Shown: positions 1 to 47,816 of the stretch, piece after piece
How positions within the stretch are numbered: position 1 is the stretch's first letter
Layout: each line of letters opens with the position of its first letter
Source: a virus
IMG/VR virus record: IMGVR_UViG_3300036771_000042
Span: 1 to 47,816 of that record
DNA length: 47,816 bases
Reading direction: 5' to 3' (one strand)
Program-made: the position numbers and the translations under genes
Notes under the pieces: model-generated
Told to the model about the DNA's origin: nothing
The model's input: the letters and a program-made list of their open reading frames with translations, nothing else
Database searches by the model: none

Positions 1-51
1 GCCTGGAATGCATTACGCAAAGGAATTGACGAAGAGGACAATGTACAATAA
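1..51 (+). CDS. sufU: SufU-like Fe-S assembly protein, C-terminal end only
   Basis: The first 16 codons and stop read AWNALRKGIDEEDNVQ. This fits the end of SufU, the zinc-dependent sulfur acceptor that takes persulfide from the SufS cysteine desulfurase. The assignment rests on a short tail and on position: sufU lies directly before sufB in Firmicutes suf operons, and the stop here is 20 bases before the sufB start. The rest of the gene is outside the window. Confidence 0.65.
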   Translation, partial: AWNALRKGIDEEDNVQ

Positions 52-71
52 CGATAGGGAGGTAGAGCAAG

Positions 72-1469
72 ATGGCTAAAAAAGCACCAGAAATGGAAGA
101 GTATAAATATGGTTTTCGTGACGAGCACAAATCCATCTTTCAAACCGGTAAAGGTCTGACTGCAGAAGTCGTTACCGAGATTTCCAAGATTAAGAACGAA
201 CCGGAGTGGATGTTGGAATTCCGTTTGAAATCCCTGAAACAATTCGAAAAGATGCCTATGCCGAAATGGGGCGGAGACCTCGACGGGTTGGATTTCAACG
301 AAATTCAGTATTATGTTCGTGCTTCTGACAAGCAAGGAAAAACATGGGAAGAGGTACCTTCCGAAATCAAGGAAACTTTTGATAAACTGGGTATCCCTGA
401 AGCGGAGCAAAAGTTCCTCGCAGGTGTATCGGCTCAGTATGAGTCCGAGGTTGTATACCACAACATGCAAAAGGAATTGGAAGATCAAGGTGTAATCTTC
501 ATGGATACGGATACTGCACTTAGAGAGCATCCAGAAATCCTGCGTGAATATTTCGCAACCGTTATTCCACCAGCAGATAACAAATTTGCTGCATTGAACA
601 GTGCCGTTTGGTCCGGAGGAAGCTTCATCTACGTGCCTAAAGGCGTAAAATGTGAAGTGCCTCTGCAAGCCTATTTCCGGATTAACTCCGAAAATATGGG
701 ACAGTTTGAGCGTACACTCATCATTGCAGACGAAGATAGCTTCGTTCACTATGTAGAGGGCTGTACAGCTCCGATCTACAGCACGAACTCACTGCACAGT
801 GCGGTCGTTGAGATTATCTGTAAGAAAAATGCCCGTGTTCGTTACACAACGATTCAAAACTGGGCACCAAACATCTACAACCTGGTTACCAAACGTGCGG
901 TTGCTGAAGAGAATGCAACGATGGAATGGGTCGATGGTAACATCGGTTCCAAACTGACGATGAAGTATCCAGCAGTTGTACTGAAAGGTCGCGGAGCTAA
1001 AGGTTCGGTTCTGTCCATCGCTGTAGCTGGTAAAAATCAGCATCAGGATGCAGGTGCGAAAATGATTCACTTGGCTCCAGATACAACATCAACCATTGTA
1101 TCCAAGTCGATCAGTAAACATGGTGGTAAAGTAACCTACCGTGGTCTGGCTTCCTTTGGTCGCCAAGCGGAAGGTGCGAAATCTAATATCAAATGTGATA
1201 CGCTCATTCTGGATAATGAGTCCACATCTGATACGATTCCTTACAATGAAATTATGAATGATAACATTATGCTGGAGCATGAAGCTACGGTATCGAAGGT
1301 GTCCGAGGATCAACTCTTCTACCTGATGAGCCGTGGTTTGACTGATGCAGAAGCAACACAGATGATTATCATGGGCTTCATTGAACCGTTCACGAAGGAA
1401 TTGCCGATGGAATATGCGGTAGAGATGAACAGATTGATCAAATTCGAAATGGAAGGCAGCATCGGTTAA
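72..1469 (+). CDS. sufB: Fe-S cluster assembly scaffold protein SufB
   Basis: A 465-residue SufB of normal length, part of the SufBCD scaffold on which cytosolic iron-sulfur clusters are built. Recognisable stretches include [29 protein letters not shown] and the C-terminal [27 protein letters not shown] ribosome site lies about 9 bases before the ATG. It is probably the last gene of the suf operon. Its final eight codons and stop are the phage attachment core, so integration left the protein unchanged but put prophage DNA directly behind it. Suf transcripts that read through would run antisense to the integrase. Confidence 0.97.
1444..1469 (+). other. attL: attL core (26-bp direct repeat)
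   Basis: The 26 bases from 1444 to the sufB stop are repeated exactly at 47690..47715. They encode the sufB tail EMEGSIG plus stop. The sequences outside the repeats differ on both sides, as expected for site-specific integration by a tyrosine recombinase into a conserved gene end. Confidence 0.95.
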
Positions 1470-1490
1470 GTAAATCACTAGGCGTATCAA

Positions 1491-1543
1491 TGACTAAACG
1501 GCTATCGAATATATCGTGCTACCGATATGATACCGTTTAGTCA
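1491..1543. other. Long nested inverted repeat between sufB and integrase stops
   Basis: Outer arms TGACTAAACGG-C-TATC and GATACCGTTTAGTCA pair over 15 positions with one bulge. Inner arms ATATCG and CGATAT close a six-base loop. The right arm overlaps the last codons of the integrase. There is no U-run, so it is not a classic intrinsic terminator. It could insulate the two convergent genes or serve as an integrase arm or Xis site. Confidence 0.6.
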
Positions 1544-2577
1544 AATACGCTCATGATTTCTTGCTTCCGTTCGGTATATAAGTGACCATATGTGTTCGCC
1601 GTTTGTTTGATATCATCATGTCGCATTAATTCTTTGACCAGGTAAATGTCGACACTTTTATTGATGAGATACGAAGCATAACTGTGACGAAGATCATGTA
1701 TCCGCAACTCAGGGAACACCGCTTTAAACTTTTTCATGTAATGTGAATAATGGTATGGCGTTGGTCCGCCGAACACATAAAGTTCCTCATTGAATCCGTA
1801 GATGTGATCTGCGGATTCTTTTTTTATGTTCGCAAGCATCTCAGAAATGAAGAGTGGGAATGGAACATATCCTACACTGCCTGCTGTTTTAGGGGAAGTA
1901 GGAATCCTTAATGTTATATCTAATGTCTTATCTACATACAATTGATTCTTTTCTAAATCGATGTCTTCCCATGTCAAAGCTAACGCTTCACCGATCCTTA
2001 GCCCCGTGTAAAACAAAAGTGTTGTCAGTTGTCGATAATAGTGCATTGTTAACTCGGGAAGTCTGGATTCAAAATCCTCTCGTTTGATGAAATTGATTTT
2101 AGGTCTTACTCTTTTAATTGGATCAACAATCATAGTTGGATCCTTACGTAAGCCAAAATATTTAACGGCATGGTTAATGAGGATTTTAAAATTGCTGAAA
2201 ACGGTTCTGGCACTATTGAGGGATTTGAAACTTGTTTCTAGAAAATGTTTGAAATCCATAACCTGTTGTACAGTTATATCTTTAGCTTTCAAGTGTCCAA
2301 ATCGCGGCTTGATATGAAGATTATACTCATTAGTTCTTCGGCGAATAGTTTTGTCCTTCAGCCTGGTATGTTTGATATTGTGTTCAAATACTTGATCGAT
2401 GGTCACTTCCTCTGTCAAATTATCTTGTAAGCTGGCTATGAATTCAGCTTCAGCAGTGACGGCTTCACTTCTTTTTTTAAATCCCCTTCGCATGGCCTGT
2501 TTGGATCGTCCGTATACATCCTTGTAACGAACTTTGAAATACCAGGTCTTTCTTTCTGAATCTTTGTAGATTGGCAT
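1537..2577 (-). CDS. int: Phage integrase, tyrosine recombinase
   Basis: A 346-residue site-specific recombinase that would join attP to the sufB attachment site and, with a directionality factor, excise the prophage. Catalytic residues are visible: Arg194 in TGLRIGEA, His294 and Arg297 in IHDLRHS, His320 in ELMRHDD, and nucleophile Tyr330 in TANTYGH. The N-terminal half carries the arm-binding (AP2-like) and SAM-like core-binding regions usual for Firmicutes phage integrases. The ATG at 2577 is preferred over one nine codons upstream because GGGAG lies 8 bases before it. It is next to attL, as expected. Confidence 0.96.
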
Positions 2578-2596
2578 AGAAACACTCCCAGAATTA

Positions 2597-2610
2597 GAAC
2601 ACATGTTCTA
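2597..2610. promoter_or_regulatory. Possible LexA/SOS box upstream of integrase
   Basis: AGAACACATGTTCT matches the Bacillus LexA consensus CGAACRNRYGTTYG at 12 of 14 positions, missing only the outer bases. It lies 20 bases upstream of the integrase start codon, where LexA could block transcription. No convincing -35/-10 pair is visible beside it, and a chance match to the core in a window this size is plausible. Confidence 0.4.
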
Positions 2611-2678
2611 TTTTTATGTATGTTAAACCGCCTCGCAGCGGTGAAAGCGCAAGTTTAAATGAATTGGAAAATAGTATC

Positions 2679-3146
2679 TTAAAAAATTGATTCAATAACA
2701 CCGAGTGGATCAAACAATATAATATGGCGAGAATCAGCCCGGACTGATTTACCGTATTTGTCGGTATATCTATCAATTGCAGATTGTAAAAAATCCTCAG
2801 TCACACCCAGATATTCAGCAAGGTCATAGCGCCCCGTTATTTGTGCATGGTGGGCCTGTATAATTCGATCCAATGGAATCATGCAACGATAAGCCCACTG
2901 CCTTGCAAGTAATTCCTGTTTACGGTGTCGTACATCAGACTGATCTAAAATGTTACCTACGCTGGTATGGTGATGGCCTAGTTCTTCAGCTAGAATGCAT
3001 GCTTTTGCCACCGTAGTCGGGGTGAATTTATTTACCCAGACTACTCCATCGGCATATAGTCCTTTAGTTCTGGGGAGCATGGGCATCTCATAAACGTCAA
3101 TTTTGTGCTTGTACGCATCTCCAAGAAGTCGTTCGTAAGTGGCCAT
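2679..3146 (-). CDS. immA: ImmA/IrrE-family metallopeptidase
   Basis: A 155-residue protein whose centre reads ACILAEELGHHHTS, the zinc-site helix of the ImmA/IrrE family in the AEELGHH form often seen in phages instead of strict HEXXH. In ICEBs1 and phi105-type elements, ImmA cleaves the neighbouring repressor when RecA or cell-cell signals activate it. Here it starts one base after the repressor stop, so the two are almost certainly co-transcribed and translationally coupled. The expected role is proteolytic removal of the repressor during prophage induction. Confidence 0.9.
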   Translation of the reverse strand: MATYERLLGDAYKHKIDVYEMPMLPRTKGLYADGVVWVNKFTPTTVAKACILAEELGHHHTSVGNILDQSDVRHRKQELLARQWAYRCMIPLDRIIQAHHAQITGRYDLAEYLGVTEDFLQSAIDRYTDKYGKSVRADSRHIILFDPLGVIESIF

Positions 3147-3147
3147 T

Positions 3148-3744
3148 TTATTCTCCCTTTCGCTTTGACCTCACAAATTCCTTAAATCTTTCTATTTCCT
3201 CCAGTTCTTCTTCTGTCCAATCTTCTCCATCATGATGGGCTGCAACGGTACCGATATCCTCTTGACCGAAATCTTTCTCCAATTCTCGAAAAGCTTCTAA
3301 GGGAGTTAGTGTAGATCCTTCATATACAGGCGGTTCTTGTCTAGCAAACGCTGTAGCCAATAATTTAGGATCCATTTTTAATGTCTTAGAGAGCTTGTCA
3401 ATTAACTCACCTTTTTCATAGTCATGCGGCATAGGAGGAAGTGTATCCAGACTCTCAATCATTCCCTGCGGGTACTCCATATCTTTTTCCAATTGCGGTA
3501 CTGTCATATTAAGTTCATTTAATCTTTCTTCAATTAAAGCGTAAATTGATTTTCCTAAGAGATAGTTGATTGATACTTGAAAATAATCAGCTATGGTTTC
3601 TAAGGCTTTAATCTGGGGATTTTTTGTTCTCCCGTTAATAATTTGAGTTAAAGTCGTGTATGGAATGCCTGTATCCTTCGATAACTTCAACCTTGTAATT
3701 TTATGTCTGCTCAGAAGTTTATCGATTTGTTTTCCGATATCCAT
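3148..3744 (-). CDS. XRE-family phage repressor (ImmR/CI-like)
   Basis: A 198-residue protein with an N-terminal XRE helix-turn-helix (about residues 7-62: LSKDTGIPYTTLTQIINGR, then IADYFQVSINYLLGK). An acidic C-terminal half ends in EELEEIERFKEFVRSK. No LexA/CI-type serine protease domain is seen, which agrees with inactivation by the adjacent ImmA-like protease. It is transcribed leftward, divergent from the Cro-like gene. Palindromes in the intergenic region are its likely operators, and a half-similar CTTATTTGAG at 3765 just upstream of its start could mediate autoregulation. Confidence 0.92.
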   Translation of the reverse strand: MDIGKQIDKLLSRHKITRLKLSKDTGIPYTTLTQIINGRTKNPQIKALETIADYFQVSINYLLGKSIYALIEERLNELNMTVPQLEKDMEYPQGMIESLDTLPPMPHDYEKGELIDKLSKTLKMDPKLLATAFARQEPPVYEGSTLTPLEAFRELEKDFGQEDIGTVAAHHDGEDWTEEELEEIERFKEFVRSKRKGE

Positions 3745-3869
3745 GTTCCTAAGCCTCCAAATATCTTATTTGAGTTATTCCTCTTCAGTGGAATGTTAAC
3801 TTATTAGAGATAGATAAGTCAAGTTATATAAAGCAATTAATAGGAATATTGATTATAGGCATTATTTGT

Positions 3870-3952
3870 TATCTCATATAAGATAATATAGTTGCATTTA
3901 AACTCATATGAGATAATATCGTCATTGAGTTAATATCTCATATGAGATATTA
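3870..3952. promoter_or_regulatory. Genetic-switch operator region with three palindromes
   Basis: Three copies of a CTCATATGAG-type dyad lie between the divergent repressor and Cro-like genes: 3870..3885 (CTCATATAAG core), 3903..3912 and 3931..3952. The last is a perfect 22-bp palindrome. Their centres are about 30 and 34 bp apart. They are the natural binding sites for the repressor and the Cro-like protein. Confidence 0.8.
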
Positions 3953-3953
3953 T
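3925..3953 (+). promoter_or_regulatory. Candidate early rightward promoter
   Basis: TTGAGT (3925..3930) and TATTAT (3948..3953) are separated by exactly 17 bp, and the perfect palindromic operator fills the spacer, so a bound repressor would exclude RNA polymerase. The transcript would start very close to the AGGAGG at 3961. A second possible pair is TTGCAT (3892) and TAATAT (3914) with a 16-bp spacer. Confidence 0.5.
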
Positions 3954-3976
3954 TGATTTCAGGAGGTGACGAACTT

Positions 3977-4174
3977 ATGGGAACCGCGGTCAAAAACAAT
4001 GTCGATCGAATACTTCAGGTAAAAGGCTGGACTCGTTATCGATTGAGTAAAGAGAGTGGTGTAACAATGTCGGTTATTTATAGTCTTGGTCAAAAGGAAT
4101 CTGGACCTACGGCTGATAAGCTTCTGAAAATAGCTGACGCTCTCGGTTGCACTGTTGACGAGTTGGTAAGATAG
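3977..4174 (+). CDS. Cro-like XRE-family regulator
   Basis: A 65-residue single-domain helix-turn-helix protein (RYRLSKESGVTMSVIYSL, then LLKIADALGCTVDELVR). It is the first gene of the rightward early operon and diverges from the repressor, the position of Cro. The ATG at 3977 is chosen because AGGAGGTGA ends 7 bases before it; an upstream in-frame start would lie inside the operator. Expected role: binding the shared operators and tipping the switch toward lytic growth. Confidence 0.88.
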   Translation: MGTAVKNNVDRILQVKGWTRYRLSKESGVTMSVIYSLGQKESGPTADKLLKIADALGCTVDELVR

Positions 4175-4264
4175 TTTGTTATGAAAAATCCGTAGTAAAT
4201 CCGTAGCGCAGGTGTAGTAAAGCTCAAATACACTTATCTCGTAACAGGAAAGGGAGGCGACTAC

Positions 4265-4906
4265 ATGAATATTCGCACTGAAAACTGGCTCGGTCATGCA
4301 ATCCGTTTTGTGGAAAAGTATCCTGGCGACTGGTGGGCAGTTGCTGCTGATGTTACTAAAGCTTTAGGGATTAGAAACACCGCTCAAGCAATTAACGGAA
4401 ACCATAGATCAAACGGTAAGGGGCTACCCAATAGCCAAAAGGGTGTATGTAAACTAGATACCCCTGGTGGTGTGCAAGATGTCCTCATTGTAAACGAACC
4501 TGGTATCTATCGATTAATTTTCCGAAGCAACAAGCGAGATGCTGAAGCGTTCCAAGATTGGGTATTCGACATCATCAAAGCGCTTCGGCAGTCGACAGGC
4601 CTTGAAGGATTCCAGGTGTTCCGAATGCTTGATAAGGATCACCAACGTTCAGCGATGGCGAATCTTTGCAAGACAATCAGGAGTCCGGTTCAAGTTGATT
4701 TCATAAAAGCGAATACAATTGCGAATAAAGCAGTCTCAACAAAACATGGACATTCGAAGATGGTCAAAAAGAATCAAATGACTCCTGAAATGCTGGTTGA
4801 TCGGCAGCCTATCTTGGATGAAACCGTTGAACTAATGGGCATTGTAAGTAAATTTGATTTACCGATCAAGGTGAGTGAAACGATTTATGATCGGTTTGCA
4901 CATTGA
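4265..4906 (+). CDS. Bro-N domain phage antirepressor
   Basis: A 213-residue protein whose first 115 residues form a Bro-N (BRO/antirepressor) domain: WWAVAADVTKALGIRNTAQA, then VNEPGIYRLIFRSNKRDAEA and FQDWVFDIIKALR. The C-terminal half (about 120-213) is not a familiar KilA-C or ANT domain and is rich in polar helix-formers. Phage Bro-N proteins bind DNA and often antagonise the lysogenic repressor. AGGAAAGGGAGG precedes the ATG. The 90-base gap before it holds a short direct repeat (ATCCGTAG at about 4188 and 4199). Confidence 0.88.
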   Translation: MNIRTENWLGHAIRFVEKYPGDWWAVAADVTKALGIRNTAQAINGNHRSNGKGLPNSQKGVCKLDTPGGVQDVLIVNEPGIYRLIFRSNKRDAEAFQDWVFDIIKALRQSTGLEGFQVFRMLDKDHQRSAMANLCKTIRSPVQVDFIKANTIANKAVSTKHGHSKMVKKNQMTPEMLVDRQPILDETVELMGIVSKFDLPIKVSETIYDRFAH

Positions 4907-4941
4907 ATTAAATTCTGATAACAACGAAATAAGGTGATCAT

Positions 4942-5151
4942 TTGGAAACTCATTTTTACACAGCATCGGAAGTGAAAGTTTTCCTAGGTCTCAATTCGCT
5001 TCGTACTGCACAGATGCGCATCCAAGCTCTTAATGAGGAATTAAAGTCTAAAGGCTATTGGATCGAGAGGGGAAAGATTCCTAAAACTTTCTTTCATGAA
5101 AAGTACCCGTATATCACTGTTTCAGAAGGAATTAGCCTCCAGGCCAAATAG
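4942..5151 (+). CDS. Small DNA-binding protein, excisionase-like
   Basis: A 69-residue protein starting at TTG with AAGGTGA five bases upstream. YTASEVKVFLGLNSLRTA resembles the winged-helix entry of Xis/MerR-like proteins. IPKTFFHEKYPYI resembles the tail of phage proteins annotated as DNA-binding or excisionase-like. It could be the directionality factor for the integrase, since no other Xis candidate is evident, but the fold assignment is tentative. Confidence 0.6.
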   Translation: METHFYTASEVKVFLGLNSLRTAQMRIQALNEELKSKGYWIERGKIPKTFFHEKYPYITVSEGISLQAK

Positions 5152-5166
5152 AAGGGAGAAATCAAC

Positions 5167-5385
5167 TTGATCAAATCACCAACCCTGGCGCCGCCAGAAG
5201 TGATGGACTTCTGTGCTAATCCAGAATGTGCATCTGAAATCGTAGATGGTCAGATCGCTGTACGACACGGTAAGGATTTGTACTGTAAGCTCAGCTGCGT
5301 TGCAAAGTCCATCGGAGCTGTAACGATCACAGCCGGAGAGGAGAGTGACCTCGATGCAGATCCCGCAACATCTGTTCCAGGATAA
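5167..5385 (+). CDS. Small cysteine-containing protein of unknown function
   Basis: A 72-residue product starting at TTG after GAAGGGAGA. Four cysteines (FCANPEC and LYCKLSC) form two pairs that could bind zinc, like treble-clef or ribbon phage proteins. The last eleven codons overlap the next gene. No family is recognised. Confidence 0.6.
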   Translation: MIKSPTLAPPEVMDFCANPECASEIVDGQIAVRHGKDLYCKLSCVAKSIGAVTITAGEESDLDADPATSVPG

Positions 5386-5659
5386 ATACTGGCGGTGCAC
5401 GTTGTACCTGTTTATGAACCAGCCTAGGCTTCGTCAGTGTCTGGTGGCCAAGTATTTTGATCTGCAGGGCGGCACCATCAAGTCCGCTGCGTTGAAGAAG
5501 TTGGCCAAACCATGGAGCCCGTCAGAACAGTTCATGCTTAACCTGGCCTTGCACCTATTCAGCTCTGGACTGGCCAAAGTAAATCTAGCTGATATGGATT
5601 ATCTGGACAGCAATAACAAAGCCCTGGTCCACGAAGCATTAAAAATACGATTCGGTTGA
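5354..5659 (+). CDS. Hypothetical early phage protein
   Basis: A 101-residue product, mostly helical by composition, with no family recognised. The ATG at 5354 is preferred because AGGAGA ends nine bases before it; a GTG at 5345 is too close to that site. It overlaps the preceding gene by 32 bases in another frame, which suggests translational coupling within the early operon. SAALKKLAKPWSPSEQFMLN suggests a helical DNA- or protein-binding segment, but no function can be assigned. Confidence 0.7.
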   Translation: MQIPQHLFQDKYWRCTLYLFMNQPRLRQCLVAKYFDLQGGTIKSAALKKLAKPWSPSEQFMLNLALHLFSSGLAKVNLADMDYLDSNNKALVHEALKIRFG

Positions 5660-5672
5660 AAGGAGATTCTAA

Positions 5673-6158
5673 ATGGCTCGTTATTTTCAAGTAACTAAGG
5701 CAAGCAGCCTTTACCGTGATTTCATCGCATACCGGAGCAACGCCAAAGCGATTCGCGAACTGGTCAAGGACTTCATCGCAACATACGCTATCGAATCCAC
5801 GGTTTATTGGGCATCGGACGAAGCCTTGTACATCGTTCCAACGGAAAAGGATGCTAGCTCTCATGGTTCAGTTCTTTGTGCAGCAATTGAAGAGGGACTA
5901 CGGAAATTCAAAGTTAACTCTCGGATCGGAAAGGCTTGGGTGAACGCTTTGGAGGTTCAGAAGCTGAAGATCTTAAGAAAACCGATTGTATCCTTTTACT
6001 TCAGACCCTCCAGGAGTGGACGTACTCGTAGTCATCTGTTCAGTGTGGACGAGCTGGTTTACTGTAGTCTGGATCCATGCGAAGGAGATCCACCAGTGGG
6101 GATGATTGAAATGAAAGCCAGCGAGTTCTTTAAAATTATTGAAGACGCTGAAGCATGA
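5673..6158 (+). CDS. Hypothetical early phage protein, 161 residues
   Basis: A product with AAAGGAG directly upstream and 13 bases after the preceding gene. It looks like a compact alpha/beta protein with a basic middle (RPSRSGRTRSH) and an acidic end (FFKIIEDAEA). No recognisable catalytic motif is seen. Its place in the early operon suggests a role in host takeover or regulation, but this is only positional. Confidence 0.7.
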   Translation: MARYFQVTKASSLYRDFIAYRSNAKAIRELVKDFIATYAIESTVYWASDEALYIVPTEKDASSHGSVLCAAIEEGLRKFKVNSRIGKAWVNALEVQKLKILRKPIVSFYFRPSRSGRTRSHLFSVDELVYCSLDPCEGDPPVGMIEMKASEFFKIIEDAEA

Positions 6159-6173
6159 GAGGAGGTGAAGAAT

Positions 6174-6371
6174 TTGCCAAAGGAAAAATTAATGACTGAA
6201 CAGCATTTTACAGCAGCCTGTGCCTTTTATCTGGCGTTAGCTAGCCAAATGCGCCGCAGCGGCCATATCAAAGTCGCCACCCATGCGGACAAGCAGTATC
6301 GCACTTATCGTAATCGTCTGGAAAGCAAAAAGCAGCCGCTCGGATCCGACCCCGAAACTGCTGCTCACTAA
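6174..6371 (+). CDS. Small hypothetical protein
   Basis: A 65-residue product if it starts at the TTG at 6174, eight bases after AGGAGGTGA. A GTG at 6165 overlaps that ribosome site and is less likely; an ATG at 6192 is also possible. It is rich in basic and aromatic residues (MRRSGHIKVATHADKQYRTY) and may bind nucleic acid. No family is recognised. Confidence 0.6.
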   Translation: MPKEKLMTEQHFTAACAFYLALASQMRRSGHIKVATHADKQYRTYRNRLESKKQPLGSDPETAAH

Positions 6372-6418
6372 ACCAAACTATTCTATCGCCAGTCTACACC
6401 GGCAGAAAGGATTATGCA

Positions 6419-6583
6419 ATGTCAGTTATCGGAAAGGTTTGGCTTGCCTTTACCCGTGAAGAACGGATGATCTGTTTGGAGTTTGCAGCTTATGAGAATG
6501 CCAAGCGCCAGGCTCGTATCCAAGAATTGAAATATACGACTCGAGTTAGAGCCAGTTTACGGCAGAAAGGAAGTTCAGTATGA
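6419..6583 (+). CDS. Small 54-residue protein coupled to AbrB-like gene
   Basis: A short gene preceded by AGAAAGGA with normal spacing. It reads MSVIGKVWLAFTREERM and continues as a charged, probably helical protein. Its stop overlaps the next start as ATGA (6580..6583), typical of translationally coupled phage genes. Position, ribosome site and coupling support a real gene. Function is unknown. Confidence 0.55.
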   Translation: MSVIGKVWLAFTREERMICLEFAAYENAKRQARIQELKYTTRVRASLRQKGSSV

Positions 6584-6837
6584 GCATGAAAGCTACGGGT
6601 ATTGTCCGCCGCATAGACGATCTGGGTCGTGTTGTTATTCCGAAAGAGCTTCGCAGGGTTCATGGTATTGAAGAAGGAGATACGCTGGAGTTTTTCGTGG
6701 ATGATGACAAGATCATCCTTCGCAGGTATCAACCAGGTTGCTTCTTCTGCGGAGAGGACGAAAGTCTGCAATCATTCCAAGGTAAACCGATTTGTATAAA
6801 GTGTATTACTAAGGCTTCCCAACTTACTAAAAACTAA
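6580..6837 (+). CDS. AbrB-family transition-state regulator with zinc ribbon
   Basis: An 85-residue protein. Residues 4-50 are a swapped-hairpin AbrB DNA-binding domain (ATGIVRRIDDLGRVVIPKEL, EEGDTLEFFVDDDKIILRRY). In place of the usual AbrB C-terminal multimerisation region it ends in two CXXC pairs (CFFC and CIKC), a probable zinc ribbon. Proteins of this build are common in Bacillus-group genomes and phages. It may interfere with host AbrB control or regulate phage genes. An internal ATG two codons later is also possible. Confidence 0.9.
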   Translation: MSMKATGIVRRIDDLGRVVIPKELRRVHGIEEGDTLEFFVDDDKIILRRYQPGCFFCGEDESLQSFQGKPICIKCITKASQLTKN

Positions 6838-6859
6838 AACCTATTAGGAGGACTCATCC

Positions 6860-7459
6860 ATGCAAAATATCATTCCGATCCAAATCACATTTCAAGCGGT
6901 AAACGCGACTGACATTAAAAACCTGGTGCACGATCTGGCGGGCACGTTGGGTAGTATGCCGAACGATTCCGTGCCGGCAGAGACTACAGTCTCCACTGTT
7001 CCTACACAACCTGCACCGACTCAGCCTTCTGCCCAGGCTCCAGTGCAACAACCACCGACCCAGCAGCTGCAATATGGCCAACAGCCGCCGCAATATGGGC
7101 AGCAACCTCAGTACGGTCAACAACCTGGCTACGGTCAGCAGCCGCAGTATGGCCAACAACCAGAACAACCACAATACGGACAGCAGCCGCCAGTGCAGGG
7201 CCAACCAGGTCAACAAGATCAGCAGCAGCAGCAGCAGTACAGCCAACAGCCACCGCAACAAGGAGGCGTCCCAACTACAACTCCTGGTTATACGCTGGAT
7301 CAACTTGGCGTAGCTGCTCAGCCGGTTATGGATGCAGGCAAAGGGCCGGAGCTGATCGGATGGTTGCAGCAACAAGGGGTAGGCGGTCTGACGCAGCTTG
7401 ATCCGAGTAAGTACGGCGAATTTGCAACGTTCCTCCGTAGCCTTGGGGGCCGCATCTAA
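6860..7459 (+). CDS. Replication-module protein with YGQQP low-complexity repeats
   Basis: A 199-residue protein of three parts: a short N-terminal domain (1-38), a disordered Pro/Gln/Tyr-rich region (about 45-140) with six YGQQP repeats and a run of Gln, and a folded C-terminal part (about 143-199) ending in YGEFATFLRSLGGRI. It lies one base ahead of the DUF2800 nuclease gene and two genes ahead of the DUF2815 protein, which carries the same repeats. The shared tail suggests the two proteins meet at the replication fork. Function is otherwise unknown. TAGGAGG precedes the ATG. Confidence 0.85.
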   Translation: MQNIIPIQITFQAVNATDIKNLVHDLAGTLGSMPNDSVPAETTVSTVPTQPAPTQPSAQAPVQQPPTQQLQYGQQPPQYGQQPQYGQQPGYGQQPQYGQQPEQPQYGQQPPVQGQPGQQDQQQQQQYSQQPPQQGGVPTTTPGYTLDQLGVAAQPVMDAGKGPELIGWLQQQGVGGLTQLDPSKYGEFATFLRSLGGRI

Positions 7460-8655
7460 TGGCGGAAATTGCACATGCAGAGCGGGCACATGCTTTGCTG
7501 TCGGCCAGTGGGGCCTCCCGCTGGCTGCAATGCACACCGAGTGCCAGGCTCGAAGCTACGCTGCCGGATACCGAGAGCGAGGCCGCCAAGCGCGGCACAC
7601 TCGCCCATGAGATCGCAGAGCTGAAGCTACAGAAATTGTTTTCTGGTCTGACGACTCGCAAGTACAATGCTGCGCTGAAGAAGTACAAAGCGGATGACCT
7701 GTATGAGCCAATCATGGAGGACCACACGAATGCCTATGTGGACTACATTCAGTCCATCGTGCATCAGTTTCCTTCGCCGCCATTTGTGGCCATCGAGCGC
7801 CGAGTGGATCTTACTGACTTTGTTCCGGAAAGCTTTGGGACCTCGGACTGCATCATCATCGGAAGTGGCCGGTTATATGTGATTGATTACAAGAACGGCC
7901 AAGGTGTTCCGGTATCGGCTGAAAACAATTCACAAATGAAGCTGTATGCGCTGGGTGCTTACAAGGCTTTCAGTCTTCTGTTTCCGATTGAGACTGTCCA
8001 TGTGGCCATCGTTCAACCCAAAGTGTGGAATGAACCTTCCGAATGGACGTTGTCTGCAGCAGAGCTGCTGTCCTGGGGTGAATCGATCAAGCCGATTGCT
8101 CAGCAAGCATTCGATGGCCAAGGTGAGTATGTTCCTGGGGATCACTGCAAATTTTGCCGTGCCAGTGCGACATGCCGGGCAAGAGTGACGCAGATCATGG
8201 AGGCAGGCTCCAAAGCACCACTGAAGCCGCCATTGCTCAGCTGGAATGAAGCTGCAGACGTACTGAAGCGAGCTGACGGGATTGTCAGCTGGTACTCCGA
8301 TCTGAAGAAGCTGGCCTTGGCTGAAGCACTGAAAGGGGGGATCGTTCCGGGCTGGAAAGCCGTAGAGGGTCGGGGCAGTCGTGACTATACGGATCTGGAT
8401 GCCGCATTTAAGCACCTGCAGGAAAAAGGTATTGAGGAAGCGATCCTGTATGATCGTAAACCGTTAACACCGCCACAGCTGGAGAAGGCACTGGGCAAAA
8501 AGGAATACCGCGAGCTACTGGAGGAGCCTGGCTTGGTCGTCAGCCGTTCCGGAGCACCAACACTAGTAGCAGATGATGATAAGCGTCCAGGTATCACCAA
8601 TCAGGTTAAGCCTGAAGACGTATTTGGACCAGCACCAGATGAACCACAAAACTAA
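7459..8655 (+). CDS. DUF2800 protein, RecB/Cas4-like PD-(D/E)XK nuclease
   Basis: A 398-residue protein. GTLAHEIAE near residue 50, GTSDCIIIG near 133 and VIDYKNGQG near 146 make up a PD-(D/E)XK nuclease core, with Asp then D-Y-K as metal and lysine ligands. An early Cys (RWLQC) and three later ones (CKFCRASATC) could hold an Fe-S cluster as in Cas4 and AddB. Such proteins sit with DUF2815 and a family A polymerase in many Firmicutes phages and probably act as exonucleases in replication or recombination. Its ATG overlaps the stop of the previous gene by one base. Confidence 0.88.
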   Translation: MAEIAHAERAHALLSASGASRWLQCTPSARLEATLPDTESEAAKRGTLAHEIAELKLQKLFSGLTTRKYNAALKKYKADDLYEPIMEDHTNAYVDYIQSIVHQFPSPPFVAIERRVDLTDFVPESFGTSDCIIIGSGRLYVIDYKNGQGVPVSAENNSQMKLYALGAYKAFSLLFPIETVHVAIVQPKVWNEPSEWTLSAAELLSWGESIKPIAQQAFDGQGEYVPGDHCKFCRASATCRARVTQIMEAGSKAPLKPPLLSWNEAADVLKRADGIVSWYSDLKKLALAEALKGGIVPGWKAVEGRGSRDYTDLDAAFKHLQEKGIEEAILYDRKPLTPPQLEKALGKKEYRELLEEPGLVVSRSGAPTLVADDDKRPGITNQVKPEDVFGPAPDEPQN

Positions 8656-8679
8656 TAATTGATAAGGGGATAAATCCAT

Positions 8680-9525
8680 ATGACAACAGAAACAGCAATT
8701 ACAACAGGTGAAGTAAGACTGAGCTTTGTAAACTTGTTCACACCACGTGCCAATCAACCAGGGCAGGAGCCGAAATACAGCACCACCATTCTGATTCCTA
8801 AATCCGATTTTGCCACAATGCAACGTATCAATGCCGCCATTGAAGCTGCATCACAAAAAGGCGTAGCCGGTGCATGGGGTGGTGCCCGTCCAGCACAACC
8901 TCGTAACCCTATTCACGATGGGGATGGCGCGCGTCCGAACGGTGAAGCATTTGGTCCGGAGTGCAAGGGGCATTGGGTTCTGACGGCCAGTAGCAAACAA
9001 CAACAGGCGGTTGTGGGTCCAGACATGGGACCAATCATTGACCAAACCCGTGTTTACTCCGGCGTATATGGCCGAGTGAATATTAATTTCTTCGCTTATA
9101 GCAACAGCGGTAACAAAGGTATCGGCGCAGGCCTTGGTCCGGTGCAGATCCTGCGGGATGGCGAAGCCTTGGGCGGACGGATCTCGGCTGAACAAGCCTT
9201 CGGTGGCAATGGTGGCGGTGTAGGTTTTGCGCCGGCACCAGCTCCGCAGGGCTATGATCAAATTCCACCGCAGCAGTACGGACAACAACCACCACAGCAG
9301 CCGCAGTATGGCCAACAGCCTCCAGTACAAGGTGGATATGGACAAGCACCACAACAACCGCGATACGGTCAACAGCCGCCAGCGCAGCCGGGCTATGGGC
9401 AAGCACCTCAGCAACCGCAGTACGGACAAGCTCCGCAACAAGGCTACGGACAGCAGCAACCACCGCAACAGCAGATCGATCCGATCACCGGCAAGCCTCT
9501 TGGTCGAGGAATTTACGGGATCTAA
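8680..9525 (+). CDS. DUF2815 ssDNA-binding-like protein with YGQ-repeat tail
   Basis: A 281-residue protein. The first 180 residues match the DUF2815 phage family (GEVRLSFVNLFTPR, EPKYSTTILIPKSD, RVYSGVYGRVNINFFAYS), which is thought to have a single-stranded DNA-binding, OB-like fold. The rest is a disordered tail with seven YGQQ/YGQA repeats, then IDPITGKPLGRGIYGI. The tail resembles the repeats of the protein encoded at 6860. It probably covers ssDNA at the phage fork; the tail would take the place of the flexible C-terminus of bacterial SSB. Confidence 0.88.
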   Translation: MTTETAITTGEVRLSFVNLFTPRANQPGQEPKYSTTILIPKSDFATMQRINAAIEAASQKGVAGAWGGARPAQPRNPIHDGDGARPNGEAFGPECKGHWVLTASSKQQQAVVGPDMGPIIDQTRVYSGVYGRVNINFFAYSNSGNKGIGAGLGPVQILRDGEALGGRISAEQAFGGNGGGVGFAPAPAPQGYDQIPPQQYGQQPPQQPQYGQQPPVQGGYGQAPQQPRYGQQPPAQPGYGQAPQQPQYGQAPQQGYGQQQPPQQQIDPITGKPLGRGIYGI

Positions 9526-9543
9526 TTCATAGACATTCAGTTA

Positions 9544-9565
9544 AAGGGGTTCTTCGGAGCCCCTT
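9544..9565 (+). terminator. UUCG-capped hairpin between DUF2815 and polymerase genes
   Basis: AAGGGGTTC and GAGCCCCTT form a nine-pair stem closed by a TTCG tetraloop, with one T-G wobble. Only a weak T-rich stretch follows, so it may attenuate or stabilise the transcript rather than stop it fully. Confidence 0.55.
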
Positions 9566-9595
9566 CACTTTACCAGAAAGGAGGCAGCCAACTGT

Positions 9596-11557
9596 ATGAC
9601 GTGGCACCTTTCCATCGATATAGAGACCTACAGCAGTATAGACATTAAGAAAGCAGGGTTGTACCGCTACGTTCAAAGTCCTGATTTTGAAATCCTTTTG
9701 TTCGCTTATTCCTGGAATAGCGGCCCGACGCGAATTGTTGATCTAGCTCAGGGTGAAGCCATTCCGGAAGAAGTTATCCGCGCTTTAAATGATAAAGAAG
9801 TCATCAAACACGCATATAACGCGGCTTTCGAGTGGTACTGTCTGAATAAATTCTGGCCATCACCCGTAGAGCATTGGCGCTGCACACAGATTCACGGCTT
9901 GTACTGTGGATACCCTGCAGGGCTTGGCAAGGTAGGAGAGGCGCTGGGACTTCCCCAGGACAAGAAGAAAATGGGTGTCGGTGGTGCACTGATTCGGACG
10001 TTCTGTATTCCGATCAAGAAGCCTGCCAAGTCAACTGGCTTCCGGAAGCGCACCCTGCCCCATCATGAGCCTGAGAAGTGGGAGCTATTCAAGCAGTACT
10101 GTGTGGGTGACGTTGTGGCAGAGGTGGAGATCCTTCGCCGGTTATCGGTATTCCCAGTACCGGATATGGAGTGGGAGCTCTGGTTCCTGGATCAACGAAT
10201 CAATGCCCGAGGGATCGCCTGTGACCTGCAGCTGGTCGAGGGGGCTTTGGCCTTAGATCAGCAGATTACGACAGAGCTGATGCAGGAAGCCATACAGCTC
10301 AGTGGCTTGGACAACCCCAAGTCGGTCCAGCAGCTTAAAAAGTGGCTTTCCAAAGAGATCGGGGAAGAGGTCGAGGATCTTAGAAAAGATACTGTTTCCG
10401 GACTGATCGACAACGTGGAAGATGGCAAAGCCAAGCGCGTCCTGGAGATCCGCAGGGAGTTGTCCAAGACCAGTACTAAAAAGTATGTGGCCATGGAGAC
10501 GGTAGCTTGTGAAGACGGACGGGTTCGGGGGCTCTTACAGTTTTACGGTGCGAACCGGACAGGACGTTGGGCTGGGCGATTGGTCCAGGTCCACAACCTA
10601 CCCAAGAACAAGATGGATACCCTCGAATATGCTAGGCAGCTGGTTCACGGACAGCAGGTGAATTTGCTGAAACTGATGTACGGAAACGTTCCGGATACGC
10701 TCAGTCAATTGATCCGGACAGCGTTTGTGGCTCCGGACGGGAAGAAGCTTCATATAGCAGACTTCTCAGCCATTGAAGCCCGGGTGATTGCCTGGCTTGC
10801 TGGAGAGCAATGGCGGCTGGACGTGTTCGCTACTCATGGCAAGATTTATGAAGCCTCAGCGTCGGCCATGTTCGGGATTCCGCTCGAACAGGTGGACAAG
10901 GATTTGCGACAACGGGGCAAGGTTTCTGAACTTGCTTTGGGTTATCAGGGGGCTTCCGGCGCACTTATTGCTATGGGTGCATTGGATATGGGACTTGCAG
11001 AGGACGAGCTGCCCGAGATTGTAACACGGTGGCGTAACGCCAATCGGCGCATTGTGGATCTGTGGTTTGCGTTTGAAAAGGCAGCACTTAGTGTCATGGA
11101 GACGGGTCAGCCTGTAGGTGTTCGGGGGATCATCTTCGCTCGGGAGAGCCATCACGGTAACGGCTTGGATTTCTTCACGGTTCAGCTGCCGTCCGGAAGA
11201 AAGTTGTATTACGTGGAGCCTCGTCTGGCTCAGAACGACTTTGGCAAACAGGCTTTGCACTACATGGGTCCGGATCAGAAGACCGGTAAGTGGTCGCTGA
11301 TAAGCACCTACGGCGGGAAGCTTGTCGAGAACATTGTTCAGGCGATTGCAAGGGACTGTCTGGCTGTTTCCCTTATCCGTGTGGAGCAAGCCGGTTATGA
11401 CACGGTTCTGCATGTACATGATGAAATTGGAATCGAATCAGCGCATCCGGAAGATCTGGAGAAGGTATTGGATCTGATGGCTGAACCGGTACCCTGGGCA
11501 CCTGGGCTGCCTCTGAGAGCAGCCGGGTTCACCACAGACTTTTACATGAAGGATTAA
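9596..11557 (+). CDS. Phage DNA polymerase, family A with 3'-5' exonuclease
   Basis: A 653-residue replicative polymerase. The exonuclease domain begins at once with Asp8 and Glu10 in SIDIET. The polymerase domain shows motif A (ADFSAIEARVIAWLAGE), motif B (RQRGKVSELALGYQG) and motif C (HVHDEIG) with the catalytic aspartates. No 5'-3' exonuclease domain is present, as usual for phage enzymes of this type. AGGAGG lies 11 bases before the ATG, a slightly long gap. Its stop overlaps the stop of the convergent gene on the other strand. Confidence 0.97.
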   Translation: MTWHLSIDIETYSSIDIKKAGLYRYVQSPDFEILLFAYSWNSGPTRIVDLAQGEAIPEEVIRALNDKEVIKHAYNAAFEWYCLNKFWPSPVEHWRCTQIHGLYCGYPAGLGKVGEALGLPQDKKKMGVGGALIRTFCIPIKKPAKSTGFRKRTLPHHEPEKWELFKQYCVGDVVAEVEILRRLSVFPVPDMEWELWFLDQRINARGIACDLQLVEGALALDQQITTELMQEAIQLSGLDNPKSVQQLKKWLSKEIGEEVEDLRKDTVSGLIDNVEDGKAKRVLEIRRELSKTSTKKYVAMETVACEDGRVRGLLQFYGANRTGRWAGRLVQVHNLPKNKMDTLEYARQLVHGQQVNLLKLMYGNVPDTLSQLIRTAFVAPDGKKLHIADFSAIEARVIAWLAGEQWRLDVFATHGKIYEASASAMFGIPLEQVDKDLRQRGKVSELALGYQGASGALIAMGALDMGLAEDELPEIVTRWRNANRRIVDLWFAFEKAALSVMETGQPVGVRGIIFARESHHGNGLDFFTVQLPSGRKLYYVEPRLAQNDFGKQALHYMGPDQKTGKWSLISTYGGKLVENIVQAIARDCLAVSLIRVEQAGYDTVLHVHDEIGIESAHPEDLEKVLDLMAEPVPWAPGLPLRAAGFTTDFYMKD

Positions 11558-12417
11558 TCTTTAAGGTTTTTCAAAATTCTTAATTTATCGTTTAGGTGCC
11601 TGGTTATGAACTTTGTGACCATATTTTCATTGAATGTATCAACACCCATATTTCTCAATTCTGCCCTAACAAAATTTGATAATTCGGGTAAATCAATTTG
11701 ATCAATTTGGTTGTAAGATAGGCCTTTTTTTTCAAAGTAAAGATTTATTGAAATATCAACCATTCTTTGTAAACGTGTTTGAGAATTAATTACTTCATCT
11801 GTCGCCATATTTTTTACCGGATTCATACTGGATTTGAGAAATGCCATTTCATTTTGTATTTCTTGTAGTGAGTTGATGATGTATTGATCTGTAGAAACAA
11901 TCTCTTCGTTCATTGAAGCTACTTGGATATTACCGAAACTTTTCAAGAAGGAAGATTTATTTCCATCCTGTTGAGTTTCCTCGTATGTAGCTTGTACTTT
12001 TTCAGCTAGAAGTTCTTTAAACTTTACAATTGATTTATATCGGAGATCTCTTGGATATTGAAGATGTTCAATTACTCCAGCATCAAATGTGTAGTCGGTT
12101 TTGTCATCTTTAATAATGATAGTGGGCTTGTCGAAAGCCAAACGCATCCCGAGTTCAAACATCACATTGGGGTTCTTGCAACTTACATCGCAAATGATGA
12201 TGTCAGACTTATATAACCCCTCAACTATACGTTTATGGATAAGACCAGAACTGTTTCCTTCACTGACAATCTTAGGTTCACTACTATAACCCGGCATGGA
12301 AGAAACAGATTCAGTAATAATTCGTTTAACGTCAAGCCAATGATCAGTTGAGCATCCATCAATAGGTGCAATAGGCATAACTAATCCAATGTTTAATAAT
12401 TTAATTTCTTCTGTCAT
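11554..12417 (-). CDS. TIR / deoxyribosyltransferase-like protein, candidate defence moron
   Basis: A 287-residue protein. Residues 5-130 are Rossmann-like: an N-terminal strand (IGLVMPIAPIDG), then SDIIICDVSCKNPNVMFELG with Glu88 in the NPNVMFELG motif shared by nucleoside 2-deoxyribosyltransferase and TIR-like enzymes. The C-terminal 150 residues are helical and unassigned. Proteins of this type cleave NAD or nucleosides or act as effectors in anti-phage systems. The gene is AT-rich, inserted backwards in the replication module and has its own promoter, as expected for a lysogenically expressed accessory gene. The exact family and activity are not established. Confidence 0.7.
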   Translation of the reverse strand: MTEEIKLLNIGLVMPIAPIDGCSTDHWLDVKRIITESVSSMPGYSSEPKIVSEGNSSGLIHKRIVEGLYKSDIIICDVSCKNPNVMFELGMRLAFDKPTIIIKDDKTDYTFDAGVIEHLQYPRDLRYKSIVKFKELLAEKVQATYEETQQDGNKSSFLKSFGNIQVASMNEEIVSTDQYIINSLQEIQNEMAFLKSSMNPVKNMATDEVINSQTRLQRMVDISINLYFEKKGLSYNQIDQIDLPELSNFVRAELRNMGVDTFNENMVTKFITRHLNDKLRILKNLKD

Positions 12418-12422
12418 ATGAT

Positions 12423-12457
12423 CCTCCTAGTAATTTTTTACTAGGAACATTATACCA
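12423..12457 (-). promoter_or_regulatory. Promoter and RBS-overlapping hairpin of TIR-like gene
   Basis: On the minus strand TGGTATAAT (12457..12449) is a strong extended -10 element. A perfect inverted repeat CCTAGTAA-N4-TTACTAGG (12426..12445) follows, and its last bases belong to the AGGAGG ribosome site (12428..12423). It can act as an operator or as an RNA hairpin that hides the ribosome site. Confidence 0.6.
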
Positions 12458-12507
12458 GTTGAGGTTTTTAGTTAACAGTATGAATTGAAAAAGGACGGTG
12501 ATTAAGA

Positions 12508-12930
12508 GTGAGATCCTTAACAGCAGATGAGAAGAAGAAAATTGCTGACGCAAAGAAACGTGCGAATACCGCGATATCCAAAAAGCGAATTCTGCTTGGT
12601 GCACAGATCAGGGCGTGTACGGCTCCTGTGGAAATGAAGCGGAAGAAGGAACTGCTTCGTCAGTTTGATGCTCTTTCTCCAGTAAAGGGCTACCCTGCAG
12701 TTATTGAGGACAAAGAGCGTTCTATGATTATCGACTATGGACTGTTCCGCAGGTTGACCCGATCTCTGAAGCATCGTCGTCTGGATGTTCGGCTGGAGGC
12801 AGGTGGCGTGCTGAAGATCCTTCATGAAGACCCATCGAATACTCGAAATTATGGCGAGATTGAGCTTTACGAGATACCCCCTTGGCAGCAGTACGCACTT
12901 ACGGATTTACCTGTTATAGAGATTGATTAA
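12508..12930 (+). CDS. Hypothetical phage protein, 140 residues
   Basis: It starts at GTG with GGACGGTGAT upstream. The first 55 residues are strongly basic and helical (TADEKKKIADAKKRANTAIS). The rest is an alpha/beta region with no familiar motif. It lies between the polymerase and the primase-helicase gene, so a role in DNA replication or binding is likely on position alone. Confidence 0.7.
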   Translation: MRSLTADEKKKIADAKKRANTAISKKRILLGAQIRACTAPVEMKRKKELLRQFDALSPVKGYPAVIEDKERSMIIDYGLFRRLTRSLKHRRLDVRLEAGGVLKILHEDPSNTRNYGEIELYEIPPWQQYALTDLPVIEID

Positions 12931-12947
12931 ACCAGGAGGCAGGCGTC

Positions 12948-15350
12948 ATGCAATTTGACAGACAACTAACTATTTCAAGCGCCGGGACCAGACACAGCAC
13001 AAACTGGCAGATGCAAACGGCCTATTGGTCGGAGATCGTCGAGCGTTTACGGACTGCTGTACGGGGTGCGGAAACGCTGGCGGAATACTTGCAGCTGCCT
13101 AAGAGCAAACAGGATGACCTGAAGGACGTTGGCGGCTTTGTCGGTGGCAGTCTGTCAGGCGGTCGCCGGAAAGCCAACGCGGTCATCGGCCGTGATCTGG
13201 TTACGCTTGACCTTGATAATATCCCAGCAGGCGGGACGGCGGATATCCTTCGTCGTCTGGATGCCCTGAGTTGCGGCTATGCCGTTTACAGTACGCGGAA
13301 GCATGAAGAGAACCGGCCGCGCCTTCGGGTTGTGGCGCCGCTGGACCGGATGGCCACAGCGGATGAGTATGAACCGATTGCCCGTAAGCTCGGGGAGATC
13401 ATCGGCATTGGGTTGTGTGACCCGACTACGTTCGAAGCTTCACGGCTCATGTATTGGCCAAGCTGCAGCGCAGACAGTCAGTATGTGTTCACGTTTGGGG
13501 ATAAGCCGTTTCTATCGGTAGATGGCCTGCTGGCCATGTATCCGGACTGGCGCAATGTGGCTTCGTGGCCACAGGTACCGGGTACCGGTCAGACTCATGT
13601 ACGCCTGGCAGCGAAGCAGGGAGATCCCACAGAGAAGCAGGGTATGGTTGGCGCGTTCTGTAAGGTCTACGACGTGCCGGCAGCCATTGATGCCTTCTTG
13701 CCTGGTGTCTATCTGAACACAGATGACGGCAGCGGCAGACTTACGTACGTAGGCGGTTCAACCACAGGCGGTGCGATCATTTATGACGATGGCCAGTTTC
13801 TATTCTCCCATCATGCTACGGATCCGACAGGTGGAAGGCTGGTAAACAGTTTTGACATGGTGCGGCTTCACAAATTCGGTGATCAGGACGATGAAGCGAA
13901 GCCTGGGACACCTACAAACAAGCTTCCGTCTTACACGGCCATGATGGACTTCGCTATGCGCCAGGAACCTGTGGCGGGGCTACTGATGCAAGAACGGCAC
14001 CAGAAGGCCACAGCAGCGTTTGCGGACTCTCCTGTGTTGCCAGTAGAACCAGAAGATATAGACTGGATGCGGCGGCTGGAGTTCAACAGTAACGGCGTGT
14101 ACCTGAAGACGGTGGATAACGTCCTGATCGTGCTGGAATTTGATCCGGCTTTAAAGGATAAGATCGCATTTGATGAATTCGCCAATCGGGGGCTGGTGCT
14201 TGGGGCGCTGCCTTGGGATGCCAGGGAGGAGCGTCGGCCATGGGCCAGTTCAGATGACGCAGGGATCTACCATTATATCGAAAAGGTGTACGGCATCGCG
14301 GTAGATGCCAAGATCAACAATGCTTTAACCCTGATCACACATAAGAAGCGGTTCAACGATGTGCGTCGGTACCTGGAAGGGCTGACGTGGGACGGTGTAC
14401 CGAGACTGGATACGTTGTTTACCGACTACCTGGGTGCAGAGGACAGCCTGTATACCCGTGCAGTGTCCCGTAAGTCCTTCACGGCTGCCGTGGCCAGAGC
14501 AATGGAACCCGGCGTCAAATGGGACTATATGCCGATTCTGGCGGGGCCCCAGGGGCTTGGTAAATCGACGTTTCTGCGGTACATGGGCAAGGATTGGTAT
14601 TCCGACAGCTTGACCACCTTCGAGGGCAAGGATGCCATGGAGCTGATCCAGGGTATATGGCTGAATGAGGTCGGGGAGCTGACGGGGATGAGTAAGTCGG
14701 AGAGTAACGCCGTTAAGCAGTTTTTGAGTCGGACGGAAGACATCTATCGTGAAGCTTATGGCAAGCGTACAATGCCGTATCCGCGGCGCTGCGTGTTTTT
14801 CGGAACCACCAATGACAGCGAGTTTCTACGGGATCGTACAGGCAATCGGCGGTTTTGGCCTATTGATGTAGGCATCGTGAAGCCGACAAAGAGCGTGTTT
14901 CAGGATCTGAAGGGTGAAGTGGATCAGATTTATGCGGAGGCTTTTGTCCGGTGGCAGCTGAATGAACCATTGTATCTGTCAGGCGAGATCGAGGACATGG
15001 CGAAGGAACGTCAGGAGGCCCACAGGGAGAGTAATGCAAAGGAAGGCATCATTCAAGCATTCGTGAATAGACCAGTTCCGGAAGATTGGTTAAAACGCGA
15101 TTTACCGACGAGAAGAATGTACTGGTCTGGTGAGTTTGGGAAGCCCCAGGAAGGCGAGGGAGGCCCCCGGGACCGAATATGTGCCGCTGAAATTTGGTGC
15201 GAATGCTTCAATTCGGACATTAAGTTTATGAAGCAAGCAGACACGAGAGAGATTAACGGCATTTTATCCTGCATACCAGGATGGGAGGAGTATCGCGGAC
15301 GATTCGGCCCATACGAAACCCAGCGCGGCTATCGTCGCAAAGATTGTTGA
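12948..15350 (+). CDS. Primase-helicase of the VapE type
   Basis: An 800-residue replication initiator. The N-terminal part (about 1-200) resembles archaeo-eukaryotic primases, with DLVTLDLDN near residue 85 as the acidic site. From about residue 400 it is a virulence-associated E (D5/SF3-like) ATPase: Walker A AGPQGLGKST near 530, Walker B IWLNEVGEL, and the sensor block GTTNDSEFLRDRTGNRRFWP near 620. Such proteins open and prime the phage origin. An iteron array begins at its stop codon. AGGAGG precedes the ATG. Confidence 0.94.
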   Translation: MQFDRQLTISSAGTRHSTNWQMQTAYWSEIVERLRTAVRGAETLAEYLQLPKSKQDDLKDVGGFVGGSLSGGRRKANAVIGRDLVTLDLDNIPAGGTADILRRLDALSCGYAVYSTRKHEENRPRLRVVAPLDRMATADEYEPIARKLGEIIGIGLCDPTTFEASRLMYWPSCSADSQYVFTFGDKPFLSVDGLLAMYPDWRNVASWPQVPGTGQTHVRLAAKQGDPTEKQGMVGAFCKVYDVPAAIDAFLPGVYLNTDDGSGRLTYVGGSTTGGAIIYDDGQFLFSHHATDPTGGRLVNSFDMVRLHKFGDQDDEAKPGTPTNKLPSYTAMMDFAMRQEPVAGLLMQERHQKATAAFADSPVLPVEPEDIDWMRRLEFNSNGVYLKTVDNVLIVLEFDPALKDKIAFDEFANRGLVLGALPWDAREERRPWASSDDAGIYHYIEKVYGIAVDAKINNALTLITHKKRFNDVRRYLEGLTWDGVPRLDTLFTDYLGAEDSLYTRAVSRKSFTAAVARAMEPGVKWDYMPILAGPQGLGKSTFLRYMGKDWYSDSLTTFEGKDAMELIQGIWLNEVGELTGMSKSESNAVKQFLSRTEDIYREAYGKRTMPYPRRCVFFGTTNDSEFLRDRTGNRRFWPIDVGIVKPTKSVFQDLKGEVDQIYAEAFVRWQLNEPLYLSGEIEDMAKERQEAHRESNAKEGIIQAFVNRPVPEDWLKRDLPTRRMYWSGEFGKPQEGEGGPRDRICAAEIWCECFNSDIKFMKQADTREINGILSCIPGWEEYRGRFGPYETQRGYRRKDC

Positions 15351-15501
15351 CAATGTTGACAGATGAATTGTTGACACTCGCTTAACTGTCAACAAAGGAA
15401 TGTGACAGATTTTCAAGTGTCAACATGAGTGTCAACACAACTGTCAACGTCCTAAACCCTTGCTATATATACTTTTATTATACTTTGTTGACACTGTTGA
15501 C
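15346..15501. repeat. Iteron array, nine GTTGAC/GTCAAC sites
   Basis: Nine perfect GTTGAC hexamers lie in 156 bp. Five are direct (15346, 15355, 15370, 15487, 15496) and four inverted (15388, 15419, 15431, 15443). Eight extend to TGTTGACA. Spacings of 9 and 12 bp recur. The first copy overlaps the stop codon of the primase-helicase gene. Confidence 0.85.
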
Positions 15502-15600
15502 AGTTATCTAGTTAAAGATAAAAAACAAATAGAATATAGAGATTATAGAAAATATATAACGCCTAACACGCCTGATTGAATATATAGTATAGGAATTTTC
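15346..15600. other. ori: Probable phage replication origin
   Basis: The 258-bp gap after the primase-helicase gene has no open frame of note. It joins the iteron array to two very AT-rich stretches (about 15462..15486 and 15507..15600, for example CTATATATACTTTTATTATA) that could melt. Repeats plus an unwinding region beside an SF3-type initiator is the usual build of a phage origin. Inference from layout only. Confidence 0.7.
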
Positions 15601-15623
15601 GAAGTGTCATGGAGGTATTCACT

Positions 15624-15896
15624 ATGAGAGAGAGCCAAGTTGAATCTTATTTGCGGCAGAAGGTGAAAGATATTGGCGGCATCGCCTATAAATTTGTATC
15701 GCCTGGTAACTCAGGAGTGCCTGACCGGATGGTACTGCTTCCGGAAGGACGAACCGTGTTTGTGGAGCTGAAGGCCCCAGGTAAGAAACCCACCAAGCTG
15801 CAGCTGGTGCAGCATAAGCGGATGCAGGCTTTGGGCCATGAGGTGCGGGTGATCGACAGCAGAGAGCAGGTGGATGCATGGCTGCAGGAGCTTTGA
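15624..15896 (+). CDS. VRR-NUC domain nuclease
   Basis: A 90-residue stand-alone VRR-NUC (PD-(D/E)XK) nuclease. Asp34 in GVPDRM and Glu48/Lys50 in FVELKAPG form the active site, and QLVQHKRMQALGHEVRVI is the characteristic C-terminal part. The ATG at 15624 is used because GGAGG at 15612 serves as its ribosome site; an in-frame ATG at 15609 would include that site. It overlaps the helicase start by 19 bases. In phages VRR-NUC often travels with an SNF2 helicase and probably cuts branched or flapped DNA. Confidence 0.93.
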   Translation: MRESQVESYLRQKVKDIGGIAYKFVSPGNSGVPDRMVLLPEGRTVFVELKAPGKKPTKLQLVQHKRMQALGHEVRVIDSREQVDAWLQEL

Positions 15897-17266
15897 GCAT
15901 CGAGCGTAAGAAGTTTGTCCCGCATGATTATCAGCGGTACTGCATTAACAGGTTATTGACGGATGACGCTCTTGGGCTGTTTCTGGATCTCGGATTGGGA
16001 AAAACCGTTATTACGCTGACGGCGGTAAATGACTTGAAATACAACCGGTTCACGGTTAGCCGGACCTTAGTCATTGCCCCCAAGAAGGTGGCGGAGGCTA
16101 CCTGGGGAAACGAAGCAGCCAAGTGGCAGCATCTGAAGCATATGCGGATCATCACCGTTTTGGGTACCGCACAGCAGCGGATCAAGTCCCTGAATACGCC
16201 AGGAGACGTATGGGTCATCAATCGGGATAACGTGGCTTGGCTTGTGGAGTATTACCGGAATGCTTGGCCCTTTGACATGGTGGTACTGGACGAGCTGTCC
16301 AGTTTCAAGAATCACCAGGCGAAGCGATTCAAAGTGCTGACCTGGGTCCGGCCACACATCAAGCGGATCGTGGGCCTGACCGGTACCCCAGCACCGAATG
16401 GGCTGCTTGACCTGTGGGCCCAGGTGAATCTACTGGATCAGGGGAAACGCCTAGAGAAGAACATCACCGGGTACCGGGTGAAGTATTTTGAGAAGAACTA
16501 TAACGGCCATGGCTACACCGCGAAGCCCGGTGCGGATGATGTGATTCAGCGACAGATTGCTGATCTATGTATCAGCATGAAGGCCGAGGATTACCTGGAG
16601 CTACCTGATAGTATCATGAACGTCATTCCCGTTGTCCTGGATGCGAAAGCCCAGAAGCAATACAACCAGCTGGAGAAGGAGTTGCTTCTGGAGATCGATG
16701 ACGGAACGGAGATTACGGCCACCAGTGCGGCGGTTCTATCGGGTAAACTGCTGCAGCTGTGTAACGGTGCCTTGTACGATGAGAACAGACAGGTGTTCGA
16801 GATCCACGATAACAAACTGGAAGCATTCATGGAGCTGGTGGAACAACTGAACGGGAAATCGGCTTTGGTGTTCTACAGCTTCCAGCATGACCTGACTCGG
16901 ATCAAGAAAGCTTTGGAGAAAACAAGCTTACGGATCCGGGAGCTGAAGACCCCGCAGGATCAACTGGATTGGAATGCCGGCAAGGTGGATATCCTGCTTG
17001 CCCATCCAGCCAGTGCCGCATATGGCCTTAACCTGCAGGACGGAGGAAACCACGTGGTGTGGTTTGGACTGAACTGGAGCCTGGAACTGTACCAGCAAGC
17101 GAATGGCCGTCTTCACCGGCAAGGTCAGAAACAGAAGGTTATCTTGCATCACCTGGTGGTTCAAGGTGGGGCTGACGAGGACGTGATGAAAGCCCTGGAA
17201 GGTAAGGCTGCCACACAGGACAAGCTTCTGGACGCACTGAAAGCACGGATTGAGCGGATCAAATAG
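15878..17266 (+). CDS. SNF2-family DEAD-like helicase/translocase
   Basis: A 462-residue SF2 protein. Walker A (LDLGLGKT, residues 36-43), motif II (DELSS, 138-142) and motif III (GLTGTPAP, 166-173) are clear. The C-terminal half carries motifs V and VI (YGLNLQDGG, NGRLHRQGQ). No accessory DNA-binding domain is seen, usual for phage members. It lies in an overlapping pair with the VRR-NUC gene, so the two may act together in fork remodelling or recombination. Confidence 0.94.
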   Translation: MAAGALSIERKKFVPHDYQRYCINRLLTDDALGLFLDLGLGKTVITLTAVNDLKYNRFTVSRTLVIAPKKVAEATWGNEAAKWQHLKHMRIITVLGTAQQRIKSLNTPGDVWVINRDNVAWLVEYYRNAWPFDMVVLDELSSFKNHQAKRFKVLTWVRPHIKRIVGLTGTPAPNGLLDLWAQVNLLDQGKRLEKNITGYRVKYFEKNYNGHGYTAKPGADDVIQRQIADLCISMKAEDYLELPDSIMNVIPVVLDAKAQKQYNQLEKELLLEIDDGTEITATSAAVLSGKLLQLCNGALYDENRQVFEIHDNKLEAFMELVEQLNGKSALVFYSFQHDLTRIKKALEKTSLRIRELKTPQDQLDWNAGKVDILLAHPASAAYGLNLQDGGNHVVWFGLNWSLELYQQANGRLHRQGQKQKVILHHLVVQGGADEDVMKALEGKAATQDKLLDALKARIERIK

Positions 17267-17280
17267 AGAGGGTGAGCCCT

Positions 17281-18117
17281 TTGAGTAACTGGCATTATGG
17301 CATAAAGCGGAGGGAAAACGAGTTGAAAGGATCTCCGCCATCACCAGTCACCACCACGCAGCTGACACCGGAAGAACTGGAAGAGATCCGGAGGAAATAC
17401 CCAGCGACAAAGAGGGATAAGGCTTTCAAGAAGCCTGTTGAAATTAAAACCAGACCCAAGGGGGATAACGATATGGCCAAAGCTAAATTTAACCTGACTG
17501 AAGAACAGTTCAACGCTGAACGTTCTTCCGGAAAAACGATCGGACGAATAGCAGAGGAACAGGGCGTTTCCGAGGCAACGATCTATAACCACATCAGCAA
17601 GTGGGCCGAAGCGTGGAAACCAAGACACGAGAAACTGCTTCGGGAGAAGGACGTCTCACCCGCAACGGATCCGAAAGTGGAGCTGCTGAACAAGGCAGAG
17701 AAGGAGATCGAGCGGCTGACAGCTGAGAGTCAAAGGCTTGACCAAAGAATGGTGACGGCCCAGAACGAAGCGACAAAAGCCTGGGCTGAGGTTGAACGGC
17801 TGCGTGATCAAAATGCTGAGCGTGGTCGTGATGAGTACAGGCTGATGTATGAAAATAGCTATAAATTAGGGCAGCAACAGATTGCTAAAATCTCGGAGCA
17901 TTTGGAAACGATCAACTCATTACGAGAACATGGTGACAGTCTGATTGCAGAGAATAACCGTCTGACGGATCGTATTGTTGAGCTGGAAGAGATGCTGAGT
18001 CAGCAGGAGCCTGTCGAAGAGGTACCCTTTAGCGAAGTTCAACGTCTGGATACTGCCATTCAAGATATGACCCGTGCACGGTGGATTCTGAACCGGCTAA
18101 CTGCATCGGGGGAATAA
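17281..18117 (+). CDS. Helix-turn-helix protein with long coiled coil
   Basis: The TTG at 17281 after GAGAGGGTGA gives 278 residues; a GTG at 17272 overlaps that site. Residues 65-110 hold a helix-turn-helix (GKTIGRIAEEQGVSEATIYN). Residues 125-250 form a long coiled coil (heptads through EIERLTAESQRL and NRLTDRIVELEEML). A second start at 17473 (ATG after GGGGGAT) would make a shorter form beginning at MAKAKFNLTEEQF, so two products are possible. It directly precedes the sigma-like regulator and is probably part of late control. Confidence 0.8.
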   Translation: MSNWHYGIKRRENELKGSPPSPVTTTQLTPEELEEIRRKYPATKRDKAFKKPVEIKTRPKGDNDMAKAKFNLTEEQFNAERSSGKTIGRIAEEQGVSEATIYNHISKWAEAWKPRHEKLLREKDVSPATDPKVELLNKAEKEIERLTAESQRLDQRMVTAQNEATKAWAEVERLRDQNAERGRDEYRLMYENSYKLGQQQIAKISEHLETINSLREHGDSLIAENNRLTDRIVELEEMLSQQEPVEEVPFSEVQRLDTAIQDMTRARWILNRLTASGE

Positions 18118-18120
18118 CCT

Positions 18121-18585
18121 ATGACAACAACGACCAAAGCAACATGGATCGAGACGCTAATCAGTCAATATGCAACGGATTCCCGAGCCTTGGACAATTA
18201 CCGAAAGAGTTTGGATCTGGATGACCCCCAGAAGGCTGAGGAGGCGGATACGGTCTCTGAAATGCTGTCGGACATGAGATATGCCCTAACGTGGCTAAAA
18301 CGCGGGAGACGGCCAGGCAGCCGCCGAGGAGCTGAGATTACCGACGTGTACCGGCAACGGGAAATTTATATCAAGCTATCCGGACAAGAGATTACTGATG
18401 CTGAGCGTCTGCGTTTGGTGGATGCGCTACTGGCCTTGAGTGATCGGGAGCGAACATGTTTCCTGCTGCACATGGCGCAGGGGTTGACGCTTCTGGAGAT
18501 TTCGTCTAAACTAAATCTATCAAAACGGTCAGTGCAGGAGTATGTTGTACGGGCTAAGGTCAAGATTTCAAAAGAATTTTTGTGA
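18121..18585 (+). CDS. Sigma-70 region 4-like late-gene regulator
   Basis: A 154-residue protein. The C-terminal 55 residues have the layout of sigma region 4 (LLALSDRERTCFLLHMAQGL, LLEISSKLNLSKRSVQEYV). The N-terminal part is charged and does not look like region 2. Phage proteins of this kind (ArpU, RinA and sigma-like regulators) switch on packaging and structural genes. It sits immediately before the late region, and three direct repeats begin four bases after its stop, possibly its binding sites. Confidence 0.82.
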   Translation: MTTTTKATWIETLISQYATDSRALDNYRKSLDLDDPQKAEEADTVSEMLSDMRYALTWLKRGRRPGSRRGAEITDVYRQREIYIKLSGQEITDAERLRLVDALLALSDRERTCFLLHMAQGLTLLEISSKLNLSKRSVQEYVVRAKVKISKEFL

Positions 18586-18588
18586 TTT

Positions 18589-18624
18589 TGTCGTACGTAC
18601 TGTCGTACAACGTGTCGTACAAGT
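18589..18624 (+). repeat. Three tandem 12-bp repeats (TGTCGTAC core)
   Basis: TGTCGTAC occurs at 18589, 18601 and 18613, exactly 12 bp apart, so each repeat is a 12-mer differing only in its last four bases. A perfect helical-phase array just after a sigma-like regulator suggests activator binding upstream of late transcription, or a packaging-protein site. Confidence 0.7.
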
Positions 18625-18650
18625 GACCCACCATACGTATGTCTATAACA

Positions 18651-18676
18651 GGGCTCTCCATTGCGGAGGGCTCTTT
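18651..18676 (+). terminator. Intrinsic terminator after late regulator
   Basis: GCTCTCC and GGAGGGC pair around ATTGC with one wobble, followed by TCTTTT. It separates the early/middle operon from the AT-rich island. Confidence 0.75.
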
Positions 18677-18724
18677 TCTGAATAATTTATCCAATTATAA
18701 CATTGGAATACCTATCAATATTTA

Positions 18725-18761
18725 CCTCATCATTGTAAAATAATTCTATTAATTGATGAGG
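18725..18761 (+). promoter_or_regulatory. Inverted repeat overlapping RBS of membrane protein gene
   Basis: CCTCATCA (18725..18732) and TGATGAGG (18754..18761) are perfect arms around 21 AT-rich bases. The right arm ends in the AGG of the AGGAG ribosome site. It may be an operator, or an RNA stem limiting translation. The AT-rich stretch upstream could hold the promoter, but no clear -35/-10 pair is seen. Confidence 0.45.
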
Positions 18762-18772
18762 AGAGATATTAC

Positions 18773-19543
18773 ATGCTACAAACCCTTATTGGGGCTGGGA
18801 TCGGGGCAATTATATCATTATTATTTTATTTATTGGCTCGAAACAGATCGAGAATAAATTACCAAACTAGTAATTTAAAAATTATTGGAAATTTAAGCCT
18901 TAACTTACCGCAGGATTTTGAAGTAACTTTATCAGGAGAAAAAATAGAGAGCCTTTATAAATCTCAGATAATCATATGGAACGGAGGTACGACAACAATA
19001 GATGGATCTAATATTGTAAAAGATGATCCTTTAAGAATAGTTTTTAGTCCTAATACTAAAATATTCAATATAGGTATAGTTGGAGAAACTAGAAAAATTA
19101 ACAAATTTAGTTTCGATGTTAGTCTTGACAATCAAAATGTGTGTAATTTAACTTTTGATTTCTTGGATAAGAAAGATGGCGTAGTTTTGGAAATATTACA
19201 TACAAAAAGTCCAGAGCAACCCAAAATAAGAGGAACAGTTAAAGGTCTTGTGAATGGAATAAAAAGTAAGGGGCAAGTGGAATTTATTAAGAATCGATCA
19301 AAATTAAAATGGAAATGGTTTCTCATTATTTTAGGGATTATTTTAGTCTCATCCATAGCTGTGTCAATTGGGTTAGTTTCTTTATTTTTTAGTTTACGAG
19401 ACCTTACAGGAAGATTTTCTACGTTAAAAGTTTATATGATTATGTTTACGGCTACTTTTATAACAAGCATATTAATGATGGCAGTAAGTACTTTTGAACC
19501 ATTTAAGAAGAAATATCCTAAGTCCCTAAAATTTAAGGAGTAG
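18773..19543 (+). CDS. Membrane protein of unknown function (accessory)
   Basis: A 256-residue protein with one N-terminal membrane helix (about 3-22), a beta-rich domain of 155 residues and two C-terminal helices (about 182-207 and 221-239). It has no cysteine-pair or enzymatic motif. Its base composition is much more AT-rich than the phage core genes, and it has its own leader and terminator, so it is probably an acquired gene expressed in the lysogen. Such proteins often block superinfection or act as membrane effectors, but nothing in the sequence proves this. Confidence 0.75.
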   Translation: MLQTLIGAGIGAIISLLFYLLARNRSRINYQTSNLKIIGNLSLNLPQDFEVTLSGEKIESLYKSQIIIWNGGTTTIDGSNIVKDDPLRIVFSPNTKIFNIGIVGETRKINKFSFDVSLDNQNVCNLTFDFLDKKDGVVLEILHTKSPEQPKIRGTVKGLVNGIKSKGQVEFIKNRSKLKWKWFLIILGIILVSSIAVSIGLVSLFFSLRDLTGRFSTLKVYMIMFTATFITSILMMAVSTFEPFKKKYPKSLKFKE

Positions 19544-19556
19544 TTCGTGTAACGAA

Positions 19557-19583
19557 GCGCCCATCCGGGTGCTTTTTCTTTTT
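19557..19583 (+). terminator. Intrinsic terminator after membrane protein gene
   Basis: GCGCCC and GGGTGC pair around ATCC, followed by TTTTTCTTTTT. With the downstream leader it is similar to the terminator and leader before the small terminase gene (20777..20845). Confidence 0.85.
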
Positions 19584-19607
19584 ACATAAAAACACAACTC
19601 GGAGGTG

Positions 19608-19983
19608 ATGAAGATGAACTGACGCCGAAGTCACGTGAGCAATCATTGGCACATACGAAATCTGGAGCAGGCAGTATTCTGGGCGAACGCGGCCATTGCA
19701 CGAAATGTATAGCCGCAGCGATCGGATCAATGATCGGCATAAGCACATGTTTGCTAAAATGCGTCGTGCATTTGAACGCTTGAGCGAATCCTTTGCAATC
19801 ATAGCCAATGCGATCCAGGAGCGTCAGGGAGTCGTCGAACTGCTGGAGCTAATCGAGCCGTATGATGAACAGCCTGTGAAGACGAAGCCGCTGCGCCTGC
19901 GAGATCTGCCGAGGTCATTACCGATGCGGCACCAGGTTCTGAACCGTAAGCCAATTCTTCAGGTGGCCAGGAGTCGTTGTTAA
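19608..19983 (+). pseudogene. Broken phage gene (nonsense codon plus frameshift)
   Basis: Behind a good GGAGGTG, ATG at 19608 reads four codons to TGA at 19620. The same frame then stays open as RRSHVSNHWHIRNLEQAVFW to TAG at 19710. One base on, the +1 frame continues as SRSDRINDRHKHMFAKMRRA to a TAA at 19983. Joined, the frames give one plausible helical protein of about 125 residues. The likely reading is a decayed gene with one nonsense change and one single-base insertion. A +1 programmed shift at GTA TAG, or use of only the second half from a TTG at 19696 (no ribosome site), are alternatives. Confidence 0.55.
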
Positions 19984-20034
19984 AAGAGGAATGTTCTTCT
20001 TTCCTGTCGAATTATGGTGTCGAGAGGGAGTTGA

Positions 20035-20448
20035 GTGAAAATGAATAGTTATCGTGATTTCAAAAGAGAAATGGGTAGTATCTCATATGGTGGATATACG
20101 AAGATTTTATCGAATATTCAAAAATACAATACCGATGATGAAGTGAGAGCATTCTATCCCAAAAATTTCTTTACTGACAGCGCAGAAGTTGAGTTTTTTA
20201 TATTCACAGATCGAAGTATTGTCCGTTTCAGGCAAAACGCAAGAGCATCTGATGTCATGTACTACAAAGATTTTCAAGTTGAGAGTCTGAGGATTATTAA
20301 GTCGAATTCCCGTCAAGAAGAAATGCAACTTGAAATAAAACTTAGATCAGGAGACAAATTTTTCTTTGATTCTAAAGCCGATTCAAATCTGGATTGGGTC
20401 GATACATACGCGAAATATATTGAGAATATCTTTATCTTGCTGAAATAG
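20035..20448 (+). CDS. Hypothetical protein, possible PH-like fold (DUF3908-like)
   Basis: About 137 residues. GTG at 20035 or ATG at 20041 follow GAGAGGGAG. Strand-rich text such as EVEFFIFTDRSIVRFRQNAR and QLEIKLRSGDKFFFDSKAD, followed by a C-terminal helix, suggests a pleckstrin-like fold as in DUF3908 proteins of bacilli; this is a guess from pattern. It pairs with the gene 27 bases downstream and shares its AT-rich composition. Likely an accessory two-gene unit. Confidence 0.6.
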   Translation: MKMNSYRDFKREMGSISYGGYTKILSNIQKYNTDDEVRAFYPKNFFTDSAEVEFFIFTDRSIVRFRQNARASDVMYYKDFQVESLRIIKSNSRQEEMQLEIKLRSGDKFFFDSKADSNLDWVDTYAKYIENIFILLK

Positions 20449-20475
20449 CATCGTGTTGAGAAGGGAGGAGTTCGC

Positions 20476-20775
20476 ATGCAGGTATGGACTAATGCAAGTG
20501 AAAAGTTAAAAGAGATCTATGTGCTATTTGAAATATTTAGTGAAGAACGAAACAAAAATAACGATTCTGAAAAATGGAATCTAAAAACAATTAGTGAGCA
20601 CCCACTGGTACTTGAAATAGATTTCAATGGCGTCACTCATGAGATTACAGATGACGAGCTTGCAGAGAAAGAAACAGATATTCTTTTCACGCAGTTTTTA
20701 AAGTCAAAAACTAAAGAGGAATTGTTGTTTAAAATGATTAGTCAGATTATATTTGAAAAATTCGAGCTTAAATAG
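20476..20775 (+). CDS. Small acidic hypothetical protein
   Basis: A 99-residue, acidic, helix-rich protein (EKLKEIYVLFEIFSEERN, FLKSKTKEELLFKMI) with AAGGGAGGAG upstream. It follows the 20035 gene and precedes a strong terminator, so the two form one unit between copies of a terminator-leader repeat. No family is recognised. Confidence 0.65.
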   Translation: MQVWTNASEKLKEIYVLFEIFSEERNKNNDSEKWNLKTISEHPLVLEIDFNGVTHEITDDELAEKETDILFTQFLKSKTKEELLFKMISQIIFEKFELK

Positions 20776-20776
20776 A

Positions 20777-20798
20777 GCATCCTGCGGGGTGCTTTTTT
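20777..20798 (+). terminator. Intrinsic terminator before terminase genes
   Basis: GCATCC and GGGTGC pair (one wobble) around TGCG, followed by six T. It closes the accessory unit. Confidence 0.85.
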
Positions 20799-20845
20799 CT
20801 GTTACATACAAAACAACTCAACCGTGGAGGTGGTGAGGATGATCG

Positions 20846-21592
20846 ATGCACAGAAAGGCAGAAGCTGATTATAAGCGTGGAATGAAATATAAAGAGATTG
20901 CCGAGAAGTACGACGTTTCCATCAACACGGTGAAGAGTTGGAAGCAGCGTCACGGATGGATCAGGGAAAAGGGTGCACCCTCTACAAAAGGTGTGCACAC
21001 AAAACGTTCAGGTGCACCGCCAGGCAATAAGAACGCTATAGGGAATAGCGGAGGCGCGCCACGGGGGAACAGCAATGCGAAGACACACGGACTGTTTGCG
21101 AAGTATCTGCCGGCAGAAGCCAGGGAGATCATGGAGCTGATTGAGACGAGATCCCCGCTTGATATGCTCTGGGATCAAATTACGATTCAGTTTGCGGCCA
21201 TTATTCGGGCACAGCCGATCATGCATGTCATCGACAAGAGCGAGATGATCAAAGAGCTGAAGAAAGAGAAATTTGAGCTTGTTCAGGTTCCAGGTGACAG
21301 CGCAGATGATTCACCGCAGATGAAGCAGATCCCAATTGAGCAGGAGTACGAGTTTCAGTTTGCATGGGATCGGCAGGCGACGTTCCTCAATGCGCAGAGC
21401 CGGGCTATGGCAACACTGCAGAACATGATCAAGCAATACGAAGAGATGTGCCGCCAGGGTCACGCTGATGAGGAGCAGCAGCTGAGGCTCCAGAAGCTGA
21501 AAGGCGAGGTCAGCCTGATTGATCAGAAGGTGGCTAAGGATGATGACAAGCCGATTGAGATCCGGATTGTTCGGAAGGGTGAACGCTCATGA
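20846..21592 (+). CDS. terS: Terminase small subunit (PBSX type)
   Basis: A 248-residue protein that would recognise the packaging site and recruit the large subunit. The N-terminal helix-turn-helix ([20 protein letters not shown]) is followed by a glycine/asparagine-rich linker ([15 protein letters not shown]) and a helical oligomerisation region, the layout of PBSX/YqaS small terminases. The stop overlaps the large-subunit start as ATGA. Confidence 0.93.
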
Positions 21593-22887
21593 CCGAGAAG
21601 GAAGTGAACCCCCATTTCGAGGATTTTCTGTTTGACTGGCAGCATAAGTTTTATTTTCTCGTTGGTGGATACGGATCGTCCAAGAGCTATCACGTTGCCT
21701 TAAAGCTGGTTCTGAAGCTGCTGGAAGAGCGCAGGACGGCCTTGGTGGTCAGGGAAGTCTACGATACTCTCCGAGATTCCACGTTTGAGCTGCTTTCGGA
21801 GATCATCGTCGATCTGGAGCTGGAGGGCAAGGTTAAACCAATTAGCTCCCCGATGCAGATCCGGTTCCCGAATGGCAGTAAGATCATATTCAAGGGGATG
21901 GACAAACCCGTTAAACTGAAATCCATACACAACATTTCGATTGTTTGGATTGAGGAGTGCAGCGAGGTGAAGTATGCAGGTTTCAAGGAGTTGATCGGAC
22001 GGCTGCGGCATCCGAAGTTGAGGCTGCATATGATCCTGAGCACGAACCCAGTCAGCACAGCGAACTGGAGCTACAAGTATTTCTTCAAGGATCCGAAGAA
22101 CAATGTACACGTCTTGAATGACATGGATCTTTATCGTGATCGCGTTGTGATCATCAAGGATACGTACTATCACCATTCCGTGGCTGATGACAACCTGTTC
22201 CTACCGGAGAGCTATATCGAGCAGCTGGAGGATCTGAAGACGCATGACCCCGACCTGCACCGCATTGCGCGGCGTGGGCGTTTTGGCGTGAATGGAACCA
22301 GGGTGCTGCCTCAGTTTGTTGTAGCACCACATGAGGAAGTCATGTCTGCTATCCAGGCGATTAAGTCACCTGTGAAGCGTAACGGTATGGACTTTGGTTT
22401 TGAGTCGTCATACAACGCCCTGGTTCGTCTGACCGTGGACCACAAGGAGAAGATCCTGTACATTCACTGGGAATATTACAAGAACAAGATGACGGATGAC
22501 CGGACAGCCTTGGAGATCAAGGAGTTTAAGGAGACCAGGGAGCTGATCCGGGCGGATAGCGCTGAGCCGAAGACCATTGCCTATTACCGTCAGATGGGAT
22601 TCAACATGCAGCCGGCCAAGAAGTTTCAAGGCTCCAGGCTGCAATATACGAAGAAGGTCAAGCGGTTTAAGAAGATTGTCTGTTCGTCGAACTGTGTGAA
22701 CGTCAAATCTGAGCTAGAGGATTTAACCTATGCCGTGGACAAGAACGGGGAGATCATTGAAGATCAGTTCAACATTGACCCCCATACGTTCTCGGCTATT
22801 TGGTATGCCCTGGACGATTACGAGGTGGCCGACATGAAAGGCTATGCAGCTACGGTAAGTAGTAAAGCGAGAATTGGGGTGAGATAA
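21589..22887 (+). CDS. terL: Terminase large subunit (PBSX type)
   Basis: A 432-residue packaging motor and nuclease. Walker A is GGYGSSKS (26-33), Walker [10 protein letters not shown] (near 118). The nuclease half begins with [12 protein letters not shown] (near 265) and has RADSAEPK with a second acidic residue, as in RNase H-like terminase nucleases. Together with the small subunit it cuts and pumps DNA into the prohead. Confidence 0.95.
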
Positions 22888-22889
22888 CG

Positions 22890-23087
22890 ATGGCAAGATT
22901 ACCTGAGGGCAAGCAGCGTATCTATCCCGGGGTGTACTACACGTTAAAGCCGGTCCCTGGAAGCATGAATATTCAGATGGAGCTAAACATCCAATGGCAC
23001 GGCTACATCTTCCTTTGGTTTCTCGGTATTTGGAAGATCGTTAAAGGAAAGGTGGTGAATATACGTGGCAATCATACGAAGCCGTGA
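22890..23087 (+). CDS. Small hypothetical protein between terminase and portal
   Basis: A 65-residue product with GGGGTGAG upstream, overlapping the portal start by 23 bases. It has a Trp-rich hydrophobic stretch (WHGYIFLWFLGIWKIVKG) that could insert in or touch a membrane. No family is recognised. Confidence 0.6.
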   Translation: MARLPEGKQRIYPGVYYTLKPVPGSMNIQMELNIQWHGYIFLWFLGIWKIVKGKVVNIRGNHTKP

Positions 23088-24471
23088 GCTGCTAGATAAC
23101 TGGGAAGAGATTCCTGCCAAGCTCCTGCAGTATTGTATCAAGGAGCACCGAGACGGCATTGAGCGGATCCAGAAGCTGGAGGATTATTACAAAGGAAAGC
23201 ACGAGATCCTGAAGCGCGACCTGGGCGGGGATGACAAGGGGCTGCCGAATAACAAGTTGGTGGCCAACCATGCCAAGTACATCACAGACGTTGCCTCCGG
23301 ATACTTTGGCGGCGATCCGGTCAAGTATACCGGTAAGCAGATCGAACCGATCACGGCGGCATACAAGGCTGCGGATGTGGCCAGTCATGATTCTGAGATG
23401 GTCAAGGACTTGTCCATGTATGGCATTTCGCTGGAGCTGCACTATATGAGCAGTGGTGATCCGCCGATCCCCCGCGTCAGCTGCATCGATCCGCGCCAGA
23501 TCTTCCTGGTCGTGGACGATTCCGTGGAGTATAAGAGCCTTTTTGCGGTTCACTACTATGAGAAGCGGGATATGGAAAACAAGGCAATTGGCTGGTTCGT
23601 CAACGTGTACACGGCCAATAAGATAAACCGCTACGAGATTAAAGATATCGGTGGCGAAGACTTTAAGGAGATCTCTTCCACCGATCATTATTACAAGTCG
23701 GTGCCGGTGGTGGAGTTTTGGAACAACGAAGAGCAGCAGGGAGACTTCGAACAGCAGCTGACACTCATCGATGCCTACAATACGCTGGGCAGTGACCGTA
23801 TGAATGACAAAGAGCAGTTTGTGGACTCCATTCTCAAGCTCATTGGTGCAAGCCTCGGGGATACGGAAGAGGATGCAGGCCGGACGATCCGCATGCTGAA
23901 GAAGTACAAGGTTCTGGAATTACCTGCAGGAGTAGATGCAGATGCCAGCTGGCTAACGAAGACGCTAAATGAGGCTGACACCGAGGTACTCCGCAATGCG
24001 TTGAAGTCAGACATTCATGAGTTTTCCATGGTGCCTAACTTGACAGACGAGAAGTTTGCCGGCAACGTCAGCGGGGAGGCTATGAAGTACAAGCTATTTG
24101 GATTGGAGAAGCTTGCCGAGACCAAAGAACGCTATTTTGTGCAGGGTTTGCGTGAGAGGTTGAAGCTGTTCGCCAACATTCTTCAGGTTAAAGCTCAGGC
24201 CGTGGCCATTAATGACGTGGAGATCACCATGACACGCAGTCTGCCAAGCAATGACACTGAAACAGCGCTATTAATTAGTCAGCTGAGCGGCCATGTGAGC
24301 AATGAGACGCTGATCGGGCAGCTGTCCTTCGTTAAGGACCCGGTGACTGAGAATGAGAAGGTCCTGGCCGAGAAGGCGGCAAATCTGAAGCTTCAGCAGG
24401 CAGCGTTCAACATGCCGATGGGCGATAATGACGACGACAATCCGGTGACGAACGATGAAGATCAGGAGTAA
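23065..24471 (+). CDS. Portal protein (SPP1 gp6-like)
   Basis: A 468-residue portal protein forming the ring through which DNA enters the head. It begins at GTG with GGTGGTG upstream. Family-type stretches include YYKGKHEI, NKLVANHAKYITDVASGYF, and YNTLGSDRMNDKEQFVDSIL with the later EAMKYKLFGLEKLAETKERY. An acidic tail is typical. Length fits the SPP1 portal group. Confidence 0.94.
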   Translation: MAIIRSRELLDNWEEIPAKLLQYCIKEHRDGIERIQKLEDYYKGKHEILKRDLGGDDKGLPNNKLVANHAKYITDVASGYFGGDPVKYTGKQIEPITAAYKAADVASHDSEMVKDLSMYGISLELHYMSSGDPPIPRVSCIDPRQIFLVVDDSVEYKSLFAVHYYEKRDMENKAIGWFVNVYTANKINRYEIKDIGGEDFKEISSTDHYYKSVPVVEFWNNEEQQGDFEQQLTLIDAYNTLGSDRMNDKEQFVDSILKLIGASLGDTEEDAGRTIRMLKKYKVLELPAGVDADASWLTKTLNEADTEVLRNALKSDIHEFSMVPNLTDEKFAGNVSGEAMKYKLFGLEKLAETKERYFVQGLRERLKLFANILQVKAQAVAINDVEITMTRSLPSNDTETALLISQLSGHVSNETLIGQLSFVKDPVTENEKVLAEKAANLKLQQAAFNMPMGDNDDDNPVTNDEDQE

Positions 24472-25492
24472 CGCCTATTGGGACCGACGGGCGCAGCAGC
24501 GTATGTCCGAATACCATCGGGATGCTGACACGACGATTCGAACAGTGACCCGTGCCTATCAGATGGCCCAAGAGGATATCCAGTCTGAGATCGATAAGAT
24601 CTTCAAGACGTTCAGCAAGGACATGGATCCGAAGAGGGCTCGCCGTTTTCTCAACCAGAAGATCCCGAATCCGCTGCTGAAGCTGGCCAAGAAGTGGTAC
24701 CCGCGAGTGAAGAATGACCAAATCAAGCGGTGGCTGCTGGCACGTATGAATGCACCGGCCTATCGGGCAAGGATATCCCGCCTGCAGACGCTGAAAGAGC
24801 AGATTGCACTCCAGGGCATGCTGATTGCAGATGTGGAGCTGACAGCCAGCCGTAGCGGCTACCTGAAGACGATCCGGAAGAGCTATTATCGTTCCATCTT
24901 TGATCTGCAGAAAGGGATCGGCCTTGGATTCAACTTTGCACGGATTCCTGTTGGTGATATTGAAGCCATTTTGTTGAACCCGTGGAGTGGTAGCCACTTC
25001 AGTAGCCGAGTGTGGTCCAATACGGAATACCTGGCCGGTCAGGTGTCGGATGTGGTCACTTCTGGATTCATGAGTGGCATCGGATCAGCCAAGATGGCGC
25101 AGAAGCTAGCTGACATTATGCAGACAGGTCTGTTTGCCGCTTCACGGGTCATCCGGACTGAGACCACCTACATGTCCAACGCAGGCGAGATGGCAGCGTA
25201 CAGAGAGGCTGGCGTGGATCAGTATCAATTCATGGCCACACTGGACAGCCGAACGTCTGAACAGTGTCGGAAACATGACCTGAAGGTGTACAACGTTGAG
25301 GATGCACAGCCTGGTGTTAACATGCCCCCGCTACATCCCTGGTGCCGGAGTACAACCCGAGGATGGTTTGGTGAAGAAGCTATTGCTGGGATGCAGCGAC
25401 GTGCCCGAGATCCGCAGACCGGAAAGACCATGCTCGTGCCGGCAAATGTGAATTACGAAGATTGGTATAAGCAATATGTAATGGCTGCCTAA
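24455..25492 (+). CDS. Minor head protein (SPP1 gp7 / Mu gpF-like)
   Basis: A 345-residue head morphogenesis protein. The C-terminal block VIRTETTYMSNAG, then LDSRTSEQCRKHD and PPLHPWCRSTT, is the Mu F-like domain with its conserved Cys and His. In SPP1, gp7 binds the portal and helps DNA ejection. It overlaps the portal gene by 17 bases. Confidence 0.93.
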   Translation: MKIRSNAYWDRRAQQRMSEYHRDADTTIRTVTRAYQMAQEDIQSEIDKIFKTFSKDMDPKRARRFLNQKIPNPLLKLAKKWYPRVKNDQIKRWLLARMNAPAYRARISRLQTLKEQIALQGMLIADVELTASRSGYLKTIRKSYYRSIFDLQKGIGLGFNFARIPVGDIEAILLNPWSGSHFSSRVWSNTEYLAGQVSDVVTSGFMSGIGSAKMAQKLADIMQTGLFAASRVIRTETTYMSNAGEMAAYREAGVDQYQFMATLDSRTSEQCRKHDLKVYNVEDAQPGVNMPPLHPWCRSTTRGWFGEEAIAGMQRRARDPQTGKTMLVPANVNYEDWYKQYVMAA

Positions 25493-25523
25493 AGGCGGTC
25501 TATTTCGCATTCTCTGAAAGGCG

Positions 25524-25610
25524 GTGGTCAAACTGTCAAACGGCGTCATGATTACATTTCTGATCTGCTTAACGATCATAATTCTGGCCTTAATTGGTGG
25601 TAGAAAGTAA
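25524..25610 (+). CDS. Possible 28-residue transmembrane peptide
   Basis: In the 200-bp gap before the scaffold gene, a GTG frame encodes VKLSNGVMITFLICLTIII and ends ALIGGRK, a single membrane helix with a basic end. GAAAGGCGG overlaps or lies close to the start, so initiation is uncertain (GTG at 25524, or ATG at 25548 without a site). Similar tiny membrane genes occur in phage head regions. Confidence 0.35.
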   Translation: MVKLSNGVMITFLICLTIIILALIGGRK

Positions 25611-25691
25611 CAACCTGTCCAGAACGTGCGGAGGACGGTATAAAAGCTGTCATGGAAAATAGCCGACGGGCGTAAACGGGAGGATTCAATT

Positions 25692-26357
25692 ATGGACATG
25701 AAGAAAAAGCGTTTCCCTCTTAACCTGCAGCTGTTTGCCGATGGCGATGGCGGCGGCGGTACGGGAGAGGGTGCAGGAGCATCTGGAGCTGGAGGAGGTG
25801 CGCCAGGAGATCCTGGAACTGGTGAAGGTGATAAAGGCGGAGCAGGCAAAGTAACCTTTTCCGCTGAGCAACAGGCCGAGGTTGATCGGATTCTTGGAGA
25901 GCGATTGGGCAAAGCTCAGTCCAAATGGGAAAAGGATCTCCAGGACAAGCTGGACGAGGCCAAGACCGAAGCGGAGAAGTTGGCCAAGATGAATGCCGAG
26001 CAGAAAGCCGAGCATGAGCGCCAGAAACGTGAAAAGGCACTTGCGGATCGGGAGAGTGAGATCAGCCGCCGTGAACTTCGAGCAACTGCATTGGAACAGC
26101 TTAGTGAGAAGAAGCTGCCTTTGTCTCTGGCTGAGGTTTTGGTCTATACGGATGCAGATTCTACGAACAAGAGCCTGGAAGCCGTGGAGAAGGCATTCCG
26201 TGAAGCGGTTGAGGCTGGCGTGAATGACCGTCTGAAAGGTGATCCGCCAGGAGGCGGAGGCGGTAAAGGTAGTCCTGCCAGCACAGGTACCAATTACGCA
26301 AAGTCAGCAAATGAAAGCGGAAAAGCCCCCGCTGCTGCATTGAATCCTTGGGGCTAA
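25692..26357 (+). CDS. Capsid scaffolding protein (DUF4355-like)
   Basis: A 221-residue protein with the start motif RFPLNLQLFADG common to phage scaffold proteins, a glycine-rich linker (residues 16-50), a long coiled coil (about 55-135) rich in Glu, Lys and Ala, and a Gly/Ala tail ending in LNPWG. Position between the gp7-like protein and the capsid genes fits an internal scaffold removed after prohead assembly. Confidence 0.9.
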   Translation: MDMKKKRFPLNLQLFADGDGGGGTGEGAGASGAGGGAPGDPGTGEGDKGGAGKVTFSAEQQAEVDRILGERLGKAQSKWEKDLQDKLDEAKTEAEKLAKMNAEQKAEHERQKREKALADRESEISRRELRATALEQLSEKKLPLSLAEVLVYTDADSTNKSLEAVEKAFREAVEAGVNDRLKGDPPGGGGGKGSPASTGTNYAKSANESGKAPAAALNPWG

Positions 26358-26366
26358 GAAAGGAGC

Positions 26367-26699
26367 ATGATTATGTTTGTGAATAAAGAGAGCGTGTCGC
26401 AACCTAATTTTCTGGCAAGTGCGAAGTTTGTCGCAGCTACGTATCAGATCAGCAATACAGGAGTAACGGCCAATGCAAAGGGACGGAAGATTGTTCCAGC
26501 AGGCACGGTCTATCCGGCCAATGATGGTACAGCGATTGGAATCACGTATACCGATACGGATGTGACCGAGGGACCACAACCTGGATCTGTGCTGATTGAA
26601 GCCTGGATTCTTAAAGAGAGATTGCTGGTTACCCCTACAGCTGAGGCGCTGACGGCGCTTGCTGAGAAGTCAGATATTAAATTCAAACAGAGCCTGTAA
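26367..26699 (+). CDS. Head decoration/stabilisation protein
   Basis: A 110-residue protein directly before the major capsid gene. GRKIVPAGTVYPANDGTAIG and QPGSVLIEAWILKERL follow the pattern of lambda gpD / DUF2190-like decoration proteins that cap capsomers. A second ATG two codons later could also be used. Confidence 0.8.
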   Translation: MIMFVNKESVSQPNFLASAKFVAATYQISNTGVTANAKGRKIVPAGTVYPANDGTAIGITYTDTDVTEGPQPGSVLIEAWILKERLLVTPTAEALTALAEKSDIKFKQSL

Positions 26700-26725
26700 T
26701 CCAGGCCGAGAGGAGATAAGCAGTT

Positions 26726-27745
26726 ATGGCAACTATTTTGGAACTATTTAGTCAACGTGAGATTCTGAACTATTTGAAGAGCAGAGAATACAAACCTTTG
26801 CTTGGTGAAACCCTGTTCCCGGAGGTCAAGCGTGAATCTTTGGAGTTTGACATGATCGTGGGGGCTGGCCGTACACCGGTTATTGCATCTATTCATGCGT
26901 TTGACACGGAGGCGGAGATTGGTTCCCGTGAAGCAGCTAAACAGGCACTGGGTCTTGCACTGATCAAGCGTAAGCTGGGCCTGACGGAGAAAGAGATTAT
27001 TGCTTTGGAGAGCCCGCGTAACGCTCAAGAGCTGCAGTATCTGATGCAGGTCGTGTATAACGACATCGACGTTCTTGTGGCTGGTGTTCGTGCCCGGGTC
27101 GAAGCTATGCGGATGGAAGCCACAGCAAATGGTACCGTTACGCTGGATGAGAACAACCTGAGTGCGACGATCAGCTATGGCGTACCAGATGAGCACAAGG
27201 AGATCTTGAGCGGTACCAGCCGCTGGACTGATCCGGACAGTGACCCAATCGGGGATTTGGAACGTTTTGCTGATGCATTGGATTCTGCGCCAACTCGTGG
27301 CCTGACTTCGAAAGAGGTTATGGGTGCATTGCTTCGTCACCCGAAAGTGATTGGTGCACTCTATGGTACAAGTGCACTGCGTGTTCCTTCTCGTTCGGAT
27401 CTGAATGCATTCCTGACGGAGCGCAGTTTGCCCGCCTTGGCGACATACAACGAGAAGTATCGTAAACAGCACGCGGATGGAACGTTCACGACACACCGTT
27501 ATTTCCCGCAGAACAAGATTGCTTTGTTCGGTGATGAGCCGTTGGGTGAAACCATTTACGGTCCAACGGCTGAGGAAGTACGTCTGCGCCGCGATCCAAG
27601 TATCGAGACGCAAATGGTGGGCAATGTGTTGGCTATGGTCTATGAAGAGAACCTGGACCCGGTAAGCACATGGAAAAAGGCTGTAGCAACTGCGCTGCCA
27701 AGCTTCCCAGAAGCGAATAATGTGTTCCAAGGCCAAGTCATCTAA
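26726..27745 (+). CDS. Major capsid protein (gpE family)
   Basis: A 339-residue capsid protein of the lambda gpE / SPP1-type group within the HK97 fold. Typical stretches are LGETLFPEVKRESLEFDMIV, VIASIHAFDTEAEIGSR and RYFPQNKIALFGDEPLGETI. Length and order (after decoration, before the SAP-like protein and connectors) match this family. Confidence 0.94.
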   Translation: MATILELFSQREILNYLKSREYKPLLGETLFPEVKRESLEFDMIVGAGRTPVIASIHAFDTEAEIGSREAAKQALGLALIKRKLGLTEKEIIALESPRNAQELQYLMQVVYNDIDVLVAGVRARVEAMRMEATANGTVTLDENNLSATISYGVPDEHKEILSGTSRWTDPDSDPIGDLERFADALDSAPTRGLTSKEVMGALLRHPKVIGALYGTSALRVPSRSDLNAFLTERSLPALATYNEKYRKQHADGTFTTHRYFPQNKIALFGDEPLGETIYGPTAEEVRLRRDPSIETQMVGNVLAMVYEENLDPVSTWKKAVATALPSFPEANNVFQGQVI

Positions 27746-27759
27746 GGGAGGGATAAGTT

Positions 27760-28038
27760 ATGAAAGTTGAAGTGAAAAGCATACCGATTCGCCATGACGG
27801 GACGCTACATGAAAAAGGAGCGTCTTTTTCCATCTCTACAAAGGGATATGAAGCGATCAAGCCCCATGTGACCGTGTTGGATGAAGCAAACGAAGCGGAC
27901 ACGGTGACGGATCCGCTGGAGTCTATGGAGCCAGACGAGCTGAGAGCCTACGCTGCTGATCGTGATATTGATCTCGGCAAGGCAACCAGCAAAGAGGGAA
28001 TTTTGGAGAAAATCAAAGCCGCTGAACCCAAGGCGTAA
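27760..28038 (+). CDS. Small head protein with SAP/HeH-like domain
   Basis: A 92-residue protein. The C-terminal 40 residues (MEPDELRAYAADRDIDLGKA, then KEGILEKIKAAE) have the helix-extension-helix pattern of SAP/HeH domains seen in phage head proteins after the capsid gene. The first half is a small beta-rich region. The exact role in head completion is unknown. Confidence 0.75.
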   Translation: MKVEVKSIPIRHDGTLHEKGASFSISTKGYEAIKPHVTVLDEANEADTVTDPLESMEPDELRAYAADRDIDLGKATSKEGILEKIKAAEPKA

Positions 28039-28052
28039 GCGAGGAATAGAAT

Positions 28053-28367
28053 ATGGCCACATTTAGTCGTTTGGATAAGATACAAGCCCTGCTCGGTCCA
28101 GCATCATTGGAGCAGGGCCCTTTGTTGTCTGTACTGATCGAGGACGCGGAAGCGGATCTGCTGAGCTGGACTAACCGGCAGACCATCCCGTCAGGGCTTG
28201 AACCGACCGTTCGACAGCTGGTCATCATGCGGTACAACAAAGTGGGCATCGAGGGGCAGAGCAGCCACAGCGAGGGCGGCGTCAGTCGTTCCTTTGTGGA
28301 TCTTCCTGCGGATCTCCAGCGGACCATCAGCCATCACCGGCTATTGAAAGTGGGGGGACGGACATGA
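28053..28367 (+). CDS. Head-tail connector protein (gp15/gp6-like)
   Basis: A 104-residue helical protein (LLSVLIEDAEADLLSWTNRQ, VRQLVIMRYNKVGIEGQ, SRSFVDLPADLQ) matching the phage connector family of SPP1 gp15 / HK97 gp6. It forms the adaptor ring under the portal. Its end overlaps the next gene by four bases. Confidence 0.87.
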   Translation: MATFSRLDKIQALLGPASLEQGPLLSVLIEDAEADLLSWTNRQTIPSGLEPTVRQLVIMRYNKVGIEGQSSHSEGGVSRSFVDLPADLQRTISHHRLLKVGGRT

Positions 28368-28684
28368 GGCTACGGGAACGTGATAAACGGAATGTGATCT
28401 TTCGACCTCGGGTACCGGTTCAGGAAGACGACGGAACGACTTCTGAGGGTTGGGGCGATCCATTGGAGCTGCGCGGTAACGTTCAACCTGCAGGTGGCCG
28501 AGTACTGGCAGAGATGTATGGCGAACGCTTGGCGTATATGCGAGTTATGTACGTGGAGCAGGAGCCTCCTGAGAGACTTGAATCCTGGGGGGCTTGTTTA
28601 GATACCCTGGACAATCCGGATTACAAGGTGGTAGCCGTGAGACCGTGGAGCGGCCATTTTGTAATTGATATGGAGGCGATCTGA
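28364..28684 (+). CDS. Head closure / stopper protein (gp16-like)
   Basis: A 106-residue beta-rich protein. FRPRVPVQEDDGTTSEGWGD and MRVMYVEQEPPERLES fit the SPP1 gp16 / phage head-closure family, which plugs the channel after packaging. Starts in an ATGA overlap with the connector gene. Confidence 0.85.
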   Translation: MRLRERDKRNVIFRPRVPVQEDDGTTSEGWGDPLELRGNVQPAGGRVLAEMYGERLAYMRVMYVEQEPPERLESWGACLDTLDNPDYKVVAVRPWSGHFVIDMEAI

Positions 28685-28686
28685 TT

Positions 28687-29121
28687 ATGGCCATTCAAGG
28701 GATGGACCGTCTCATGCGGAAGTTGGCCAGGCTTGGTGCAGACAAAGAGGCGATGAAGCGAGGTATCCACAAGGCCACCATCAAGGTGCAGGGTGATGCC
28801 AAGGGTTTGGCTCCTGTAGGTGAAACGGGTGATCTCCGGAACAGCATTAAGGCTCAAGTTACTGAGGAGCGAGGGAAGATCATTGGAGAGGTGTCCACGA
28901 ATCTGGAGTATGCCCCGTATGTGGAGTTCGGTACCGGACAACGGGGTCAGGCTTCACCAGCTCCGCCGAAATATGACGGGGATCTCAGCTACCGCCAGGA
29001 CTGGAAGGGGATGCCGGCACAGCCTTTTATGCATCCCGCTGCTGAGCAGAACAAAACGATTGTCAGCGATATTGTGGCCGAGGAGCTGAAAAAGGAGATC
29101 AGAAGGTTAGGTGGTCGCTGA
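28687..29121 (+). CDS. HK97 gp10-like tail component
   Basis: A 144-residue protein with the family pattern VQGDAKGLAPVGETGDLRNS, then YAPYVEFGTGQRGQ and MPAQPFMHPAAEQNK. Such proteins sit at the head-tail interface. The last base of its stop is shared with the next ATG. Confidence 0.9.
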   Translation: MAIQGMDRLMRKLARLGADKEAMKRGIHKATIKVQGDAKGLAPVGETGDLRNSIKAQVTEERGKIIGEVSTNLEYAPYVEFGTGQRGQASPAPPKYDGDLSYRQDWKGMPAQPFMHPAAEQNKTIVSDIVAEELKKEIRRLGGR

Positions 29122-29474
29122 TGTATGACATTAAGCCAGATGTGCTGAAGCAGCTCGAACAGATCGAGGGGGTCACGGTTTCCGATGCCCATCCAAAGGA
29201 TTGGGCGAAGCTTCCTCACATCAGTTTTTACGAGGGGAGTAATATTGACCCTCTCCGGATCCGGAACGGCCCTTTGTCGGCTGTCACGATCCAGGTGGAT
29301 ATCTGGCATAACAAGTCTACCGGAGCCCTAGCTGCTGAGGTAGACGCCCAAATGAACAATATAGGCTTACGGCGGGATTTTGCAGCAGATCTGAGCGATC
29401 CGTCAGGCATTAAACATAAAACTATGCGTTATCGCGGCGTTGTGGATTCCCGCAGCGGCCGCGTGTCGCAGTAG
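29121..29474 (+). CDS. Tail terminator / completion protein (gp17-like)
   Basis: A 117-residue protein between the gp10-like gene and the tail tube gene, the place of the tail terminator. IQVDIWHNKSTGALAAEVDA followed by MNNIGLRRDFAADL fits the minor-tail fold of lambda gpU and SPP1 gp17. It would cap the tail tube and join it to the head. Confidence 0.8.
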   Translation: MYDIKPDVLKQLEQIEGVTVSDAHPKDWAKLPHISFYEGSNIDPLRIRNGPLSAVTIQVDIWHNKSTGALAAEVDAQMNNIGLRRDFAADLSDPSGIKHKTMRYRGVVDSRSGRVSQ

Positions 29475-29489
29475 AAAGGAGACAAGAGC

Positions 29490-29912
29490 ATGGCTGGACT
29501 ATTAACCAAAGATACTACGCTGTCTTACAAGGCAACAGGCGGAGCAAGCACATACACCGAAATCGGGGAATTGATGGAGGTCCCGGAATTGGGTGGAGAT
29601 CCGGAGCAGGTAGAGGTAACCACGCTGAAAGATAATACCCGTCGCTATATTGCCGGGATCAAGGATCTCGGGGATCTGACATTTGCGTTCTTGTATGACA
29701 ACTCTGGGCCGACTTCTAACTTTCGCATTTTGAAAGGCATTCAGGAGTCTGGTGAAACCAAGGATTTCCGTGTGGAATATCCAGATGGGACGACCCATGA
29801 CTTCAGCGCTCAAGTATCCGTCAAGATGGATGCGGCAGCCGTCAATGCGGCCCTGACGTTCACAGCTGCCTTTTACCTGCAGTCTGATATCAAGATTACA
29901 GACCCGGCCTAA
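29490..29912 (+). CDS. Major tail (tube) protein
   Basis: A 140-residue protein. TEIGELMEVPELGGDPEQVE, TTLKDNTRRYIAGIKDLGDL and FRVEYPDGTTHDFSAQVSVK are typical of siphovirus tube subunits. GAAAGGAG precedes the ATG and a strong terminator follows, fitting the high expression this gene needs. Confidence 0.93.
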   Translation: MAGLLTKDTTLSYKATGGASTYTEIGELMEVPELGGDPEQVEVTTLKDNTRRYIAGIKDLGDLTFAFLYDNSGPTSNFRILKGIQESGETKDFRVEYPDGTTHDFSAQVSVKMDAAAVNAALTFTAAFYLQSDIKITDPA

Positions 29913-29931
29913 TAGCCACAACTATGCAAGG

Positions 29932-29954
29932 GCGCTCCTGATCGGGGCGCTTTT
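29932..29954 (+). terminator. Terminator after major tail gene
   Basis: GCGCTCC and GGGGCGC pair (one wobble) around TGATC, followed by four T. Probably partial, lowering expression of later tail genes. Confidence 0.75.
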
Positions 29955-29974
29955 GACTTTGAGGAGGAAGACTT

Positions 29975-30331
29975 ATGAAATTTACGACAATCACAATGAA
30001 TGGCAAGGATTATAAACTTCGGCTTGGTGCTGCACAAATTATGGAATTAGAGAAGCATCTGGGCGGACGGAATCCGCTGGATATTCTGATGGGCGCAGAG
30101 AATGGGAATCTGCCTTCATTGACAGGTACACTCCGAATTCTACATTCCTCAATGTTGAAGTTTCAGCACAATATTAGTTTCGCTGATGTGCAGGATATCT
30201 ATGACGAATATGTGGATGAAGGCAACACATACATGGATCTGTTACCTCAACTGATCGGAGTATTCCAAACCAGCGGTTTTTTCAAACAAGCTCCGGAGAT
30301 GGGGGCGACGACCGGGGCGGAGATCCAGTAA
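29975..30331 (+). CDS. Tail assembly chaperone G
   Basis: A 118-residue protein (YKLRLGAAQIMELEKHLGGR near the start, LLPQLIGVFQTSGFF near the end) of the size and place of lambda gpG: after the tube gene and before the tape measure. A slippery TTTTTTC near its end allows a -1 shift into the following frame to make the longer GT form. It coats the tape measure protein during tail assembly. Confidence 0.87.
   Translation: MKFTTITMNGKDYKLRLGAAQIMELEKHLGGRNPLDILMGAENGNLPSLTGTLRILHSSMLKFQHNISFADVQDIYDEYVDEGNTYMDLLPQLIGVFQTSGFFKQAPEMGATTGAEIQ
30277..30283 (+). promoter_or_regulatory. Programmed -1 frameshift site, TTTTTTC
   Basis: In the G frame the codons are GGT TTT TTC AAA, so the heptamer is T TTT TTC in the correct phase. 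A -1 slip continues from 30283 with no stop through to the T frame, whose own TTG at 30346 lacks a ribosome site. This is the classical G/GT arrangement. Confidence 0.82.
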
Positions 30332-30345
30332 GCTCCCTCACGGAA

Positions 30346-30795
30346 TTGTTCGACGATGCCTATCCAACGGCAGTACAAGCTGGTGTGGATCCGGTGGGTT
30401 ATTGGGATATGACCTATCTGGAAATTAAGACAGCCATTAATGCTTATACGGCTAGGCAAAAGAGTGACCTGCAGCATCAGGCGTTACTAAGCTTCCACCA
30501 GGCACAGCTCATCGGCCAACTGGTTCAGAGGGCACTGGGGAGCAAGAAGAAGCCGCCTGAGCTGCATGAAGCTTTCCCTGGCATATTTCCGGAAGAACTG
30601 GTGCAGCAGTCACAGAAGAAAAATAACTGGCAAGTCATGAAAGAACGTGTAGCAGCCTACGGGGCACGGTATCGGAAGCGGGGTGAAAAGCAACATGACG
30701 ATAGAGGAACTACGGATACTGATCACGGGCGAGACCAGTCAGCTCCGCCGCGATCTGGCCAATGTCCGGAAGCAGCTGGGGAATACGGAGCGTGA
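30346..30795 (+). CDS. Tail chaperone T part (made as GT by frameshift)
   Basis: The frame open from the slippery site onward encodes QTSSGDGGDDRGGDP and then the T domain (PVGYWDMTYLEIKTAINAYT, LSFHQAQLIGQLVQRALGSK). The coordinates start at the TTG at 30346, but the true product is probably the fusion from 29975 with a -1 shift at 30283. Lambda gpGT binds tube subunits to the tape measure. The end overlaps the tape measure gene by about 100 bases. Confidence 0.82.
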   Translation: MFDDAYPTAVQAGVDPVGYWDMTYLEIKTAINAYTARQKSDLQHQALLSFHQAQLIGQLVQRALGSKKKPPELHEAFPGIFPEELVQQSQKKNNWQVMKERVAAYGARYRKRGEKQHDDRGTTDTDHGRDQSAPPRSGQCPEAAGEYGA

Positions 30796-33616
30796 GGTTA
30801 ACCGGTCAACGGGAGCCATCAAGTCCGCATTCAAGTCCTTAGCTGCCACCCTTGCTCTGCTGAAACTTGGCCAAGTGTTTACCAGTGCGACGAAGGATGC
30901 CATGCGCTTTGAGGCTGCCGTGGGTCAGGTCAACCGGATGATGGGGCAGAGCGTTGGCGTGTTCCGTGAATGGGTGATGTCTCAAGCCGCTGCCTTTGGT
31001 ATGGGGATCTCCGAGGCCACCCAATACGGGGCGACTTACGCCAACCTGATTAGTGGTTTCAGCCAAGACCAGGCGCAGACGACGCAGCGTACCATTGACT
31101 TGCTGAAAGCTTCCGCCATTGTGGCCAGTGCCACCGGACGGTCCATCCAGGATGTTATGGAGCGAATCCGAAGCGGTATGCTTGGTGAAACAGATGCCAT
31201 CGAGGATCTGGGGATCAACGTCAACGTGGCCATGCTGGAGTCTACAGAGGCGTTCCGGCAGTTTGCCGGCGATAGCAGCTGGCAGAAGCTCAGCTTCCAG
31301 ACGCAGCAGACCATTTTGTATTTTGCCATCCTGGAACAAGCGGCACGGAAGTATGGTAATTCGCTGCAGGCCAACACGATGACACGTCAGGCCATGTTCG
31401 TGGCTCAACTGAAGAACGCTCGGCTGTATCTCGGTCAGGCGTTTTTGCCGATTTACAATACCGTATTGCCGGCACTGATCGCGATGGCCAAAGCTCTCGC
31501 TATGGCTATGAAATGGCTCGCTGCATTTACGACAGCGCTATTCGGTGGTTCATCCGGAGTTGGCCAGCAAGTACAGGCTGCGCAGGACCAGGCTTCTGCA
31601 ATAGGAGACTTGGGCGGTGCATATCAATCTGCAGGTGACCAAGCATCCGGTGCAGGTAACGCCATTAAAGCCGCAGGCAAGAAAGCCAAAGCAGCCGCGA
31701 AGGAAGCCAAGGCAGCTGTGGCAGGCTTTGATAAGCTGAACCTAATTGGAGATAAAGGTGCTGGATCTGCGGATGACGCAGCAGCCGACGCTGGAGCTGG
31801 GGGAGGATCGATACCCAATATTGGCGGCGGAGGAGGTCTGGGTGGTTTTAGCGCTACAGACTTCAGCGGCGTAACAGGTGGTATGGATGCCTTAACCGAG
31901 AAGGCCAGGGCGTTTGCCGATACAGTTCGTAAAGCTTTGGAACCTCTCTCAAAAATAAGCCTGGAGCCGCTGAAGAAATCTCTGGCTGGACTCTGGAGTG
32001 CCCTGAAACCTTTCGCCAAGAACATTGGCCAGGGCTTGGTTTGGTTGTACAAGGAAGCTCTTGTACCTCTGGCAAAGTGGACCGTGGAAAAGGCACTGCC
32101 TGCATTCATTGATGTGCTCGCTGGAGCGATCAGGGTACTGAACAGTGTGGTGAATGCTTTCAAGCCTGTTGCCGTGTGGCTGTGGGAAAACTTCTTGAAG
32201 CCACTCGCTCAATGGACAGGTGGGATTATCGTTTCTGCCCTGCAGCAGTTGGCAGGTGCACTGAATAACCTATCAGGCTGGATCGATGGCAATCAGGAAA
32301 CATTCCTGAAAGGAGCTGCCGTAGTTGCTGGCTTCTTTGGTGCGTTTAAGATCGCTGAATTTCTGATTGCGATTGCACCGATGCTGGCAACCCTGGGCGA
32401 GCTGATTGTATCCAGCGGCCTGGTATCCACCGTATTGGAAGGTATCGCTACGGCGCTTAGTGTTATGTCTTCGCCGGTTACGCTCATATCCGGACTCATT
32501 GGTGGATTGATTCTTGCTTTTGTTGATCTCTACGCTGAAAGCGAGGAGTTTCGAAAGCAGGTTAAGGAGCTGGGGAAAACCTGGTTGGAAGCACTGAAGC
32601 CTGTAGCTGAGTTTGTGAAAACCGTACTGACCGATGCCTGGACCAAGATCCTGAAACCGGCTGTGGCTTACTTTGTTGATACGTTGCTTCCAAACGTTAT
32701 TTCGATCTTTAAACAATTGTGGCAACAAGTCTTGGTACCGCTAGCCAACTTCATCGGCACGATACTTCAGCCTGTGTTCAAAGTGCTGTCTGAGCTATTG
32801 ACGATGTTATGGAAGCAGATTGTTGTTCCACTGGCGCAGGCGATCGGAACAGTGCTGGCAGAAGCGTGGGAAGGCTTGTACCAGATCCTTACGACAACCG
32901 TAATGCCGAACATCAATAAGGTGATTACGGTGCTGACGCAGCTCTGGAAGAATGTCATTATTCCGCTGATCGATGTGCTGTGGAAGAATATGAAACCAGC
33001 ATTTGATATCGTGTTTGACGGAATTGGAACTGTCATTGAAGGACTAAAGAAAACGCTGACGGGTTTGATTAAATTTATTGTTGGAGGCTTTACTGGGGAT
33101 TGGCGCAAAGCTTGGACCGGAGTTAAAGATATTTTCGGTGGAGTGTTCGAATCTCTGTACGGTTTGGTTAAGATCCCGCTCAATCTGATCATCGATGCAA
33201 TTAATAAAGTAATCGATGGGCTTAATAGTATCAGCGTCAGCATTCCAGAGGTTGAAATCTTTGGCCAGAAAGTCGGTGGCGGTAATATCGGCTTGCCGAA
33301 GATTCCGAAAATCCCACGCCTGGCAAAAGGAGGATTGGCTTTTGGTCCTACGATGGCCATGGTCGGAGATAACAAAGGCGCGAACATTGATCCCGAAGTT
33401 GTGGCGCCACTCTCCAAGCTGCAGGGGATCCTGGATAACAGCAGCAGCGCGGGTAACAGCGAAATGGTTGGATTGCTCGGCCAGATTCTTACGGCTCTTC
33501 GGAGTAGTAAAGGGGATCTGATCCTGCAGGTCAGCGGAACAGAAATCGGCCGCGTAGCAGCCAATGGTATAAATGATATTCAGCGTAGGACGGGTGTGAG
33601 CCCACTACGTACGTAA
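30695..33616 (+). CDS. Tail tape measure protein
   Basis: A 973-residue protein if it starts at the ATG at 30695 (GGGGTGA upstream); a GTG at 30683 would add four residues. It has an N-terminal coiled coil (LRRDLANVRKQLGNTEREV), hydrophobic segments, an Ala/Gly-rich region (about 300-400) and repeated amphipathic blocks of the pattern WKQIVVPLAQAIGTVLAEAW. At roughly 1.5 angstrom per residue the tail would be near 145 nm. It sets tail length and probably helps DNA entry. Confidence 0.95.
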   Translation: MTIEELRILITGETSQLRRDLANVRKQLGNTEREVNRSTGAIKSAFKSLAATLALLKLGQVFTSATKDAMRFEAAVGQVNRMMGQSVGVFREWVMSQAAAFGMGISEATQYGATYANLISGFSQDQAQTTQRTIDLLKASAIVASATGRSIQDVMERIRSGMLGETDAIEDLGINVNVAMLESTEAFRQFAGDSSWQKLSFQTQQTILYFAILEQAARKYGNSLQANTMTRQAMFVAQLKNARLYLGQAFLPIYNTVLPALIAMAKALAMAMKWLAAFTTALFGGSSGVGQQVQAAQDQASAIGDLGGAYQSAGDQASGAGNAIKAAGKKAKAAAKEAKAAVAGFDKLNLIGDKGAGSADDAAADAGAGGGSIPNIGGGGGLGGFSATDFSGVTGGMDALTEKARAFADTVRKALEPLSKISLEPLKKSLAGLWSALKPFAKNIGQGLVWLYKEALVPLAKWTVEKALPAFIDVLAGAIRVLNSVVNAFKPVAVWLWENFLKPLAQWTGGIIVSALQQLAGALNNLSGWIDGNQETFLKGAAVVAGFFGAFKIAEFLIAIAPMLATLGELIVSSGLVSTVLEGIATALSVMSSPVTLISGLIGGLILAFVDLYAESEEFRKQVKELGKTWLEALKPVAEFVKTVLTDAWTKILKPAVAYFVDTLLPNVISIFKQLWQQVLVPLANFIGTILQPVFKVLSELLTMLWKQIVVPLAQAIGTVLAEAWEGLYQILTTTVMPNINKVITVLTQLWKNVIIPLIDVLWKNMKPAFDIVFDGIGTVIEGLKKTLTGLIKFIVGGFTGDWRKAWTGVKDIFGGVFESLYGLVKIPLNLIIDAINKVIDGLNSISVSIPEVEIFGQKVGGGNIGLPKIPKIPRLAKGGLAFGPTMAMVGDNKGANIDPEVVAPLSKLQGILDNSSSAGNSEMVGLLGQILTALRSSKGDLILQVSGTEIGRVAANGINDIQRRTGVSPLRT

Positions 33617-33628
33617 GGAGGGAGTAAC

Positions 33629-33988
33629 TTGTATTTAAAAATTAATGGTGCTGACATTGCGGCCATGCCGTCCACGATCCAAGTTACCGTTCTGGATCTG
33701 GACGACGCGGAGAGTACAACCCGGACCGCCGATGGAACATTGCATAGGGACCGAGTAGCTGTTAAGCGTCAGATTGAGCTAACGTTTAATGCACTTCGAA
33801 TGGATGAGATATCGCCACTGCTAAAGCAAATGAGTGATATCTTTTTTGATTTCACATATCCGGATCCGATGGTGGGCGCCTACATCACCAAGAAGGTATA
33901 TGTGGGGGATCGACCCGCTAACATTCCTTTTGAGAAGGATGGCGTACTTTATTGGAGCGGATTTAAAATGACGCTGACAGAGAGGTGA
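33629..33988 (+). CDS. DUF6711-like tail protein
   Basis: A 119-residue protein starting at TTG after AAGGAGGG. LKINGADIAAMPSTIQVTVL and DDAESTTRTADGTLHRDRVA match the DUF6711 type found between tape measure and tail-tip genes of Firmicutes siphoviruses. Probably a part of the distal tail. Confidence 0.82.
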   Translation: MYLKINGADIAAMPSTIQVTVLDLDDAESTTRTADGTLHRDRVAVKRQIELTFNALRMDEISPLLKQMSDIFFDFTYPDPMVGAYITKKVYVGDRPANIPFEKDGVLYWSGFKMTLTER

Positions 33989-33993
33989 TCTAA

Positions 33994-34554
33994 GTGTTTC
34001 CAATATCACCGATCTATGCGGACTACCTGAAGCGGCCTGATCGAGAATTTATTGTGAAGGCCACCGTGGGGTCTGAAGAATACGACGATACCAAGATTGT
34101 AGATTTCTCCATAGAAAACAGTCTGAGTTTGACGGATGGTTTTGCGCTCGGAACGGCCATCCCTTCCAAACTGACCATCAAGCTCCGGACGAATGAAGTA
34201 ATCCCAGCGAATGCCCGGATCATGCCTTACTTGTCCTTGTCAATGCGGGGCATGACCTGGCTGCAAGCACAGTATCCCTGGGAAGATATGAAGATCTCAT
34301 GGACGGGTACCGGGACAGACTGGCTGCCTTTGGGTGAGTTTTTTGTCGATGATCGTGAGAAGGTCAATGACGTATGGACATTCACCTGCTATGACAAGCT
34401 GGTCTTTGCCGATGCGGCTTACGTTTCCTCATTGACGTATCCGACCACGCAACGTGCCGTGTTCAACGAGATTTGCAACCGGCTTGGATGGACGTATGAC
34501 AGTAGTGTGGTGATCAATGCTAATTATCGCATTCAGGCAGGACCAGCTGGCTAA
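33994..34554 (+). CDS. Tail-tip protein, N-terminal part cut by ochre codon
   Basis: The first 186 residues of a tail-tip protein (FPISPIYADYLKRPDREFIV, VDFSIENSLSLTDGFALG, EFFVDDREKVNDVWTFTCYD). It ends at TAA 34552..34554; after one more codon the same frame goes on at ATG 34558 as MRQVLQYIAAANSASLYI. Related proteins run through this point (typically a GYTMR-like sequence), so a single change from a tyrosine or tryptophan codon probably made the stop. It might still work as two chains if re-initiation occurs at the adjacent ATG. Confidence 0.75.
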   Translation: MFPISPIYADYLKRPDREFIVKATVGSEEYDDTKIVDFSIENSLSLTDGFALGTAIPSKLTIKLRTNEVIPANARIMPYLSLSMRGMTWLQAQYPWEDMKISWTGTGTDWLPLGEFFVDDREKVNDVWTFTCYDKLVFADAAYVSSLTYPTTQRAVFNEICNRLGWTYDSSVVINANYRIQAGPAG

Positions 34555-34557
34555 ACG

Positions 34558-36048
34558 ATGCGCCAGGTGCTGCAATACATTGCGGCAGCCAACAGCGCCA
34601 GCCTGTATATCGATAAAGCCGGTACCGTGAAATTCAAGCGGTTTACCGCTTCAGATGAACCGGTCTTTGAGATGACCACTTTTGATTACTCTTCTGTGAG
34701 ACAAACGAACCCGGTCAAGACGTACACACGGGTAGTTGTCACCTACAACACGGAGGATGAGCTGCAGTATGAAGCAGGAACCGGAGATGACAACCATACC
34801 CTATACCTGGAGAATCCGTTCATGACTCAGGCCATGGTCAATGATCTGAGGGCCACGCTGAACGGATTCTCTTATCTTCCACTCACCATGAGGGCGCAGG
34901 GGTATCCCCAGCTGGAACAGGGTGATGTAATCGCGTTTGAGCAGCAAGAAGGGACGTCCTGGGACGAGACCGTATCAACCTGGGAGGATACGCATATTCC
35001 GTGGGATGGCATCGTCAGATATAAATCGCTGATCCTGCACCAGGTGTTCCGGTTTGCCGGCGGACTTAGCATGACACTGGAAGCACCGTCAGTATCCGAG
35101 CAGCAGAGCGAATTCAAAGTGGACGGTACGTTGACCACTGCAGTCAATAAGTTGAACAAGGAAGCTGTGAAGGAAGGTAAGTCTTATTACGGGGCAACGC
35201 TCACCCGTACAGAGGGGCTGACCATTGAACGCGAGGATCATCTGAGCAAGGTGATTCTAAACAGTGATAAGATGTCGTTCCAAGCGAATGGCCAAGATGC
35301 AATCTATTTCGATATCCCAAGCAGACGTTACAAGTTTAACGGTACGCTGGAAGCGACAGACGGTGTATTCAGTGGGAATCTGCAGGCAGCCGGAGGTACA
35401 TTCTCCGGTAACCTAAGTGCTGCAGGCGGGACATTTCGGGGTACGCTACAAGGTGTTGACGGAACGTTTAGCGGCGCACTTCAAGCAGCCAGCGGAACAT
35501 TCCGAGGTACATTAGTAGCTGGTCGGGTTGAGGGTGGCGAGATCATTGGTTCATACATCCAAGGTGCTGACATCCTGGGTAGTAAAATTAGGACAGCAGC
35601 TAGTGGTGACCGGATCGAGCTTGACCCCAATGGATTTACATTTTACGACTATAACAATGCTCGTCGGGTCACCTTGGGTACAAACCAAGTAGCCGGGATC
35701 TCCGGACACACGTATTACAATTCCAGCGGTCAGTCTCAAGGACTTATCTATGCCAATTCAAGCGAGTTGGCGGTCATAGGTAATAACGGGTTGCTAGTGG
35801 GTGCCACATCGGGTACAACGACTTTGCAAGGGAATGTAAGATTTACAGGCGGTAGCGTGAGTGGCCTGTCATTGAGTACAGATCAGGTGGTCGGGCTTCA
35901 ATCTCAACTGCAATCCCTACAAAATCAAATAAACTCGTTAAACTACGCGCTTAACAACCATAAGCATCCATTCACATTGCCAACGCACAATCACGGTATT
36001 GCAGGGGCAGCTAATTGGGGTGGAACCTTTACGACATCAACTCCGTAA
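34558..36048 (+). CDS. Tail-tip / fibre protein, C-terminal part
   Basis: A 496-residue continuation, in the same frame, of the protein cut at 34552. The first 180 residues are beta-rich baseplate-like sequence. Residues about 260-320 hold five 11-residue repeats of the type GTFSGNLQAAG, which probably form a triple-stranded fibre. Near the end a coiled coil (LQSQLQSLQNQINSLNYALN) is followed by a His-rich HKHPFTLPTHNHG motif, as in metal-binding tips of phage fibres. The full gene would be 33994..36048 (about 684 residues). Confidence 0.8.
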   Translation: MRQVLQYIAAANSASLYIDKAGTVKFKRFTASDEPVFEMTTFDYSSVRQTNPVKTYTRVVVTYNTEDELQYEAGTGDDNHTLYLENPFMTQAMVNDLRATLNGFSYLPLTMRAQGYPQLEQGDVIAFEQQEGTSWDETVSTWEDTHIPWDGIVRYKSLILHQVFRFAGGLSMTLEAPSVSEQQSEFKVDGTLTTAVNKLNKEAVKEGKSYYGATLTRTEGLTIEREDHLSKVILNSDKMSFQANGQDAIYFDIPSRRYKFNGTLEATDGVFSGNLQAAGGTFSGNLSAAGGTFRGTLQGVDGTFSGALQAASGTFRGTLVAGRVEGGEIIGSYIQGADILGSKIRTAASGDRIELDPNGFTFYDYNNARRVTLGTNQVAGISGHTYYNSSGQSQGLIYANSSELAVIGNNGLLVGATSGTTTLQGNVRFTGGSVSGLSLSTDQVVGLQSQLQSLQNQINSLNYALNNHKHPFTLPTHNHGIAGAANWGGTFTTSTP

Positions 36049-36090
36049 TGTATCATAATAGGTAAATTGCACCATTACGGAGGTCGAAGA

Positions 36091-36669
36091 ATGAAGAAAA
36101 TTGCATATATAGCAGGGGGTATCCTGATTGGAGTCGTTGTTTCGACAGCAGGCGGGGCGTTTGCTGATCAAGTCAAATCCTTGGTGGGCAAGAAGGTAAC
36201 AGGTGAGTACACGGTCATTGTAGACGGAAAAAAACTTTCGGACAAGGGAGCGGTTATTGATTCGAGGGCAAACGTTCCAGCTCGAGCACTGTCCGAGGCG
36301 TTAGGAGCTGATGTTCAAGTGTCAGGTAAAACAATAACCATTACATCGGAAGGTGAAGGGACGAGCACACTTATCACGGACTCTTCATCAACTACACCTA
36401 CCTCTTCAACCAATAAATATATTGGCGGGTCTAAATCTAGCCTTACAACGCTAAAAGATAGCATCGTAAACAATACAATTAAGCCCACTGAAGAAGGTAG
36501 ACAGCGTATTCTTAAACAAATAGCTGATCTTAAAGAAGCAGAAGCTAGCGGCATTCCAGTATCCAATATCGGAATTTTTGAAAATGAGTTAGCTTCTTAT
36601 GACAAAATCCTGGCCGATGCAGAAGCTGACCTAAAGCTGATCGATGAAGCCTTGACTACAGCGAAATAA
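36091..36669 (+). CDS. Secreted 'stalk' protein with copper amine oxidase-like domain
   Basis: A 192-residue protein with a signal peptide (MKKIAYIAGGILIGVVVSTA, cleavage near FADQ), then a copper amine oxidase N-terminal-like ('stalk') domain of about 60 residues (VIDSRANVPARALSEALGAD, VSGKTITI). A Ser/Thr linker and a helical end follow. The ATG at 36091 follows ACGGAGGTCG. This domain is frequent on surfaces of Paenibacillus and Clostridia and in their prophages, where it sits beside tail-tip genes. Possible roles are wall binding or lysogen surface change. Confidence 0.85.
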   Translation: MKKIAYIAGGILIGVVVSTAGGAFADQVKSLVGKKVTGEYTVIVDGKKLSDKGAVIDSRANVPARALSEALGADVQVSGKTITITSEGEGTSTLITDSSSTTPTSSTNKYIGGSKSSLTTLKDSIVNNTIKPTEEGRQRILKQIADLKEAEASGIPVSNIGIFENELASYDKILADAEADLKLIDEALTTAK

Positions 36670-36686
36670 ATTCATGAGCCAAATGA

Positions 36687-36712
36687 GAGTCCATATGCGT
36701 GGGCTCTTTTTT
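36687..36712 (+). terminator. Intrinsic terminator after stalk protein gene
   Basis: GAGTCC and GGGCTC pair (one wobble) around eight bases, followed by six T. Confidence 0.8.
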
Positions 36713-36736
36713 GTTGCCTAAAAAGGAGTGAACAGC

Positions 36737-36907
36737 ATGGATGAACAGCGATTACGTGAGATTATCCGCGAAGAGTTGAGGGCACACGATGATCAGAGAA
36801 AAGCTGAGGTTATCACGATTCGGGTCAATGATCAGATGAAGACCACCATGCTTGAGGTCCTGAAGGACCTTAATAAGAACACGGCTAAATCACCTTTAAA
36901 ACTTTAA
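36737..36907 (+). CDS. Small 56-residue tail-region protein
   Basis: It begins MDEQRLREIIREELRAHDDQ, with AAAAAGGAG seven to eight bases before the ATG. It is charged and helical. The element IIREELRAH recurs as VVREELAAH in the next gene, so the two may share a helical interaction motif or be related. Function is unknown. Confidence 0.65.
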   Translation: MDEQRLREIIREELRAHDDQRKAEVITIRVNDQMKTTMLEVLKDLNKNTAKSPLKL

Positions 36908-36935
36908 TCCAAAATAAACGAAATGAGGGATTTGC

Positions 36936-37166
36936 ATGAGATCAACAGAAGGATCAAAGGAACTTGCAGGAGAGGTTATCGTTCCTCTCAAGATTGAGTT
37001 TGTGGAGGGATCAGAGTTACCGTTGGAGGAATTGATCAGGAAGGTTGTTCGTGAGGAATTAGCCGCTCACGGGGAACGGCTAACAGGTGAACCAGAAGTG
37101 ATAGCAATAAGCGATGAAAACAAAAAAGCACTTGCAGATTACTTGAAGCTTAATCCAACAATTTGA
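36936..37166 (+). CDS. Small tail-region protein with REEL-AH motif
   Basis: A 76-residue protein, beta-like at the start (EVIVPLKIEFVEGSELPLEE), then the helix IRKVVREELAAHGERL shared with the preceding small protein. Its ATG follows AAATGAGGGAT. The 3' end overlaps the convergent minus-strand gene by 28 bases. No family is recognised. Confidence 0.65.
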   Translation: MRSTEGSKELAGEVIVPLKIEFVEGSELPLEELIRKVVREELAAHGERLTGEPEVIAISDENKKALADYLKLNPTI

Positions 37167-37495
37167 TCTGCAAACAAAAGCATATGAGTTATAACGTGCT
37201 GCGGCTCTTTAAAGCCGAACGGGGTTATTTTCGCATCGTGAACAAGGAGCAATGATTCCTTGTCAGATTCAGCACCTTTTACTGCAGCAGCTTGTAAGTA
37301 CGTGTCTACAGGATCTAAATCTGCAAAGTTTGATTCTTTAATGAATTCAATGCTTTTTGCTTGTATGTGACCGAAGTTTGTAAAAATAAGAACTTGAAGT
37401 TCATTATCTGCAGACTTCATACCTGAGTTAGTTACCTGCAATATCTCATTTAATTTGACTGTAGTTAATGACTTTATATTAGTTTGGGTCATCAT
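37139..37495 (-). CDS. Minus-strand accessory protein in tail region
   Basis: A 118-residue protein on the strand opposite to all tail genes. AAAGGAGG lies seven bases before the first ATG. It reads MMTQTNIKSLTTVKLNEILQ, with ESLLLVHDAKITPFGFKEPQ later, and looks like a small alpha/beta protein. An isolated reverse gene of AT-rich composition between tail genes is typical of a moron expressed in the lysogen. No function can be assigned. The 68 bp upstream, shared with the divergent gene, holds ATAGG/CCTAT arms but no clear promoter. Confidence 0.65.
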   Translation of the reverse strand: MMTQTNIKSLTTVKLNEILQVTNSGMKSADNELQVLIFTNFGHIQAKSIEFIKESNFADLDPVDTYLQAAAVKGAESDKESLLLVHDAKITPFGFKEPQHVITHMLLFADQIVGLSFK

Positions 37496-37578
37496 TTTGA
37501 ACCTCCTTTCTCAAATAATAGGTCTAGCATCCTATACATTCGACAAAAAGGGAGGTTTTTCCTTTGGAGGTGCAAAAT

Positions 37579-37785
37579 TTGAAAATTAAGAAAGTGCTTG
37601 AGCTGTCCATCGATGTAGATGACATGTTTAATGAATTGCCACATATTCTGCGTGCATTGCTTGATACGATGCCCAACAGCGAATCGAAGCTTGCCTTACT
37701 CAAAACAATCAAGATGGACGTGGATAATCTTTTGGAAGGAGCTGAGTCAGATGGCCAACCGTTACGGGAACCTGGTCGGAAGTAA
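37579..37785 (+). CDS. Small protein before tail fibre gene
   Basis: A 68-residue protein starting at TTG eight bases after TTGGAGG. It is acidic and helical (ELSIDVDDMFNELPHILRAL) and its last codons overlap the fibre start. No family is recognised. It could be a fibre chaperone by position. Confidence 0.6.
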   Translation: MKIKKVLELSIDVDDMFNELPHILRALLDTMPNSESKLALLKTIKMDVDNLLEGAESDGQPLREPGRK

Positions 37786-40027
37786 GAAGATCAGTGAGGA
37801 CTTTCAAACGATAAATGTCGGCTTTGATCGTGTTCAGGCTGAAATGGATACCAAGGGTACGCCAGCAGACGCCCAGGCCAAAGCCGATGCAGCCAAGGCC
37901 GCTGCTATTGCTGCGGCTGCTGCTGATCTGGCAGCCCACAAGGCACGCGGAGCTGATGAGCATCCCACGGCAAAAGGCAACGCCGCAGGGTTTATGTCTG
38001 CTGCTGACAAGCTCTTAGTGGATGCCCGCACCAGCGCCGCAACACCTGACACGCTCATGCAGCGTGACGCCGCAGGCCGCGCCAAGGTAGCCGCTCCAGC
38101 CGCAGCAGATGACATTGCCCGTAAAGCTGAAACGGATGCGGTACAGACCAAACTGGACAGCCATGCAGCCGATACGGTTAAGCATGTGACCCAGGCTGAG
38201 CATGACAAACTGACTGGCATTGCTGCAGGAGCTGAGGTGAACCAAAACGCATTCAGCAAGATTAATGATGTCTCTGCCGGTTCCAAAACGGACACGGTTA
38301 CTTTAGTCGGGGGAACAGGGGTTGTGATTACGACCGATCCAGCTAATAAGCGAATATCCTTTACCGTCACCGGAGAATCTACGCCAGGTGCCCATGCATT
38401 ATCCCATCTTCCTGGAGGTACGGACGTCATTCCTGATGCAGAGACAGGCGGCGTATCTGGACTCATGAGCGGAACTGATGCACAGTATCTCAGAGCAGGA
38501 GTGCCAGAACGCTTTGACGAAATTGAGGAATATGTGGCTGATCAGATTGCAGCTATCCCACCTGTCAATGACGCTACGCTTACAGACAAGGGTATCGTCC
38601 AACTGTCTAAGTTAACAACTGGCGATAGGGATACCATAGCAGCTACGGAGTCCGCTGTAGGTGCGGTTCAAGGGCAAGTTGGTACTCTGGCAAATCTACA
38701 GACCACAGAAAAGGGCAACCTGGTTGGAGCAGTCAACGAGGTTTTTACACATGTCGGTGACGGGAAAAATCTCATTAAATCCGCCGTCATCGTCAAAGGG
38801 GGAACGGTAGCAGGGACTTCCCCACACTCTTTTGCAGAACTTGCGGATGGGATCGGGACGATCGAGACAGCCACGGTAATTAATGGTCAGATAAAGCGGA
38901 AAGTTGTTTACGCAGAAAATATCAACGGTAATGACCCTATCTATGCAGTTCCTCAAATCGGTGACATCGTTGAAATATCAGACAAACCGTCAGGTTCTTA
39001 TAGCAGAGGTGTGGCGTATAGTCGAGATGGAAGGTATATGGCTAATGTTTTAGGTGTATCGCCTTTTGTTGTCATATACAAAATAACAGACGGTGTGTAC
39101 ACAAGACTTCCTGACCCTGCCATATTACCAACAGGAGATGCGTATTCGGTAGATTTCAGTCCAGAGGGAGACTTAGTTGTAGCGCATGCAAATGCACCGT
39201 ATATCACGATTTACAAACGTAGCAGTGACACATTTACGAAGCTGCCCAATCCCTCCGTTTTGCCGGCAGGAGCGGGTAACGTAGTTGCCTTTAGCCCAAA
39301 TGGCGTTTATATGGTTGTGGGGCACCAAGGACTCCCTCTTCTCACTGCTTACAAACGTTCAGGTGATACTTTTAAGTCGATAACACTAACAGGACATCCG
39401 AGTTCAGTGCTCGGTATATCTTTTAGTCCAGATGGATTCTATTTGGCATTAGCGCATACAACAACTCCATTTGTTACTATCTTTAAGCGTAATGATGACA
39501 CATTCACAAAGTTACCCAACCCAGCAGCATTGCCAACAGGAAACGGGAAATCTGTTAGTTTCAGTCCAGATGGAGGCATATTGGCAGTCGCCTTTGAATC
39601 ATCTCCGTTTATAGCGCTGTACTCCCGATCTGGAGACGTATTTACTAAAATGGTTAACCCTGATGCATTACCATATGGTTATTCTACCAAAGTGGTATTT
39701 AATACCGAGGGAGATATGTTGGCTGTATCTCACTACGGAACACCTTTTATAGCAGTTTATAGACGTGAAGGCATTTCCTTTATCAAAATGAATAACCCAA
39801 CCACTTTACCGGGAGGGGCTGGCTTGGGTATTGCTTTTAGTCCTGATGGAATAAATTTATCTGTAGTAGGTTCAGGCACTCCGAATCACACAATGTACGA
39901 AATGTCATTACAAGCGTTTATGAGCAACAACTCATTGAGTAATGTAAAAGCGGGTCAAAGTTTAGGATACGCTTTGGAAACTGGAAATACAGGAGACAAA
40001 AAAGATGCAATCTTAATATGGAGGTAG
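37751..40027 (+). CDS. Tail fibre / receptor-binding protein with seven-bladed propeller
   Basis: A 758-residue protein starting at ATG 37751 after GGAAGGAGC. It has an N-terminal attachment part, an Ala-rich region (AKADAAKAAAIAAAAADLAA), fibre elements (GIAAGAEVNQNAF, LTDKGIVQLSKLTTGDRD) and, from about residue 420 to 717, seven repeats of about 46 residues of the type FSPDGxxLAVAH..PFxxIYKR..DTFTKLPNPAALPTG, a WD40-like beta-propeller. A short C-terminal part closes with AILIWR. The propeller is more AT-rich than the stem, suggesting it was exchanged. It probably binds the host surface. Confidence 0.9.
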   Translation: MANRYGNLVGSKKISEDFQTINVGFDRVQAEMDTKGTPADAQAKADAAKAAAIAAAAADLAAHKARGADEHPTAKGNAAGFMSAADKLLVDARTSAATPDTLMQRDAAGRAKVAAPAAADDIARKAETDAVQTKLDSHAADTVKHVTQAEHDKLTGIAAGAEVNQNAFSKINDVSAGSKTDTVTLVGGTGVVITTDPANKRISFTVTGESTPGAHALSHLPGGTDVIPDAETGGVSGLMSGTDAQYLRAGVPERFDEIEEYVADQIAAIPPVNDATLTDKGIVQLSKLTTGDRDTIAATESAVGAVQGQVGTLANLQTTEKGNLVGAVNEVFTHVGDGKNLIKSAVIVKGGTVAGTSPHSFAELADGIGTIETATVINGQIKRKVVYAENINGNDPIYAVPQIGDIVEISDKPSGSYSRGVAYSRDGRYMANVLGVSPFVVIYKITDGVYTRLPDPAILPTGDAYSVDFSPEGDLVVAHANAPYITIYKRSSDTFTKLPNPSVLPAGAGNVVAFSPNGVYMVVGHQGLPLLTAYKRSGDTFKSITLTGHPSSVLGISFSPDGFYLALAHTTTPFVTIFKRNDDTFTKLPNPAALPTGNGKSVSFSPDGGILAVAFESSPFIALYSRSGDVFTKMVNPDALPYGYSTKVVFNTEGDMLAVSHYGTPFIAVYRREGISFIKMNNPTTLPGGAGLGIAFSPDGINLSVVGSGTPNHTMYEMSLQAFMSNNSLSNVKAGQSLGYALETGNTGDKKDAILIWR

Positions 40028-40033
40028 ATTAGT

Positions 40034-40366
40034 ATGACATTTTATGTACAATTAGACGGCGATATTATACGAGACATCATCGAATACCCACATGAGGGTT
40101 ACCAAGAGGCTGAGATCCAAACGCCACTACCTATTGGAATTAACGCAGGCTATTATCGTTGGCAGGATGGACAGGCGGTGCTGGATCAAGCGCTCAAGGA
40201 TGAGGTGGACAAGGCAAGTCGCCCAGCAGATTATGTAGAGCTGGAACAAAGGCTTGCTGCTGCGGAAGTCGAGAATAAAAAGTTGGCCGAAGAGAGCAAC
40301 GCCAATCAGCTAGCCTTGATGGAGCTGCATATGCTTGTACTGAGTGTGTTGCCTGATGAGGGTTAA
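40034..40366 (+). CDS. Small tail-fibre-associated protein
   Basis: A 110-residue protein just behind the fibre gene. A beta-rich N-terminal part (YVQLDGDIIRDIIEYPHEGY, YYRWQDGQAVLD) is followed by a coiled coil (VELEQRLAAAEVENKKLAEE). Proteins of this form lie between the fibre and XkdX genes in many Bacillus-group phages and may help assemble or cap the fibre. Confidence 0.75.
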   Translation: MTFYVQLDGDIIRDIIEYPHEGYQEAEIQTPLPIGINAGYYRWQDGQAVLDQALKDEVDKASRPADYVELEQRLAAAEVENKKLAEESNANQLALMELHMLVLSVLPDEG

Positions 40367-40421
40367 GCTTGCTAGGCTGCTGATCAGTTGGGCCGTAGAA
40401 CTCGTGAGAGGAGGTGAGACG

Positions 40422-40553
40422 ATGTTAGTTGTATACGTAATGATGATTCATAAAGGGTTGATCAAACTGGAGCAAGTACCGCCAGGTAGCCGTGATCAAG
40501 TGGCCGCAGCATTGCAGGCTGGAGACATGGACCAAAACGGAAATATCGTGTAA
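40422..40553 (+). CDS. xkdX: XkdX-family small phage protein
   Basis: A 43-residue protein, MLVVYVMMIHKGLIKLEQVP continuing PGSRDQVAAALQ, matching the short XkdX family found just before holin genes. AGGAGGTGAG precedes the ATG at 40422; a longer in-frame reading back to 40344 is not needed. Function is unknown. Confidence 0.8.
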   Translation: MLVVYVMMIHKGLIKLEQVPPGSRDQVAAALQAGDMDQNGNIV

Positions 40554-40556
40554 CAG

Positions 40557-40613
40557 GCGTTCCGAAATCGGAGCGCTATTTTTGTGCCCTCTGGAGTGGT
40601 CAGGGGGCTTTTT
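40557..40613 (+). terminator. Two tandem intrinsic terminators
   Basis: First stem GCGTTCCG/CGGAGCGC with an AAAT loop and TATTTTTG (40557..40582). Second stem GCCCTCTG/CAGGGGGC with a seven-base loop and five T (40586..40613). Together they close the tail operon before the lysis genes. Confidence 0.85.
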
Positions 40614-40639
40614 ATATTAAATAGATGGGGGATAGGAAG

Positions 40640-41068
40640 TTGGAGAACGTGGGGAAATGGGCTTTGGCCGTGGGTAGTTGGTCGGTGTCTTATTTATTTG
40701 GGGGTTGGTCTGCTGTGCTTGGAGTGTTATTGGTGTTTGTGATTTTTGATTATTTAACTGGGGTTGCTGCAGGTTGGATGTCGGGGGAGCTTAGAAGCAA
40801 AATCGGGATGTTCGGCATCGCTCGTAAGGTATTTATTTTTGCCATGGTCGCGGTTGGTCACTTGGTGGATGGAATCCTTGGCGATGGCCACTTATTCAGG
40901 GATACGGTGGCGTTTTTCTATATTGCCAATGAACTGTTATCGATCACTGAAAATGGCGGGAAAATGGGTGCGCCTATCCCAGCCGTAATTAAACAAGCAA
41001 TTGAAGTATTGAAAGGCAAAGGCGGCAACGACAACGATAAAGGAGCTGGTACAGATGCAAGCGCGTAA
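40640..41068 (+). CDS. Phage holin (phage_holin_4 / TcdE-like)
   Basis: A 142-residue membrane protein starting at TTG 40640 with GGGGGATAGGAAG upstream; an ATG at 40625 has no ribosome site. Hydrophobic helices lie at about 10-45 (SYLFGGWSAVLGVLLVFVIF) and 60-105. DYLTGVAAGW and ANELLSITENGGKMG mark the holin_4 family. It makes the membrane hole that releases the endolysin, whose gene overlaps by 14 bases. Confidence 0.93.
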   Translation: MENVGKWALAVGSWSVSYLFGGWSAVLGVLLVFVIFDYLTGVAAGWMSGELRSKIGMFGIARKVFIFAMVAVGHLVDGILGDGHLFRDTVAFFYIANELLSITENGGKMGAPIPAVIKQAIEVLKGKGGNDNDKGAGTDASA

Positions 41069-41915
41069 ACAGGGGAATGCTCAGGGGATTGACGTATCCC
41101 ATCACAACGGAAATATCGACTTTAGAAAGGTGGCTGCTGACGGGATTTCGTTCGTGTTTATCAAGGCCACACAGGGCAAGTCCTTCCGGTCAACCAAGTT
41201 TCTGCAGTTTGTCCGAGATGCAAAGGCGGCTGGCCTACTGATCGGTGCATACCACTACGTGGATGACTCTGCTGGCAGCGTGGACGCAGCGAAAGCGGAA
41301 GCTCAGAATTTTTATAAAGCTATCCAGGATGCTGGCGGCATTGGGGTATTTGATCTGCCGCCTGTGATGGACTATGAATCAAATAAAAGCGGTTATAGCA
41401 AAGCAACGATTACAGCCGTAGCTAAGACGTTCTTGGAAGAGGTTCATAGGCTTACAGGGGTTAAACCGCTGGTCTATACATACCCAGCGTTCATTGGCAA
41501 TTTTACGGGCTTGTCCTCATATCCGCTCTGGATTGCGCGATACAGCACACAGACGCCTGCTGATGCTTCCGGTTGGACACGTTGGGATTTTTGGCAATAT
41601 TCAGACGGATCAGCAGGGGCTTATCTGCCACGGGGAAACCGAAAGGTGGACGGGATCAGCGGTGCGGTGGACCTGAATGAGTTTGACGGCACGGTTGCAG
41701 AGATGAAAGCCAAATACAGCAAAACGGTGAAGGAGGACAAGCCAGTGACACAGGAGAGAGACATTAACGTGCCAAGCAAGTGGGCAGAGGCAGCATGGGC
41801 TGAGGTTACAGCCAATGGATATTTTGACGGGACACGTCCGGGGGCGCAGATCACACGGGAAGAAATGGCGATTGTGGTTAGCAGGATATTGAAGCATATT
41901 GAACAAAAAGGATAA
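41055..41915 (+). CDS. Endolysin: GH25 muramidase with SLH-like C-terminus
   Basis: A 286-residue lysozyme. The GH25 domain (about 10-215) has Asp13 in GIDVSHHNG, the catalytic pair Asp106 and Glu108 in VMDYES, and the end VDLNEFDGT. After a linker, residues 235-282 (KWAEAAWAEVTANGYFDGTR, ITREEMAIVVSRIL) resemble one S-layer homology repeat, a wall-binding module frequent in Paenibacillus. It cuts the glycan strands of peptidoglycan at lysis. No signal peptide, so it needs the holin. Confidence 0.94.
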   Translation: MQARKQGNAQGIDVSHHNGNIDFRKVAADGISFVFIKATQGKSFRSTKFLQFVRDAKAAGLLIGAYHYVDDSAGSVDAAKAEAQNFYKAIQDAGGIGVFDLPPVMDYESNKSGYSKATITAVAKTFLEEVHRLTGVKPLVYTYPAFIGNFTGLSSYPLWIARYSTQTPADASGWTRWDFWQYSDGSAGAYLPRGNRKVDGISGAVDLNEFDGTVAEMKAKYSKTVKEDKPVTQERDINVPSKWAEAAWAEVTANGYFDGTRPGAQITREEMAIVVSRILKHIEQKG

Positions 41916-41953
41916 TTGTGGTAGAGTTATAACGAATCCGAAAGAATCGGTAC

Positions 41954-41992
41954 AAAAGGCACTGTCAGCATAAAGTTGATAGTGCCTTTTTT
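41954..41992. terminator. Strong terminator after lysis genes
   Basis: AAAAGGCACTGTCA and TGATAGTGCCTTTT pair around nine bases with one mismatch, ending in a T-run. The A-run on the other side makes it active in both directions. It ends the late operon and isolates the accessory region. Confidence 0.9.
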
Positions 41993-42032
41993 CGTATATT
42001 TTGTAATATATGTGTAATAAGTAATGGTTTCA

Positions 42033-42041
42033 TGGTACAAT
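42033..42041 (+). promoter_or_regulatory. Extended -10 promoter of DUF3800 gene
   Basis: TGGTACAAT lies about 36 bases before the start codon in an AT-rich stretch. No good -35 is seen, as often with extended -10 promoters. Confidence 0.5.
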
Positions 42042-42076
42042 ATCCCTAATATACTATAGATAATTGAGGTAATTGA

Positions 42077-42802
42077 ATGCGGAGAAAATCTAATATAATT
42101 GAAGTATATTGTGATGAAAGTCGACCAGAGCTATTATCAAATAATTTAAATAGAAATCAAGATAGATACATGGTAATAGGAAGCATATGGATTCCAGGAA
42201 CTATAAGAGTTGATCTGAAAAATAAAATAAAGGAATTACAAAATAAGCACCAAGTTTACGGAGAGATTAAATGGAACAATGTTAGTCCATCTAAAATTGA
42301 ATTTTATCAAGAGTTAATTAGATTATTTTTCGATACGGAGCAACTTAGATTTAGGTGTATTGTTGTTGATTCTCATGCCGTTGATTTAAAGAGATACCAT
42401 GATTCTGATTCAGAATTGGGGTTCTATAAATTTTATTACCAAATGCTTACTCATTGGATAAATGAACATAAATACTTTTGGATTTATGTCGACTATAAAA
42501 AAAATAAGGTGCCTGATCGTATCAAAACACTCCAAAATGTTCTCTGGAACTCCTCGCGCAAAGGGACTGTTGAAATAGTTCAAGCTATCAATTCTAAGCA
42601 ATCTTTAATGATTCAATTAGCAGATGTCCTCATAGGGATTGTTGGTTATAAGTACAACTCCTACAAGACTAGTGAATCGAAACTCTCTCTTATAGATATT
42701 GTAGAAGAAGAGTACAATTATAAAATTCAAGGAACAAGCAGAGGAAGTAGCAAGTTTAATGTTTTCGAAATTCAATTGGGTCAAAATCTAGGGTGGCGCT
42801 GA
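42077..42802 (+). CDS. DUF3800 family protein (RNase H-like, defence-associated)
   Basis: A 241-residue protein. VYCDES (Asp13, Glu14) at the N-terminus and QLADVLIGIVGYKY near residue 190 are the acidic landmarks of DUF3800, a putative RNase H-fold nuclease family often found near phage-defence and mobile-element genes. The middle holds YVDYKKNKVPDR. The gene is AT-rich with its own promoter, outside the late operon. Its stop overlaps the next ATG, so the two products probably act together. The activity is not proved. Confidence 0.82.
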   Translation: MRRKSNIIEVYCDESRPELLSNNLNRNQDRYMVIGSIWIPGTIRVDLKNKIKELQNKHQVYGEIKWNNVSPSKIEFYQELIRLFFDTEQLRFRCIVVDSHAVDLKRYHDSDSELGFYKFYYQMLTHWINEHKYFWIYVDYKKNKVPDRIKTLQNVLWNSSRKGTVEIVQAINSKQSLMIQLADVLIGIVGYKYNSYKTSESKLSLIDIVEEEYNYKIQGTSRGSSKFNVFEIQLGQNLGWR

Positions 42803-43248
42803 TGTATTCTGAATTGTTATCATATGAGGACATATCTGAATATGAAGGATTGTACTGTTCCCACTACTGTGAAAGAGAAATCAAAACTCATGATGGATTT
42901 ACTGTGAAATTTAGAAAAGAAGATTTTGCTCATGCCTTTTATTCCAATGCTAGTAGAAGAGAAAGGGACAAAAGTATCTTTTCTTATAGTAGAGCTCATA
43001 GATTATTGTGGATTGAGAAAGTATTGAAAGATGAAAAGCTCGTAATGTATGCTGGATGGGATTCGAAACGAAAACGTTACGATCATTCAAGGAGAGTAAC
43101 CCTAATAACTCAGGATGGTTATGTTGTTGTCCTTCGTTCAAATAAAAAAGGATTTGTTTTTGTTACTGCGTACTTAATAGATGAACCTGAGAATCAAAAA
43201 AGGATTGAAGAAAGCCCGATATGGAATAGGGAACATACATTCTCATAA
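42802..43248 (+). CDS. Barnase/RelE-like putative RNase toxin (PBECR type)
   Basis: A 148-residue protein. From about residue 62 (YSRAHRLLWIEKVLKDEKLV) through RRVTLITQDGYVVVLRSNKK to FVFVTAYLID it follows the strand-rich pattern of phage barnase/EndoU/colicin E5/RelE-like nucleases (PBECR). Basic residues in RAHR, KRKRYDHSRR and the final strands would contact RNA. The ATG overlaps the DUF3800 stop (TGATG). It could be an effector with DUF3800 as partner, or a toxin controlled by the RNA encoded just downstream. Family call by pattern only. Confidence 0.55.
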   Translation: MYSELLSYEDISEYEGLYCSHYCEREIKTHDGFTVKFRKEDFAHAFYSNASRRERDKSIFSYSRAHRLLWIEKVLKDEKLVMYAGWDSKRKRYDHSRRVTLITQDGYVVVLRSNKKGFVFVTAYLIDEPENQKRIEESPIWNREHTFS

Positions 43249-43252
43249 AATG

Positions 43253-43280
43253 TTGACAATTTAGTTAAATGTGATATACT
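43253..43280 (+). promoter_or_regulatory. Strong promoter of the small RNA
   Basis: TTGACA (43253..43258) is a perfect -35. TGATATACT (43272..43280) is an extended -10. The spacer is 16 bp. The start site should fall near 43287. No open reading frame follows before the terminator. Confidence 0.85.
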
Positions 43281-43286
43281 AAGTTT

Positions 43287-43434
43287 ATCCTTTACTTAAA
43301 GTATAGGGACCTACAAAGGTTTCGGCTCGCTGAACCCATTAATCAGCGACCACTTAACTACAATTTATTGGCTTCTCAAGCTAAACTCATAAAAAAAAGA
43401 TCTACACCTTTGTATTGGTGTAGATCTTTTTTTT
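43287..43434 (+). ncRNA. Structured small RNA, about 148 nt, undescribed
   Basis: A consensus promoter and a perfect terminator frame this region, with no start codon that leads to a usable frame. Three hairpins can be drawn: 43306..43323 (ACCT-ACAA-AGGT core), 43327..43349 (TCGCTGA/TCAGCGA, nine-base loop) and 43368..43384 (TTGGCTT-CTC-AAGCTAA), then the terminator stem. It lies between the RNase-like gene and hicB. It may be a regulatory or antitoxin RNA. I do not recognise it as a known family. Confidence 0.7.
43391..43434. terminator. Bidirectional terminator
   Basis: GATCTACACC and GGTGTAGATC form a perfect ten-pair stem with an eight-base loop, flanked by eight A and eight T, extending the stem to 18 pairs. 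It serves the small RNA on the plus strand and hicB on the minus strand; its last T-run overlaps the hicB stop. Confidence 0.95.
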
Positions 43435-43798
43435 ATCTGCTCAATTTGTACAAGCAATACTGATTTAACGAAACACTCTCTGCTGCTGCACGTTCCACCA
43501 ACTGCCGATGTAGGCTCTTCGGAACACGCAGATTAAACTTCCCGCTGTACTCATCCTCACCAACTGGCTCAGGGATGACATCGCCATACTCCAGCTTCAC
43601 TTCCAAGTATCCCTCCATGGCTTCCCGAACACTCTCGTATGCTTCAGCAAAGGTATCACCGTTGCTCTGGCACCCATCTAATTCCGCAACAGTTGCGAAG
43701 AAATAATCACCGCTCTCGTCTTTAACGGGTCTGATTTGTATCGTATACGGGAGGGCCATGTAGTACGCTAAATCCTTCTTTTGGCTATGATTTGCCAT
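43433..43798 (-). CDS. hicB: HicB antitoxin
   Basis: A 121-residue antitoxin. The N-terminal HicB fold (PYTIQIRPVKDESGDYFFAT, VAELDGCQSNGDTFAEAYES) blocks the toxin. The C-terminal part (NLRVPKSLHRQLVERAAAE, SLNQYCLYKLS) is a ribbon-helix-helix DNA-binding domain that represses the operon. It follows hicA by 45 bases. A later start at 43759 (MALPYTIQ) is closer to the usual HicB start, since no good ribosome site precedes 43798. Confidence 0.93.
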   Translation of the reverse strand: MANHSQKKDLAYYMALPYTIQIRPVKDESGDYFFATVAELDGCQSNGDTFAEAYESVREAMEGYLEVKLEYGDVIPEPVGEDEYSGKFNLRVPKSLHRQLVERAAAESVSLNQYCLYKLSR

Positions 43799-43843
43799 TA
43801 ATAATCGGCTAGGATATGATGAGAATTAAGGAAAGGGGAGGTG

Positions 43844-44068
43844 CTACTCCCCGATCCGGTCCAGTACGTCTTTGACGTATACCGCCTTTAGTGGTTGTTC
43901 CTTTTTGATGGTTATCAAGTCTCCTGCTTGGTTTCGGAAATGGAAGTGCGAGCCGTTGCTTCTCACTAACTCATATCCGTGATGCCGGAGTACCTTGGCA
44001 ACTTCATCATATTGGATTCCACTGGGGCGGTCTTTCATTTTTTGGACCAATTTTTCTATCCTAGCCAT
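43844..44068 (-). CDS. hicA: HicA mRNA interferase toxin
   Basis: A 74-residue toxin with a double-stranded RNA-binding-like fold. VLRHHGYELVRSNGSHFHFR contains the catalytic His41 in the GSH motif, and LKAVYVKDVLDRIG closes the domain. HicA cleaves mRNA until HicB binds it. Toxin first and antitoxin second is the normal order. GGAGGTGA lies before the ATG. A prophage hicAB may stabilise lysogeny or act against other phages. Confidence 0.95.
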   Translation of the reverse strand: MARIEKLVQKMKDRPSGIQYDEVAKVLRHHGYELVRSNGSHFHFRNQAGDLITIKKEQPLKAVYVKDVLDRIGE

Positions 44069-44081
44069 GTCTCACCTCCTA

Positions 44082-44105
44082 CATATATAGTACCATATAT
44101 AGTAC
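44082..44105. repeat. Tandem 12-bp operator of hicAB
   Basis: CATATATAGTAC is repeated twice without a gap, 14 bases upstream of hicA and overlapping the likely -10 region. It is the probable HicB binding site. Confidence 0.75.
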
Positions 44106-44230
44106 TAATGAGCAAGGTGCTTATTTGTCCGAGTTAATATAGCTTTAAATCGGTACTTGCTTTACCCGATCTAGTCGTATTAAAATAATTTGGTAGGTTC
44201 CCGAGGAGCTACCCAAGAAGGGTTAACTTA

Positions 44231-44338
44231 ATGAAGCAACATCATTCAAAGAGAAGTTTTATGGAGTGGGCTTGGATAAAATTGGTTACTGTGCTATCGT
44301 TTAAAGTGATTTTGGAGGTTTTAGAGTTATTTAATTAA
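44231..44338 (+). CDS. Putative 35-residue hydrophobic/basic peptide
   Basis: MKQHHSKRSFMEWAWIKLVT and a further 15 residues form a basic head followed by an amphipathic or membrane helix. AAGGG is about nine bases before the ATG. A TTGCTT-18-TAAAAT promoter at 44157..44186 and a stem GGTAG/CTACC at 44192..44213 in the leader precede it. The layout resembles type I toxin genes, with a stable hairpin downstream at 44388. Coding status is uncertain. Confidence 0.4.
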   Translation: MKQHHSKRSFMEWAWIKLVTVLSFKVILEVLELFN

Positions 44339-44387
44339 GCCAACAATTAACCAAAGCTACCTACAAATAACTATGGGATTTTATTTG

Positions 44388-44414
44388 GGACACTGATTTT
44401 TATAATCAGTGTCC
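44388..44414. other. Perfect 11-bp inverted repeat
   Basis: GGACACTGATT and AATCAGTGTCC flank TTTAT. No U-run follows on either strand, so it is not an ordinary terminator. It may end or stabilise the RNA of the peptide gene upstream. Confidence 0.6.
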
Positions 44415-44491
44415 ACAGGTGCAATATAAAATAAATTTGAGTTTTGATTTATGTAGCTTTTGTCTCAAAGAGCATGATCTTAGAAGAACCG

Positions 44492-44533
44492 AAAAGAGCA
44501 GGGAGGTCTAAAAATTCCTCACTGCTCTTTTTA
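44492..44533. terminator. Terminator after SRAP gene
   Basis: AAAAGAGCAG-GGAGG and CCTC-ACTGCTCTTTTT pair with small internal mismatches around about ten bases, with T-runs on both strands. It can stop the minus-strand ligase/SRAP transcript and any plus-strand transcript from the 44.2-kb region. Confidence 0.8.
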
Positions 44534-44536
44534 TGT

Positions 44537-45208
44537 TTAACCTACTTCATTAATTAAACCCTCATTGTTATTCCGCACATTGCCGACTTCCTTCGGTACC
44601 TCGTATGCTCTCATTTCAGAAGCTTGATATGGCTTGAGCAAGCCGAGCAACGATTGAACATCATCATTATCTCTCCCAAGCCATTTACCCTCATCCTCGG
44701 GGCGTAGAATAACCGGCATGCGGTTGTGGATGTCTTCCATAAGACTATTTGGTTCAGTGGTGATAATTGTGCATGTGCTAAGCTTATTCCCATCTGGATC
44801 TGTCCAGGTGTCGTACAGGCCAGCCAATGAAAAGATGCTGTCGTCCTTCATCAGAATACGCATAGGCTGTTTGTTCGATCCATCTTTACGCCATTCATAA
44901 AATCCATTCGTCGGTATAATACAGCGCTTGGAACTAATCAGACGTTTAAAGGCTGGCTTTTCCGCAATCGTTTCTGCGCGAGCATTAATCATCTTATTAC
45001 CAATCTTTTCGTCCTTGGCCCAAGTAGGGACCAGACCCCATCGGAGCGAACCCAATCTATTTCCGTCTTTGCTCCCTATAATGGTGGGAATGTATTGCAT
45101 AGGTGCAGCGTTATAGTTGGGGCGATATTCGAGTCCATCAGCAATGGAAGCATAGTAGCGATCCAAGATAGCGTCTATGGGGTCAGTGATTGTAAATCTT
45201 CCGCACAT
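44537..45208 (-). CDS. yedK: SRAP domain protein (HMCES/YedK family)
   Basis: A 223-residue protein with the catalytic Cys2 exposed after Met removal (MCGRFTITDP). YNAAPMQYIPTI, NARAETIAEKPAFKRLI, NGFYEWRKDG and EDIHNRMPVIL are the SRAP landmarks (Asn, Glu in GFYEW, His in HNRMP). SRAP proteins form a covalent bond with abasic sites in single-stranded DNA and shield them. The ATG at 45208 is fixed by the need for Cys2 and by GGAGGTG upstream. It follows the ligase by 33 bases, one repair operon. Confidence 0.95.
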   Translation of the reverse strand: MCGRFTITDPIDAILDRYYASIADGLEYRPNYNAAPMQYIPTIIGSKDGNRLGSLRWGLVPTWAKDEKIGNKMINARAETIAEKPAFKRLISSKRCIIPTNGFYEWRKDGSNKQPMRILMKDDSIFSLAGLYDTWTDPDGNKLSTCTIITTEPNSLMEDIHNRMPVILRPEDEGKWLGRDNDDVQSLLGLLKPYQASEMRAYEVPKEVGNVRNNNEGLINEVG

Positions 45209-45241
45209 AAAAAGCACCTCCTGGTTGTTCTTAATATATAA

Positions 45242-46099
45242 TCACACGATAAATTGATCAAACACGGGTATACGTAGCAAACCAGATTTGGTCCAGTTGC
45301 GCATTTTTACTCTGGCCTGAATTCGGGGCTCAAGGTAAACATTGTTTTTGTCCTCACCAGTCACGATCTGCTGGCACACTCCACGAAACGCCTGCTTATG
45401 TTTTGGACTCGGGCCGTGTTCGATGATCCCTGCCAGGCGCAGCTTGCCAAATGTATCCGGGACAGCAACCAGCCATCCGAATTCAGCTTTTCGGTACCCA
45501 GTGATATAAACATCGGCGTATGACCAGTTGATTACCTTCTGCCAGTCTTTGGAACGCCTGCTGACGTAATGACTATCCTTACGCTTGCCGACTACACCTT
45601 CCATACCCATGGCTTCAATCTGAGCGAATAGATCCTCTCCAGCGCCTTCTATATGGGGCACAACTCCAAAGTTAGAGGAAGGAAGAGATAGACTGTGTAG
45701 GATCTTCTTGCGTTCCATAAGAGGTAGCATACGTAGATCCCGTCCTTGGTAGAAAAGAATATCAAATATAGCGAATGTGGCAGGCAGTTTATGAGTGAAC
45801 TGCGTTATCTTGCTGGCCTGCTTGGTGCTAAATCTACTCATGACGGCTTCGAAGTCGTTAAGCCCTGTCTCTGGATCGGTGCAAGCAACCTCGCCGTCCA
45901 GGATAATATCAGAGTCAAACGGCAGAAGTAATTCAGGGTACTGACGAGTACAATCGTTATTGTGACGTGTGTATAACCGGACATTGCCGGACTGTTGCGA
46001 ATATATCAACCGGTGACCGTCAACTTTAGGTTCATATATAAAATTCGAGTGACTAAATGGACCCGGTGCTGTTGCAAGTAACATTGGGCTTATAAACAT
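45242..46099 (-). CDS. ATP-dependent DNA ligase (LigD ligase-domain type)
   Basis: A 285-residue ligase. The nucleotidyltransferase domain has the adenylated Lys25 in YEPKVDGHRL, then ILDGEVAC, FAIFDILFYQG, MEGVVGKRKDSHY and DWQKVINW (motifs III to V). The last 90 residues are the OB domain. It corresponds to the stand-alone ligase of bacterial end-joining, without primase or nuclease domains. With the SRAP gene it forms a leftward repair unit that may mend damaged phage or host DNA. No Ku gene is visible in the window. Confidence 0.94.
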   Translation of the reverse strand: MFISPMLLATAPGPFSHSNFIYEPKVDGHRLIYSQQSGNVRLYTRHNNDCTRQYPELLLPFDSDIILDGEVACTDPETGLNDFEAVMSRFSTKQASKITQFTHKLPATFAIFDILFYQGRDLRMLPLMERKKILHSLSLPSSNFGVVPHIEGAGEDLFAQIEAMGMEGVVGKRKDSHYVSRRSKDWQKVINWSYADVYITGYRKAEFGWLVAVPDTFGKLRLAGIIEHGPSPKHKQAFRGVCQQIVTGEDKNNVYLEPRIQARVKMRNWTKSGLLRIPVFDQFIV

Positions 46100-46201
46100 A
46101 AAAACACCTCAACCCAATTATAGCGCTTTGCTACAAAGGATTGAGGCGGTAAGTTCTGGTTTTATTTTTAACATTACAATATACGTATTGAATCCTAATT
46201 A

Positions 46202-46244
46202 TGTAACAATTGTTACACATATACATGTAAACATATGGTATTAT
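46202..46244 (+). promoter_or_regulatory. Promoter with 16-bp palindrome for secreted protein gene
   Basis: TGTAACAATTGTTACA (46202..46217) is a perfect palindrome. TGGTATTAT (46236..46244) is an extended -10. The dyad lies where a -35 would be, suggesting control by a dimeric regulator. Confidence 0.6.
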
Positions 46245-46282
46245 TGTTTGTGTAATACATAAAAATTTTGGGAGATGATTCT

Positions 46283-46570
46283 ATGAATCTGAAGAAAATT
46301 TTAACTGCTACTTGTGTATCTCTATCGATCCTAGCTATTTCTGTACCGGTTATGGCAAAGCCAGATACTGATGTGACGATTATGAACAAGCAAAAACCAG
46401 TCACTGTTACTAGGGATTATCCTTCAAACGCACAGATTCCAGCAACGATTTTTTATACTGATGACGAAAATTACTATGGAACCCTCACAAGAACAAGTGT
46501 AGTGCAAGTTTCTCCATCTCATGTAAGAGCATACTTCTCAGGAATCGTTACTCAAGATTCAGGAATATAA
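46283..46570 (+). CDS. Small secreted protein
   Basis: A 95-residue precursor. MNLKKILTATCVSLSILAIS is a signal peptide with likely cleavage after VPVMA. The mature 70 residues contain TRDYPSNAQIPATIFYTDDE and a strand-rich end. GGGAGATGATT lies before the ATG at 46283. It has its own regulated promoter and terminator near attR, typical of a lysogenic conversion gene. Similar small exported proteins with hydrophobic strands occur in Bacillus-group genomes. Function is unknown. Confidence 0.75.
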   Translation: MNLKKILTATCVSLSILAISVPVMAKPDTDVTIMNKQKPVTVTRDYPSNAQIPATIFYTDDENYYGTLTRTSVVQVSPSHVRAYFSGIVTQDSGI

Positions 46571-46574
46571 AATT

Positions 46575-46612
46575 AATACCCCACTGGCTTGAATTAGTCA
46601 GCGGGGTATTTA
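46575..46612 (+). terminator. Terminator after secreted protein gene
   Basis: AATACCCC and GGGGTATT pair, with inner CTG/CAG, around a loop. A short T-run follows. Confidence 0.75.
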
Positions 46613-46614
46613 CT

Positions 46615-46725
46615 ATGAAACGGTATTTGCGTGACATCATAAACAAGCTATGCAAGTGCTTGGGAGTAACACTAGGGGAACTAAACATCTATGAAAGAAG
46701 AATAAAATTACATAAAATGGTGTAA
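46615..46725 (+). CDS. Possible 36-residue peptide
   Basis: MKRYLRDIINKLCKCLGVTL and 16 more residues form a basic helical peptide. No good ribosome site is present because the start lies at the foot of the preceding terminator. It may be a chance frame. Confidence 0.25.
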   Translation: MKRYLRDIINKLCKCLGVTLGELNIYERRIKLHKMV

Positions 46726-46795
46726 GCTATTATTACTCTCTCCCATGAGTGCTACCATAAATGTACCTGGTCCAGGCGACTGGGTATTTTTGTTG

Positions 46796-46825
46796 TTGAT
46801 AAAAGAACGTATGTTCGCATATAAT
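46796..46825 (+). promoter_or_regulatory. SOS-type promoter with LexA box
   Basis: TTGATA (46796..46801) and TATAAT (46820..46825) lie 18 bp apart. Between them AGAACGTATGTTCG (46804..46817) matches the Bacillus LexA consensus CGAACRNRYGTTYG at 13 of 14 positions. LexA bound here would block RNA polymerase directly, so the two genes below should be induced by DNA damage. Confidence 0.8.
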
Positions 46826-46843
46826 ATTGATGAGGTGATTTAC

Positions 46844-47137
46844 ATGTTAACGGATTATCAAAGGAAGATCCTTCGGATCTTATATAACTACAAAGGTGGG
46901 CGGCGTAGGTTTCCCACAATTCACGAGCTTACAGTCAAAACGGGTAAGCATAAGCCAGACATCATGGCTGCTCTGAACGCTCTTGTGGCTGCTGAATACA
47001 TACATTGGGAAGATAAATCGGATACGGCTAACATAGTGATCCTGGAGGGTTGGGAGCGGGATTCTGAGAAGCCGGAGCTTCCCAAGACAGTCTCAGCTAC
47101 TAACCCCAACAATACGGATTATTGGACCCAATATTAA
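46844..47137 (+). CDS. Winged-helix protein, LexA-N-like, SOS-controlled
   Basis: A 97-residue protein. Residues 2-65 (LTDYQRKILRILYNYKGG, FPTIHELTVKTGKHKPDIMA, LVAAEYIHW) have the order of a winged helix like the LexA DNA-binding domain. The rest is a Pro/Asn-rich tail. GAGGTGATTTAC precedes ATG 46844; longer in-frame readings would start upstream of the promoter. It lies 13 bases before the YolD-like gene in one SOS operon. Possibly a regulator, but the DNA target is unknown. Confidence 0.75.
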   Translation: MLTDYQRKILRILYNYKGGRRRFPTIHELTVKTGKHKPDIMAALNALVAAEYIHWEDKSDTANIVILEGWERDSEKPELPKTVSATNPNNTDYWTQY

Positions 47138-47150
47138 GGAGGAGTTTATT

Positions 47151-47486
47151 ATGGCTAGCAAATTGATGGCTAATGGCATATACGAAGGATCGCGTATAAT
47201 TCTTCCTGAACATCGAGAAGCATTTTTAAGGGATCAGAAGGAACAAGAGAGGAAGGGGAAGCCTGTCTTAGATGAACAGGAAATGCAGCTCATTGAAGAA
47301 GCGATCATGGAATCTTACCAAGAATGCTGGTCTGTTACGTTGACGGTATTTAACCCATTTGATGACGAGGTTCTGCACGGTGTTGTCACAGCTATTGATA
47401 AGCCGAACAGGAGAATCAAACTTGTACGAGGCGATGAGGATTACAGCTGGATCAGGATTGAGGAGATCATCAGCGCAAGCCTATAA
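47151..47486 (+). CDS. YolD-like family protein
   Basis: A 111-residue protein. MANGIYEGSRIILPEHREAF and LDEQEMQLIEEAIMESYQE, followed by VTAIDKPNRRIKLV and WIRIEEIISASL, match the YolD family. In B. subtilis, yolD-type genes lie with the Y-family polymerase UvrX under LexA control. Here the SOS promoter is present but no polymerase gene follows. GGAGGAGT precedes the ATG. Confidence 0.88.
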   Translation: MASKLMANGIYEGSRIILPEHREAFLRDQKEQERKGKPVLDEQEMQLIEEAIMESYQECWSVTLTVFNPFDDEVLHGVVTAIDKPNRRIKLVRGDEDYSWIRIEEIISASL

Positions 47487-47494
47487 AAGACTAA

Positions 47495-47530
47495 AGCCCC
47501 AGGGTTATCCCAGGGGCTCATTTTTTTTCT
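47495..47530 (+). terminator. Terminator of the SOS operon
   Basis: AGCCCC-A-GGG and CCC-A-GGGGCT pair around TTAT, followed by CA and eight T. Confidence 0.9.
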
Positions 47531-47689
47531 TCTATTATATAGGAATACTTTCGGATCATCTGAATGATGATACCAGCTGTGATACCGAAACATTGAATGG
47601 ATACAAAGTGATCCACTCAAAATGTGTTGCGTAACCTGCATTTTATGCGCTGAATAGGAATGCTTGTTCTCATTTTCGTGCTATTAATG
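47531..47689. other. Gene-free attR arm
   Basis: No gene is supported in these 160 bases. The stretch holds two TGATACC copies (about 47568 and 47580) similar to one in the hairpin near attL (1528), which may be integrase arm-binding sites. Confidence 0.4.
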
Positions 47690-47715
47690 TCGAAATGGAA
47701 GGCAGCATCGGTTAA
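47690..47715 (+). other. attR: attR core (26-bp direct repeat)
   Basis: An exact copy of the last 26 bases of sufB, ending in its TAA. Host sequence resumes at 47716. Confidence 0.95.
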
Positions 47716-47816
47716 TACCGCTGCCATAGCCTGGTTCGAAAACGTCGATTCTGATTTTGGCGAAGCCTTGCTGAATCATTTTCACGTGATTATATACAGC
47801 ATCAAGAAAGATCGAG
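47716..47816. other. Chromosomal flank downstream of sufB
   Basis: 101 bases of host DNA. Both strands have an open frame across it (minus strand includes LDAVYNHVKMIQQGFAKI), so no gene can be chosen. Confidence 0.5.

Follow-up and report, generated by a model that had tools for sequence, protein, structure and literature searches.

The single-stranded DNA-binding protein (SSB) in the replication module of a Paenibacillus prophage, here termed P3, ends in a neutral C-terminal tip that is conserved across a large lineage of relatives, and a conserved, unnamed gene of the same module, that for P1, tracks the type of the tip. This is a more general and more unexpected result than the pair of YGQ-repeat stretches in the two proteins, to which a preliminary description of this DNA had drawn attention. 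As a tentative reading, with a probability of about 0.4, we propose that P1 is a dedicated partner of the SSB that reads the SSB tip, and that the low-complexity linkers of the two proteins are matched flexible spacers. The proposal draws on the occurrence of P1 orthologues upstream of the DUF2800 nuclease gene, co-variation of the P1 linker with the SSB tail, concordance of tip and P1-domain types, divergence of the P1 domain where the tip has switched within a lineage, and constraint on the P3 tail.

The prophage and its replication module

The window, by which we mean the whole analysed stretch of 47,816 bases from the record IMGVR_UViG_3300036771_000042, is a Paenibacillus prophage integrated at the 3' end of sufB. 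An identical 26-base direct repeat, TCGAAATGGAAGGCAGCATCGGTTAA, lies at 1444-1469 and 47690-47715 and spans the sufB 3' end with its stop codon; it is probably the attachment core, the insertion restoring the end of sufB. The replication module comprises four consecutive forward-strand genes, namely P1 (6860-7459; 199 aa, function unassigned), a DUF2800 PD-(D/E)XK nuclease of the exonuclease family (7459-8655; Pfam E=4.5e-127), P3 (8680-9525; 281 aa) and a family A DNA polymerase, PolA (9596-11557), such that P1 and P3 do flank a nuclease gene as previously described. The stop codon of P1 overlaps the start of the nuclease gene (TAATG). Further along the same strand are a VapE-type primase/helicase (12948-15350) and an SNF2-type helicase (15878-17266). 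Passages of PMC8093625 describe duf2800-gp2.5-polA as a module, and those passages make no mention of the gene preceding duf2800.

Directly upstream of P1 is a gene for an AbrB/MazE-like protein whose C-terminal part contains Cys (6580-6837, forward strand), and AbrB/MazE-like genes are also seen upstream of P1 in several relatives, such as loci L012, L023 and L028 and the phages Pd_22F and FutureBee. An antisense gene within the module (11554-12417, reverse strand) weakly matches the nucleoside 2-deoxyribosyltransferase model of Pfam, below cut-off, and, also weakly, the TIR effector model of PADLOC; it is possibly a cargo or defence gene. Close to the right end of the prophage lie adjoining genes for an SRAP peptidase and an ATP-dependent DNA ligase (44537-46099, reverse strand).

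An OB-fold SSB with a neutral tip

The core of P3 (aa 1-172; 8680-9195) matches PF10991 over aa 6-175 (E=3.4e-61) and is modelled with a pLDDT of about 96 up to aa 160 as an OB-fold with a long capping helix (44-63), which recovers 4jg2, 4klk, 5odl and 1je5 in Foldseek searches (E 1.8e-17 to 3.1e-7). By core homology P3 is a DUF2815/Enc34-type (T7 gp2.5-like) SSB with predicted ssDNA binding, its tail being a lineage variant. With Enc34 ORF6/DUF2815 and the T7 gp2.5 group it shares the OB-fold core, the duf2800-gp2.5-polA gene order and an unstructured C-terminal segment (PMC5686142; passages of PMC8093625). However, that segment is a long acidic tail in the Enc34/T7 gp2.5 group (PMC5686142), whereas in P3 it is a neutral low-complexity tail (aa 173-265; 9196-9474; pLDDT about 42 over most of it) that ends in DPITGKPLGRGIYGI. 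The conserved tip IDPITGKPLGRGIYGI (aa 266-281; 9475-9522; C-terminal peptide QIDPITGKPLGRGIYGI) bears the motif DPITGKP, or DPITGxP in more general form. According to PMC5686142, every prokaryotic or phage SSB characteristically has an acidic tail, a statement which the neutral PITG tip of the P3 lineage contradicts. In an alignment of 81 SSBs, P268, T270, G271 and P273 of the tip are each at least 90% conserved, as against an unconserved tail, and among 139 relatives the tip is of the PITG type in 121 and acidic in 17. Escherichia coli SSB has the same overall architecture of OB-fold, disordered linker and conserved tip, but it belongs to another OB-fold family, and P3 differs from it in its neutral PITG, rather than acidic, tip and in the tyrosines of its tail.

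Two variants of the C-terminus were also observed. In L060 the DUF2815 protein ends in repeated PITG-like units (TYPLTG, TYPITG, NPITG), as though the tip motif had been duplicated. In the Pasteurella phage locus L274 the SSB has an uncharged Ala/Pro/Gln tail with neither PITG nor an acidic tip, and the P1-like protein beside it has an Ala/Pro/Gln-rich linker.

P1 and its family

In the AlphaFold model of P1 a short helix at the N-terminus is followed by a disordered linker and then by a confidently predicted C-terminal domain of three helices (aa 145-199, pLDDT 91-95). The linker (aa ~36-140; 6965-7279; pLDDT 47-59) contains 39 Q, 21 P, 7 Y and 11 G among its 105 residues, whereas the conserved part of the family is the C-terminal domain (aa 144-199; 7289-7456). 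The Tyr/Gln-rich stretches of both proteins had been described as tails; that of P1 is instead an internal linker before a helical domain, and that of P3, a tail in position, is followed by the conserved tip. Given this anatomy and conservation, both are better seen as linkers leading to conserved modules.

P1 lies upstream of DUF2800 and has a full-length profile match to phrog_18562 (E=1.6e-19), with a further match to phrog_22695; its orthologues paired with acidic-tip SSBs belong to phrog_408 or phrog_3709. We found no description of these four families in the literature, nor any literature on DPITG tips or on condensates of gp2.5-type proteins, and P1 differs from these families in its YGQQP linker. 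Pfam and NCBIfam gave no match to P1 above cut-off, and no convincing solved relative emerged from a PDB sequence search (best E=0.057, within the linker) or from a structure search with the fold (best E=6.1). Matches in a viral library were mostly to uncharacterised phage proteins.

Scanning contigs of viruses and genomes, together with annotated phages, yielded 139 distinct loci for analysis, with YGQ tails over-sampled in the contig scans, since two of the six peptide patterns used there were derived from the YGQ tail. Practically every complete locus, and almost every Gram-positive locus examined, has a P1 orthologue directly upstream of DUF2800, as do phages of Streptococcus, Staphylococcus, Corynebacterium, Gardnerella and Fusobacterium; the orthologue was unrecognised in the Pseudomonas PaMx74 locus and doubtful in Salmonella and Bacteroides loci. 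The overlap of its stop codon with the nuclease start recurs widely (105 of 127 loci).

Tip type and P1 domain type change together

The module occurs in two variants, one combining a neutral PITG tip with a P1 domain of type A and the other an acidic tip with type B, the two domain types being homologous (hhalign P=96.7%, E=3e-10). Among 96 further loci the PITG tip accompanied type A in 26 of 26 cases and the acidic tip type B in 61 of 61, giving 87 concordant loci and none discordant; of the other nine, six had no recognised P1 and three had tips of other kinds. The P1 linkers of acid-tip loci are E/K-rich, with a mean charged fraction of 0.40 versus 0.08. The concordance of tip and domain mostly reflects a single deep phylogenetic split.

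Two acid-tip groups, L058/L078 and L181/L189, are nested inside the PITG lineage. Their P1 domains show excess divergence, ranking 3, 2, 1 and 8 of 125 leaves, and neither the SSB core nor the nuclease is unusually diverged; the core in L058/L078 is in fact over-conserved relative to expectation (z +0.91 and +0.67). In these nested loci the P1 domain derives from type A and is not of type B, and a diverged P1 domain is also seen in L086, L191 and L075 of the PITG sister group to L181/L189. Within the PITG lineage, sub-variants of the tip (D versus N/H; extended versus short) track columns of the P1 domain no better than those of PolA or the nuclease, and the charges of tip and P1 domain showed no complementarity (PIC r=-0.16, p=0.12).

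These switches bear on two other possible targets of the tip. It might bind PolA or the primase-helicase of the phage, in the manner of the T7 gp2.5 tail (established biology, cited in PMC5686142), with P1 co-varying through co-evolution of the module as a whole. The over-divergence of PolA in L058/L078 agrees with this, but in L181/L189 it is the P1 domain that has diverged and not PolA (z -0.29 and -0.02), and we hold this alternative to be unlikely. Alternatively, the tip could fold back on its own or a neighbouring OB-fold, like the acidic tails of T7 gp2.5 and Enc34, and set ssDNA affinity or dimerisation, with P1 unrelated to it. In the AlphaFold model of the SSB monomer, confidence rises to 67-72 at aa 261-280, compared with about 42 in the tail, and residues 266 and 273 are assigned to strands; in the Enc34 crystal the C-terminus of one molecule packs against a neighbour (PMC5686142). 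The raised confidence fits docking of the tip on its own core, which speaks against recognition by P1, or a local hairpin formed by the strand residues. Moreover, a neutral tip would be unable to mimic DNA electrostatically, and the core was over-conserved when the tip of L058/L078 became acidic; such fold-back appears improbable to us. On balance, the nested switches favour P1 over the SSB core or PolA as the putative partner of the tip, on the strength of two events, in one of which the divergence is common to the PITG sister group.

Age and constraint of the YGQ repeats

As earlier reported, P1 contains six YGQQP units (at aa 72, 79, 85, 91, 97 and 106) and P3 seven YGQ units (three YGQQP, three YGQAP and one YGQQQ). 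These counts are far above the 0.27 and 0.52 YGQ expected when each stretch's own residues were shuffled 20,000 times, the maximum being 4. The 12 YGQ[QA]P units differ from each other by 0.93 per synonymous site, that is, they are saturated, which indicates that the repeats are old and rules out recent DNA slippage as their origin. Gene conversion between the repeats of P1 and P3 is likewise ruled out by this saturation and by the shortness of the shared patches, mostly of 73-86% identity.

As the units were picked by motif, the low nonsynonymous figure among them is circular, and comparison of orthologues is the unbiased measure. When close relatives are compared, most changes in the P3 tail fall at synonymous sites (mostly pS 0.27-0.6 and pN 0.005-0.07; for the window versus L090, pS 0.58 and pN 0.022), with constraint near that of the folded core; repeat alignment can understate pN, but no gaps are needed to align the P3 tail of the window with those of L009, L012 and L017. 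By this measure the protein sequence of the P3 tail is strongly constrained among these relatives, and that of the P1 linker is held somewhat less tightly, with pN 0.04-0.15 at pS 0.3-0.55.

Co-variation of linkers and the question of co-assembly

We compared the P1 linker with the P3 tail by independent contrasts on a tree of the SSB core plus nuclease, with linker borders set by a simple rule. Twelve features were tested, and across all loci the single-residue classes that clearly survived multiple-testing correction were limited to charge (r=0.45, p=3e-8), Q (r=0.35, p=2.5e-5) and N (r=0.32); Y was weak (r=0.20), and G and A were non-significant after correction. In the PITG-lineage subset Q (r=0.35) and N (r=0.31, p=0.005) co-varied, Y was concordant in 58 of 82 contrasts (p=2e-4), and the combined Y+G+Q signal persisted in PITG-tip loci. 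Control contrasts, in which Q, Y and N were set against the P1 C-terminal domain, nuclease, PolA and SSB core, were non-significant, the controls being other parts of the same module. Co-variation beyond phylogeny is compatible with a functional link between P1 and the SSB.

It is nevertheless conceivable, if rather doubtful, that the linkers are passive spacers whose likeness stems from shared mutational or host compositional bias. The A and P content of both linkers does track locus GC, and in other relatives the same position is filled by linkers of unrelated composition. Set against this are the absence of the Q, Y and N co-variation from the control segments and the protein-level conservation of the P3 tail in the face of synonymous change.

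The preliminary description took the matched stretches to suggest co-assembly. In such a scheme mutual adhesion of the Tyr/Gln repeats of P1 and the SSB would give rise to a condensate for phage replication, with minor roles for the tip and the P1 domain. The matching repeats, the compositional co-variation and the constraint on the P3 tail are in its favour, and the disordered linker of E. coli SSB, which forms condensates, is required for their formation (PMC10906006). However, two or more YGQ are found in both proteins at only seven of the 139 loci (the window, L009, L010, L011, L012, L017 and L090), all in one Paenibacillus clade, and a YGQ-rich SSB tail is paired with a P1 linker lacking YGQ at 30. 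This repeat count, which had been proposed as a check, indicates that the module can do without matched Tyr tails. The linkers of other relatives are Ala/Pro/Thr-rich or charged.

The suggested likeness to FUS is superficial, being a resemblance in Tyr, Gly and Gln repeats with no homology. FUS prion-like domains are Pro-poor, with more Tyr and more Arg; both phage stretches are about 20% Pro and contain 7-8 Tyr in roughly 100 aa and no more than one Arg, a composition unlike that of FUS-type sticker systems. As a general function, co-assembly through matched Tyr tails is untenable, and as the principal explanation it has a low probability; in the one clade it is possible, as are condensates of P1 and P3. 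What extends beyond the YGQ pair is a wider pattern, in which the conserved parts are the C-terminal domain of P1 and the tip of the SSB.

A possible adaptor for the SSB tip

We envisage P1 as a small dedicated partner of the gp2.5-like SSB, which would be made together with the DUF2800 exonuclease. The helical domain at the C-terminus of P1 would most likely read the SSB tip, of the PITG type here and acidic in the sister lineage, with the low-complexity linkers on P1 and the SSB as flexible spacers whose chemistry is kept compatible. P1, and perhaps the nuclease through P1, may thereby gather on SSB-coated ssDNA. In the Paenibacillus clade both linkers turned Tyr/Gln-rich, probably adding weak cohesion that could favour condensates. 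In weighing recognition of the tip by P1 we counted against it the deep split behind the concordance, the restriction to two nested switches, the A-derived domain in the nested cases and the want of charge complementarity. A fuller scenario strikes us as questionable, in which a widespread lineage of mainly Bacillota phages replaced the acidic T7-type SSB tip with neutral DPITGxP read by P1 as an adaptor, the linkers co-evolving and the Tyr/Gln repeats of Paenibacillus phages co-condensing on ssDNA.

SSBs recruit their partners through the C-terminal tip, and published descriptions make that tip acidic in every SSB of phages and bacteria. The conservation of a neutral tip across a large lineage, together with a neighbouring gene that tracks tip type, would amount to a new and directly testable recruitment code. 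It offers a candidate function for the common phage proteins of phrog_18562, phrog_22695 and phrog_408, and the paired linkers may provide a natural series in which to test how the chemistry of disordered regions co-evolves between partners.
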